The notes beneath the pieces are model-generated. The model saw only the letters and a program-made list of their open reading frames with translations, was not told where the DNA came from and did no database searches. From Planctomycetales bacterium (GTDB lineage: Bacteria; Planctomycetota; Phycisphaerae; SM23-33): a stretch of DNA of 43,105 nt. Location of the stretch: the NCBI GenBank assembly GCA_030612725.1, contig JAUWNJ010000027.1, positions 1 to 43,105 of the forward strand, read 5' to 3'. Both the position numbers and the translations under genes were made by a program. Of the stretch, positions 1 to 43,105 are shown in pieces (positions within the stretch are counted from its first letter, which is position 1; each line of letters starts with the position of its first letter).

Positions 1-80
1 GCGCGGGGGGTGGGGTCCCCCGGGGGTGCGCCGCCGGGCCCCCACCGGGCCCCACCCCCCCCCCGCCCCCCGGCACCGGG
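1..80. other. Aberrant G/C homopolymer-rich edge
   Basis: Almost pure G and C with long runs, including about a dozen consecutive C. It is unlike every other stretch of the window and encodes nothing credible. It ends in GGCACCGGGCTT, which recurs near 394-405. Its place at the very edge suggests a contig-end or polymerase/assembly artefact rather than native sequence, but this cannot be proven from the window. Confidence 0.6.
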
Positions 81-109
81 CTTGACTTGCCACTATAGGA
101 ACGAATCTT

Positions 110-334
110 ATGAGCAGAAAAATGTATTGCCTTGTGCTAGCTATTGGCGTTCTTTGGGGGGTGTTTCTGGGTGCGTTGTTTGGAATCCTTAAAAGAGTTG
201 GTGTGCTTCCCGAGTGGGCCAGCCCGTGGTTGGAGGGAGGAACCATTGGAGGAACATTTCCGGTTCTGTTCATGCTGCTTAACAAGAGGTTCTGTAAAAA
301 CACACGCTATGAATCTGACGGGGAAAAGAACTGA
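110..334 (+). CDS. Small putative membrane protein (74 aa), unknown
   Basis: A 74-residue ORF starting ATG at 110. Residues about 5-27 form a hydrophobic segment with GxxxG-like spacing (GVLWGVFLGALFGIL), and a second apolar stretch (GGTIGGTFPVLFMLL) follows at about 43-58, so two membrane passes are possible. The tail is polar and charged. I see no strong Shine-Dalgarno sequence, only a weak GGAACGAA. I do not recognise a family. It lies just inside the aberrant G/C edge and is convergent with the PfpI gene. It could be a real small membrane protein or a chance ORF. Confidence 0.35.
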   Translation: MSRKMYCLVLAIGVLWGVFLGALFGILKRVGVLPEWASPWLEGGTIGGTFPVLFMLLNKRFCKNTRYESDGEKN

Positions 335-368
335 TATTTACTTCGTCCCAGCCTACGGTTTGAGTGAA

Positions 369-393
369 CGTGGTCGCAAACGCCGCGACCACG
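369..393. repeat. Short hairpin with GTGGTCGC arms
   Basis: CGTGGTCGC at 369-377 and its exact reverse complement at 385-393 form a 9-bp stem with a 7-nt loop. It is followed by GGCACC. The same words (GTGGTC, GCGACCACGGCACC) make up the longer element at 11285-11371, so this looks like a short or degenerate member of that family. It lies between two convergent ORFs and may act as a transcription stop, although there is no T-run. Confidence 0.5.
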
Positions 394-402
394 GCACCGG
401 GC

Positions 403-921
403 TTACGAAAGCGCTTTGATAATCGCTTTACAGAAGGCCGGCAGGTCGTCGGGTGTGCGGGAGGTTATGACGTTGCCGTCGATGACGCATTCCTCGTCAA
501 CCCAGTCGGCTCCGGCGTTAATCATGTCGTGTTTTATGGCTACGAACGAAGTGGCGCGTTTGCCCTTCAGCGCATCGGTGCAGCAGAGCATCCATCCGCC
601 GTGGCAGATGGCAGCCAGGATGATTTTGGCTTCGGCGCATTGGCTGATGAAGCGGATCATTGATTCATCCCGCCGCATGAAGTCCGGCGCCCATCCGCCG
701 GGGATAATCACTGCCTCGAAGTCGCCGCCGTTCACATCACCGGCGGCGGCGTCCGAAACGCACGGATAACCCAGTTTCGACGGATACGTCGCACCGGCCT
801 GCGGTGCTACGAGCGTAACCTCAGCCCCGGCTTCGGTGAATCGATAATATGGATACCACACTTCCATTTCCTGATAGGCCTGGTCGAGCATAATGGCGAT
901 TTTTTTACCCTGGAGTTCCAT
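403..921 (-). CDS. DJ-1/PfpI family protein (class I glutamine amidotransferase-like)
   Basis: A 172-residue protein of the usual PfpI/YhbO size. The N-terminus (GKKIAIMLDQAYQEMEVWYP) is the first beta strand and Glu-bearing turn of the family. The nucleophile elbow is AAICHGG, whose Cys is the expected catalytic residue, followed by the conserved tail VITSRTPDDLPAF. Members act as proteases, deglycases, glyoxalases or amidases in stress defence; which one cannot be told here. An upstream GTG at 960 is in frame, but ATG at 921 is preceded by AAAGGAG at good spacing, and a TATAAT lies on the minus strand at 948-943. It appears to be monocistronic. Confidence 0.9.
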   Translation of the reverse strand: MELQGKKIAIMLDQAYQEMEVWYPYYRFTEAGAEVTLVAPQAGATYPSKLGYPCVSDAAAGDVNGGDFEAVIIPGGWAPDFMRRDESMIRFISQCAEAKIILAAICHGGWMLCCTDALKGKRATSFVAIKHDMINAGADWVDEECVIDGNVITSRTPDDLPAFCKAIIKALS

Positions 922-979
922 AGTCTGCTCCTTTCTCGAAAAATTATAAGCCATCAGCACAGTATATACTTAAAGTCTC

Positions 980-1007
980 TTGGCGAAAGATGCCGAATTG
1001 CTATACT
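980..1007 (+). promoter_or_regulatory. Probable sigma70-type promoter of tRNA-Ala
   Basis: TTGGCG at 980-985, a 16-nt spacer, then TATACT at 1002-1007. This predicts a start near 1014, about 17 nt before the mature tRNA. Pattern match only. Confidence 0.45.
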
Positions 1008-1030
1008 CTGTACTGTTCTCGTTGAAACCT

Positions 1031-1103
1031 GGGGATGTAGCTCAGTTGGGAGAGCGGCTGGTTCGCAATCAGCAGGTCAGGGGTTCGAGTCCCCTCATCT
1101 CCA
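1031..1103 (+). tRNA. tRNA-Ala (anticodon CGC)
   Basis: A full cloverleaf folds. The acceptor GGGGATG pairs with CATCTCC, the D-arm is GCTC/GAGC, the anticodon stem GCTGG/TCAGC encloses loop TTCGCAA with anticodon CGC, and the T-arm is AGGGG TTCGAGT CCCCT. The acceptor contains a G3-U70 wobble pair and A73, the known alanine identity elements, which supports the call. CCA is not encoded. It decodes GCG. Confidence 0.95.
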
Positions 1104-1105
1104 TT

Positions 1106-1135
1106 CTTTGTTCGCCGTCTTTTCGGCGAACGAAG
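1106..1135 (+). repeat. Stem-loop immediately after tRNA-Ala
   Basis: A 12-nt arm at 1106-1117 (CTTTGTTCGCCG) pairs with 1124-1135 (CGGCGAACGAAG) with one wobble position around the loop TCTTTT. It starts three bases after the tRNA, so it could be a processing or termination structure, but no T-run follows. Related GGCGAAC words recur at about 1193-1200. The remaining sequence up to 1358 shows nothing else clear. Confidence 0.45.
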
Positions 1136-1358
1136 ACTCACTACGGCGTAGTCTCTTGGGGATGAAGCCGGGCTTTGTCCTAATCTGAAGCGCGGCGAAC
1201 TACGCCTCGGCAAGCCATTCGGAGAGACCTGAAAAACCTGTGTAGCGTCCCCATATTAAAAATAACAGGGAAAAATCTGCATTATTACGTCGAATTGTGG
1301 TACACTGACCGTTAATCCTCTTGAGATGGTAAGGGTTGTGGGTTTGATGGAGTATGCC

Positions 1359-2612
1359 ATGAGGCGGTTTGCTGCGGTATTGCTTATTGTTGCGGCATTG
1401 TCCGGCTCGTCCGTCGGCGACATGGTTGTCCTGAAAGACGGGCGGGTTTTCGAGGGAACCGTTACCGAGTCCGACGGGAAAATCTTCGTCGAGATGAACT
1501 ATGGTACGATCGGTTTTTCACCCTCGGAAATTGAAAGCATCAAACGAGGCCCCACTCTCGCCGATCTTCTCGAAACACGCCTCGCCGGAATCGACCGGAC
1601 CGACCCAGCCGCTTTGTTCGAAGTGGCGGTATGGGCTAAAAAAAATAATCTGGACCACCGGGCGGGAAAAATCATCGCCGAAATCCTGGACCTGGATTCC
1701 GACCATAGCGGCGCGCACAAAATGCTGGGACACGTCCATGCCGACGGTAAATGGACGAAACTGCCAGACGCCATCCAGTTGGCGAAGGGCAAACTGGAGG
1801 CAGGCAAGTACGAAACGCTTTTGACCGAACTGCTCCCTGCCATTAAAAAAGTCGTCAAAGACCCGAAGCAGAAATTGCAGGTGATGTATATCGAGTCGCA
1901 CTGCCTGCTGCGAGCAAAGAAGTTCAAACAGGCGAGGGAATGTTTTGAGCGTCTGAGCCAAAAATCCACCTTACCGGACTCGGTTCGTTACGCCGTCGTT
2001 GCGAAAATCCTCAAGGATCATCCGAAGGGAATGTACGTACTGGCCGAGGTCTATCCGCCCACAGCCATGCTTTTGGGCGCTCCGGGTCCGATAGTCGAGT
2101 CAGGTCCCGCCTCCCTGTCCAAGCCTGAGGTTCTTTCGGCGGCATTGCGTGATTATGCCAAATCGGCCATTAAAGAGGGGCGAACCCTGATGGCTGAAGG
2201 TAAAAAGACCGAACTTGTCGAACCCGAAGCCGCAAAGACCAAATACGCCCTTGCGAGTAAGCGTTTCGACCAGGCCGACGCCGTTGTGACCAATATCGCC
2301 CGTAGTTGGCGAGTCGAGATTGCCCGTCGGCGAATAGCGATGATAACGAAGGACATGAACGTCCAGGCCGGTAAATTCGACGCCCTCAAGGCCAGGCTCG
2401 GCGAGCGCGACATGTCGCCGGCTTCGTACTCGGACCTGGTTGTCAGTATGTTACGGTCATTGAAACGAGTTCGGTCCGACCTGAAAGCGATACTGGAACT
2501 GGCAGGACCGTTCGATCGCGAACTTGTTTTGGAAATAACTGATGCGACGCTCCGCCTCCAGCGGGTCAAAGCCCTTACCGAGATAGTAAAGCGGGAACTA
2601 AATGGCAAATAA
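1359..2612 (+). CDS. Secreted protein of unknown function with N-terminal KDGR beta module and helical repeats
   Basis: A 417-residue protein. The chosen ATG at 1359 has GGAG seven bases upstream and begins a clean signal peptide (MRRFAAVLLIVAALSGSSVG). Upstream ATGs at 1326 and 1347 only add a non-signal extension. The mature N-terminus (VVLKDGRVFEGTVTESDGKIFVEMNYGTIGFSPSEI split over about residues 23-58) is a small beta module that I associate with exported planctomycete proteins. The rest is charged and helical with TPR-like periodicity (about 75-220), followed by long amphipathic helices. No catalytic motif is visible. The last 11 nt overlap the start of the peptidase-like gene, so the two are probably co-translated and may act together in the periplasm. 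Confidence 0.75.
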   Translation: MRRFAAVLLIVAALSGSSVGDMVVLKDGRVFEGTVTESDGKIFVEMNYGTIGFSPSEIESIKRGPTLADLLETRLAGIDRTDPAALFEVAVWAKKNNLDHRAGKIIAEILDLDSDHSGAHKMLGHVHADGKWTKLPDAIQLAKGKLEAGKYETLLTELLPAIKKVVKDPKQKLQVMYIESHCLLRAKKFKQARECFERLSQKSTLPDSVRYAVVAKILKDHPKGMYVLAEVYPPTAMLLGAPGPIVESGPASLSKPEVLSAALRDYAKSAIKEGRTLMAEGKKTELVEPEAAKTKYALASKRFDQADAVVTNIARSWRVEIARRRIAMITKDMNVQAGKFDALKARLGERDMSPASYSDLVVSMLRSLKRVRSDLKAILELAGPFDRELVLEITDATLRLQRVKALTEIVKRELNGK

Positions 2613-3792
2613 GTCGATCATATTGCTTCCGATGCTGCTTTTGGTATCGGTTGCGGTGATGTGCCTCTCGGAAGGGGCGATTGTCTCCGAATCGTCATCG
2701 GATGAAGGCATTCAGCGGGCGTTGTCGTCCCTGGCTGCGGGTCGGTATAAGGAGGCTGAAAGAATCGCATCCAGGGTCGCTGCGAGCACCGGCGAGGATG
2801 CAGCATGGCGATCCTGGTTGATCGTGGCGACCGCCCGGCATCGTCTAGAAAAATACCCCCAGGCCGCCGAAGCCTACAAGCAGTTCCTGTCCCTCTGCCG
2901 AAACCCCTCCGAGCGTGCATACGTGATGGAGCAGATTAATCGCTGCCGATTGGCGAGAGACAAATCGGCCAGGCCTGTGGTAGTTTCGGAACTACTGTCG
3001 GCCAAGCAGCGTGCGAAGTTATCGACCGTTGATAATCGCAAATTTACCGAATCCAGCGAACACTTCGTGGTCCGTTCGCATAATTCGGAACTCGCGAAAC
3101 TGATTGTCAAACAGGCCGAAATCGCCTTGAGACGTATTTGTCGGGTTATTCTGGCTGGGCAGGACTATCCACACAGCGTCAGCATCTACGTCTGGCCCAA
3201 TGTGGCCCAATACCGCAAACACGCCGTCAGCGCGCCGGAATGGTCCGGAGGCGGTTTCAGCCTCCGTTATGACAAGAACGGGCAACTGGTTCGCAGGATC
3301 GACCTGACTCAACTTGGAAAGGACGGGCTTTTCGACACAAACATGCTGGACCGCATTCTTCCGCACGAGATGTGCCACCTTGTATTGGCGGAGTTCTTCG
3401 GCGACGCACCGTGTCCGCTGGCGTTGAATGAAGGTCTGGCAATGATGGCTGAAGCGAGCGTGGACAACTCGCGCGTCCTGCTGGCGGGGACGGCGATGCT
3501 TGGCGATAGCAAAATCCCGCTACGGAAACTCCTGATGACGGAGCGTTGCAATGCCGAAAACGCCGCCGTTTTCTATGCCGAGTCCTTCAGCCTGACGGCC
3601 TACCTGCACAAACGCATGACGCCGGGACAGTTCCGCGAAATGCTTACCCACATCAAGACGGGATGCCCGCTGGAAGAAGCGATTCAGCGGGCGCTCTACG
3701 TTCCGATCGATGAGACCTTCGGGAAGCGACTTTCCACAGCCTGGGAGGCGGAAGCCCTCCGCCAGTGGCAGTTCCTCAACGCGCTGAACTAG
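2602..3792 (+). CDS. Secreted TPR protein with peptidase-MA-like (gluzincin) domain
   Basis: A 396-residue protein with an N-terminal signal or anchor (about residues 5-26) and a TPR-like region (about 35-115). Its C-terminal half carries a zinc-protease signature: HEMCH at 255-259 (HExxH) and a downstream Glu in LNEGLA at 277 that fits the third zinc ligand of the gluzincins, as in the peptidase-MA-like superfamily. The substrate is unknown. The gene starts inside the stop region of the preceding exported protein (11-nt overlap), which implies translational coupling. The zinc site looks intact, so enzymatic activity is plausible. Confidence 0.8.
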   Translation: MANKSIILLPMLLLVSVAVMCLSEGAIVSESSSDEGIQRALSSLAAGRYKEAERIASRVAASTGEDAAWRSWLIVATARHRLEKYPQAAEAYKQFLSLCRNPSERAYVMEQINRCRLARDKSARPVVVSELLSAKQRAKLSTVDNRKFTESSEHFVVRSHNSELAKLIVKQAEIALRRICRVILAGQDYPHSVSIYVWPNVAQYRKHAVSAPEWSGGGFSLRYDKNGQLVRRIDLTQLGKDGLFDTNMLDRILPHEMCHLVLAEFFGDAPCPLALNEGLAMMAEASVDNSRVLLAGTAMLGDSKIPLRKLLMTERCNAENAAVFYAESFSLTAYLHKRMTPGQFREMLTHIKTGCPLEEAIQRALYVPIDETFGKRLSTAWEAEALRQWQFLNALN

Positions 3793-3796
3793 AAAA

Positions 3797-3936
3797 GAGA
3801 ATATTGAATATTGTGCATAGCACCACTACGTGGAACAGAGAATTTTGAATTTCGAAGTAAAAAAAGCATCTCTCAAAAGTAACTTGTTTCTTTCACTTCA
3901 AAATTCGTAATTCCTTGTTCATTATTCAATATTCAT
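3797..3936. repeat. AT-rich imperfect palindrome in intergenic gap
   Basis: GAATATTGAATATTG at 3799-3813 is matched by its near-exact reverse complement at about 3920-3934. Inside these, AATTTTGAATTTCGAAGT (about 3841-3858) pairs imperfectly with ACTTCAAAATTCGTAATT (about 3895-3912). The arms are themselves short-period repeats. No gene is visible in this stretch. Confidence 0.65.
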
Positions 3937-3944
3937 TTTTTCGA

Positions 3945-3973
3945 TTGCTCCAAACCGCCGATAATGGTATCTG
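3945..3973 (+). promoter_or_regulatory. Possible promoter of tRNA-Thr
   Basis: TTGCTC at 3945-3950, a 17-nt spacer, then TATCTG at 3968-3973, ending ten bases before the tRNA. The hexamers are weak and support is mainly positional. Confidence 0.3.
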
Positions 3974-3982
3974 TAGAGTTTC

Positions 3983-4054
3983 GCCGACCTGGCTCAACGG
4001 TAGAGCGCGGCTTTCGTAAAGCCGAGGTTCTGGGTTCGAATCCCAGGGTCGGCT
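3983..4054 (+). tRNA. tRNA-Thr (anticodon CGT)
   Basis: The cloverleaf is complete. The acceptor GCCGACC pairs with GGTCGGC, the D-arm is GCTC/GAGC, the anticodon stem CGGCT/AGCCG holds loop TTCGTAA with anticodon CGT, and the T-arm is CTGGG TTCGAAT CCCAG. It reads ACG. CCA is not encoded. The acceptor stem runs directly into a TTTTTT tract at 4054-4059 that can serve as the terminator. It converges with ilvH. Confidence 0.95.
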
Positions 4055-4107
4055 TTTTTCAAGCGAGAAACTTCCAAGCGTCCCCTTTGGACGTCCATGG
4101 GGGCGGT

Positions 4108-4620
4108 TTAAGAGTTTTCCTTTTCGTTTCGTTCTTTGGCGCGTTGTTCTCCGCGTTGGACTGCGATGATTCCGGTTCGGGCGAGTTCGCGGATACCGTA
4201 AGGTTTAACCATATCGACGAATGCTTCCAGTTTTGCTTCGGGTCCGGAAAGTTCCACCGTCAGGGATTGTCTGGCGACGTCAACGATTCGCCCGCGAAAG
4301 AGGTTTACCAGTTCGACGACTTCGGCGCGTTTCTCCGGCGGCGCTGAAACGCGGACAAGCATCAGGTCTCGCTCAACGTAGTCGATCTCCTTGAAATCGC
4401 GGACGCGGACGATCGTGATAATTTTTTCCAACTGCTTGCGGATCTGTTCGAGCACGTGTTCGTTGCCGACGACTACGACGGTCATCCGGCTCAATTCCGG
4501 GTCTTCGGTCCGCCCGACGACGAGCGAGTCGATATTGAACCCGCGTGCGGCGATCATACCGGCAACATGCGCCAGGACGCCGGAAGTATTCTGAACCAAT
4601 GCTGTTATGACGTGTTTCAT
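4108..4620 (-). CDS. ilvH: Acetolactate synthase, small (regulatory) subunit
   Basis: A 170-residue protein, the usual length for IlvH. It opens with the ACT-domain signature (HVITALVQNTSGVLAHVAGMI), followed by GFNIDSLVVGRTEDPELSRMTVV and a C-terminal IlvH domain ending in GIRELARTGIIAV. It binds the catalytic subunit IlvB and gives it valine feedback sensitivity in the first shared step of valine, leucine and isoleucine synthesis. The start codon lies one base after the ilvB stop codon, so the two are translationally coupled in one minus-strand operon. Confidence 0.96.
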   Translation of the reverse strand: MKHVITALVQNTSGVLAHVAGMIAARGFNIDSLVVGRTEDPELSRMTVVVVGNEHVLEQIRKQLEKIITIVRVRDFKEIDYVERDLMLVRVSAPPEKRAEVVELVNLFRGRIVDVARQSLTVELSGPEAKLEAFVDMVKPYGIRELARTGIIAVQRGEQRAKERNEKENS

Positions 4621-4621
4621 T

Positions 4622-6337
4622 TTACACCAACCTTCCCATATCCATTTCGTGCAGGCTTTTACCGGCAGCGACCATGGGGAAAACGTTCTCTTCCGGTTCG
4701 ACGCTCGCAGCCAGGACGACTGGACCGTCGTGTTTGAGCATTTCGTTTATTGCGTCGTCCAGGTCACCCGGATCGGTAGCGCGAATCCCCTTTGCACCGA
4801 AGGCCTCTGCGATCAGCGATAAATCCGGACAGGGGTGCTCGGTAGCGGAATATCGCCGTTCGTAGAACATCTCCTGCCATTGGCGGACCATTCCGAGGTA
4901 ACAGTTGTCCAGTACGACGACCTTGACGGGCTGATTGTAATGCACTGCCGTTACCAACTCGCCCATCGTCATTGAGAACGAGCCGTCGCCGTCGATGTCA
5001 ATGACGGTTTTACCGGGGTTTCCGAATTGTGCCCCGATTGCCGCGGGCAGTCCGAAGCCCATCGTTCCGAGTCCGCCGGAGGTTAGAAATTGCCTCGGTT
5101 TTCGCCAGCCATAGAACTGCGCCGCCCACATCTGGTGCTGTCCGACGCCGGTAGTGATAATCGCGTCGTGGTCGGTGAGTCGCCCGACGGATTCGATGAC
5201 CTGCTGCGGCTTGATTTTGGGTCCTGTGTCGTAGTGGAGCGGATAGGCTTTTTTCCATTTGGCGATTTGCCCCAGCCAGTCTTTGCGCCCTTTCGATTTT
5301 ATCATCGGGAGCATTTTTTCGAGAATATCTTTTGCGTCTCCGACGACGGGGATATCGGCTTTGACGTTTTTGCTGATAGATGTCGGGTCGATATCGATGT
5401 GGATGATTTTCGCGTGCGAGGCGAAGGTTTCCACCTTTCCCGTAACGCGGTCGTCGAATCGCGCGCCGACGGCGATGAGGCAGTCGCACTCCTGGATTGC
5501 GTAGTTGGCGGCGGCGGTTCCGTGCATTCCCAGCATCTGAAGCGCCAAGGGGTCGGACTCGTCGAAGGCCCCGAGCGCCATAAGCGTCGTGGTAACGGGG
5601 ATATTTCCGCGATGCGCCACCTTGTTGAGGATATCTGACGCTTCGGAGATAATCACGCCGCCCCCGACGTACAAGACGGGTTGTTTCGAGGCGTTGATTG
5701 CTTCTGCTGCGGCTTTGACTTGGCGAATGTGCCCGGTGAGCATCGGTTTGTATCCCGGTAGATTGGTTTCCAGGTCCGGTTCTTCTGACAGTATGTTGCT
5801 TGTAGCGTCCTTGGCGATGTCGATTAGCACCGGTCCGGGACGCCCCGTCCGTGCGATGTAAAACGCTTCGCGGACCGCACGTCCAATGTCCTCCGCCCGC
5901 TTTATCAGCATGTTGTGCTTGGTTACCGGGCGAGTGATTCCGGTGGTGTCCGCCTCCTGAAAGGCGTCGTTTCCGATAAGGGCGCTGGTAACCTGTCCCG
6001 TGATAGCGACCATCGGGACCGAGTCCATGTAGGCTGTTGCCAGACCCGTTACCAGGTTGGTCGCGCCGGGGCCGGAGGTGGCGATGCAGACGCCGACTTT
6101 ACCGGTCGAGCGGGCGTACCCGTCGGCCATGTGTGCAGCCCCCTGCTCATGGCGGGTCAGGACGAACTTAATCGGTGTTTCGTACAGCGAATCGAATATC
6201 GGAAGCAGCGCCCCGCCGGGAACGCCGAATAATACCTCAACACCTTCTGCCAAAAGCATCTTGTGGAACAGGTCGGCCCCGGTCATTCCGGCGTAACCTT
6301 TTGCCTGCTTCGATGTGGTTTTCGTGGACTTCGACAT
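4622..6337 (-). CDS. ilvB: Acetolactate synthase, large (catalytic) subunit
   Basis: A 571-residue thiamine-diphosphate enzyme that condenses two pyruvates to acetolactate (or pyruvate and 2-ketobutyrate to acetohydroxybutyrate). Domain order is canonical: N-terminal ThDP-PYR domain with GVPGGALLPIFDSLY and the catalytic Glu64 in TRHEQGAAHMADGYAR, central FAD-binding domain (about 200-340), and C-terminal ThDP-PP domain with the metal-binding IDGDGSFSM...N motif near 446-478. The N-terminal ~17 residues are Lys/Thr/Ser-rich and less conserved. Weak AGG lies upstream of ATG. A leader of about 230 nt with its own promoter, short ORF and hairpin precedes it; see the separate entries for the attenuation model. 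Confidence 0.97.
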   Translation of the reverse strand: MSKSTKTTSKQAKGYAGMTGADLFHKMLLAEGVEVLFGVPGGALLPIFDSLYETPIKFVLTRHEQGAAHMADGYARSTGKVGVCIATSGPGATNLVTGLATAYMDSVPMVAITGQVTSALIGNDAFQEADTTGITRPVTKHNMLIKRAEDIGRAVREAFYIARTGRPGPVLIDIAKDATSNILSEEPDLETNLPGYKPMLTGHIRQVKAAAEAINASKQPVLYVGGGVIISEASDILNKVAHRGNIPVTTTLMALGAFDESDPLALQMLGMHGTAAANYAIQECDCLIAVGARFDDRVTGKVETFASHAKIIHIDIDPTSISKNVKADIPVVGDAKDILEKMLPMIKSKGRKDWLGQIAKWKKAYPLHYDTGPKIKPQQVIESVGRLTDHDAIITTGVGQHQMWAAQFYGWRKPRQFLTSGGLGTMGFGLPAAIGAQFGNPGKTVIDIDGDGSFSMTMGELVTAVHYNQPVKVVVLDNCYLGMVRQWQEMFYERRYSATEHPCPDLSLIAEAFGAKGIRATDPGDLDDAINEMLKHDGPVVLAASVEPEENVFPMVAAGKSLHEMDMGRLV

Positions 6338-6423
6338 CTTCTTTTTACCTGCCTTTCGTCATTATCTCATCGTCCTGACACAGCGCATTGCTTTACCTCA
6401 AGGGAAAAACGGTAGGGGGGGTT

Positions 6424-6462
6424 GGTCGCTTCAAAGTCCGCCGCCGGACTTTCTAAGCGACC
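6424..6462 (-). promoter_or_regulatory. Two-part stable hairpin in the ilvB leader (candidate attenuator)
   Basis: On the minus strand GGTCGCTT (6462-6455) pairs perfectly with AAGCGACC (6431-6424), and the inner arm AAAGTCCG (6452-6445) pairs with CGGACTTT (6440-6433) around a 4-nt loop, giving 16 bp in all. The upstream arm contains the last codons and stop codon of the 35-codon leader ORF. A second GCGACC copy inside that ORF (6545-6540) can pair with the same upstream arm, giving a competing structure. A GTTTTT tract follows at about 6410-6405, 13 nt past the stem, so it is not a textbook intrinsic terminator. Confidence 0.55.
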
Positions 6463-6560
6463 TTGCGTACAATGACCAGCAGCGCAACAACAAAACCCGT
6501 CTCAAGAACGACGGCTGAAGCGGATAAAGATCTCAAGTTGGTCGCTGTGATTATTTTCAT
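6453..6560 (-). CDS. Candidate ilv leader peptide, 35 aa, rich in Val/Leu/Ile
   Basis: A 35-codon ATG...TAG ORF lies between the ilvB promoter and ilvB. Fifteen of 35 residues are branched-chain, concentrated near the end (VVALLVIVRKV) just before the stop, which sits in the 5' arm of a stable hairpin. This is the architecture of ribosome-mediated attenuators such as the enterobacterial ivbL/ilvL leaders: stalling at Val/Leu/Ile codons would alter hairpin formation and raise ilvBH expression. The ATG is only a few bases from the predicted transcription start and lacks a Shine-Dalgarno sequence, so it would be leaderless or nearly so. A chance hydrophobic ORF remains possible. Confidence 0.55.
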   Translation of the reverse strand: MKIITATNLRSLSASAVVLETGFVVALLVIVRKVA

Positions 6561-6571
6561 CGCTGTATTAT

Positions 6572-6600
6572 ATTCTATAGGCATTCTCCCGAACCGTCAA
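6572..6600 (-). promoter_or_regulatory. Sigma70-type promoter of the ilvBH operon
   Basis: On the minus strand TTGACG (6600-6595), a 17-nt spacer, then TAGAAT (6577-6572). A perfect TATAAT also overlaps at 6572-6567. Transcription would start near 6565-6560, right at the leader ORF start. Confidence 0.6.
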
Positions 6601-6603
6601 GGG

Positions 6604-7488
6604 CTACCACGAATTTAATGAGACGACCCGGCAATGATTTTTCATCTTGCCGGACAGATTCGCAATGGCTGATTCCGCTTCGTTTGCATCGTCGCAGATA
6701 ATGAACATCGCACTGCCGCTGCCGGTTATGTGCACCGGCAGGTGAGTCTCGTCGGCCAGGTTGGAAGAAATATCCGCCAACGTCGGACAGACTTTCATAG
6801 CAGCGGATTCAAGGTCATTGAATACCTTATCTTGCCAACGGGAAGGAATCTCATCTAATTGCGGATTGCGGATTGTGGATTGCGGATTGCGGATTTTCTG
6901 ATATGCGGCGTAAACCTTTGCCGTCGGGCAATACAAATCGGGCAGATACAAAATTGCACCGAACGGATGGACCTTGGTCGGTTCGATAATCTCGCCTCGT
7001 CCTGTCATTCTGACTGCCGGGGCGGAAAGGAACAGCGGCACATCGGAACCGAGCGAAGCCGCCAGGTCGGTGAGATGTTCATCGGTCAGGTTGAGTTCCC
7101 AGAGGCGATTCAATGCCATCAGCGTCGTGGCTGCATCGCTGCTTCCACCGCCCAGACCTGCGCCGGCGGGGATACGCTTGATCAGTTCAATGTCCACGCC
7201 GAGGCGATTTTCTAACAGCAATTTCGCCGCTCGAAGCACAAGATTATCTTCGACGCCTCCGCAATCGTATCCCGAACAGGTCAAACGGATTTCCCCATCC
7301 TGCCGGGGGCGGAACAGCAATTCATCGTACAACGTAACCTTTGCGACAACCGAATCGAGTTCGTGATAACCGTCTTCTCGCAGGCCCAGTATGTGCAGAG
7401 CGATGTTTATTTTCGCTGGCGCTCGCCAGAGCATCGCGCCGTCGGCGGTCAGTTCATCCCTCACCTTATTTGGACAGAGCGTTCCCAT
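6604..7488 (-). CDS. ispE: 4-diphosphocytidyl-2-C-methyl-D-erythritol kinase
   Basis: A 294-residue GHMP kinase that phosphorylates CDP-methylerythritol in the MEP route to isoprenoids. WRAPAKINIALHILGLREDGYHEL is the IspE N-terminal signature, and the glycine-rich ATP loop is PAGAGLGGGSSDAATTL. The C-terminal motif VHITGSGSAMFII is GHMP motif 3. The start at 7488 lies 5 nt after the plsY stop codon; a shorter start at Met19 would fit homologues equally well, but neither has a clear Shine-Dalgarno sequence. A heptamer repeat (6858-6892) is translated in frame as IRNPQST IRNPQ, a likely surface-loop insertion specific to this lineage. Confidence 0.93.
   Translation of the reverse strand: MGTLCPNKVRDELTADGAMLWRAPAKINIALHILGLREDGYHELDSVVAKVTLYDELLFRPRQDGEIRLTCSGYDCGGVEDNLVLRAAKLLLENRLGVDIELIKRIPAGAGLGGGSSDAATTLMALNRLWELNLTDEHLTDLAASLGSDVPLFLSAPAVRMTGRGEIIEPTKVHPFGAILYLPDLYCPTAKVYAAYQKIRNPQSTIRNPQLDEIPSRWQDKVFNDLESAAMKVCPTLADISSNLADETHLPVHITGSGSAMFIICDDANEAESAIANLSGKMKNHCRVVSLNSW
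6858..6892. repeat. Five tandem heptamers (ATTGCGG) inside ispE
   Basis: Five consecutive copies of ATTGCGG, the third with one change (ATTGTGG). Three heptamers make 21 nt, so the translated sequence repeats every seven residues (IRNPQST). The reading frame of ispE is kept. Confidence 0.85.
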
Positions 7489-7493
7489 TTTGT

Positions 7494-8177
7494 TTAGCCG
7501 TCGTCGGCACGACGACGTTTTCCGATCTTATTTTCTGTCCCGTTCAGGAGTCTTGCGATATTGCTCCGATGCCGGAGAATTACCAGCCCCGCCATCGCTG
7601 TCGCGAACGCCAGCAGGGGCCAGAGTTGCCCGATTCGCCAACCAGCCAACAGGCAATATCCGACAAACAGAAGTGGAAATGCCCCTGCAGCCACAATCGA
7701 CGCCAGCGAAACGTACCGGCTTATAAACACCACTGCGAGCCAGACGCCAAGTGCCGCCAGACCCGTTCCTGTGAAATAAGGCCAGAATCCAACCAGCACG
7801 CCCAGCGAGGTGGCTACGCCTTTTCCGCCTCGGAATTTCAACCAGAAACTGAACACATGCCCGGAAATCGCCCCGAACGCCACCGCCAACCATGCAGCCT
7901 GTTTGTACGCCGAAATCATCTCGTCGCCCGACCCCCGCAGGAATAACCCCGCCAGCAGGACAGGCCCGAAACCTTTCAGTACGTCCAGGACGAAGCAGAT
8001 GTATCCCCATTTTTGCCCGACGACGCGCCCGACGTTTGTCGCGCCGATATTCCCGCTGCCGGCTTGGCGAAGGTTCAGACCATGAGCGTGGGCGATGATC
8101 ACCCCGAACGGCGTCGAACCGATTATATATGCCGCCAGGGGGAAGAGGCCAAACAGGATTAACGGGTTATCGCTCAT
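7494..8177 (-). CDS. plsY: Acyl-phosphate:glycerol-3-phosphate acyltransferase
   Basis: A 227-residue polytopic inner-membrane enzyme that transfers the acyl group from acyl-phosphate to glycerol-3-phosphate, the first step of phospholipid synthesis. The three conserved cytoplasmic motifs are present: GSTPFGVIIA with GSGNIGATNVGR, then FRGGKGVATSLGVLVGFWP, and the last loop near the C-terminus (RHRSNIARLLNGTENKIG). Five or so hydrophobic segments are visible. The start overlaps the stop of the upstream glycosyltransferase as ATGA, and ispE follows after 5 nt, so all three are one transcript. Confidence 0.95.
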   Translation of the reverse strand: MSDNPLILFGLFPLAAYIIGSTPFGVIIAHAHGLNLRQAGSGNIGATNVGRVVGQKWGYICFVLDVLKGFGPVLLAGLFLRGSGDEMISAYKQAAWLAVAFGAISGHVFSFWLKFRGGKGVATSLGVLVGFWPYFTGTGLAALGVWLAVVFISRYVSLASIVAAGAFPLLFVGYCLLAGWRIGQLWPLLAFATAMAGLVILRHRSNIARLLNGTENKIGKRRRADDG

Positions 8178-9325
8178 CTCTCGACGATCTCGTTATAGAT
8201 TTTTTCCAATTCATCCACCTGTCGGATATTTGATGCGAAATCGGATGTATCTCGGCAGGCGTTGGACATTTCCAGATGCTTATTATGGTCGGACAGTTTT
8301 TCCATCCCCGCGACTATACCGGGCAGGTCGCGCGGGGATTCGACAACTATGCCGGCTCCGCGAGCCAATAACTCCGCCGCTCCGTTGAATCGCGTCGTCA
8401 ACGAGGGCAGGGACCAGCGGATTGCCTCCAGGATAACCCGGCTACAGGCATCCTGCCAACTCAACAGCACCACCGCATCAGCGGCAGAGTATAACTCGAA
8501 AATATTCTCAACAGCCTGCTCAAAAACAACCGCGCCACCCACGCCGCACCGTCCAGCCAATCGGCGATAAGGATTAGTCTTTCCGCTGCCGACGATTACA
8601 AGTCTCGCCTCGGTGGACGAAAAATCAGCCAATGCTTTAATCGCCTCGCCGATGCCTTTCAGTGCGAAATTGTTCGCAACGGTCAGGAATACAATATCTT
8701 TTTCGCCGACATCCCACTTTTGTCGCCATTGTGTCCGCCATGCTGCTCGCGTCGCGTCATCGACCTGCGGGACGTCCACGCCGCTATAGACCAGCCGGAC
8801 GTTCTGACACCGGTTGTAGTGGGTGGCGAACTCTTCGACGACCATCTGGCTTACGCCGAGGCACATAACAGACGTATCTGCGACGATCCGTTTTTCCATC
8901 CTCAATTCGCATTGCCGTTTGGAATTGAACAACAGGCTTGCCTGCCTGATTATCCTTCCGAGCGGATAAAGTCGCCTGGTTTTACCGGCGATTTGCCCGG
9001 GAACCGTCCCGCCGCGAGGCTGATAGACATTCGCCGCGACTCGACTGAGCTCGCCGAAGTCCGGCACGAGCAGCGTGGCGTGGATAATGTCGTATTTCTC
9101 GCGCCGAACGACGTCCCGAACCGCTTCGGCGAATTTCGCCGGTTGGCCTCGTCCGGTAAATCCTAAAGGCAAAACCTCTACGCCAGAAATGCCCGATTCG
9201 CCTTCCTGGCACAGGATAGTTACATCATGGCCCCGGCGGTCGAGTTCAGCCGCTATCTCGGCCACGGATCGCTCGCGCCCGCCACGATGCAGGTCCATCT
9301 TCTCAATGACTAACGCAATTTTCAA
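8174..9325 (-). CDS. GT4-type glycosyltransferase (LPS core-like)
   Basis: A 383-residue GT-B glycosyltransferase. The N-terminal acceptor domain begins MKIALVIEKMDLHRGGRERSVAEIAAEL, which resembles WaaG-type LPS core glucosyltransferases. The donor-side domain has FLTVANNFALKGI and the C-terminal motif DACSRVILEA, in which the first residue of the family's E-x7-E motif is Asp instead of Glu. Its position between a heptosyltransferase/LPS kinase pair and plsY supports a role in outer-membrane glycolipid assembly. Sugar and acceptor cannot be deduced. Confidence 0.85.
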   Translation of the reverse strand: MKIALVIEKMDLHRGGRERSVAEIAAELDRRGHDVTILCQEGESGISGVEVLPLGFTGRGQPAKFAEAVRDVVRREKYDIIHATLLVPDFGELSRVAANVYQPRGGTVPGQIAGKTRRLYPLGRIIRQASLLFNSKRQCELRMEKRIVADTSVMCLGVSQMVVEEFATHYNRCQNVRLVYSGVDVPQVDDATRAAWRTQWRQKWDVGEKDIVFLTVANNFALKGIGEAIKALADFSSTEARLVIVGSGKTNPYRRLAGRCGVGGAVVFEQAVENIFELYSAADAVVLLSWQDACSRVILEAIRWSLPSLTTRFNGAAELLARGAGIVVESPRDLPGIVAGMEKLSDHNKHLEMSNACRDTSDFASNIRQVDELEKIYNEIVER

Positions 9326-9343
9326 TTCACTGTTTCCAAGAAG

Positions 9344-9463
9344 ATTGGCAGGGATACAGGGGATGCACGGGATAAAGACTTATAAAATTTTAAAATCCCA
9401 AAACTTTTTTACTGTTATTGATTATTTTATATATCCCCTGTATCTCTTGTATCCCTGCTGATT
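9344..9463. repeat. Palindrome of CAGGGATACA-type short repeats
   Basis: The left arm (GGCAGGGATACAGGGGATGC, 9344-9376 region) and right arm (TATCCCCTGTATCTCTTGTATCCCTGC, about 9429-9459 in parts) are reverse complements of each other and are built from GGGATACA-like units around an AT-rich centre. The right arm overlaps the 3' end of the LPS-kinase-like gene, whose last residues (ISRDTRDTGDI) are encoded by it. Confidence 0.7.
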
Positions 9464-10227
9464 TTTTTCCGTTGTTTTTGTCGCATCCGGGCGACTTTTC
9501 GGTCAATCGCTTCCGACCATATCCTCGCATCTCCGGTACCGGAAAGATAGCGACGTAAAAAATCATCCCAATGCCTGTTCAACCACGTCGCCGGCATCGA
9601 GTATTTCAGCTGGGCAAGGTCTTTTACACGCCATCGGAATGTTCGCAATTTCGGCGCGAAGACCCGCGCCAGGTCAATCAAATATAATTTCAGACCGGTG
9701 GGCGTTTCGTCCAGGAATATATGCGAAGCGTACAGGTCGCGGTGGACCAGTCCGGACGAATGAAGCGAACCGACCAGATTGACAAGCGCGTCATTGAACC
9801 GCTTCATAACTACACCGCTCAGGTCGTGGCGGGTCAAAAAATCGTCGAAGCATCGTTCCAAAGCCTCGCCGGGAACGGACGTTACGATGATGTAACTTCG
9901 CCGAACGCCGAGTGCGTCTCGCTCCTCGCCCATTGTTACCGCCTTCATTGTCGGCACGTTGCCGGCTTGGAGTCGGCGGATATTTTCAAACTCGCGCCGG
10001 GCGGGGCTTGTGCGTCCCAAGCGTTGCCGCCAGGGTATTGGCCCGTAACGCTTCATGTACCATTGGACGGTTTTACCGGACTCATCTGTCAATTGCAGGC
10101 GAAATCGCCGCCGGGTCCCAAGCCCCGGCTTGGACAGTTCTTCAGCGCCGGTATAGGCAAAAGCGCCGTCCAGCGTGTCCAGACCTTCACGCTTCAGCAG
10201 GTTTTGCTCTGTCTGATTATAGTTCAC
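9427..10227 (-). CDS. Lipopolysaccharide kinase-like protein (WaaP/InaA family)
   Basis: A 266-residue kinase-fold protein. It has the ATP-binding Lys in QWYMKRYG (about residue 59), the catalytic loop HRDLYASHIFLD (about 162-173), where His takes the place of the usual Asn as in WaaP-type LPS kinases, and the metal-binding Asp in YLIDLARV (about 185). It likely phosphorylates a heptose in the LPS core. It uses a GTG start that overlaps the end of the heptosyltransferase gene by 11 nt, fitting that role. The last dozen residues are encoded by an intergenic short-repeat arm, so the native C-terminus may once have been shorter. Confidence 0.85.
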   Translation of the reverse strand: MNYNQTEQNLLKREGLDTLDGAFAYTGAEELSKPGLGTRRRFRLQLTDESGKTVQWYMKRYGPIPWRQRLGRTSPARREFENIRRLQAGNVPTMKAVTMGEERDALGVRRSYIIVTSVPGEALERCFDDFLTRHDLSGVVMKRFNDALVNLVGSLHSSGLVHRDLYASHIFLDETPTGLKLYLIDLARVFAPKLRTFRWRVKDLAQLKYSMPATWLNRHWDDFLRRYLSGTGDARIWSEAIDRKVARMRQKQRKKISRDTRDTGDI

Positions 10228-11257
10228 GAAGCAATTCCTCTGCTACGCACAGGACCATATCCGGGGCGATTTTCAACATGCACTGATGATGCTCAACCCC
10301 GGCCGGTAACGGGCAAACTTTCTTTTGACAAGGCCCGCAGGGTACGTCCACGCGGACAATCCGCTCGTTATCATAATAGATTTTTGCCCAGTCCGGGTCG
10401 GTTGGTCCGAAAACGGTAACGACGCCGACGCCGAAAGCGGCTGCGAAATGTCGCGGACCGGTGTCGTTTGTAATCATCAGGTCTGAGATGCGGACCATAG
10501 CCTTTAGCAGGCCGAGGGAATTTTCGACTCTCGCCAGGTTCAGCAGCGGCGGATGTTTCATCGCGTCTTCGACCGTTTCGGCGATGGATTTTTCGGCGGG
10601 TCCGGCATTGATGACAATTTGTGCTTCGCTGCTTTCGATAAGTCCGTCAGCCACAGCGGCGAAACGGTCGGGCGGGTACATTTTGGCGGGGCCATAGGAA
10701 GCGCCGGGATTGAGCAGGACGATGGGTCTGTCCTTATCCGCTTCTGCGTTATCAAGGAGCAATTCGGCTGCATCGGCGTCGGCGTCCGCGACGGTGAGTT
10801 CCATCTGCTTATCGCCGATATCACAGCCAAGGTATTTGGCAAGTTCGAGGTAATAATCCAGTGCCGGTACGACGGCGAATTTACCGTCAGCGTTGCGTGG
10901 TGGGGCGAGTTTATCGCTCAGCAACCAGCCTCGACTGTCGCGGGTGTAGCCGAGGCGCCTTCGGACTCCGCCGAGATGCGTGACCATCGCGCTGCGGAAA
11001 CTGTTAGGCCCCAGCACTGCCAGGTCGAACCGCTCGCGGCGAAGGGCGCGAACCGCGCCTGCTATCCCGTCGGCGACAATGATTTCGTCTGTCCACGGAT
11101 TCGGCGTCAGCACCGCTGCCGGCGCGGGTCGGGCCAGAATTGCCAGGTGCGCATCGGCGAACTGTTCGCGGATCGCGCGCAGCGTCGGCGTGAACATCAC
11201 CGCATCACCAACCCAGTTGGGAACGAATACGACAATTCGTTTCGGTTCATCGTCCAT
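10217..11257 (-). CDS. waaF: Lipopolysaccharide heptosyltransferase II-like (GT9)
   Basis: A 346-residue GT9 enzyme that adds heptose to the LPS inner core. Signature pieces are RIVVFVPNWVGDAVMFTPTLRAIRE at the N-terminus, LNPGASYGPAKMYPPDRFA in the middle and NDTGPRHFAAAFGVGVVTVFGPTDP in the donor site, followed by a Cys-rich CGPCQKKVCPL segment typical of the WaaF group. The open frame extends to 11326, but those extra codons lie partly in an inverted-repeat element. I therefore choose ATG 11257, which puts the first beta strand directly after the start as in homologues, although no strong Shine-Dalgarno sequence is visible. It is followed directly by the WaaP-like kinase. Confidence 0.88.
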   Translation of the reverse strand: MDDEPKRIVVFVPNWVGDAVMFTPTLRAIREQFADAHLAILARPAPAAVLTPNPWTDEIIVADGIAGAVRALRRERFDLAVLGPNSFRSAMVTHLGGVRRRLGYTRDSRGWLLSDKLAPPRNADGKFAVVPALDYYLELAKYLGCDIGDKQMELTVADADADAAELLLDNAEADKDRPIVLLNPGASYGPAKMYPPDRFAAVADGLIESSEAQIVINAGPAEKSIAETVEDAMKHPPLLNLARVENSLGLLKAMVRISDLMITNDTGPRHFAAAFGVGVVTVFGPTDPDWAKIYYDNERIVRVDVPCGPCQKKVCPLPAGVEHHQCMLKIAPDMVLCVAEELLREL

Positions 11258-11284
11258 TGCGAGTGTTGTATAGGTAACTTTGAC

Positions 11285-11371
11285 GGGTACCGTGGTCACG
11301 GTGTTTGCTACCACGTTTGCATCCACGTGGTCGCCCCTTGGGGACAGGCAAACACCGCGACCACGGCACCC
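11285..11371. repeat. Inverted-repeat element, family C (87 nt)
   Basis: Terminal arms GGGTACCGTGGTCACGGTGT (left, continuing TTGC) and its near-exact reverse complement on the right (GCAAACACCGCGACCACGGC, continuing ACCC) flank a short centre with a second ACCACGT/ACGTGG pair. The right end is GCGACCACGGCACC, shared with the hairpin at 369-399. It sits between waaF and the lipoprotein gene, where readthrough of the waaF frame would add a spurious N-terminus. Confidence 0.75.
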
Positions 11372-11381
11372 GCCACATTAG

Positions 11382-12155
11382 TTATTTATTTGTGGAATCA
11401 ACCCTTACATCCGCCCAGGTGTCGAAGCGTTCGGCATCGGCGACTTCCTTTTTACCGACGAACATAACATCCAGACCGGCTTGGGCGAATGCCTTTGCAG
11501 TGGCGGCGTCGGCCGTTACGCCCCATCGAAGTTTCGGGAATCTGCGTTGCAGTTCGTCCAGCGCGCCCGTATCGCTTTGCCGCCATTTCCACCATCGTTT
11601 CAACCCGCTGTATGGTACGACAGGCCCGTTGGGATAACCGTACTTATCGAACATTGCATGGGCACGAGCGGGCTGGGAAGCATATTTGTGGGAAACGTAA
11701 ATCAACTGTACCGACAGTTGCATCCGCACAATCGCAGCCGAGGCTTGTCCTGTGAGTTTCCCGCTCCTCGGTAACGAGTCGGCATCGACCACTGCTACGG
11801 GTTTGTCGGGGTCGAAGACGTAAATGGCTGCATGGGACGTAACTTCGTCGCCGTTGATGTCCTGGTGATACAGCGTAATTTCGTATCGTCCGAGTGGGGC
11901 CGGCGTTTTAATGCTCACGGCGGTGTAACCGTCCTTGTCGGTCCGGGCGCATTGCGGCGTTTCTTCGCCGAGTCTGAAGATAATGGCTGCACTTCCCTGC
12001 GGTGGGGCGTACCGCCAGACCTCTCGTCGCTGGAGTCGCACGACAACGGGTGCGTCCTGACCGGACAGGGTCGCTACGTCCGGCGCTGTCAGGATATATT
12101 CTCCGCTGCAACCACCAAGCATCAATACCGCTAAAGTCAACGTCATTCGTCGCAT
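11382..12155 (-). CDS. Lipoprotein with possible degenerate HAD-like (LNS2-type) domain
   Basis: A 257-residue protein. The chosen ATG at 12155 has AGGA about 8 nt upstream and opens a lipoprotein signal with lipobox LGGC at about residues 12-15. The longer frame to 12251 lacks such a signal. Residues about 20-120 look like a beta-sandwich (DAPVVVRLQRREVWRY, APLGRYEITLYHQD). The C-terminal part resembles the HAD-like LNS2 fold: VVDADSLPRSG, then YVSHKYASQPARAHAMFDKYGYPNGPVV, then LRWGVTADAATAKAFAQAGL. The second Asp of the HAD nucleophile motif is missing from the usual DxDxT pattern, so catalysis is doubtful. It is the first gene of the envelope operon. Confidence 0.65.
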   Translation of the reverse strand: MRRMTLTLAVLMLGGCSGEYILTAPDVATLSGQDAPVVVRLQRREVWRYAPPQGSAAIIFRLGEETPQCARTDKDGYTAVSIKTPAPLGRYEITLYHQDINGDEVTSHAAIYVFDPDKPVAVVDADSLPRSGKLTGQASAAIVRMQLSVQLIYVSHKYASQPARAHAMFDKYGYPNGPVVPYSGLKRWWKWRQSDTGALDELQRRFPKLRWGVTADAATAKAFAQAGLDVMFVGKKEVADAERFDTWADVRVDSTNK

Positions 12156-12178
12156 AAAATTGATCCTGTTATGAAGGG

Positions 12179-12208
12179 TTGTACCATCAGGCGGATAAAT
12201 GGTACTAT
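12179..12208 (+). promoter_or_regulatory. Possible promoter of the LOG-family gene
   Basis: TTGTAC at 12179-12184, an 18-nt spacer, then TACTAT at 12203-12208. The predicted start, near 12215, lies downstream of the ATG at 12199 and upstream of the GTG at 12238, so it helps decide the start codon. Confidence 0.4.
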
Positions 12209-12237
12209 CTGTCGGTTCGCATGGAAAGGATTTTGAG

Positions 12238-13008
12238 GTGGCTGGAAACATGGATAACGTTCAAAGCGACAATCTATACGCTAACGACACCTGGCGGGTC
12301 TTTCGCATTATGAGCGAGTTCGTCGAGGGTTACGAGGAGATGAGCCAGATCGGTCCGGCTGTCAGCGTCTTCGGTTCCGCTCGCACGAAGCCCGGCGATC
12401 GCCACTACGAACAGGCTCGCAAACTCGGCGCGATGCTGGCCAGGCAGGGATTCGCCGTCATTACCGGCGGCGGGCCTGGAATTATGGAAGCGGCCAATCG
12501 CGGCGCGTACGAAGCCGGTGGAAAGTCCGTCGGCCTGAACATCGCACTGCCGCACGAACAAATTGCCAATTCGTACACAAACATTGAGATGGACTTTCAT
12601 TACTTCTTCGTGCGTAAAGTAATGTTCATCAAATACGCCTGCGCGTTCGTCTGCTTTCCCGGCGGGTTCGGGACGATGGACGAGTACTTCGAGTCAATGA
12701 CGCTCATCCAGACCGGAAAGGTCGATACTTTCCCGGTGATACTGTTCGGAAAGGCGTTCTGGGGCAAACTTGCTGGGTGGATGGACAATGTCCTGCTGCG
12801 ACGGCACAAGACCATCAGCCCCGAAGACATGGACCTGTTCACAATGACCGACAGTCTCCGCGAGACGGTCAGCATTGTCCAAAAAGGCTACGAACTGGAG
12901 CGTTCCCGCCGCGCCGCGCCCGTTCGCCTCAGCCACATGCGACCGACCGGAGAAGGAACCATCGCAGGACGATTACCGAAAACCAAATCGCGAAGAGGAA
13001 GGAAGTAG
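12238..13008 (+). CDS. LOG family protein (lysine-decarboxylase-like Rossmann fold; TIGR00730 type)
   Basis: About 256 residues. It shows the two LOG signatures: ITGGGPGIMEAANRGAYEAGG and FPGGFGTMDEYFE (PGGxGTxxE). Most characterised members are cytokinin riboside-5'-monophosphate phosphoribohydrolases or nucleotide 5'-monophosphate nucleosidases; the role here is not clear. The C-terminus ends in a basic tail (KTKSRRGRK). I prefer GTG 12238, which has AAGGA 7 nt upstream; ATG 12250 is also possible. ATG 12199 would lie upstream of the likely transcription start. It is divergent from the envelope operon. Confidence 0.88.
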   Translation: MAGNMDNVQSDNLYANDTWRVFRIMSEFVEGYEEMSQIGPAVSVFGSARTKPGDRHYEQARKLGAMLARQGFAVITGGGPGIMEAANRGAYEAGGKSVGLNIALPHEQIANSYTNIEMDFHYFFVRKVMFIKYACAFVCFPGGFGTMDEYFESMTLIQTGKVDTFPVILFGKAFWGKLAGWMDNVLLRRHKTISPEDMDLFTMTDSLRETVSIVQKGYELERSRRAAPVRLSHMRPTGEGTIAGRLPKTKSRRGRK

Positions 13009-13017
13009 TCGTAAGCC

Positions 13018-13103
13018 GGGTGCCATGCCTTCACGCGCAGCGAAGCGGAGCGGGTAGGCATGTTCACGCCCTCCACTTCGTTTCGGGCGAGAACATGGCA
13101 CCC
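13018..13103. repeat. Inverted-repeat element, family B copy 1 (86 nt)
   Basis: It starts GGGTGCCATG and ends with the exact reverse complement CATGGCACCC. The interior holds GCGAAGCGGAGCGGGTAGGCATG and CACTTCGTTTCGGGCGAGAA in parts, which can fold further. A second copy is at 28584-28659. It lies in the gap between the LOG gene and the leuC-like gene. Confidence 0.85.
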
Positions 13104-13156
13104 AATAATCATAGACCGGTACGAGCCTGTAATCTTCCCGAAAAAAGGATTAACCA

Positions 13157-14506
13157 ATGGTTATGACAATCACAGAAAAAATTCTCGCCGGACACGCCGG
13201 TAAGAATAAGGTTTCGCCCGGCGAAAATGTTTGGGTTCACGTGGACGTGCTGATGAGCAACGATGTTATCGCGCCGCAGATGATCGGAATCTTCGAGGAG
13301 CACTTCGGCCCGGATGCAGCCGTTTGGGACACCGACAAGGTCGTGATGATACCCGACCATTACATCTTCACAGCCGATCCCAAGGCCCATCGTAATATCG
13401 ACATTATGCGCGAATTCGTCGCCCGCAAGGGCATCCGTCATTATTACGATGCGGATTTCATCCCGCCGGGCTTCGAGGGTATGCCCCAGCCCTACAGCGA
13501 CCCGACCAAAACGCCGTACATGGGCGTTTGCCACGTAACGCTCCCGCAGAAGGGCCATACCCGACCCGGCGAGTTACTGCTCGGAACCGACAGCCACACC
13601 TGTACGCACGGCGCATTTGGACAGTTCGCCTCCGGTATCGGCAGCACCGACGGGGCGTTCGTGATGGGGACGGGAAAACTCTGGCTGAAAGTCCCGCCGA
13701 CGCTGAAGTTCATCTTCAACGGCGAAATGCCGCCGTACCTGATGGCAAAGGACCTCATCCTGCACATCATCGGACACATCGGGCACGACGGCGCGACATA
13801 CATGGCCATGGAAATCACAGGCCCGACCGTTATGAGCCTGAACATGGACGAGCGAATGACGATCTGTAACATGGCAATCGAAGCCGGCGGAAAGAACGGG
13901 ATAATCCCAGCCGATGAAGTTACGCTCGAATACGTCCGAAGCCGGACGGATAAACCCTTCGAGACCGTCGATGCCGATGCCGACGCCGAATATGCAGGCG
14001 TTTATGAATGGGATGCCTCAAAGATAGAGCCGACCGTCGCCTGCCCGCACTCGCCGGGAAACGGCGCGACCGCGCGCGAAAAATCCGACGTGAAAATCGA
14101 CCGGTCATACATCGGCTCATGCACCGGCGGAAAGACGACCGACTTCATCGCAGCCGCCACCGTCCTCGCCGGTAAGACAGTCAAGGTCGATACCTATATC
14201 GTCCCAGCCACTACTGAAGTCGATGCCGACATGGACCGCTGCAAGGTTGGCGGCAAGACGTTGCGGGAGATTTTCTCGGCTGCTGGATGCAAGATAGGCC
14301 CAGCCAGTTGTGCGGCGTGCCTTGGCGGGCCTGTCGATACCTTCGGGCGGGCGAACGAACCGATTACGGTCGTCTCGACGACGAATCGCAATTTCCCCGG
14401 CAGGATGGGGCACAAGGAAGCCCGGATTTATCTCGCAAGTCCGCTGACCGCAGCGGCGTCTGCGCTTACCGGATACATAACCGACCCGCGAGAGTACATT
14501 CGCTGA
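13157..14506 (+). CDS. leuC: 3-isopropylmalate dehydratase large subunit / aconitase-family protein
   Basis: A 449-residue member of the aconitase superfamily (LeuC/HacA branch), isomerising a hydroxy-acid via a [4Fe-4S] cluster. Cluster ligands are visible as IGSCTGGK and, further on, CAACLGG, and the substrate-binding region as LLGTDSHTCTHGAFGQFASGIGSTD. TITEKILAGHAG is the typical LeuC N-terminus. AAGGA lies 6 nt before ATG. Family knowledge says it needs a separate small subunit (LeuD/HacB), which is not adjacent or elsewhere in the window. The isopropylmalate/citrate-synthase-like enzyme 6 kb away and ilvBH make leucine synthesis likely, but homoaconitase or aconitase activity cannot be excluded. 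Confidence 0.87.
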   Translation: MVMTITEKILAGHAGKNKVSPGENVWVHVDVLMSNDVIAPQMIGIFEEHFGPDAAVWDTDKVVMIPDHYIFTADPKAHRNIDIMREFVARKGIRHYYDADFIPPGFEGMPQPYSDPTKTPYMGVCHVTLPQKGHTRPGELLLGTDSHTCTHGAFGQFASGIGSTDGAFVMGTGKLWLKVPPTLKFIFNGEMPPYLMAKDLILHIIGHIGHDGATYMAMEITGPTVMSLNMDERMTICNMAIEAGGKNGIIPADEVTLEYVRSRTDKPFETVDADADAEYAGVYEWDASKIEPTVACPHSPGNGATAREKSDVKIDRSYIGSCTGGKTTDFIAAATVLAGKTVKVDTYIVPATTEVDADMDRCKVGGKTLREIFSAAGCKIGPASCAACLGGPVDTFGRANEPITVVSTTNRNFPGRMGHKEARIYLASPLTAAASALTGYITDPREYIR

Positions 14507-14512
14507 ACACCT

Positions 14513-16300
14513 TTATTCGCGGTTTTGCTCCATGAGTTCCTGGAGCGGTCTGAACTGCTGTTCGAAAAGGTATTTATAGTATCCGCCTGCCGACAGCAGT
14601 TTAGAGTGTGCGCCTTCTTCGACAAGCCGGCCTTGCCGGAAGACGAGTATCCGGTCCGCCCCGACGACGGTCGAGAGCCTGTGGGCGATGATTATACACG
14701 TCCTGCCGACCTGGGCGCGCTCCAGGGCTTCATTGATAAGGTTCTCGCTTTCGCTGTCAAGGCTGCTGGTGGCTTCGTCGAGGATGAGGATGCGGGGATT
14801 CTGAAGTATAGTTCTTGCAAGTGAAATCCGCTGTCGCTGCCCGCCGGAAAGTGTCAATCCCCGTTCGCCGATAACCGTCTCGTACCCGTCGAGCATATTC
14901 ATAATGAATTCGTGGGCATTGGCAGCCTTGGCGGCTTCGACTATTTCGGCCTTGGTGGCGTCCTTTCGTCCATATCGGAGATTCTCGCTGACAGTACCGG
15001 AAAACAGGATCGTGTCCTGCAAAACGATGCCGATGCTCCGTCGCAGGCGGCGCAGGCGATAATCCCGCACGTCGATGCCGTCGATCATAATCGTCCCTTC
15101 GGTAACGTCGTACAGACGCGGAATAAGCGTTACAAGTGTGCTCTTTCCGGCGCCGCTTTCGCCGACGATCGCTACTCGCTCGCCGGGACAAACGCTGAAG
15201 GACAGGTCTTTCAGCACCGGCGGGCCGTCGCCATAAGCGAAGTTCACTTTCCCAAACTCGATCCCGCCCAGGCTGGGCGCGCGGTCGAGCGCGTTTGGTC
15301 GATTGCGGACTTCCGGCACGACGTTGAAGATGGTAAAGACACGCTCAATGGCGGCCATTGAGTTCTGATAGACGATGTTAATCTGACTGAGACGGCGGAT
15401 CGGCAGGTACAGCAGGGAGGCCACAGCGGTGAACTGAACCACCTGCCCAGCCGACATCGTTCCGCCAATCGCAAGAAATGCGCCCACAATCCACACAAGC
15501 ACCGCGCCAATCTCGACCAGGAATTCACTGGCGGCGCTGAGGGTGTGGTTGAGCCGCCCGCGATAGACGCTCCTGCCTTTCAGTTCCGCAGCCTGGGCTG
15601 AGAAATTACGCGACTCCGCCGGTTCCTGGGCAAAAGTCTGGACGACCGCGATACCGGCCAGTCGTTCCACCGCCGTTCCGCTCATCACCGAGGTCTGCTC
15701 CTGCACGGCGTGACTGGCTCGGCGGATGCGAGGATTAATCCTGTGATACAGAAATGCGTACACCGGAAGCACCGCCAGCACCAGCAGCGTCAGTTTCCAA
15801 CTGATCGACAGCAGCACCGCCAGCGCCACCGTTCCGCTGACGGTGTCGATGCAGACGTTGAGGATGCCACCGTTAATCATCTGCTGCGAGACGCCGATGT
15901 CGCTCATCAACCTCGACAGGATCGAACCGGTCGGGCGTGACTGGTGAAAGCCCAAGCTAAGCCTCTGGAGATGCCTCCACAGGTCCCGACGGAGGTCGAA
16001 GACCATCGCCGAGGCCACCTTCACAGTGGCAATGCCGCGCACATACACCGCCACCGACCCGACCACAGCAGAGACAACCAGCCACGCACTCAACTGCCAG
16101 AGTAACCCCTGCCTCGCCGACGCAGACAGACCACCGGCGTTGTGGATGATCTTATCGACGATCAGCCGGATGATGTACGCCGGAATTAACGGGATAGTGA
16201 ACTTGGTAATCCCCGCTGCGATTACCAACGCGATTGTCCAACGGTACGGCTTGGCATAGACCAGATAGCGTAACAGCACGCTTCTTTTTCGGGCGCCCAT
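14513..16300 (-). CDS. ABC exporter, MsbA-like (fused membrane and ATPase domains)
   Basis: A 595-residue half-transporter that acts as a homodimer. Residues about 1-320 hold six membrane helices with the coupling-helix region, and about 340-595 form the nucleotide-binding domain. Walker A is GESGAGKSTL, the signature is LSGGQRQRISLARTIL, Walker B is ILILDEATSSLD and the H-loop is IIAHRLSTV. Best matched by lipid A/glycolipid flippases of the MsbA type, in keeping with nearby LPS genes, but drug or lipid export is equally possible from sequence alone. GGAGG lies 10 nt before ATG and a promoter lies just upstream. Confidence 0.9.
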   Translation of the reverse strand: MGARKRSVLLRYLVYAKPYRWTIALVIAAGITKFTIPLIPAYIIRLIVDKIIHNAGGLSASARQGLLWQLSAWLVVSAVVGSVAVYVRGIATVKVASAMVFDLRRDLWRHLQRLSLGFHQSRPTGSILSRLMSDIGVSQQMINGGILNVCIDTVSGTVALAVLLSISWKLTLLVLAVLPVYAFLYHRINPRIRRASHAVQEQTSVMSGTAVERLAGIAVVQTFAQEPAESRNFSAQAAELKGRSVYRGRLNHTLSAASEFLVEIGAVLVWIVGAFLAIGGTMSAGQVVQFTAVASLLYLPIRRLSQINIVYQNSMAAIERVFTIFNVVPEVRNRPNALDRAPSLGGIEFGKVNFAYGDGPPVLKDLSFSVCPGERVAIVGESGAGKSTLVTLIPRLYDVTEGTIMIDGIDVRDYRLRRLRRSIGIVLQDTILFSGTVSENLRYGRKDATKAEIVEAAKAANAHEFIMNMLDGYETVIGERGLTLSGGQRQRISLARTILQNPRILILDEATSSLDSESENLINEALERAQVGRTCIIIAHRLSTVVGADRILVFRQGRLVEEGAHSKLLSAGGYYKYLFEQQFRPLQELMEQNRE

Positions 16301-16329
16301 TTCGGCTGCGCCTCCCTTCGAAGCAGCCT

Positions 16330-16359
16330 ATTATACCTCGATTATTCCGACGGACTCAA
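16330..16359 (-). promoter_or_regulatory. Sigma70-type promoter of the MsbA-like gene
   Basis: On the minus strand TTGAGT (16359-16354), an 18-nt spacer, then a perfect TATAAT (16335-16330). Start expected near 16323, about 23 nt before the coding region. Confidence 0.55.
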
Positions 16360-16415
16360 AAAATCCGCGAAAAATGGAAAAAAAACCGAAAAAAATGCAG
16401 TCTGTCCGATTTCCT

Positions 16416-17693
16416 TTATTTCTTACGGTAATCGGGTTTCTGTGTGAAGAATCGGCTTTGGCGGCGGGTCAGGCGCATACGGGCGTTAATCGCCCAGCCT
16501 GCGCCTTCAAGAATCGCACTCAAATCGCGACGACGCAACTTTAATATCGCTACAATTGTCGTCGGAAGCATCACGGCCAATATCGCAATAGCAATACCCA
16601 ATAAAATCTTCCATAGTTCAATACCGGCAAGCGTCTTGGAAATATAGGCGAACGCCGAGCCGAGGGCGGCAATGGCGACGCTTCCGCCAACGAGCAGTCC
16701 GCCGGCCAGCAGACCACGATTCGGCGCCGGTGATTGTGGTTGGGTTTGGGGCTGATCGGGCGTAATGCCGAGCTTGGTTTCGGCGGTGGTTGTCATGGCT
16801 TCGATCTTCCCCGTCAGCGCCCGCGCCAGCCTCTGAAACGGCGAGACAATCGCCTCGCCGAGACTTATCGGGTTCTCAATAATCTCGACGATCCTCGCGT
16901 CCGCTTCGACACCGGCTACATCCTCGAACATACCCCGCTTACCGACGCACAGGTTGCCCTTTCCGCCGGAGGTAACGGAAGTGGCGATTTCGTATTTTTC
17001 CCGCCCGCCGCCGGGGGCGATCTCGGCGTAAAGAACGAACATATTTCCCGTTCGGGCGATTTCGCTGTGCGCGGCGCGGTCGGCGACCTTCACGGAAAAA
17101 TTGAATCGTCGCCCGTCCATCACCAGCGTGCCCATCTCGAAGGCAGCCCGGCTGGCTGGGTCGTACAAGTGCGGGAAACTGACGAAATTATTCGCCAGCG
17201 TCAGCAGATTCACCTGGTAGAGGATGAGTTTCTCGACCAGGGCGATTCCGCCGGCTTCGCTGCCGGCGTCCGACTTGAACCGGCGGACCTGTTCGAGCGT
17301 TATTTCCCCAGCCTCCGAAAGGCCCATACCGGCAAGGGTTTTGGAGGCGGATTCATGGATTTGAGCGCCTTCGGGGCTGTCGGTATTAATCGCATCAAGA
17401 CGGAGCGTATCGGCCTCAGCCGTTACGCCGCTCGTGTCGTGAAGATTCGCCAGCAGCCAGACAATGGCGTCTTTGACCTCGAAGCACATAAGCCGGCCGT
17501 TGTTGTCGGTGTCCATTAATTTCAGGAACACCGGATCGCAGTTGATTGTCTCAATCGGCGCTCCGGTGGCGACCCAGTGCGCCTCGTCGAGTTCGAGCAC
17601 AGCCGCCAAATCCTCAGCCGAAGCAATCCGCAAATGCTGAGAGCGTCCGAACCGTTGAAAAACCATTTTGTGCGAATTTGACATATTCGGCAT
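16416..17693 (-). CDS. Membrane protein with a single EF-hand, unknown function
   Basis: A 425-residue protein I cannot assign to a function. Residues 61-72 form a canonical EF-hand loop (DTDNNGRLMCFE, with D61, D63, N65 and E72 at the calcium positions) preceded by INCDPVFLKLM. A soluble middle part follows (about 80-300), then a Pro/Gln-rich linker (PDQPQTQPQSPAPN), two hydrophobic segments near residues 335-360 and 365-390 and a very basic tail. So a cytoplasmic or periplasmic calcium-responsive domain appears tethered to the membrane at the C-terminus. It starts 3 nt after the dehydrogenase stop codon, so the two are one operon. The tail (RRQSRFFTQKPDYRKK) is strongly positive, favouring a cytoplasmic C-terminus. 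Confidence 0.7.
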   Translation of the reverse strand: MPNMSNSHKMVFQRFGRSQHLRIASAEDLAAVLELDEAHWVATGAPIETINCDPVFLKLMDTDNNGRLMCFEVKDAIVWLLANLHDTSGVTAEADTLRLDAINTDSPEGAQIHESASKTLAGMGLSEAGEITLEQVRRFKSDAGSEAGGIALVEKLILYQVNLLTLANNFVSFPHLYDPASRAAFEMGTLVMDGRRFNFSVKVADRAAHSEIARTGNMFVLYAEIAPGGGREKYEIATSVTSGGKGNLCVGKRGMFEDVAGVEADARIVEIIENPISLGEAIVSPFQRLARALTGKIEAMTTTAETKLGITPDQPQTQPQSPAPNRGLLAGGLLVGGSVAIAALGSAFAYISKTLAGIELWKILLGIAIAILAVMLPTTIVAILKLRRRDLSAILEGAGWAINARMRLTRRQSRFFTQKPDYRKK

Positions 17694-17696
17694 CCC

Positions 17697-18734
17697 CTAT
17701 TGCGGTATTATAATCTGCGCTTTGACAGACGTTTCGGGCATGTTCACAGCCCACTTGATCGCTTTGACGGAATCGGCGAAATCGAACGTGTCTGTCAGGA
17801 AGGGTTTGATGTCTATTTTCCCGCCGGCCATTAACGCCAGTGCGCGGTCGAATACATGGGCGTAACGGCGGACGTTTTCGATGGTAACTTCCTTGACCCG
17901 TGCGGTGAAGATGTCGAAACGTGGCATATGGGCCGGTATTCCGACCAGTACGACCCGCCCGCCGGGGCAGATCGGATCGAGCATGGTAACAATCGCCTTC
18001 TCGTTTCCGCTGCATTCGAAGACGATGTCGGCGCCCCAGCCATCGGTCATCTTCATTACCACGTCGGTCAGGTTGCCGTCGGTAACGTTGACCGGCGTAA
18101 TCGGTCCCAGCCCGGCTATCAGGTCGAGTTTCGCCTGCCTGACGTCTGTGATGACGACCCGGCTGCACCCGCCGGCGAGCGCCGATAAGGCCGTCATCGC
18201 GCCGATAGTCCCTGCTCCCAGCACGACCGCCAGGTCGCCGGGCTTTATCTTCGCTTGAGCGGCGGCGTGCATGCCTATAGCCAGCGGTTCGATCATTGCG
18301 CCTTCGGCGAAACTGACGTTATCGGGCAGAGTGAAGGTGTAGTCTTCCGGGTGGACGACTGTCGGGCGAAGGCAGCCATGGGTCGGCGGGGTCGCCCAGA
18401 ATCGCATCGTCGGGTCGAGATTGTACTTGCCCAGGCGCGAGGCCTTGCTGGTCGGATCGGGCACTCCGGGTTCCATGCAGACGCGGTCGCCGACCTTGAG
18501 GTGTTTGACTTCCGGGCCGGTTTCAATGACCGTTCCTGCCGCCTCGTGGCCGAGGACCATCGGAGTTTCGACCACCGCCTGTCCCATCCTGCCGTGCTGA
18601 TAATAATGCAAGTCGCTGCTGCAGATGCCGACCGTGTGTATCTGTATCCGCACGTCCCGCAGGCCCAGGGGTTCGTCTATCTCAATCTCGCGGAGATTCA
18701 GTTTCAGGTCCGGTTCCAGAACCAATGCCTTCAT
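17697..18734 (-). CDS. Zn-dependent medium-chain dehydrogenase, sorbitol/xylitol dehydrogenase-like
   Basis: A 345-residue MDR enzyme that probably oxidises a polyol with NAD. Catalytic zinc ligands are expected at C38 ([10 protein letters not shown]), H63/E64 (GHEAAG) and E149 (IEPLAIG), and the nucleotide-binding loop is [11 protein letters not shown]. The segment that holds four structural-zinc cysteines in most relatives (between MEPGVP and KYNL, about residues 91-106) reads [10 protein letters not shown] with none left, so the structural zinc site is lost, as also happens in animal sorbitol dehydrogenases. The substrate is unproven. It is co-transcribed with the EF-hand protein. Confidence 0.88.
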
Positions 18735-18774
18735 TACGCAACTCCTTCTCGCCCATACCTTATATAAGCCGCGA

Positions 18775-18840
18775 ACGACGCGAACAAGACGAAATAGTCC
18801 ACGAATTTCACAAATTACACGAATTTTTCTAAAAAAAACG
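18775..18840. repeat. Short-period AT-rich repeat (CACGAATT units)
   Basis: The gap between the dehydrogenase and the carbonic-anhydrase-like gene contains CGCGAACGACGCGAACAAG followed by CCACGAATTTCACAAATTAC and CACGAATTTTT, i.e. loosely repeated GCGAAC and CACGAATT units. No gene is visible. Confidence 0.5.
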
Positions 18841-18872
18841 GAAATGCGGGATAGATTTAGCGAGCGGGCAAA

Positions 18873-18896
18873 GCCGACGGATTGCTATCCGTCGGT
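18873..18896 (-). terminator. Hairpin with arms CCGACGGAT/ATCCGTCGG
   Basis: GCCGACGGATTGCTATCCGTCGGT folds into a stem of about 9-10 bp. It lies 26 nt past the stop codon of the minus-strand carbonic-anhydrase-like gene and is followed on that strand by CTTTGCC, a weak T-tract. Nearly the same sequence forms the 30-nt palindrome at 25769-25798. Confidence 0.6.
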
Positions 18897-18921
18897 TCTG
18901 AAGTTACCACTGTTGCAGATT

Positions 18922-19296
18922 TTAAGACATTTCGCTTACTTTCCAGTCTTCATCGACCCATAGTGCGATAATTTCTGTGTCGCCGAAATGTTCCTTCAGA
19001 AATGCGACGGCTGTGCGGGTTTGCGAATCCTGTTCGTCCTTACCGGCTGGGTTTCCGGCGCAATCGTAATGTCCCACCATGGCGATACCCTTCGAGCCAT
19101 GCTTGTGAACCGAAATGCCCACGCGGTGCAGTATGGACTCGATGGTATTCTTCTCTGCCTGTTCGGAGAGGATGCGGTTAGGCCCCGGCTCGGTGACGGC
19201 GTCCACGTACTCGGCGCCGAAGCGCTTCTGGAGGAAATGGATCACCGGAAGTTGCACTCTTCCGTCCATGCAATTAATGGCTGTGCAGAAACTCAT
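18922..19296 (-). CDS. Small carbonic-anhydrase-like protein
   Basis: A 124-residue protein. It carries the beta-carbonic anhydrase metal-site pattern in short form: CMDGR at residues 9-13 (CxDxR) and GHYDC at 75-79 (HxxC), which together give two Cys, one His and the Asp/Arg dyad expected around zinc. At 124 residues it is much shorter than true beta-carbonic anhydrases (about 200), like the compact putative carbonic anhydrases of environmental bacteria. Activity is therefore likely but untested. ATG 19296 is preceded by AAAGG; the upstream in-frame start at 19359 lacks support. The CDS is followed by a hairpin terminator. Confidence 0.72.
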   Translation of the reverse strand: MSFCTAINCMDGRVQLPVIHFLQKRFGAEYVDAVTEPGPNRILSEQAEKNTIESILHRVGISVHKHGSKGIAMVGHYDCAGNPAGKDEQDSQTRTAVAFLKEHFGDTEIIALWVDEDWKVSEMS

Positions 19297-19375
19297 TGAA
19301 TTACCTTTCGACATAGTAGACTGGGCCGGTAGGTCGAAGATACGCCGTGGCGTGCCCACCTTTTCTTACTGACAA

Positions 19376-20626
19376 TCATGGTTTTTTTATTTTCGGAGGT
19401 TTGGTTTTGGCGGGTCGGCTTGTGGTTTTTTTGTCTTTGGCGTCTTTGGCGTCTTTGGCTTTACCCGGCAGGACGATCTCAGCCATGTATGCGCCGGGCT
19501 TGCCGAGGGTCTTTTTTACATAGATGACGTATTTGCCCTGTGCGGTGATGACTCTTTTGAAATTATCGCACAGCGGCCAGGACTTGCCCGTCGCGGCATC
19601 GTGGAGGATATACCCTTTCGGCGTCATCACGCCCTTTAGAGGTTTTCCCAGGACCATAGTGGTCTTTCCAGGCCCGGGTCCGATGGGGATGGCGCTGTCA
19701 ACAATACCGCCCTCCTTATTGGTCTTACGGTCCCAGATACGGGTAATGGGTTTTGTCTTGGGGTTGTCGGGTCCACCGGCTGCATCATCCTTCATGTCCA
19801 CGTAATACAGGTATCGTCCGTCGCCGGTCCACTGCGGGTTATAGTCATCCAGTTTGGTATTCTTCTCATGCGTTGGTAGTTTGGCAATCTGCTTGTCGGC
19901 TTTGAGGTCGTAAAGGACAAGATTTTCTCGCCGGCCTGCATTGCGATCAGGCGGCAGGAGGAGCGACAGAACGTCGGCGGCTGGACAGACGCCTCGTGGC
20001 AGCCCCCATATGTGGTGCACTTTCGGGCTGGCTTTCTCCGTACGCATAGTAATAAGTTTGCCCGTCCGTGCTTGTTTGTCGGCGGCGATTATAATAAACC
20101 CCTTGCCGGTGCGGTCGAAGGTGGGGATTATAATATCGTCCTGCATAGAGAGGTCTTTTGTTTTTCCGGAGGCTATGTCGTACACGACGGGTTTCATCTT
20201 CTCTTGGCGGTGGTCGTGTCGGCCGTCGCCGTTTGCGTCGATGCCTACGCCGAGGACGATTCTTTTACCGGTTGTGTCGAAGACGTTCATCGACAGCATT
20301 ATTACAGCGATCTCGCCGTTGCGGTATGCCGGTATGGGCAGCGTCTTGTCCTTGCCGGAGGCGATGTTTCGCAGGACGATCCGGTAGATACGCCGCTGCC
20401 GGTTTTCTTCGGGGTCGTTGACCTTCTCCCAGCGGATGTACAGCAGGTGTTTGCCGTCCGGGCTGAGCCGCATCGAATTGATGCCCTGGTTTTCGCTGAT
20501 CTTCCAGTTCTCGTTGTCGGGGAGAATCTGTTTTTCGTTGACGAGTTTAGGCCCGTCGGCTGCGGTTGCGGTTGACAATACCAGCATCAGCACGCCCAGA
20601 AATGTCAGCAAAATCGCATGTTTCAT
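19376..20626 (-). CDS. Secreted beta-propeller-like protein with basic Lys/Ala/Asp tail
   Basis: A 416-residue protein. ATG 20626 has AAAGGA 6 nt upstream and starts a signal peptide (MKHAILLTFLGVLMLVLSTATA). The body contains repeated blade-like units: MRLSPDGKHLLYIRWE, IPTFDRTGKGFIIIAADK, NPQWTGDGRYLYYVDMK, AQGKYVIYVKK, characteristic of TolB/PD40-type propellers. DANGDGRHD in one blade could bind calcium. The C-terminus is low complexity (KDAKDAKDAKDKK, then a Lys/Pro-rich stretch), coded by tandem GTCTTTGGC-type nonamers on the plus strand. The function is unknown; a periplasmic scaffold is plausible. Confidence 0.72.
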   Translation of the reverse strand: MKHAILLTFLGVLMLVLSTATAADGPKLVNEKQILPDNENWKISENQGINSMRLSPDGKHLLYIRWEKVNDPEENRQRRIYRIVLRNIASGKDKTLPIPAYRNGEIAVIMLSMNVFDTTGKRIVLGVGIDANGDGRHDHRQEKMKPVVYDIASGKTKDLSMQDDIIIPTFDRTGKGFIIIAADKQARTGKLITMRTEKASPKVHHIWGLPRGVCPAADVLSLLLPPDRNAGRRENLVLYDLKADKQIAKLPTHEKNTKLDDYNPQWTGDGRYLYYVDMKDDAAGGPDNPKTKPITRIWDRKTNKEGGIVDSAIPIGPGPGKTTMVLGKPLKGVMTPKGYILHDAATGKSWPLCDNFKRVITAQGKYVIYVKKTLGKPGAYMAEIVLPGKAKDAKDAKDKKTTSRPAKTKPPKIKKP

Positions 20627-20651
20627 CGAGTTTCCTTTTCTAACCAACCAA

Positions 20652-21971
20652 TCAACCACCGAACGCTTCGTTATACCACGCGAGCATCTCGTCGTCGCTG
20701 ATGGCGGTGGTTCTTCCGGCTTCGTATTCGGTATCGACGCGGTCGCGTATTGCCAGCAGGCGCGAGTCGTCCTTGGCGACGTCCAGGTCGAAATGCTGTT
20801 CGATCCAGTGTTTTATCCCAGCCGCTCCGCTTTTGTCGGTGATAGCGACGCTGGCGGGGCGACCGAGGAGTTTCTGCGTGTCGAAGCAGTTATAAATCTC
20901 TTCGCTCTTGAGCAGTCCGTCGGCGTGGATACCCGCGCGGGTAACATTGAAGTCGCGTCCGACAAGCGGGTAGTTGTGCGGGAGAGCGTCGCCGATCTCG
21001 TTGGTGAAGTATTCGGCGATCTCGGTGATGACGGCGTAATCGACGCCGGGGGTATGTTCGCCGTTGAACTGGGCGGCCTCGATTACCATCGCCTCGACGG
21101 GTGTGTTTCCGGTTCGCTCCCCGGTCCCCAGCAGTGCGCCGTTGCACCCGGCACAGCCATAGAGCCAGGCCGTTATGGGATTGACGACGACCTTGTGGAA
21201 GTCATTATGCCCGTGCCATTCCATCAGTTCGCCCGGCACACCGGCGTCGTGAATCAGTCCGTGAATGAGTTTCGGTACGCTTCGTGGCAGGGCGGCTTCG
21301 GACCAGGGCACGCCGAAACCGAGCGTATCGCACAGGCGGATTTTCACGTCCCTGCCGTACTGCTCGCGCAGTTTCATCAACTCGACGGCGAATGGAACGA
21401 CGAATCCGTAAAAGTCCGCCCGCGTGATGTCCTCGAAGTGGCATCGCGGCGTGATTCCGGCGTCGAGAGCGGCCTGGACGATGTCCAGGTAAATTTCCAT
21501 CGCCTGCTTACGGTTTTTTTTGAGTTTCAGGAAGATATGATAATCGCTGCACGAGACCAGGATTCCCGTCTCGGCGAGCCCCATGTCTTTTACGAGTTTG
21601 AAATCGCTTTTGACTGCCCGTATCCATCCGGTAACCTGCGGAAACTCGAATCCGAGTTCGCGGCACTTATCAACGGCCTGGCGGTCACGTTTGGAGTAGA
21701 GGAAAAACTCGCTTGCCTGGATGAGTCCGCTTCCGCCGTCGAGTTTGTGCATCAGCGTAAATATATCGACGATCTGCTGGGCCGTGTACGGCGGTCTCGC
21801 TTGTTGGCCGTCGCGGAAGGTCGTGTCCGTTATCCAGACCTTCGGCGCACGGTTCATCGGAACGCTCTTTCCGTCGAACGGCATTCGAGGCAACTCGGTG
21901 TACGGGAAGATGTCGCGATAAAGATTCGGTTCATCAACATCCTGAAGCGGGTATTTTGCGTTATTAGACAC
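20652..21971 (-). CDS. Isopropylmalate/homocitrate synthase family enzyme; candidate Re-citrate synthase
   Basis: A 439-residue DRE-TIM-type acyltransferase. Motifs are ITDTTFRDGQQARPPY (metal and base residues), CHFEDITRAD and EWHGHNDFHK (HxH metal ligands), followed by LLGTGERTGNTPVEAMV. It lacks the C-terminal allosteric LeuA domain of classical isopropylmalate synthases (about 510 aa). From memory it is closer to the subgroup containing Re-citrate synthases of anaerobes, but that is inference, and homocitrate or isopropylmalate synthase remain alternatives. The start is GTG at 21971 with GAAGGAG at good spacing; the open frame to 22070 would begin inside the promoter. Confidence 0.78.
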   Translation of the reverse strand: MSNNAKYPLQDVDEPNLYRDIFPYTELPRMPFDGKSVPMNRAPKVWITDTTFRDGQQARPPYTAQQIVDIFTLMHKLDGGSGLIQASEFFLYSKRDRQAVDKCRELGFEFPQVTGWIRAVKSDFKLVKDMGLAETGILVSCSDYHIFLKLKKNRKQAMEIYLDIVQAALDAGITPRCHFEDITRADFYGFVVPFAVELMKLREQYGRDVKIRLCDTLGFGVPWSEAALPRSVPKLIHGLIHDAGVPGELMEWHGHNDFHKVVVNPITAWLYGCAGCNGALLGTGERTGNTPVEAMVIEAAQFNGEHTPGVDYAVITEIAEYFTNEIGDALPHNYPLVGRDFNVTRAGIHADGLLKSEEIYNCFDTQKLLGRPASVAITDKSGAAGIKHWIEQHFDLDVAKDDSRLLAIRDRVDTEYEAGRTTAISDDEMLAWYNEAFGG

Positions 21972-22041
21972 TGCGCATATCTCCTTCGGCGTTCGGGTTT
22001 CAGTTATCCAGTGGGATACATCCGGGAACTGTATCCAGAGA

Positions 22042-22070
22042 ATAATACCAGTTTTCGTAATCAAACGCAA
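22042..22070 (-). promoter_or_regulatory. Probable promoter of the citrate/isopropylmalate synthase-like gene
   Basis: On the minus strand TTGCGT (22070-22065), a 17-nt spacer, then TATTAT (22047-22042). The 5' leader of about 64 nt contains GGATACA/TGTATCC, a small inverted repeat at 22036-22014. Confidence 0.5.
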
Positions 22071-22083
22071 ATATACTAAAAGA

Positions 22084-22196
22084 TAGGGACCAGGGATTTG
22101 GGACCAGGGACTTGGGAAAAACAGAAAAAACGGAACCTAAAACAGATCAACTGATGAACTGATTTACCGATCAACCAGTCAACCAATCAACCAATT
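22084..22196. repeat. Short-period repeat block D1 (GGGACCAGGGA and AACCAGTCAACCAA units)
   Basis: Two blocks: GGGACCAGGGATTTGGGACC with a further copy at 22085-22117, and a TCAACCAGTCAACCAATCAA array at 22171-22196. The same two blocks occur in the opposite orientation at 42862-42980. No gene is visible in the 250-nt gap. Confidence 0.7.
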
Positions 22197-22228
22197 TGTT
22201 GGCGTGCCCGCTTTAGCGAGGCATGTCT

Positions 22229-23548
22229 TTATACTACATGCGCCGGTTCGCCGGGTTCGGTGATGAAAAACTCCGCCCGTTTCGCCGATTCGGGAAAATG
22301 TTTCGTATATGTTTGTTCCCACGCAGCGCGGAATTCCTCGGCCTTGTCTTTGCTAATCATCGCCCAGACGCTCCCGCCGAAGCCTGCCCCGAAATAGGAG
22401 GCTGCGATTGCGCCGAGTTTCCGAGCGGACTGCTGGAGGAAATCCGTTTCCGGGACGAGGTTCTTCAGCCCCTTCCGCGCGCCTGCATGTGAGGCATCGA
22501 CAAGTTCGCCGATAGCCTCGATGTTCCCTGAAACCAGAGCGTCGCCGACGGCGGGGATAATCTGCTGGTCCTCACGGTAGAACTGCTCGAAGCGTCCTTG
22601 CAAATCCAGGCCGGCGTCTTCGTCGGTTGTGCCCCGGTCAATAGCGTCCATTGCGCCGGAAAACCCGTCTTCTCCGGCATGAACGGATACATCGCGGAGG
22701 TTTTTGCACTGTGTATTGGCTGAGCGGTTGTAGGCTTCAGCGGCTTTTCGTGCACGGATTGAGGCGCGGTTGTATTTCTCCAGGGCCTGTCCTGTTTTGA
22801 CGGCTTCGACGCCGGAGGAGGCGATTACCATTTCCATTTCGGAAGGGAAGCCGATATCGCGTTCGAACAGAGACGGGGCGAACGAGAACTGCGAAAGCGT
22901 ATTCGGTTTGCAGCAGAGCATTGAGGTGTGGTCTTCGCTTCCGCCGAATGTTCCCACACCGGTCTGTCCGGTGAGCGTTCCGAACGTGCCGCCCATTTCC
23001 ACGCAGCTGATGTAGCCTGCCAGTTCGATGTTCGAGTGTATGTTATGACGGTAAATTTCCGTCTCGGCCAGATGGTTGATTTCGGCCAGGCCCAGGAAGA
23101 CCGCGACAATCAGTGCGCTTGACGAACTCATCCCGGCTGCGATTGGCAGGTCGGAGACAAACGCGATGTCAGCGCCGCGAAGGTCGCCGAAGTTGGATGC
23201 CAGGCGGCGCCCGACCGTCGAGACGTGATTGACCCAGTGTCCCGCTTCGTGCGGCGGGGTCTGTCCGTAGGCGAATTCCTGAATGTCGTCGAACGCCGGG
23301 CCTGCGGTGATGCGGATAATGTTGTCGTCGCGCCCGGCTGCGACAAGGCGGAAGCCCTTGGCAACCGCCATCAGCAGGCTCCGCCCGCCGGCGTAGTCTG
23401 TGTGCTTTCCGAGGACCTCGACCCGTCCCGGAACGAAAGCGCCGACGGCATCGGCGTTCCGCGATACGCCGAACCGTTCAGTCAGCACAGCGGCGGCTGA
23501 AGGCATCAATGAGTCTTTGCTGTTGATGAGATCATTCAGGCAGGTCAT
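22229..23548 (-). CDS. Galactokinase-like GHMP kinase
   Basis: About 439 residues. It has all three GHMP motifs: VPGRVEVLGKHTDYAGG (40-55), the ATP loop LPIAAGMSSSSALIVAVFLG, and GAGFGGSVWAMI near the C-terminus. GGSEDHTSMLC carries the presumed catalytic Asp. In classical galactokinases the first motif reads GEHTDY; here Glu is Lys48, and this Glu contacts the sugar, so substrate preference may differ from galactose. It probably makes a sugar-1-phosphate for the neighbouring nucleotidyltransferase. I chose ATG 23548 over an upstream TTG at 23560. No strong Shine-Dalgarno sequence is visible. Confidence 0.85.
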   Translation of the reverse strand: MTCLNDLINSKDSLMPSAAAVLTERFGVSRNADAVGAFVPGRVEVLGKHTDYAGGRSLLMAVAKGFRLVAAGRDDNIIRITAGPAFDDIQEFAYGQTPPHEAGHWVNHVSTVGRRLASNFGDLRGADIAFVSDLPIAAGMSSSSALIVAVFLGLAEINHLAETEIYRHNIHSNIELAGYISCVEMGGTFGTLTGQTGVGTFGGSEDHTSMLCCKPNTLSQFSFAPSLFERDIGFPSEMEMVIASSGVEAVKTGQALEKYNRASIRARKAAEAYNRSANTQCKNLRDVSVHAGEDGFSGAMDAIDRGTTDEDAGLDLQGRFEQFYREDQQIIPAVGDALVSGNIEAIGELVDASHAGARKGLKNLVPETDFLQQSARKLGAIAASYFGAGFGGSVWAMISKDKAEEFRAAWEQTYTKHFPESAKRAEFFITEPGEPAHVV

Positions 23549-23599
23549 AACTTGTCTCAAGATTTTTTATTTTCATTCATATGTCCGGACAATGAAGTT

Positions 23600-23713
23600 G
23601 GGTGGCACCTTCAACCGTAGCGAAGCGGAGGTTGTGGGTGTCGGATTGACAGTAGGGTAGAGCACCCACAAGCTCCACTTCACTTCGTTTCGCTCCGCTT
23701 GAAGGTGCCACCC
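23600..23713. repeat. Inverted-repeat element, family A copy 1 (114 nt)
   Basis: Ends GGGTGGCACCTTCAA and TTGAAGGTGCCACCC are perfect reverse complements. The interior contains AGCGAAGCGGAGGTTGTGGG and CTCCACTTCACTTCGTTTCG in parts, so the whole unit can fold into one long hairpin with GTGGGTG/CACCCAC near the centre. It lies between the nucleotidyltransferase and kinase genes. Copy 2 at 41966-42080 is nearly identical. Confidence 0.9.
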
Positions 23714-23724
23714 ATAAAAATAAC

Positions 23725-24585
23725 TTACTCCTTTTTTTCCGGTGCATCGAAGCGGACCTCGTGGTCGGCCAGTAGTCGGCGGACCGATTCGATGTCGTCC
23801 CGCCCGGTCATGTCCAGGACGCCTTCGGTGCATTTGACGGCTTGGTAGGTCAGACCCATCTGTTCAATTGTGTATTGCACGGCAGTGGGAAGTTCATACT
23901 CTTTTCGGACGGGGTTCGGCTCGATTGCGTCGCAGGCGTCGAATATCTCGGTAGTGAAGCAGAAGCAGTTCATTGAGACGTAGAGTTTTCCGTCGAGTGC
24001 GTAATCGTCGGGGTTGTCGGGCTTTTCGATGATTTTGCGGAGGCATCCGGATTGGTCGAAATCGATCACGGCGAATCGACGGATACGATCGGCTGGGATG
24101 TTACTGTTGGCGATAAGGGCTTCGCGCTCGAAGGCGACCGTTGCCGGTACCGCCGAGGTTATCAGTGCACGAATAGCCTCCGGCGTATAGAAATTATCGC
24201 AATTGACGACGATAAAAGGTTTTCCGTCAGCCCACTGCCTACCCGACGCTACGGCGTGGGCGGTTCCGAGCGGTTCGTCCTGGACGGCGAACGAAATCCG
24301 GGTGTCGGGCAGGCGTTCGCCGACGGCTTCGTAATAATTTCGCAGCATCGAAGTCCCCGGCGCGACGATAAGGCAGATATCACGGATACCGGTGTCCATC
24401 AACGCCTGGAGCGAGTAATCCAGAAACGGCCTGCCCGCCCCGACGGTAATCAATCCTTTAGCGCCCTTGGCGGCGAGGTCGGAAGTGGCGGCATCGAGTT
24501 TGACGTCGTCGGCCTGCTTCTGCATCCGCGTACCAAGCCCGCGAGCAAGGATCATCGCTTTATCGGTGGTAAGTTTCTCATTCAT
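23725..24585 (-). CDS. Sugar-1-phosphate nucleotidyltransferase
   Basis: A 286-residue NTP-transferase. The signature loop is AMILARGLGTRMQ (about residues 10-22), followed by GRPFLDYSLQALMDTGI, then FIVVNCDNFYTP with the metal-binding Asp, and FDACDAIEPNPVRKEYELPTAV. It activates a sugar-1-phosphate to an NDP-sugar; the base and sugar are not determinable. The open frame continues far upstream, but that part is only the antisense of the next gene, so the start is ATG 24585 (no clear Shine-Dalgarno sequence). With the adjacent GHMP kinase it forms a plausible two-step sugar salvage pair, separated by an element A copy. Confidence 0.86.
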   Translation of the reverse strand: MNEKLTTDKAMILARGLGTRMQKQADDVKLDAATSDLAAKGAKGLITVGAGRPFLDYSLQALMDTGIRDICLIVAPGTSMLRNYYEAVGERLPDTRISFAVQDEPLGTAHAVASGRQWADGKPFIVVNCDNFYTPEAIRALITSAVPATVAFEREALIANSNIPADRIRRFAVIDFDQSGCLRKIIEKPDNPDDYALDGKLYVSMNCFCFTTEIFDACDAIEPNPVRKEYELPTAVQYTIEQMGLTYQAVKCTEGVLDMTGRDDIESVRRLLADHEVRFDAPEKKE

Positions 24586-24657
24586 GGTCAGGGGAATGTA
24601 ACGAGGTCGCGCGGATTTTTCAAGTGCGGACGGCGTGAGTGATGGTACATTATCTCT

Positions 24658-25770
24658 GTGAAGCGTTTGCGGATATGCCAATTGATTACCGAACTTAAGC
24701 CGGCGGGGGCCGAGCGATGCGTTTATGAACTGGCGCTGCGGCTTGACCGCGAGCGGTTCGACGTGCAGGTGGCCGCTCTTCGCGGCGGGGCGGTGGCTGG
24801 GCGGCTCGAGCAGGCGGGCATCGGCGTTACCGTACTGAACGCGCGAAATAAACTCGATCTTTCCGTTCTTCCCAGGATGGCGAAACTGCTTCGGCGAGAG
24901 CGGATCGATTTGCTCCACACGCATCTTTTTCACGCCGATTTTGTGGGGCGTATCGCCGCCGGGCTGACCGGGGTGCGGAATCTGGTTCATACCGTTCACG
25001 TGGCGGAGGGACGCTTCAGGCCTTGGCAGTACGCATGGGCGCGGATTATGACGGGCCGGTGCGATCGTATTGTCTGCGTCTCGCAGGCTGTTCGGGACCA
25101 CCACGTGAGCAAATCGCATCTGCCGATGCAACGATACGAGGTTATCTACAACGGAATAGATATCGACGCATACGCGCCGAACCCGCAGCGGCGCGAGGAA
25201 CTCCGCCGGCAGTGGGGCGTCGGCAACGACGAAATCATGGTCGCTTTTGCAAGCCGGCTTGATTATCAGAAGAACCTTCCGATGCTGCTCGAAGCCTTCC
25301 GTCGCCTCCGTCGAGGCCGCAACGATATTCATCTCGTAATCGCCGGCGACGGACCTGAAACGCCGATTCTTGAAAAGTTTCTCCGTGACCAGAGCGGTTC
25401 GGTGATTTGGCTTGGGCGAACCGATGACGTTCCAGGCCTGTTGTCAGCGGCTGATATTTTCGTCCAACCAAGTCGGTGGGAAGGTTTCGGTCTGGCAGCG
25501 GCAGAAGCAATGGCAGCCAGCCTGCCGGTTATCGGAACAAGGGTTCCGGGGCTGACGGAATTAATCGAAGACGGCGAAAGCGGATTGCTGATTAATTCCG
25601 AAGACATCGACGCGCTGACGACGACGATTAATCAACTTACCGACAATCGCGACGAAAGGCTGCGGCTTGGCGCAGCGGGACAGAAACGAATAAGGGAACG
25701 TTTTTCCATCGAAGCGAACATAACAGCGTACGAGCGACTTTACGAAAACGTTTGTCGCGGGGAGCAGTAA
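24658..25770 (+). CDS. GT4-type glycosyltransferase
   Basis: A 370-residue GT-B enzyme with GTG start. The N-terminal domain begins RLRICQLITELKPAGAERCVYELALRL. The donor domain shows VAFASRLDYQKNLPMLLEAF, LVIAGDGPE and the E-x7-E motif in SRWEGFGLAAAEAMA, followed by PVIGTRVPGLTELI. Substrates are unknown; a role in exopolysaccharide or glycolipid assembly is suggested by neighbouring sugar-nucleotide genes. No clear Shine-Dalgarno sequence is seen before the GTG. The stop codon overlaps a perfect 30-nt palindrome. Confidence 0.87.
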   Translation: MKRLRICQLITELKPAGAERCVYELALRLDRERFDVQVAALRGGAVAGRLEQAGIGVTVLNARNKLDLSVLPRMAKLLRRERIDLLHTHLFHADFVGRIAAGLTGVRNLVHTVHVAEGRFRPWQYAWARIMTGRCDRIVCVSQAVRDHHVSKSHLPMQRYEVIYNGIDIDAYAPNPQRREELRRQWGVGNDEIMVAFASRLDYQKNLPMLLEAFRRLRRGRNDIHLVIAGDGPETPILEKFLRDQSGSVIWLGRTDDVPGLLSAADIFVQPSRWEGFGLAAAEAMAASLPVIGTRVPGLTELIEDGESGLLINSEDIDALTTTINQLTDNRDERLRLGAAGQKRIRERFSIEANITAYERLYENVCRGEQ

Positions 25771-25798
25771 AGCCGACGGATAGCTATCCGTCGGCTTT
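25769..25798 (+). terminator. Perfect 30-nt palindrome overlapping the glycosyltransferase stop codon
   Basis: AAAGCCGACGGATAG is followed directly by its exact reverse complement CTATCCGTCGGCTTT. The stop codon TAA shares its last two bases with the palindrome. The A/T ends make it usable as a terminator on both strands. A closely related hairpin is at 18873-18896. The following 180 bases to 25980 show no convincing gene. Confidence 0.75.
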
Positions 25799-25981
25799 GT
25801 CAAACGACGCTTTTTTCTCCCAGAGGCATTTTGCCGGAAGCCCACAAAAATCAAAATCAGGAAAAGCAAAAAAATATTTCGCCACAACATATTGTGTACC
25901 AAGTCTTCGAGAGCCATAATCTGTTGCGTATGGTCGGTTTTCGTTAGGTATTGTAAAACAAGGGGCAAGAAATTTTTTTCC

Positions 25982-26010
25982 TTGACGCTTCCCTATTAGT
26001 GGTGTAATTT
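25982..26010 (+). promoter_or_regulatory. Sigma70-type promoter of the dcw cluster (upstream of mraZ)
   Basis: TTGACG at 25982-25987, a 17-nt spacer, then TAATTT at 26005-26010. Start expected near 26017, about 32 nt before mraZ. Two TCCCT/TCCCA pentamers spaced by 5 nt (26010-26014, 26020-26024) read TGGGA-N5-AGGGA on the other strand, similar to the MraZ box of Enterobacteria. Confidence 0.55.
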
Positions 26011-26048
26011 CCCTGCCAATCCCATCAAAGGGCGAAAGGGGCCACGCA

Positions 26049-26522
26049 ATGGCGTTGTTTGTTGGCGAGTTCGATCAGACGATTGATGCTGTCAAGCACA
26101 GACTCGCTATTCCCACGGCATTGCGTGAGCAGATCGTCCCGGACGAGGACGGAAATGAGTTTTACCTGATCCTTGGTCCTGACAGGCATTTGTGGCTTTA
26201 CCCGGACAAGTATTATCGTGAGTTGCTGGCGACTCTCGAGCGTAGTCCGATCCCGAGCCGGAAGAACCAGAAGGGCGATTTGCTGTTTGCTTTTGCGAGG
26301 GTTCTCAAGCCCGACGCGCAGGGCAGGGTGGTGTTGCCTGAGAAGGCGATGCAGCGTGCGACTGTTTCGGATCGCATAACGCTTATCGGAAAGGGCGACC
26401 ACATTGAACTCTGGCCTACGGACGAGTGGGAGCGTTACGTCGAAGACGCCCTCGATAGGTACAGCGAGGATGTTCTTGATGCCGGCGACGGGCTTTCATC
26501 GTCGGGTGTTATTGACAAGTAA
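26049..26522 (+). CDS. mraZ: Transcriptional regulator MraZ
   Basis: A 157-residue protein with two SpoVT/AbrB-like DNA-binding repeats: the first around DAVKHRLAIPTALRE (residues 13-27), the second around DAQGRVVLPEKAMQ (about 89-102). MraZ binds its own promoter and represses the division cluster in characterised bacteria. It is the first gene of the dcw cluster, directly behind a good promoter, with AAGGGG before the ATG. It has a C-terminal acidic tail (about 15 residues) that is not part of the fold. Confidence 0.95.
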   Translation: MALFVGEFDQTIDAVKHRLAIPTALREQIVPDEDGNEFYLILGPDRHLWLYPDKYYRELLATLERSPIPSRKNQKGDLLFAFARVLKPDAQGRVVLPEKAMQRATVSDRITLIGKGDHIELWPTDEWERYVEDALDRYSEDVLDAGDGLSSSGVIDK

Positions 26523-26645
26523 AGAGTTTGGAACGTCGGCGCGACAAGGATGGTTTTGAGGCGTCGGCGAATAGAAGAGACTCCTGAATATTTTTGGGAG
26601 TTTTCGAGGCCGCCGGGGCTACCCGGATAAGGAAAGGATTTCAGC

Positions 26646-26888
26646 ATGCTTGTTTCCCAGCGACAGGTGAGTGGTTCGTGTATGGAACATGGATGTTTTA
26701 GCGCGACACTTACGGAACTTCAGCGTAGCGGCGCCGCACCATCGAATTATAAGGATGGGCTTCGGCAGCGACTGTTGGTTCTCGCGGAGCGACTGACGCA
26801 GGTTCAATCGATGGGTGGCGAGTATGCCCGGGTAGCGTTTTCTGAGCACGCCGAAGCCATTTTGGCTGAGGACGCCGTGGCAGTCTGA
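26646..26888 (+). CDS. Small conserved-position dcw ORF, unknown function (80 aa)
   Basis: An 80-residue ORF between mraZ and rsmH with a clear Shine-Dalgarno sequence (AAGGAAAGGA) before ATG 26646 and a stop 12 nt ahead of rsmH. No family recognised. Predicted mostly helical (RQRLLVLAERLTQVQSMGGEYARVAFSEHAEAILAED split in parts) and without signal or membrane segment, so a soluble cytoplasmic protein. Presumably translated with its neighbours. Confidence 0.65.
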   Translation: MLVSQRQVSGSCMEHGCFSATLTELQRSGAAPSNYKDGLRQRLLVLAERLTQVQSMGGEYARVAFSEHAEAILAEDAVAV

Positions 26889-26900
26889 CAGGCCGGCGTC

Positions 26901-27797
26901 ATGGATGATGCCGGTCATCTTTCTGTTTTGCTCGACGAGGCGCTGAAATTACTGGCGCCGAAGGGCAAGCAAGTCATTATTGATTGTACGGTTGGGCTTG
27001 GCGGTCATGCCGAGGCGATGCTGGAATCGTCCGGCGACGAGACTCACCTGATAGGCATTGATCTGGACGAGTCCAATCTTTTGAAAACCAAAGAGCGTTT
27101 AGTGCGTTTCGGCCGGCGGGTCAGGTTGTTCCAGGCAAATTTCGCCGATCTGGAAGACGTGATGGAAGCCGCGGACGTCGCATCTGCCGATGTCATCCTG
27201 GCGGACCTGGGAATGTCATCGACACAAGTGGATGATCCGTCGCGTGGTTTCAGTTTCCAGACTGACGGGCCTCTGGACATGCGTTTCGGTACCGAAGGGC
27301 AAACTGCTGCGGAACTGGTCAACACGCTCGGCGAGGTCGAACTGGCGGACATTATTTACCGTTACGGTCAGGAACGCCACAGCCGACGGATTGCCCGCGC
27401 TATCGTCCGAGCCAGGAATCGCGAGCGTATCGAGCGGACCGGCGAGTTGGCTAGGATAGTCGCCGGCGCGATACCGCGAAAGTCCGGCGTCAGGCACAAG
27501 ATTCATCCGGCTACGCGGACGTTTCAGGCATTGCGAATTGCCGTCAACGGCGAGTTGCAAAACCTCGAACGCCTGTTGGAGAAGATTCCGGGCCTGATGA
27601 GCGTCGGCGGACGAGCGGCGATAATCAGTTTCCATTCGTTGGAAGACCGACTCGTCAAGCAGGCATTTGCCGCAGCGGCTGAGACAGGAGCGTACAGATT
27701 GCTGAATAGAAAACCAATAACCGGTGGTGCGGTTGAAATATACAGGAACCCGCGAAGCAGGTCGGCGAAGCTTCGTGCGGTCGAAAGGATTCGGTAG
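26901..27797 (+). CDS. rsmH: 16S rRNA m4C1402 methyltransferase
   Basis: A 298-residue RsmH (MraW) protein that N4-methylates C1402 of 16S rRNA with S-adenosylmethionine. Motifs: HLSVLLDEALKLL at the N-terminus, SAM-binding DCTVGLGGHAEAML, then ILADLGMSSTQVDDPSRGFSF and the C-terminal IISFHSLEDRLVKQAF. It follows the 80-aa ORF after 12 nt and is the second conserved dcw gene. Confidence 0.96.
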   Translation: MDDAGHLSVLLDEALKLLAPKGKQVIIDCTVGLGGHAEAMLESSGDETHLIGIDLDESNLLKTKERLVRFGRRVRLFQANFADLEDVMEAADVASADVILADLGMSSTQVDDPSRGFSFQTDGPLDMRFGTEGQTAAELVNTLGEVELADIIYRYGQERHSRRIARAIVRARNRERIERTGELARIVAGAIPRKSGVRHKIHPATRTFQALRIAVNGELQNLERLLEKIPGLMSVGGRAAIISFHSLEDRLVKQAFAAAAETGAYRLLNRKPITGGAVEIYRNPRSRSAKLRAVERIR

Positions 27798-27839
27798 CCG
27801 AAAAGCCCCCTCTGGCCGGGGCATGGATGGAGCCTGTAA

Positions 27840-28562
27840 ATGACACACGAAACACGTATCGCACTTCTGGTTGGTTTGGTATTTATTGTTCTTTTCGGTT
27901 TGGTTCTTGGGCAGCGGAGTATAAGTTTCTCGAAATCGTACCAGTCCCCTCAAGCCGTTGCACCCGACGCACCAAAGGTTTCAGAGCCTGGGCCTGAGAT
28001 GGTTTCGGCGGTGCTTTGCAGCCGGGATAATACGCCCTCAAAACCGTCACCTAAGGAACCTGCTGCACCCGCTGCGTCCTCTGATAACCCTGTCGCCCCG
28101 GTCGTCAAGGTCGTAACACCTGTTCGGACGCGAACTTACCGGGTCTGTTCCGGCGATACGTTGATCGGGATTGCCCGGAAGGTCTATGGCCGGCGGTTTG
28201 AGAATGAGCATCTTCGGATATATCGCGCCAATCGCGACAAGTTGTCCGATCCGGCGGCATTGTCGGTGGGGCAGGTGCTGGTGATTCCGCCGCTTCCCGG
28301 CAGGCTGGCTGGGAATCGGCAGGTTGCCCTGAAAAAACCGCAGAAGCATTACACCGAAATGACGATGAGCGTCTTTGGCAAGCGTTTCGGTAATGATCGG
28401 ACATACATTGTGCGTTCCGGCGACTGCCTGACCGGTATCGCTCGCAGAACGATGGGCGACGCGAGCAAATCGGCAGTGCGAAAACTGCTCAATGCCAATC
28501 GGGACAGACTCGCCAACCCAAACAGGTTGTCAGTGGGCATGAAGTTGAAAATCCCAGGATAG
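27840..28562 (+). CDS. Membrane-anchored double-LysM protein in the dcw cluster
   Basis: A 240-residue protein. One N-terminal membrane helix (about residues 7-25) is followed by a Pro/Ala/Ser-rich linker and two LysM domains: YRVCSGDTLIGIARKVYGRR (about 100-150) and YIVRSGDCLTGIARRTMGDA (about 190-240), each ending in VGQVLVIP or VGMKLKIPG. LysM domains bind N-acetylglucosamine-containing glycans such as peptidoglycan, so this protein likely links the inner membrane to the wall at or near the division site. GGAG lies 7 nt before ATG. It occupies the slot between rsmH and ftsL and is not part of the standard dcw set. Confidence 0.85.
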   Translation: MTHETRIALLVGLVFIVLFGLVLGQRSISFSKSYQSPQAVAPDAPKVSEPGPEMVSAVLCSRDNTPSKPSPKEPAAPAASSDNPVAPVVKVVTPVRTRTYRVCSGDTLIGIARKVYGRRFENEHLRIYRANRDKLSDPAALSVGQVLVIPPLPGRLAGNRQVALKKPQKHYTEMTMSVFGKRFGNDRTYIVRSGDCLTGIARRTMGDASKSAVRKLLNANRDRLANPNRLSVGMKLKIPG

Positions 28563-28583
28563 AAAAATTTGATATAGGTGTAT

Positions 28584-28659
28584 GGGCGCCATGCCTTCAC
28601 ACGAAGCGGGTAGGCATATTCACCCCCTTCGCTGCGCTTCGGGTGAGAACATGGCACCC
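28584..28659. repeat. Inverted-repeat element, family B copy 2 (76 nt)
   Basis: It starts GGGCGCCATGCCTTCAC and ends GAACATGGCACCC; end pairing has one mismatch. It shares ATGCCTTCAC, GCGGGTAGGCAT and GAGAACATGGCACCC with copy 1 at 13018-13103. It lies between the LysM gene and the ftsL-like gene. Confidence 0.85.
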
Positions 28660-28720
28660 TTCATTATTGCCCGGACAGCGTACCAGGGTACTCATCCGGT
28701 GTCTTTTGCAGGAAGTAATT

Positions 28721-28987
28721 ATGCGATTTGCGTGGATCATTCTGGCTTTTGCGGTAATAGCGGCGGGGATGGTGCATCTGCGTTTGGAGCGGGCGTCCGT
28801 TCAGGCAGATACTTTCCGACTTTCCGCCCGTCGCCACGAGGTTCGGCGAGAATTATGGAATCAGCAGATTCGCCTGGGCGAACTGACATCTCCCAGAGAG
28901 GTGAATAAGCGTGGGTATCAGTTGGCGTTGGAACTGCTTCCTCCGGGCGAATCGTTCAGGGGTAATCAGATCGTCCAGAAAGACTGA
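28721..28987 (+). CDS. FtsL-like division protein
   Basis: An 88-residue bitopic protein: short N-terminus, one membrane helix (about residues 3-19, FAWIILAFAVIAAGMVH), then a charged, heptad-like segment (RRELWNQQIRLGELTSPREVNKRG) that fits a coiled coil. Size and position just before ftsI are those of FtsL, which bridges early and late divisome proteins. Sequence similarity within this family is usually too low to prove it. GGAAG precedes ATG 28721, and ftsI starts 3 nt after the stop. Confidence 0.65.
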   Translation: MRFAWIILAFAVIAAGMVHLRLERASVQADTFRLSARRHEVRRELWNQQIRLGELTSPREVNKRGYQLALELLPPGESFRGNQIVQKD

Positions 28988-28990
28988 AGA

Positions 28991-30721
28991 ATGAGAAAAT
29001 GGCGATTTTATTTTCTTTTTGCCGTACCGGCCATCGCGCTGTTGGTACTGGGCGGGCGGGTCGTTCATTTACAGGTATGCCGTGGCGGACAGTTATCCGA
29101 ACTTGCCCGGCGCCAGCAGCGGCGGGTAATTATCCTTCCAGCGAGGCATGGAAATATCTTTGCCCGGACACGCACCGGACACACACTGTTGGCCGGTTCC
29201 AGACGGGCTTCCAGCGTCTATGCCGATCCCGTCCTGTTGGGTTCCGAGCGGTTTGCCGCAACTGCCGCAAAGCTCGCAGCCGTGCTCGGCTGCACCGACG
29301 GTGAATTGTACGACAAACTTTTCCGGCGGCGCGATAAGCGATTCGTGTACATGGTTCGGGACGTAACCGATTCGCAGGCTGAAGCGGTACGGAACCTGAA
29401 GATTCGCGCGATAGGGGTTATGGGCGAATGGCGCCGAAATTACCCCGGTGGTTCACTTGCCGGTCAGGTATTGGGTTTTCGTCTGATTGACGGCCGGCCC
29501 GGTGGCGGAATCGAACTTCAGGCCGATAAATGGTTATCGTCGCGTGACGGCCGAAAAGTAGTCAGATGCGACGCTTCCCGGCGGGGGAGTTACGCCGACG
29601 TTGAGGAATACGACCCCCCGCAGGATGGAAAAAACGTCGTATTGACGTTGGATGTGTCCATTCAGGGTTTTCTCGAAGATGCGCTCAGCGAAACGGCGGG
29701 TCGTTACGGCGCTGAAGCGGCGATGGGCGTGGTGATGGACCCGAATACCGGCGCGATCCTGGCGATAGCGTCGCTTCCTTCCTTTGACCCGAACAGGTAC
29801 AGTATTACCCCACCCGAACATCGTCGATGCAGGGCGATTACCGACCCTTACGAGCCGGGAAGCGTATTCAAACCCTTCATCGTCGCCGGTGCGGTGCAGA
29901 TGGGAAAAGTTACGCTCGATACGACGTTCTACTGCCATAACGGACTGTACAGAGCGCATCGCGGCGGGACGATTCGGGACTTCCCAGGCTGTCGGTTCGG
30001 ACGGATTCCGCTATCGGAAATTGTGATTAAATCCAGCAATATCGGAATGTCCAAACTCGGCGAGCATCTTGGAAACGAATCGCTCTGCCGGATCGCGTCG
30101 GCATTCGGGTTCGGAGTCCGAAGCGGTATCGACTTGTCCGGCGAGTGCCCGGGCAGACTTGTTAATCCACGCCGATGGACCGGATACGCCACGCGCCGTA
30201 TGCCGTTCGGTCAAGGACCGATTATGGTTACAACCGTTCAGTTGGCCAATGCGTTCAGCGCAATCGCCAACGGCGGCGAGTTGCTTCGTCCGCGGCTAAT
30301 CGAGCGTGTAACCGACGTGAACGGAAAGGTTCTGTTTGAGAATCGTCGCCGGCGTATTCGGCAGGTGCTCAGTGCCGAAGTATCGCGCCGGTTCATCGAC
30401 GAGGTATTGGTCAACGTCGTCGAACGCGGCACGGGCAAGAGATGCCGCATGGATCGATGGAGCGTATTCGGGAAGACGGGAACCGCCCAGATCGGCGGAC
30501 CTGACGGGTATGAGGAGCATGCTTACACCGCTACTTTCATGGCCGGTGCTCCGGCATCCAAACCGGCGGTCGTATGCGTGATTTCCATATACAAGCCTGA
30601 ATACGGCAGGGGATACACCGGCGGTAAAGTAGCCGCCCCGTGCGTTCGCCGGGTACTGCAAAAAACGCTGCCTTACCTGGACATTCCACCTGATAAAAAT
30701 TTGGTAGTCAGTAGTCGGTAG
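28991..30721 (+). CDS. ftsI: Division transpeptidase, penicillin-binding protein (FtsI/PBP3-like)
   Basis: A 576-residue class B penicillin-binding protein that crosslinks septal peptidoglycan. One N-terminal membrane helix (about 6-22), then a PBP dimerisation domain, then the transpeptidase with active-site S291 in EPGSVFKPF (SxxK), SSN at about 348-350 and KTGTAQ near 495. It starts 3 nt after the ftsL-like stop. The last residues (LVVSSR) are coded by a GTAGTCAGTAGTCGGTAG short repeat, so the true C-terminus may have ended earlier in ancestors. Confidence 0.94.
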   Translation: MRKWRFYFLFAVPAIALLVLGGRVVHLQVCRGGQLSELARRQQRRVIILPARHGNIFARTRTGHTLLAGSRRASSVYADPVLLGSERFAATAAKLAAVLGCTDGELYDKLFRRRDKRFVYMVRDVTDSQAEAVRNLKIRAIGVMGEWRRNYPGGSLAGQVLGFRLIDGRPGGGIELQADKWLSSRDGRKVVRCDASRRGSYADVEEYDPPQDGKNVVLTLDVSIQGFLEDALSETAGRYGAEAAMGVVMDPNTGAILAIASLPSFDPNRYSITPPEHRRCRAITDPYEPGSVFKPFIVAGAVQMGKVTLDTTFYCHNGLYRAHRGGTIRDFPGCRFGRIPLSEIVIKSSNIGMSKLGEHLGNESLCRIASAFGFGVRSGIDLSGECPGRLVNPRRWTGYATRRMPFGQGPIMVTTVQLANAFSAIANGGELLRPRLIERVTDVNGKVLFENRRRRIRQVLSAEVSRRFIDEVLVNVVERGTGKRCRMDRWSVFGKTGTAQIGGPDGYEEHAYTATFMAGAPASKPAVVCVISIYKPEYGRGYTGGKVAAPCVRRVLQKTLPYLDIPPDKNLVVSSR

Positions 30722-30726
30722 TTAAA

Positions 30727-30898
30727 CCGCAAAATCCGAAATCCGAATATCGAAATCCGAAACAAATTCAAAATCCTAATTTTCTAATGTTCAAAACACA
30801 GATGACCAAAAACAAACGTATGTTTTTTTGTTTCGGATTTTTGTCATTTGTATTTCGATATTGTTTCGTATTTCGAAATTCGGATTTCGGATTTTGTA
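30727..30898. repeat. Long imperfect palindrome of AATCCGAA/TTCGGATT units
   Basis: The left arm holds AAATCCGAAATCCGAATATC plus further AAATCCGAAAC, and the right arm GGATTTTTGTC, TTTCGATATTG, TTTCGAAATTCGGATTTCGG and ATTTT; read backwards they complement each other over roughly 55 nt per arm, with a loop of about 50 nt. No credible gene is present, although an out-of-frame AUG reads into murE. Confidence 0.75.
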
Positions 30899-30917
30899 TT
30901 GTTACAATGAGGTTACT

Positions 30918-32378
30918 ATGCGTTTTTCACAATTATGTGCTGATGCCGGTCTGGGCGGAACGATTCAACGGGGCGATACTGACCTGCGCAACGTTGTAAC
31001 GGATTCTCGTCGGGTCGGTGAGGGCGATTGTTTCGTGGCTGTTCCAGGCCCGAATACGGACGGGCATCGTTATATCGCCTCGGCAGTGGCGGCGGGATGC
31101 GCCGCTGTGGTGTGCGAGGACGCCTCGGATGTTCCTTCGGAAATTGCCCTGGTAGTGGTTGATGATTCGCGTCTTGTTGCCGGTCCGTTGGCGCAGGCGT
31201 CGCGGGGCTGGCCTTGTCGGAAACTAACCGTCGCCGGTGTAACCGGAACCAACGGGAAGACCACAATCATCTACCTCCTGCGGCATATTCTCGATCTGGC
31301 GGGGATGAAAGTCGGGATGCTTGGGACGGTTTCGTACGAGACAATCGCTCATCGCGTCCCAGCTCGCACCACGACGCCCGGAGCCGTCGAACTGGCTGAA
31401 ATGATGGATGAGATAGTCGCCGCCGGTGGGACGCACCTGGTTATGGAGGTGTCGTCGCACGCACTGGACCAACGAAGAACCGAAGGGATAGACTTCGACG
31501 TAGCCGTTCTTACCAACATCAGCGGCGACCACCTGGACTATCACGGCTCGATGGAAAACTACCTTTCCGCGAAACAACGACTCTTCGAGACCCTTGATCC
31601 TGACGCATGGGCGGTGCTCAATCGCGATGAGGATTGCAGCGAACAGATGGCTTCGTCCACTTCCGCGAAGGTCGTATGGTACGGGTTATCGGGCGCGTCG
31701 GACGTATCGGGAAGGATTGACAAGATCGACATAACCGGAAGCAGTTTCCTGTTACGCTCCGGCGGCGACGAGCGAGACATTCATACCAGTTTAATCGGGC
31801 GACACAATGTATATAATTGTCTGGCTGCCGCCGCCGCCGCCGAGGCGATGGGCGTGGATATGGATACTGTCGCCGAGGCGCTGGGGCAGGTATGTTTGAT
31901 ACCGGGACGATTGCAGCGGATTGAGACGGGGGCGCCTTTTGAGGTGTTGGTGGATTACGCGCATACCGACGACGCGATGGATAAGGTTCTCTCGGCGCTT
32001 CGTCCGGTAACGTCCGGTAAATTGATTGTCGTCTTTGGCTGTGGGGGCGATCGGGACCGCTCGAAACGTCCCCGAATGGCCAACGCCGCTGAAAGATGGG
32101 CAGACACCGTTATCGTAACGTCGGATAACCCGCGCAACGAAGAACCGGCTGCCATTATCGAGGAAATAATGACGGGGTTTTCAACGGCAGCACGGGCGAA
32201 AGTAATAACCCAACCGGATCGTCGCTCAGCCATTGCCGAAGCGATTAACATTGCCGGGGCAGACGACGTCGTGCTCATAGCCGGAAAAGGACACGAAAAT
32301 TACCAGGTTATCGGCGACGAACGAATACACTTTGATGATGCCGAAATCGTCGAAAATCTGCTGACCGCTGAATGCTGA
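30918..32378 (+). CDS. murE: UDP-MurNAc-tripeptide ligase (meso-DAP adding)
   Basis: A 486-residue Mur ligase that adds the third stem residue. Motifs: VTDSRRVGEGDCFVAV at the N-terminus, ATP loop VTGTNGKTTIIYLL, HAL-type MEVSSHALDQRR, and the substrate-specificity motif DNPRNEEP, which in the family signals meso-diaminopimelate rather than lysine. ATG 30918 is preceded by GAGG at 5 nt. A longer open frame starts inside the palindromic repeat and is unlikely. The C-terminal residues LLTAEC come from a GCTGAATGCTGACTGCTGAA repeat. Confidence 0.95.
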   Translation: MRFSQLCADAGLGGTIQRGDTDLRNVVTDSRRVGEGDCFVAVPGPNTDGHRYIASAVAAGCAAVVCEDASDVPSEIALVVVDDSRLVAGPLAQASRGWPCRKLTVAGVTGTNGKTTIIYLLRHILDLAGMKVGMLGTVSYETIAHRVPARTTTPGAVELAEMMDEIVAAGGTHLVMEVSSHALDQRRTEGIDFDVAVLTNISGDHLDYHGSMENYLSAKQRLFETLDPDAWAVLNRDEDCSEQMASSTSAKVVWYGLSGASDVSGRIDKIDITGSSFLLRSGGDERDIHTSLIGRHNVYNCLAAAAAAEAMGVDMDTVAEALGQVCLIPGRLQRIETGAPFEVLVDYAHTDDAMDKVLSALRPVTSGKLIVVFGCGGDRDRSKRPRMANAAERWADTVIVTSDNPRNEEPAAIIEEIMTGFSTAARAKVITQPDRRSAIAEAINIAGADDVVLIAGKGHENYQVIGDERIHFDDAEIVENLLTAEC

Positions 32379-32396
32379 CTGCTGAATGCTACTAAT

Positions 32397-33812
32397 ATGA
32401 AACGTTTGATGACCGAAGACATTCGACGGGCGGTGAAGGGGCGATGGCGCCGGCTTGGTGAGGCGGTGGCGGCTGAAGGCGTCTCCATAGATTCGCGCAG
32501 CGCCGGCGCTGATGACCTGTTCATCGCGATTCGTGGCCAGAGGTTTGACGGGCATGATTTCCTGCCCCAGGCCGCTGCGGCTGGGTGCGTGGCTGCGATT
32601 GTGGAGCAGGATGCGGCACTGGATGACGAGAGCCTCACCGGCTTCACCGGCGGGGTCATCGGCGTGGCTGACACGACCGAAGCGCTGGGCGCTTTGGCGT
32701 CGTACTATCGAAAGACTCTTCCTGCGACGATAGTGGCCGTTACCGGTTCCAACGGTAAGACAACGGTCAAGGGCATGATTCATCACATACTTTCGGGACG
32801 GTTGAAAGGAACGGCTTCGCCTGCCAGTTTCAATAACGCTATCGGCGTTCCGCTGACGCTGCTGTCGGCCTGCGCTGACGACGATTATGTGATATGCGAG
32901 GCCGGAACCAATGCACCGGGCGAAATAGCCGACCTTGCCCGAATAATCCGCCCCGACATTGCGGTAATTACGTCTGTTGCACAAGTGCATCTTGCCGGTC
33001 TGGGCGACCTGGAGCACATAGCGATGGAGAAGGCGTCGCTTCTGATGGGTTTGATGCCCGGCGGGCTGGCCGTTGTCTGGGCGGACAGTGAACCGCTGAC
33101 CAGCGCGGTTCGGGCATACGACGCGAAACTGGTCCGCTTCGGTCAGGACGATTCAGCCGAGTTGAGGTTAACTCGTTACGAGCCTACCGTCGGCGGGGGG
33201 CGGTTTGAACTGAACGGGCGATTATGGGTGGACCTCGCCGTTCCGGGAAGGCACAACGCACTGAACGCACTGGCCGCTATTGCGGTGGCTCATCGGTTCG
33301 GGACCGACGACGCCCATGCCGCCGCTGCGATGGGCGATTACGTTGGACGCGAAATGCGCACCGAGCCGATCGAAGCCGGTACGGTAACGATTATAAATGA
33401 TGCCTATAATGCCAATCCTGCCTCGTTGCAGGCAGGGGCTGAGGCGATGGCGTCTTTTCCGGGCAAGAGGCGAGTGGTCGTCGCCGGCGATATGCTCGAA
33501 CTTGGCCCTGCCGGCGAAGCGCTGCATCTGTCAGCCGGTGAGTCGCTGGCGAATGCGGGGGTGGACCTCGTTATCGGCATCGGGTCTTTGGGAAAATACA
33601 TAGCGCAAGGGGCGTCATCAGTCGGAAGTATAAAAACCGAGGAAATAAAATCGGTAAGGTTGGCTTGTAAGAATCTTCCCGGTATGCTGAACCCCGGCGA
33701 CGTGGTGCTTCTGAAGGGTTCCCGCCTGACGGCGATGGAGAGGCTGGTAGCGCCGATACAAGCGGCATTCGAGAAGCCCCGAAAAGGCGGGCAATCGGTT
33801 AAAAAACCATGA
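32397..33812 (+). CDS. murF: UDP-MurNAc-tripeptide:D-Ala-D-Ala ligase
   Basis: A 471-residue Mur ligase that adds D-Ala-D-Ala to complete the pentapeptide. It shows GVSIDSRSAGADDLFIAI (N-terminal UDP-binding), ATP loop AVTGSNGKTTVKGMIHHIL, VCEAGTNAPGEIADLA-type Mur motif, and INDAYNANPASLQAG near the C-terminal third, all MurF hallmarks. It lies 19 nt after murE in a short repeat. The product joins with MraY for lipid I formation. Confidence 0.95.
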   Translation: MKRLMTEDIRRAVKGRWRRLGEAVAAEGVSIDSRSAGADDLFIAIRGQRFDGHDFLPQAAAAGCVAAIVEQDAALDDESLTGFTGGVIGVADTTEALGALASYYRKTLPATIVAVTGSNGKTTVKGMIHHILSGRLKGTASPASFNNAIGVPLTLLSACADDDYVICEAGTNAPGEIADLARIIRPDIAVITSVAQVHLAGLGDLEHIAMEKASLLMGLMPGGLAVVWADSEPLTSAVRAYDAKLVRFGQDDSAELRLTRYEPTVGGGRFELNGRLWVDLAVPGRHNALNALAAIAVAHRFGTDDAHAAAAMGDYVGREMRTEPIEAGTVTIINDAYNANPASLQAGAEAMASFPGKRRVVVAGDMLELGPAGEALHLSAGESLANAGVDLVIGIGSLGKYIAQGASSVGSIKTEEIKSVRLACKNLPGMLNPGDVVLLKGSRLTAMERLVAPIQAAFEKPRKGGQSVKKP

Positions 33813-33820
33813 CAAAATGC

Positions 33821-33945
33821 ACCGCAGTCCGTAGGACTCTTCGAGAGAACGCAGAGAGCGCAGAGATGAATAAATTAAAAAAAAACAAAAATTCTTTTTT
33901 CTCTGCGGTCTCTGTGGTGAATTTCTTTTTTATATGCTCTGATAA
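33821..33945. repeat. Palindrome of CGCAGAG/CTCTGCG units with AT centre
   Basis: AACGCAGAGAGCGCAGAG (33851-33866 region) pairs with CTCTGCGGTCTCTGTGGT (about 33900-33918) around AAATTAAAAAAAAACAAA. CAGTCCGTAGGACTCTTCGA at 33826-33844 matches the block at 42586-42604 almost exactly. No gene is visible in this 150-nt gap. Confidence 0.65.
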
Positions 33946-33963
33946 GAAGCGAAAGGTTCGCAA

Positions 33964-35196
33964 GTGATTCACTGGCACAAATGGATTATCGGTGTTGCTC
34001 TGGCAGGCTTGTTTGCTTTGGCTCTGGTTCTGCTCCAGATGTGGATATCCCCGCTGTTCCGCGGTGAGCATCACATGGAGAAACTGATCCTGCGGATGAC
34101 CTTCGCGGCGGTGCTTAGTTTCCTGGTGGTGGTGCTGCTGAGTCCTCGGATGATCCGCTTTCTGATCCATATGAAACTGGGCGACCGTCCCGAGTTCGAC
34201 CACACCGGCATCAACGAACTGACCCGCCACAAGTTCGCCACGCCGACGATGGGGGGGATGCTGATAGTTCTGGCCATCTTCGTCTCAACATACCTGTTCG
34301 CCGACATAAGCAGCATGTACGTATTCATGGCGTTAATGGTGCTGGTCTGGTTGGGTTTGCTTGGGGGCGTGGATGACTGGTTGAAACTTCGGGCCGGCGC
34401 TATTGCCGCACGCTCCGACGGTCAGGGCGCGCCAAGCCGGGACGGACTGAAAATGTGGGAAAAACTCCTCTTTCAAATCGCCCTGCCTGTGCTGCTGGCG
34501 CATTTCATCTACCTCTACGGAATGAAGAGCGAGGCTGTGGATCACACCGGCAGGTTAATCAATGCCGCGCACAGTTTCTACTTCCCATTCAAAGCCGATC
34601 CTGTCCCGCTGGTCGGCATGCTGGGGCTGTTGGCTTATGTGATTATCACGGTGCTCGTGATGGTCGGTTCGTCTAACGCCGTTAACCTGACCGATGGGAT
34701 GGATGGCTTGGCGTCGGGGTGCATGGTGTTTGTTACCGGCGTTTTTCTGATACTGTCCTGGGTGGCGGGCAATCAGGAATGGGCGAATTTCCTTCACCTT
34801 CCGTTCGTGCCGCGGGCGGCGGAACTGGCGGTCGTTTGTGCAGCCATGATTGGAGCGTGTATCGGCTTCCTTTGGTACAACTGTTTGCCTGCGCAGATGT
34901 TCATGGGCGATACCGGTTCGCTCCCGTTGGGCGGGCTTATCGGATACATCGCCATTGTAACCCGACACGAACTGATGCTGTTCATAGCCGGCGGGGTGTT
35001 CGTTATGGAAGCAGCCAGTGTCATAATGCAGGTGATGCACTACAAAGCCACCGGTGGGCGCAGAATATGGCTGTGTACGCCGATTCACCATCATTTCCAT
35101 CTGATTTGGCGGGTGGAGTCCAAGGTGGTTGTGCGGTTCTGGCTGCTGGGAGCGCTGTTCGCAGCAGCGGCGCTGGCGACGTTGAAACTAAGATAA
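33964..35196 (+). CDS. mraY: Phospho-N-acetylmuramoyl-pentapeptide transferase
   Basis: A 410-residue polytopic enzyme that makes lipid I from UDP-MurNAc-pentapeptide and undecaprenyl phosphate. Signatures: LRMTFAAVLSFLVVVLLSPRMIRFL, TPTMGGMLIVL, NAVNLTDGMDGLASG, FMGDTGSLPLGG and TPIHHHFHLIW...KVVVRFW. It has about 10 hydrophobic segments. The GTG start has AAAGG 7 nt upstream. At 410 aa it is longer than typical MraY (about 360), with additional residues around 145-215. murD, the usual next gene, is absent. Confidence 0.95.
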   Translation: MIHWHKWIIGVALAGLFALALVLLQMWISPLFRGEHHMEKLILRMTFAAVLSFLVVVLLSPRMIRFLIHMKLGDRPEFDHTGINELTRHKFATPTMGGMLIVLAIFVSTYLFADISSMYVFMALMVLVWLGLLGGVDDWLKLRAGAIAARSDGQGAPSRDGLKMWEKLLFQIALPVLLAHFIYLYGMKSEAVDHTGRLINAAHSFYFPFKADPVPLVGMLGLLAYVIITVLVMVGSSNAVNLTDGMDGLASGCMVFVTGVFLILSWVAGNQEWANFLHLPFVPRAAELAVVCAAMIGACIGFLWYNCLPAQMFMGDTGSLPLGGLIGYIAIVTRHELMLFIAGGVFVMEAASVIMQVMHYKATGGRRIWLCTPIHHHFHLIWRVESKVVVRFWLLGALFAAAALATLKLR

Positions 35197-35336
35197 TGTC
35201 CAATTTCTAATGACCAATGTCTAAGTAATGACTAATGACCAAAGGGTGGTTTGGTTATTGTCGGTTTGTTGGAAATTGATCATTAGATATTCATTAGACA
35301 TTAGACATTGGTCATTAGACATTTATTAGGCATTAG
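35196..35336. repeat. Palindrome of TAATGACCAA/TTGGTCATTA units between mraY and ftsW
   Basis: TCTAATGACCAATGTCTAAG and TAATGACTAATGACC on the left pair with GGTCATTAGACAT, ATTCATTAGACATTAG on the right. The arms are built from ATTAGACATT-type units and pair imperfectly over about 50 nt. It occupies the place where murD normally lies, but holds no gene. Confidence 0.75.
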
Positions 35337-35349
35337 CGGGAAAGTTTTG

Positions 35350-36498
35350 ATGAAGGCCAGGGACGGCGACAATCTTCAGCGAATACCCTTACGGGCCAAT
35401 ATTACCGCCCAGGGGTTGATTCTTACGACGCTGGCGCTGATGGCTGTCGGTGTGGTGATGGTTTACAGTATATCCGGCGTGCGGGCTGATGAAGCGGCGT
35501 GGTATGAGTGGACGTATATTCGCCAGGCGATATTCGCAGCCGTTGCCGTAGCGATTCTGTGCTTCCTGTGGCGAATGGATTATCGTCGATTGTCAGGCTG
35601 GCGATGGTTTTCACCGGCGGTGGTGTTGTTTGTTTTGTCGCTGTGTGCAGCGGCGGCTGTGTTTATTCCGGGTGTCGGGAAAGGCGTTGGCGGCGATTTG
35701 CGATGGATTTCCTCAGGCCCAATCGGTTTCCAGCCTTCGGAAGTGCTGAAAATTGCCCTTCTGATAATCCTGGCAGCCCTGCTGGGACGCGAAGACGCGC
35801 CGCTGAAAAGTTTCAGGCGGGCTTTTATTCCGGCAGTGGTTCTGATTGGTGTTTCGCTCGCGCTGGTAGTTACGGAAGATTTCGGAACGGCTGGGATTAT
35901 CGGCGTTACTTCAGCCGTCGTGTTGCTGGTTGGCGGTGTGTGCTGGTATTACCTTGCGGGACTCGTACCGTTCGGGGCGGGGGCGTTTTACCTGTTTGTG
36001 GTCTGCGTTCCGCACAGATGGGCGAGGATCGACGCGCTCATCAATCCGAATAACACAGCGAACCTGGCCACATATCAACCCAGGCAGTCGATAATCGCCA
36101 TCGGGAGCGGTGTCGAACCGGCCGGCCTGGGCGCGGGACTTGCCAAGTACGGATACCTTCCCGAAAGCCAGACCGATTTCATCTTCGCCAATATCTGCAA
36201 CGAACTCGGAATGTTGGGCGCGTTTCTGGTCATCGGACTGCTGATGGTCTGGCTGGTCCTTGCCTGCAGAGTGGCTACCAGAGCGTCGGACCGCTTCGGG
36301 GCGCTACTGGCCGGCGGATTGGGATTTCTTATCGTCTTTCAGGCGGTATTGCACATCGCCGTCAATGTCCGTCTGGCCCCGCCGACGGGAGTATCGCTTC
36401 CGTTCGTCTCCGCCGGCGGGAGTTCCCTGCTACTGATGTCGGCGGCGACCGCGCTGATCGTATCAGTCAGTTCGAGAAAACGAATGTTCAATGACTGA
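35350..36498 (+). CDS. ftsW: Septal peptidoglycan glycosyltransferase FtsW
   Basis: A 382-residue SEDS protein with about 10 membrane helices that polymerises lipid II, working with FtsI. Hallmarks: GGDLRWISSGPIGFQPSEVLKIALLI, VTEDFGTAGIIG and YLPESQTDFIFANICNELGMLGA. ATG 35350 is chosen; the frame extends upstream into the palindrome (TTG at 35308), which is unlikely. The C-terminal end overlaps murG by 8 nt. Confidence 0.93.
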   Translation: MKARDGDNLQRIPLRANITAQGLILTTLALMAVGVVMVYSISGVRADEAAWYEWTYIRQAIFAAVAVAILCFLWRMDYRRLSGWRWFSPAVVLFVLSLCAAAAVFIPGVGKGVGGDLRWISSGPIGFQPSEVLKIALLIILAALLGREDAPLKSFRRAFIPAVVLIGVSLALVVTEDFGTAGIIGVTSAVVLLVGGVCWYYLAGLVPFGAGAFYLFVVCVPHRWARIDALINPNNTANLATYQPRQSIIAIGSGVEPAGLGAGLAKYGYLPESQTDFIFANICNELGMLGAFLVIGLLMVWLVLACRVATRASDRFGALLAGGLGFLIVFQAVLHIAVNVRLAPPTGVSLPFVSAGGSSLLLMSAATALIVSVSSRKRMFND

Positions 36499-37627
36499 AC
36501 CGATATACATCTTCGCCGGCGGGGGGACCGGCGGGCATTTGTTTCCTGCCCTGGCGGTAGCGGAGGAGTTGACCCGTCTCCAGCCTGACTGTCGGATCGT
36601 CTTCGCATGTTCCGACAGGGATATTGACCGCCGGATACTCTCGGCCACTCCGCACGCCTTCGTCGTCCAGCCAATACATTCGATGCCCCGGAACCTCCGT
36701 GGCTGGCGGGATTTTCTGTCCGCTTATGCGTCGGGCCGACGCTTGGGTCGCAGCCTCGTCAGAGACCTCCGACCCGCTGCGGTTTTTGGTCTGGGCGCGT
36801 TCGCTGCTGTTCCTGTTACGGAGGCGGCGGCGAGGGCGGGTATCCGCACCGCACTGATGAGCATCGACGCGACGCCGGGCCTGGCGAATCGACGACTCGC
36901 ACGGAAGGTGGACGTTATCTTCACGCAGTTCGCCCAAACGGCTGACGCTTTCGGACGACATGCCGGCAAGGTCGAAGCGGTCGGTTGTCCGGTAAGGACC
37001 GGGCTGATTACCGGCGATGTTGATGAAGCGAGAAAGGTTTTCGACCTCGATCCGAATCGAAAAACGCTCCTCGTCATGGCTGGTAGTCTGGGCGCGGCGA
37101 GTATCAATCAGGCGATTTTCGCCATCAGCGAGGATTTGGACGAATTTGCCGATGATTGGCAGATTCTTCACGTATCGGGTCCGGGCAAGTTTGAGCGGGT
37201 TTTGCAGAACACCGGCGGGCGGATTCGCCGAAGCGTTATGGAGTTTTGCGAGCGGATGGACCTGGCATACGCTGCTGCGGATTTGGTGCTTTGCCGGGCC
37301 GGAGCATCCACGATAGGCGAACTGGCCGCCGTCGCTATCCCGGCGGTGCTGATGCCGTATCCCTATCACCGCGACCGCCAGCAGGAGCGTAATGCCGCCG
37401 AGATGGTTTCCGCCGGAGCGGCTGTGATAGTCAACGATTCAGCCGATAACGCCGACGCGCTGCGAACGACATTGTTGGAGATTATGCGCCAACCGGAGCG
37501 ACTCGAAGCGATGCAAGTGTCGGCCCAAGGTTTATCCCGCCCCGATGCCGCCAAACACATCGCGCGATATTTGACAGATGGGTGCGAAAAGCAATACCAT
37601 GTTCCAGTCGATGATAAATCAACCTGA
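36491..37627 (+). CDS. murG: UDP-GlcNAc:lipid I GlcNAc transferase
   Basis: A 378-residue GT28 enzyme that turns lipid I into lipid II at the inner membrane face. Motifs: FAGGGTGGHLFPALAVAEEL at the N-terminus, VMAGSLGAASIN in the C-terminal domain, CRAGASTIGELAAVAIPAVLMPYPYHRDRQQERNA split over about 270-310, the UDP-GlcNAc site. Its start overlaps the ftsW stop by 8 nt and its end overlaps the murC start. Confidence 0.95.
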   Translation: MTEPIYIFAGGGTGGHLFPALAVAEELTRLQPDCRIVFACSDRDIDRRILSATPHAFVVQPIHSMPRNLRGWRDFLSAYASGRRLGRSLVRDLRPAAVFGLGAFAAVPVTEAAARAGIRTALMSIDATPGLANRRLARKVDVIFTQFAQTADAFGRHAGKVEAVGCPVRTGLITGDVDEARKVFDLDPNRKTLLVMAGSLGAASINQAIFAISEDLDEFADDWQILHVSGPGKFERVLQNTGGRIRRSVMEFCERMDLAYAAADLVLCRAGASTIGELAAVAIPAVLMPYPYHRDRQQERNAAEMVSAGAAVIVNDSADNADALRTTLLEIMRQPERLEAMQVSAQGLSRPDAAKHIARYLTDGCEKQYHVPVDDKST

Positions 37628-39041
37628 AACATCTATCGAATCTCACCGAACCGAATCAACCTGGCTTGGCAAGCGTGTGCATCTCATAGGCGCAGGCGGC
37701 GTGGGAATGCGCGCGTTGGGAGAGTTGCTGATGATGCGCGGCGCTGTAGTCAGCGGCTCCGACAGCGTGCCTTCAGCGATACTGGACAGCCTCGCCGTTC
37801 ACGGCGCAACTGTAACAGTAGGTCAACAGGCAGAGAACATCCCGTCCGATTGTGACCTGGTGGTATATTCGGCTGCGATACACCAGGCCAATCCCGAACT
37901 GCTCGGAGCCGAGCAGTCCGGGTGCGAGGTGATTAAATATAGCCTGATGCTCGGACGACTGATGAGCGAGGCTGAGGGCGTCGCCATCGCCGGTACGCAC
38001 GGCAAGAGCACCACCACCGCCATGGTCGCCTACGCCCTGACATCGGCGGATAAAAACCCTTCATTTGTGGTCGGCGCGACTTGCGACCAACTTGGCGGTC
38101 CCAGCGGAGTCGGGCAGGGAAAACACTTTGTGGTCGAAGCCTGTGAATACGACCGCTCTTTCCTCAACTTATCGCCGACTCTGGCAGCCATTTTGAATAT
38201 CGAAGAAGACCACCTGGACTGCTACGAGAATCTCGACGCGATTATTGAGGCGTTCCGCGCCTTCGCTGCCAAGGTTCCGCCTCACGGCCTGCTGGTGGTC
38301 AACGGCGAAGACCGCAGCGTAGCCTCGGCAGTGCGTGCTGTTTCAGCCGACGTGCAGACATTCGGTCTGGACGAACATTGCACCTGGCGTGGGTCGAACC
38401 TGACGGCGGATCGCGGGCGGTTCCGCTTCGACGTGTTGGTCGGTGGGCGAAAGTTCTGTCGAATCGCCCTTCAGATTCCGGGGCTGCACCACGTCTATAA
38501 CGCCTTGGCTGCGACGGCGATGCTTTTCCAGGCGGGTTTATCACCGGAGCAAATCGCCGATGCAATCGGATCATTCGAGGGTATTGAGCGTCGAATGACC
38601 GTGAAGGCTCAACTCGGCGGCGTTACCGTGGTCGATGATTACGCTCATCATCCCACCGAGATTCAGGTTACGTTACGGGCGGCATCGGAGTTCTTCAGTC
38701 CGCGACGGATATGGTGCGTATTCCAGCCACACCAGCATTCGCGGACGCGATTTCTGCTAAAGGACTTTGCGCGAAGTTTCGGTCTTGCCGATAAGATTAT
38801 CGTACCGAAGATATATTTTGTCCGCGACAGCGAGCGTGAGAAGGAGCACATTTGCGCCGAAGACCTCGTTTCGCAGATAAGACTTAACGGTGGAGATGCG
38901 GTTTTTCTCCCGACATTTGAATTAATTACCGAACATCTTAAAGAATCTCTCGCTCCCGGCGATCTGGTAATCACGATGGGCGCGGGCGACGTGTGGAAGG
39001 TTGCCGATGAAATTGTTTGCTGGATTGGAACAAATAGTTAA
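37578..39041 (+). CDS. murC: UDP-MurNAc:L-alanine ligase
   Basis: A 487-residue (or slightly shorter) Mur ligase that adds the first stem residue, L-Ala. HLIGAGGVGMRALGELLMMRG is the N-terminal MurC loop, GTHGKSTTTAMVAYAL is the ATP loop, followed by VVEACEYDRSFLNLSPTLAAILNIEEDHLDCY in parts. DDYAHHPTEIQVTLRA is another MurC-specific motif. The start is uncertain: 37578, 37599 and 37611 are all ATG, none with a clear Shine-Dalgarno sequence; the first overlaps murG by 50 nt. The C-terminus overlaps murB. Confidence 0.94.
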   Translation: MGAKSNTMFQSMINQPETSIESHRTESTWLGKRVHLIGAGGVGMRALGELLMMRGAVVSGSDSVPSAILDSLAVHGATVTVGQQAENIPSDCDLVVYSAAIHQANPELLGAEQSGCEVIKYSLMLGRLMSEAEGVAIAGTHGKSTTTAMVAYALTSADKNPSFVVGATCDQLGGPSGVGQGKHFVVEACEYDRSFLNLSPTLAAILNIEEDHLDCYENLDAIIEAFRAFAAKVPPHGLLVVNGEDRSVASAVRAVSADVQTFGLDEHCTWRGSNLTADRGRFRFDVLVGGRKFCRIALQIPGLHHVYNALAATAMLFQAGLSPEQIADAIGSFEGIERRMTVKAQLGGVTVVDDYAHHPTEIQVTLRAASEFFSPRRIWCVFQPHQHSRTRFLLKDFARSFGLADKIIVPKIYFVRDSEREKEHICAEDLVSQIRLNGGDAVFLPTFELITEHLKESLAPGDLVITMGAGDVWKVADEIVCWIGTNS

Positions 39042-39885
39042 AACCGCCGAACCCCTTGCGCCGTACACGTGGTTCAGGATCGGCGGGCCTGCGCAGTATT
39101 TCATCGAACCGACCTCGCCGGAGCAGTTGGCCGGTGTCCTGAAATGCTGCCGGGAAAATGAAATACCGGTGCACGTCCTCGGCGGCGGCGCGAATCTGCT
39201 GGTGGATGATTCGGGCGTGCAGGGAGCGGTGATTAAAATTACCGGCGAAGCGTTCAGCAATGTTACCTTCACCGCCGACGGCGTCAAAGTCGGTGCGGCG
39301 GCGGATTTGAGCCGGCTCGTCCTGCGATGTGTGCGCGAAGGAAGGAGCGGGATGGAATGCCTGACGGGTATTCCAGGAAGCATCGGCGGCGCCGTAAAAA
39401 TGAACGCCGGCGGGGCGTTCGGCGATATAGGAAGCATCGTCGAGAGCGTGCATCTGATGGACGCCGACGGAGTGGTCTTTACACGTATGAGGGGTGAACT
39501 GAACTTCGGGTATCGGTGCACTAACATCACCTCCACGGTTATCCTGGGCGCGGAATTCCGGCTGCTGGAAGACGACCCGCACAGAATCCTCAACCAGGTC
39601 AAACAGGCGTGGATTTATAAAAAGAACACCCAGCCTCTCGCAAGACGCAGCGCAGGGTGCATCTTCAAGAATCCCCGTGGCTTATCGGCAGGTGCGCTGA
39701 TAGACAAAGCCGGCCTGAAGGGTAGGAGCGTCGGTGGGGCGCACGTCTCCGACAAGCACGCCAACTTCATCCTCGCCGAACCGCTCGCGCGGGCGTCGGA
39801 CGTCATGAAACTCATCAACATCATTCGGGAAACCGTCTATAAACGCCTGGAAGTCTATCTCGAACTTGAACTCGAGGTCTGGTGA
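39007..39885 (+). CDS. murB: UDP-N-acetylenolpyruvoylglucosamine reductase
   Basis: A 292-residue FAD enzyme that reduces enolpyruvyl-UDP-GlcNAc to UDP-MurNAc. FAD motifs are TWFRIGGPAQYFIEP, LGGGANLLVDDSG and GIPGSIGGAVKMNAGG. Near the C-terminus the proton-donor position, Ser in E. coli MurB, is Cys218 in SAGCIFKNP, a variant I also recall in several bacterial MurB proteins. ATG 39007 has GGAAGG 6 nt upstream; it overlaps murC by 35 nt. Confidence 0.94.
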   Translation: MKLFAGLEQIVKTAEPLAPYTWFRIGGPAQYFIEPTSPEQLAGVLKCCRENEIPVHVLGGGANLLVDDSGVQGAVIKITGEAFSNVTFTADGVKVGAAADLSRLVLRCVREGRSGMECLTGIPGSIGGAVKMNAGGAFGDIGSIVESVHLMDADGVVFTRMRGELNFGYRCTNITSTVILGAEFRLLEDDPHRILNQVKQAWIYKKNTQPLARRSAGCIFKNPRGLSAGALIDKAGLKGRSVGGAHVSDKHANFILAEPLARASDVMKLINIIRETVYKRLEVYLELELEVW

Positions 39886-39888
39886 ACC

Positions 39889-40800
39889 ATGTCCGCCTCC
39901 GACGTATTGGGCATAACTGTCCTGATGGGCGGCCCGGGGAGTGAACGGGAAGTTTCGCTGATGTCAGGCCGGGCTGTCGCCGATGCGCTGAAGCAGGCGG
40001 GGCATCGTGTTACCACTGCCGATATTTCACCCGACGACACTTCCGCCCTCGACCGCGAGGGCATCGACGCGGTTTTTATCGCGATGCACGGAACTTTCGG
40101 CGAAGACGGCCAGGTCCAGCGTCTATGCGAGCAGCGAGGATTGGTCTATGTCGGTTCAGGCCCGGAGGCTTCGGAATTGGCGATGGACAAGGACGCTTCC
40201 AAGCGAATCTTCCAACAGGCGGGGCTTGCCACGCCGGAGTGGGTGATTATTGACCGCTCGGCGAAGGGCGATTTTCCGCTGCCATGCGTGATCAAACCGG
40301 TCGCTGGCGGTTCGAGCCTTGATGTTACCATCGCCCGCGATGAAGACACGCGCGAGTCAGCCCTGGAAAATCTTCTCGCCACCGACTCAAAGGCTATGAT
40401 TGAGGCGTTCGTCCCCGGCAGGGAGATGACCGTCAGCGTACTGGACGATAAACCGCTTCCGGTGATTGAGATAATCCCGGACAGGGAGTTTTACGATTAC
40501 ATCGCCAAGTATGACGACGAGGCTACGCAGTTCATTTTCGACACGAAACTATCCCCAGCCACCGAGCAGCACCTCCGGGCGGCGGCTTTGACGGCGCACA
40601 GAACGCTTGGTTGCAAGGATTTCAGCCGGGCCGATTTCATCCTCGCCGCCGACGGGATTGCCTGGTTGCTGGAGGTCAATACGATTCCGGGTTTTACCGG
40701 TCATTCGTTGTTACCCAAAGCCGCTGCCGCTGCGGGAATCAGTTTTGAACAGTTGTGCGATCGGATTGTAAGGTTGGCGTTGGAACGGGCAGGGAAATAA
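39889..40800 (+). CDS. ddl: D-alanine--D-alanine ligase
   Basis: A 303-residue ATP-grasp enzyme that makes the D-Ala-D-Ala dipeptide used by MurF. N-terminal motif VLMGGPGSEREVSLMSG, then AMHGTFGEDGQVQRL, KPVAGGSSLDVTIA and the C-terminal LEVNTIPGFTGHSLLPKAA. It is 3 nt behind murB, with GAGG upstream of ATG. It precedes the ftsQ-like gene, as in many bacteria. Confidence 0.95.
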   Translation: MSASDVLGITVLMGGPGSEREVSLMSGRAVADALKQAGHRVTTADISPDDTSALDREGIDAVFIAMHGTFGEDGQVQRLCEQRGLVYVGSGPEASELAMDKDASKRIFQQAGLATPEWVIIDRSAKGDFPLPCVIKPVAGGSSLDVTIARDEDTRESALENLLATDSKAMIEAFVPGREMTVSVLDDKPLPVIEIIPDREFYDYIAKYDDEATQFIFDTKLSPATEQHLRAAALTAHRTLGCKDFSRADFILAADGIAWLLEVNTIPGFTGHSLLPKAAAAAGISFEQLCDRIVRLALERAGK

Positions 40801-40806
40801 GCACGC

Positions 40807-41736
40807 ATGTCAAAAAAGAAAAAAGATAAAAATAAAGACAAGGGCAAGGATAAGCGTCAGGATAAGGTCCAAAGCGATATCGAGAACGATCAGTCCGAAG
40901 GTTCGTTGCCCGCCGGCGCTGCTGTGGGTGTGAAAATTGCCTTTGCACTCCTAGCCGTTGTTGTTGTCGTCGTCGGGATGTACATGCTGCGTGAAAATGT
41001 CCTTTCTTCCTCGACCAAGCCTGCCGGCGAATCCGTTCGCGTTCGTCTGTTCGATCCGCCGGAATGGTTGCCGGGCAACATAACCGACGGAGTGGTCGCC
41101 GACATTCAATCGGTTACAAAGAACAGAGGCACGCTTGATAACGACCTTACAAAGGACGTTTTCAATTCCGCCGGTAAAAATCCCTGGATATCGAAAGTTC
41201 ATAAAGTTACCCGTCGTAAGGACGGGACCATTCTCGTCCGTGCCGATTTCCGTCGCCCATTTGCGTTGGTAGCCTTCAGGCCTTTGGCGCCGGGGGATGT
41301 TCGTGTAGTCGATTCGGCCGGTGTGGTTCTGCCTCTGTCGCCTCGTCTGCTCAATGCACGCGGATACGTCAGGATACGGGAGATTACAACCGATCCTCCA
41401 CCGGCGGGTGAAAAATGGGATTCCAAACCGTTGGACGACGCGCTGAAACTGCTGGGGCTGATTAAGGACAAACCCTATATCTCCCTGATTGGCAGCATCG
41501 AAATTGAAAGAATTATCAACGCCAGGGTCCACCTTGTCATGTACGCTTTTACCGGCGACGGAAGGCGGGTAGAGATACTCTTCGGGCGATTCCCTGTTGA
41601 CGACCTGGACTACTGCGTAAGCCCCGCCAGGAAAATCGCCAATCTGGACAAAGTTGTTTCAGCCAATGGCGGGAGATTCGACGCAATCCGCGAGATAGAT
41701 TTACGACACGATGAACTACACTACCGACCCTATTGA
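40807..41736 (+). CDS. FtsQ-like division protein (POTRA-type)
   Basis: A 309-residue bitopic protein. A Lys/Asp-rich cytoplasmic tail (residues 1-30) precedes one membrane helix (about 40-60, VKIAFALLAVVVVVVGMYM), then a POTRA-like periplasmic part containing NPWISKVHKVTRRKDGTILVRADFRRPFALV and a beta-rich C-terminal domain. Topology and position after ddl are those of FtsQ, which couples division proteins. Similarity is weak, so this is a position-based call. The last 26 nt overlap the next membrane protein gene. Confidence 0.65.
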   Translation: MSKKKKDKNKDKGKDKRQDKVQSDIENDQSEGSLPAGAAVGVKIAFALLAVVVVVVGMYMLRENVLSSSTKPAGESVRVRLFDPPEWLPGNITDGVVADIQSVTKNRGTLDNDLTKDVFNSAGKNPWISKVHKVTRRKDGTILVRADFRRPFALVAFRPLAPGDVRVVDSAGVVLPLSPRLLNARGYVRIREITTDPPPAGEKWDSKPLDDALKLLGLIKDKPYISLIGSIEIERIINARVHLVMYAFTGDGRRVEILFGRFPVDDLDYCVSPARKIANLDKVVSANGGRFDAIREIDLRHDELHYRPY

Positions 41737-42526
41737 CGAACGACCGGATCAGCCCGCCGGGCATGTATGGCGTGCGACGGGCGTGGTGTTTCTGGTCGTT
41801 TCGCTGCTTGGACTCTCTGCCGGGACGTTCTGGGAATTCTTCCTTCCGGCACATCGCACTCTCAACATCACGAACCCGCCCGCACTTCAGATGCTCATCT
41901 CCGCCCAGGCCATATTCCTGATAATGTTCTGGCCCCTGCTGGTTCCCCGTCAACTTTCATTCGATGGGTGGCACCTTCAACCGGAGCGAAGCGGAGGTTG
42001 TGGGTGTCGGATTGGCAATGGAGCAAATGCACCCACAAGCTCCGCTTCACTTCGTTTCGCTCCGCTTGAAGGTGCCACCCATCATGCGGGGTTTCTGTTC
42101 CGCGGCGCTGCTGAATATGTCATTTTTCTCGTAGCCAGCGTTCCGCTTTACATCGTCGCAGCCTGGTTGTCCGACGCGACAATGACCGACGTGATTCGCA
42201 GCCTGTTATACCTCTCGGCAGTGTCGGCCGGGGCCTTGGGGCTGGGGCTGTGGGTAAGGACGGGGCGGACGGCGATTATCACAGCCGTTACTCTGGCGGG
42301 GGTGTTGATTGGACTCGGCGGGCCTGCGATGTATTACCTGCTGGTCGAACTGACCGAGGCAAGCGGTTCGGTCGATTGGCTCTGGTGGGCGTCGCCGGTT
42401 ACATGCGCATTTGACCAGGCCGGCGCAAGAGACCCAAACTGGTATCCAGCCCCGCTTTGGGCATGGTCGCTCTGGCCAGTGACGGGAGTTACCCTGTTTT
42501 TCGCATTTTTGTACCGCGAACGATAA
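41711..42526 (+). CDS. Polytopic membrane protein with in-frame inverted-repeat insertion
   Basis: A 271-residue protein with six or so hydrophobic segments (about 20-42, 60-80, 125-150, 160-180, 185-210 and 250-268). Between the second and third lies a polar segment (DGWHLQPERSGG... to GATHHAG, about residues 85-125) that is entirely encoded by an inverted-repeat element. Without this insert the two halves would still form a membrane protein, perhaps of the ABC-2 permease type. It takes the place of ftsA/ftsZ at the end of the dcw cluster and is coupled to the ftsQ-like gene. Function not recognised. Confidence 0.65.
   Translation: MNYTTDPIDERPDQPAGHVWRATGVVFLVVSLLGLSAGTFWEFFLPAHRTLNITNPPALQMLISAQAIFLIMFWPLLVPRQLSFDGWHLQPERSGGCGCRIGNGANAPTSSASLRFAPLEGATHHAGFLFRGAAEYVIFLVASVPLYIVAAWLSDATMTDVIRSLLYLSAVSAGALGLGLWVRTGRTAIITAVTLAGVLIGLGGPAMYYLLVELTEASGSVDWLWWASPVTCAFDQAGARDPNWYPAPLWAWSLWPVTGVTLFFAFLYRER
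41966..42080. repeat. Inverted-repeat element, family A copy 2 (115 nt), inside a CDS
   Basis: Same ends as copy 1 (GGGTGGCACCTTCAA and TTGAAGGTGCCACCC); with GAT before and ATC after, the inverted repeat extends to 18 perfect bp. The interior is nearly identical to 23600-23713, but with a few changes and one more base. It lies wholly within the reading frame of the membrane-protein gene and introduces no stop codon. Confidence 0.9.
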
Positions 42527-42564
42527 CGCGATAAATTAATGCGTTCGATTGGGGAACCATTGCG

Positions 42565-42625
42565 GTCCGTAGTCCGTAGTCCGTAGTCCGTAGGACTCTG
42601 CGAGGACTCTGCGAGGACTCTGCGA
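42565..42625. repeat. Tandem 7-mers and 11-mers
   Basis: Four copies of GTCCGTA (42565-42592) are followed directly by three copies of GGACTCTGCGA (42593-42625). AGTCC-GTA-GGACT at the junction is itself a small palindrome. The junction is shared with 33826-33844. Confidence 0.85.
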
Positions 42626-42637
42626 GGACCACGTTGT

Positions 42638-42757
42638 GGAACGAAACGGAACGAAACGGAACGAAACGGAACGATTCGGAACGATTGGGAACAATTGGGA
42701 ACAATTCGGAACGATTCGGAACGATTGGGAACAACTGGGAACAATTGGGAAAGTTTC
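42638..42757. repeat. Twelve tandem decamers (GGAACRAWTS)
   Basis: Twelve head-to-tail 10-nt units beginning GGAAC, variants GGAACGAAAC, GGAACGATTC, GGAACAATTG and so on, the last one degenerate (GGAAAGTTTC). The period equals about one turn of B-DNA. No credible gene overlaps; frames on both strands translate only into repeat peptides. Confidence 0.9.
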
Positions 42758-42861
42758 CAAAATTCATAACTCCTTGGCGTGCAGGCAGTTACGATTTTTG
42801 GGGTCGTTTTTACGCCCATTTTAAAAAATCTGCCATTGCCTATCTTGCCTAAACGGCCCAA

Positions 42862-42980
42862 GTTGATGGTTGATTAGTTGACTGGTTGACTGGTTCATCT
42901 GCTTTCACGTAGTGACACTTCGTGTTCCCTACGCCCTATGCCCTACGCCCTATCTTCTAGTCCCAAGTCCCTAGTCCCTG
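42862..42980. repeat. Short-period repeat block D2, inverted relative to D1
   Basis: GTTGACTGGTTGACTGGTTC and the block around CCTACGCCCTATGCC, then AGTCCCAAGTCCCTAGTCCC, are reverse complements in type of the two blocks at 22084-22196. The stretch from 42527 to the end of the window (579 nt) has no gene; it consists of repeats D2, the tandem arrays and the terminal palindrome. Confidence 0.65.
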
Positions 42981-43018
42981 TCTTCTCATATTCACTTATC
43001 AAAGAACACATAAGCGTA

Positions 43019-43105
43019 CCAAGGACGCTCTGTATTAACTTTTGCGTTCGCGTTTGCGCGCGCAAACGCGAACACAAAACGGATAGCGACGCCATAAGTC
43101 CTTGG
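43019..43105. repeat. Terminal palindrome with 28-bp perfect GC-rich core
   Basis: The outer arms CCAAGGAC (43019-43026) and GTCCTTGG (43098-43105) enclose an inner, exactly self-complementary core at 43046-43073 that begins GTTCGCGTTTGCGC and mirrors itself. Flanking TTTTG/CAAAA extends the stem. The core is an alternating pyrimidine-purine tract. It stops exactly at the window edge. Confidence 0.8.

Follow-up and report, generated by a model that had tools for sequence, protein, structure and literature searches.

A leader region between ispE and ilvB, on the minus strand of a 43,105-nt contig of a Planctomycetales bacterium (JAUWNJ010000027.1, the whole of which is called the window here), had been read in a first-pass annotation as a candidate ribosome-mediated attenuator of the enterobacterial ivbL/ilvL type. 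The locus raises the question of whether such a leader is a conserved element or a chance arrangement and, if it is conserved, which state of its RNA would allow transcription to continue into ilvB.

Layout of the leader region

The features of the region, all on the minus strand, are as follows.
7488-6604: ispE, the upstream neighbour of the leader region
6572-6600: promoter predicted from sequence; TTGACG (6600-6595), 17-nt spacer, TAGAAT (6577-6572)
6453-6560: leader ORF, 35 codons plus stop TAG (6455-6453); ORF end conserved in 27 genomes
6540-6545: GCGACC copy within the leader ORF that could base-pair with the stem's 5' arm
6468-6476: putative sensor codons GTC ATT GTA (Val-Ile-Val); GTA at 6470-6468, 8 nt 5' of the stem
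6424-6462: stem-loop GGTCGCTT..AAGTCCG/CGGACTT..AAGCGACC, 16 bp, overlapping the ORF end
6402-6423: C-rich, G-poor tract including T5 (6409-6405); a termination factor may load here
4622-6337: ilvB, acetolactate synthase large subunit, 571 aa, the proposed controlled gene
4108-4620: ilvN/ilvH, which we take from its sequence and general knowledge to encode the acetolactate synthase small subunit, 170 aa; co-transcribed, judging by position

The promoter, the 35-codon ORF and the 16-bp hairpin overlapping its stop were all present as first annotated. The ORF encodes MKIITATNLRSLSASAVVLETGFVVALLVIVRKVA, with 15 Ile, Leu or Val residues among its 35 codons, and its ATG at 6560 lies 11 nt past the -10 box, giving a predicted 5' UTR of about 5 nt. 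The hairpin (6462-6424, 8+8 bp) has a dG of -24.9 kcal/mol and, compared with shuffled versions of the same 39 nt, a z-score of -6.4; the full 228-nt leader shows only moderate structure (z -2.0). The T-tract that had been placed 13 nt past the stem is present as the T5 run, at a distance of 14 nt. An Rfam scan returned no match for the window leader and, for ten relatives, no match to any ilv or leader family. A further stretch ahead of ilvB, GTAAAGCAATGCGCT..GACGATGAGATAATGACGAAAGGCAGG (within 6310-6400, minus strand), is kept in the closest relatives (L002-L004, L163).

Conservation among related genomes

An ilvB-type match was found in 53 of 60 related genomes. Leader counterparts upstream of ilvB were located in 26 genomes of one family and in one genome of a sister family, 27 in all, and the same ORF end and stem, identified by eye and by script, stood upstream of ilvB in 25 of the 53 ilvB-bearing genomes. 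A covariance model was trained on 24 loci with G003, G009 and G020 (L025) held out; it recovered all three, each upstream of ilvB (51.6, 54.5 and 30.3 bits, respectively), and for most of the family's genomes that carry ilvB its top match was the ilvB locus. Since 26 other genomes share the ORF end, the stem and the promoter spacing, and the model recovers the loci left out of it, the leader is not a product of chance, and its existence and conservation are confirmed. Within the DNA examined, the intact ilvB loci of G006, G022 and G026, all three from this family, lack it.

In a sample of 392 genomes drawn evenly across the phylum, the matches besides the window's own were weak, with E-values no better than 9e-5. 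Ten weak loci were tested as further ilvB leaders, and none had ilvB within the fetched ~3 kb. Named relatives of the window IlvB include Sedimentisphaerales and Phycisphaeraceae, which suggests a planctomycete of the class Phycisphaerae as the source of the genome. One contig labelled as an Actinomycetes bacterium (JAUXAG010000015.1, L036) encodes an IlvB 63% identical to that of the window, and its public name is probably wrong.

A short ORF lies between promoter and structural gene at all 27 loci. The TTGAC -35 box is found in every leader and a TAnnnT -10 box in 26, and a promoter score of at least 9 of 12 was reached at 26 loci as against 2.9% of shuffles. Start codons, picked by their nearness to the promoter, lie 4-18 nt downstream of the -10 box in the 27 leaders, and the 5' UTRs predicted from promoter position span 0-12 nt; the leader transcript is thus predicted to be leaderless or nearly so, in agreement with what had been suggested for the window.

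Alignment of the upstream regions of relatives, which the first-pass annotation had recommended, revealed a conserved short ORF rich in Val, Leu and Ile codons and stem arms carrying compensatory changes. Among the last ten codons these residues make up 63% in frame (37% Val), compared with 23% and 15% in the other two frames, and they account for 22% of the N-terminal part of the ORF. Gaps among the leaders of close relatives are all multiples of three. Codon -2, counted from the usual stop position, is Val at all 27 loci (GTA at 26) and codon -4 is Val at 26, while codon -3 varies in its amino acid (V, I, S or A) and has T as third base at 26. GTA supplies 39 of the 101 Val codons in the leader tails, as against 43 of 1496 (2.9%) in the ilvB genes themselves. 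A consensus for RNA-polymerase pausing at the GUA codon was weighed as well but discarded, being absent on inspection from some loci.

The position of the codon -2 GTA is exactly 8 nt 5' of the stem at all 27 loci. The stop codon is placed variably, at -2 relative to the stem in 17 loci and inside it, at +7 to +22, in the other ten. The window leader belongs to the second group, its usual TAG reading AAG and its ORF running three codons longer; G003, from the same genus, retains the usual TAG.

A stem of 10-16 bp is formed at all 27 loci, with two-sided compensatory changes such as GGCUGC/GCAGCC and GGGGC/GCCCC. In an alignment made independently of structure, 87% of stem cells pair, as against 25-68% in slid controls, and the covariation score of the stem exceeds all 500 shuffles. 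From the end of the stem to ilvB the distance is 83-366 nt. At three loci (L017, L021 and L025) a truncated IlvB N-terminal copy occupies the same open frame between leader and ilvB, and here the leader lies 350-366 nt from the gene. The tract past the stem has a C-minus-G excess of +5.3 per 30 nt over the 27 loci, compared with -0.5 in controls (p 2e-11); this bias spans only about 25 nt, and the tract pairs with downstream sequence less than shuffles do (z +0.8).

The annotation had doubted that the switch would be a classical intrinsic terminator, and this doubt was justified. No U-run follows the stem at most loci, the T5 about 14 nt past it being a feature of the window and its nearest relatives. 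A search for intrinsic terminators before ilvB gave no candidate in 11 of the 27 leaders and only weak, long or irregular ones in the others; a strong U-tract terminator like those of the leuA leaders described below was seen at none of the 27 loci.

The second GCGACC copy, which had been proposed to compete for the hairpin, does exist at 6545-6540 and could pair in the five nearest relatives, with z between about -1.5 and -2.7. The pairing is not family-wide, the mean z for ORF-to-5'-arm pairing being -0.4, and the copy was rejected as a competitor. No other conserved competitor of the stem was found, pairing of the ORF with the 3' arm reaching a mean z of only -0.6, and the 3' arm, the 5' arm, the Val segment and the C-rich tract showed no pairing above shuffles with downstream sequence or the ilvB start. 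With no conserved structure competing with the stem, the sequence does not reveal the OFF state.

Polarity of the proposed switch

Judged from these comparisons, the region is very probably a ribosome-mediated switch that responds to branched-chain amino acids ahead of ilvBN. The ivbL/ilvL-type reading of the annotation holds for a ribosome-mediated leader sensing these amino acids, for which the comparative support is strong; from that type the leader departs in the U-tract intrinsic terminator, which it lacks in any strong form.

A guide to polarity is offered by leucine-rich leaders upstream of leuA in the same family (e.g. MIRQTNSLGLLLLTGLLLR, or MMVRQRDNLSLLLLLGLLLRPLGAG in the genome of the window). 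Here a single nt separates the stop from GGATCGCGG, which precedes CCCCGCGATCC and, after it, GGTCGCGGGGC with a T-run. Strong U-tract terminators are present in ten leuA leaders, in which the stop-to-stem distance is fixed. As read from sequence, the leuA leaders have a competing antiterminator and terminator, the stop-adjacent stem being the predicted antiterminator. The ilvB leaders share with them the order of regulatory codons, Arg codon, stop and stem; the leuA leaders differ in having a third segment, the U-tract terminator, the fixed stop-to-stem distance and a 5' UTR of ~13 nt with an SD-like GAAGG.

By this analogy the ilvB stem is fairly likely to be the structure formed on starvation (ON), corresponding to the leuA antiterminator, rather than the terminator. 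What is sensed would be valine tRNA in its charged form, leucine and isoleucine codons serving as additional sensors. During shortage a ribosome would stall at GUA, or at an earlier Val, Leu or Ile codon, leaving the stem just outside the mRNA entry, where it would fold and transcription would proceed. Messenger RNA enters the ribosome about 12 nt from the first P-site nucleotide, and with GUA in the A site the base of the stem lies 12 nt from that nucleotide (counted as 1), so that the stem could just fold. Any step beyond GUA would open it. It is this geometry, together with the fixed distance of the Val codon and the variable position of the stop, that leads us to read the stem as the ON structure.

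When amino acids are ample, the ribosome would reach the stop codon and unfold the stem, and the open stem would expose its 3' arm and the C-rich, G-poor tract to factor-dependent termination (OFF). Rho is the most likely such factor, since no leuA-like terminator was found and the C-rich, G-poor stretch is conserved; a Rho-dependent OFF step is nevertheless put forward tentatively. In favour of an attenuator with an ON stem, the leuA leaders share its order of parts and its stop-adjacent antiterminator stem, and two Rho-like proteins are encoded in the window's genome; against it, no conserved competitor of the stem was found, a C-rich bias of ~25 nt is short for a Rho site, and three intact ilvB loci have no leader in the DNA examined. 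Taken as a whole, a ribosome-mediated attenuator of ilvBN with stem-ON polarity is the reading towards which we lean. A broader proposal, that attenuation in Planctomycetes of this class is gated by the ribosome and dispenses with an intrinsic terminator, combining a near-leaderless ORF, a rare GUA codon, a stem at the mRNA entry and admission of Rho upon loss of the stem, is speculative and rather doubtful.

The main rival reverses the polarity. The stem would then be a terminator or pause hairpin lacking a U-tract, perhaps assisted by a Nus factor; it would fold and stop transcription once a finishing ribosome had left, and a ribosome stalled at the Val codons would hinder it. The strong stem at all loci and the stop at its base in 17 of 27 suit such a hairpin, but in the ten leaders whose stop lies inside the stem, up to +22, a terminating ribosome would cover it, and by geometry a ribosome stalled at GUA barely touches it. 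Actinobacterial ilvB leader ORFs that overlap terminator hairpins have been described (PMC1262725), yet the U-tract missing from most ilvB loci is present in the leuA leaders of the same genomes. We regard this polarity as unlikely, though it deserves serious consideration.

It is improbable that the switch is post-transcriptional, with stem and ribosome position setting the stability or translation of ilvB mRNA. Against such control, 83-366 nt separate the end of the stem from ilvB, and pairing with the ilvB start is no stronger than in shuffles for either the stem or the C-rich tract. The lack of an intrinsic terminator comparable with leuA would fit it, as would the leaderless cysteine uORFs of mycobacteria that attenuate operon expression according to the title of Canestrari 2020, as cited in PMC13236596. 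Hardly credible is an untranslated ORF, the conserved block being instead a structured RNA, a protein-binding site or a DNA element: nucleotide constraint does exceed amino-acid constraint at codons -3 (NNT in 26/27) and -2 (GTA), but the Val/Leu/Ile enrichment is confined to the reading frame, gaps among close relatives fall in multiples of three, the start codon is close to the promoter, and Leu-rich and Trp-containing leaders precede leuA and trpE, respectively.

Known systems and further leaders

The closest known system is the ilvB leaders of Actinobacteria, namely C. glutamicum IlvL with the ilvB-II motif, S. lividans IlvL and M. tuberculosis ilvB1 (PMC11857589, PMC8079986, PMC10272879, PMC13236596). 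These likewise have a short ORF rich in branched-chain residues before ilvB and a hairpin at its end; a leaderless or near-leaderless start is shared by C. glutamicum, S. lividans and, by prediction, the planctomycete leader, and a conserved GUA control codon by C. glutamicum and the planctomycetes. Whereas the actinobacterial leaders have intrinsic terminators and competing hairpins, the planctomycete leader has no U-tract terminator and no conserved competitor, and it is further set apart by its longer peptide, by the fixed distance of GUA from the stem and by its phylum. The annotation had known of no planctomycete precedent, and we too found no such case in planctomycetes among open-licence papers; the design itself is however not unprecedented, given the leaderless attenuator peptides before ilvB in Actinobacteria (PMC8079986, PMC11857589).

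With the enterobacterial ivbL/ilvL leaders the planctomycete leader shares a run of Val codons in a peptide encoded before ilvB. It differs from the leaders of E. coli, where the start depends on an SD sequence and a U-tract terminator is accompanied by alternative stems. Rho-dependent leader-peptide switches include tnaC, and mgtL and corL of enterobacteria, where, as we infer for ilvB, the position of the ribosome on the leader ORF decides the access of Rho; their signals differ, and at ilvB it is only the missing U-tract and the C-rich tract that point to Rho.

If the broader proposal of ribosome-gated attenuation in this class is correct, these leaders would be the first set of amino-acid attenuators described in Planctomycetota. 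Ribosome-mediated transcription attenuation requires ribosomes close behind RNA polymerase, and the leaders would thus also be evidence of tight transcription-translation coupling in the phylum. Conserved amino-acid leaders in another planctomycete group make coupling directly testable there. In theory, regulatory codons are chosen for their sensitivity to tRNA charging (PMC1183508), and the fixed GUA codon would provide a natural case for that theory.

Other operons of the window's genome were reached through gene searches. Phe-run leaders before pheA and His-run leaders before hisG were sought and nothing convincing was found. The two Rho-like proteins of this genome score 118.5 bits (G000:C43, L034) and 55.7 bits (G000:C60, L035) to Rho_RNA_bind. 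The leuA leaders (L182, L185-L189 and L191-L193, L189 being from the window's genome, G000:C16) are apparently undescribed attenuators. Genes of the trpE type are preceded by leaders with a W-V-W motif, in the window's genome MLHCTRHWVWSRPGCNARYANGRVASAY; among these ORFs (L217, L218, L221, L232 and L233, L232 being G000:C31) some start 9 nt past the -10 box, and a conserved GGCG..CGCC hairpin, without a T-run, lies downstream. A second family of the class has Val-rich ilvB leaders of unrelated sequence in the same order of Val codon, one codon, stop and stem (L177, L179 and L180). In several of the leaders of this family (L173, L177, L179 and L180) TGA-GCGG..CCCGC follows immediately on the Val codons, and the start lies about 10 nt past a TATACT box.
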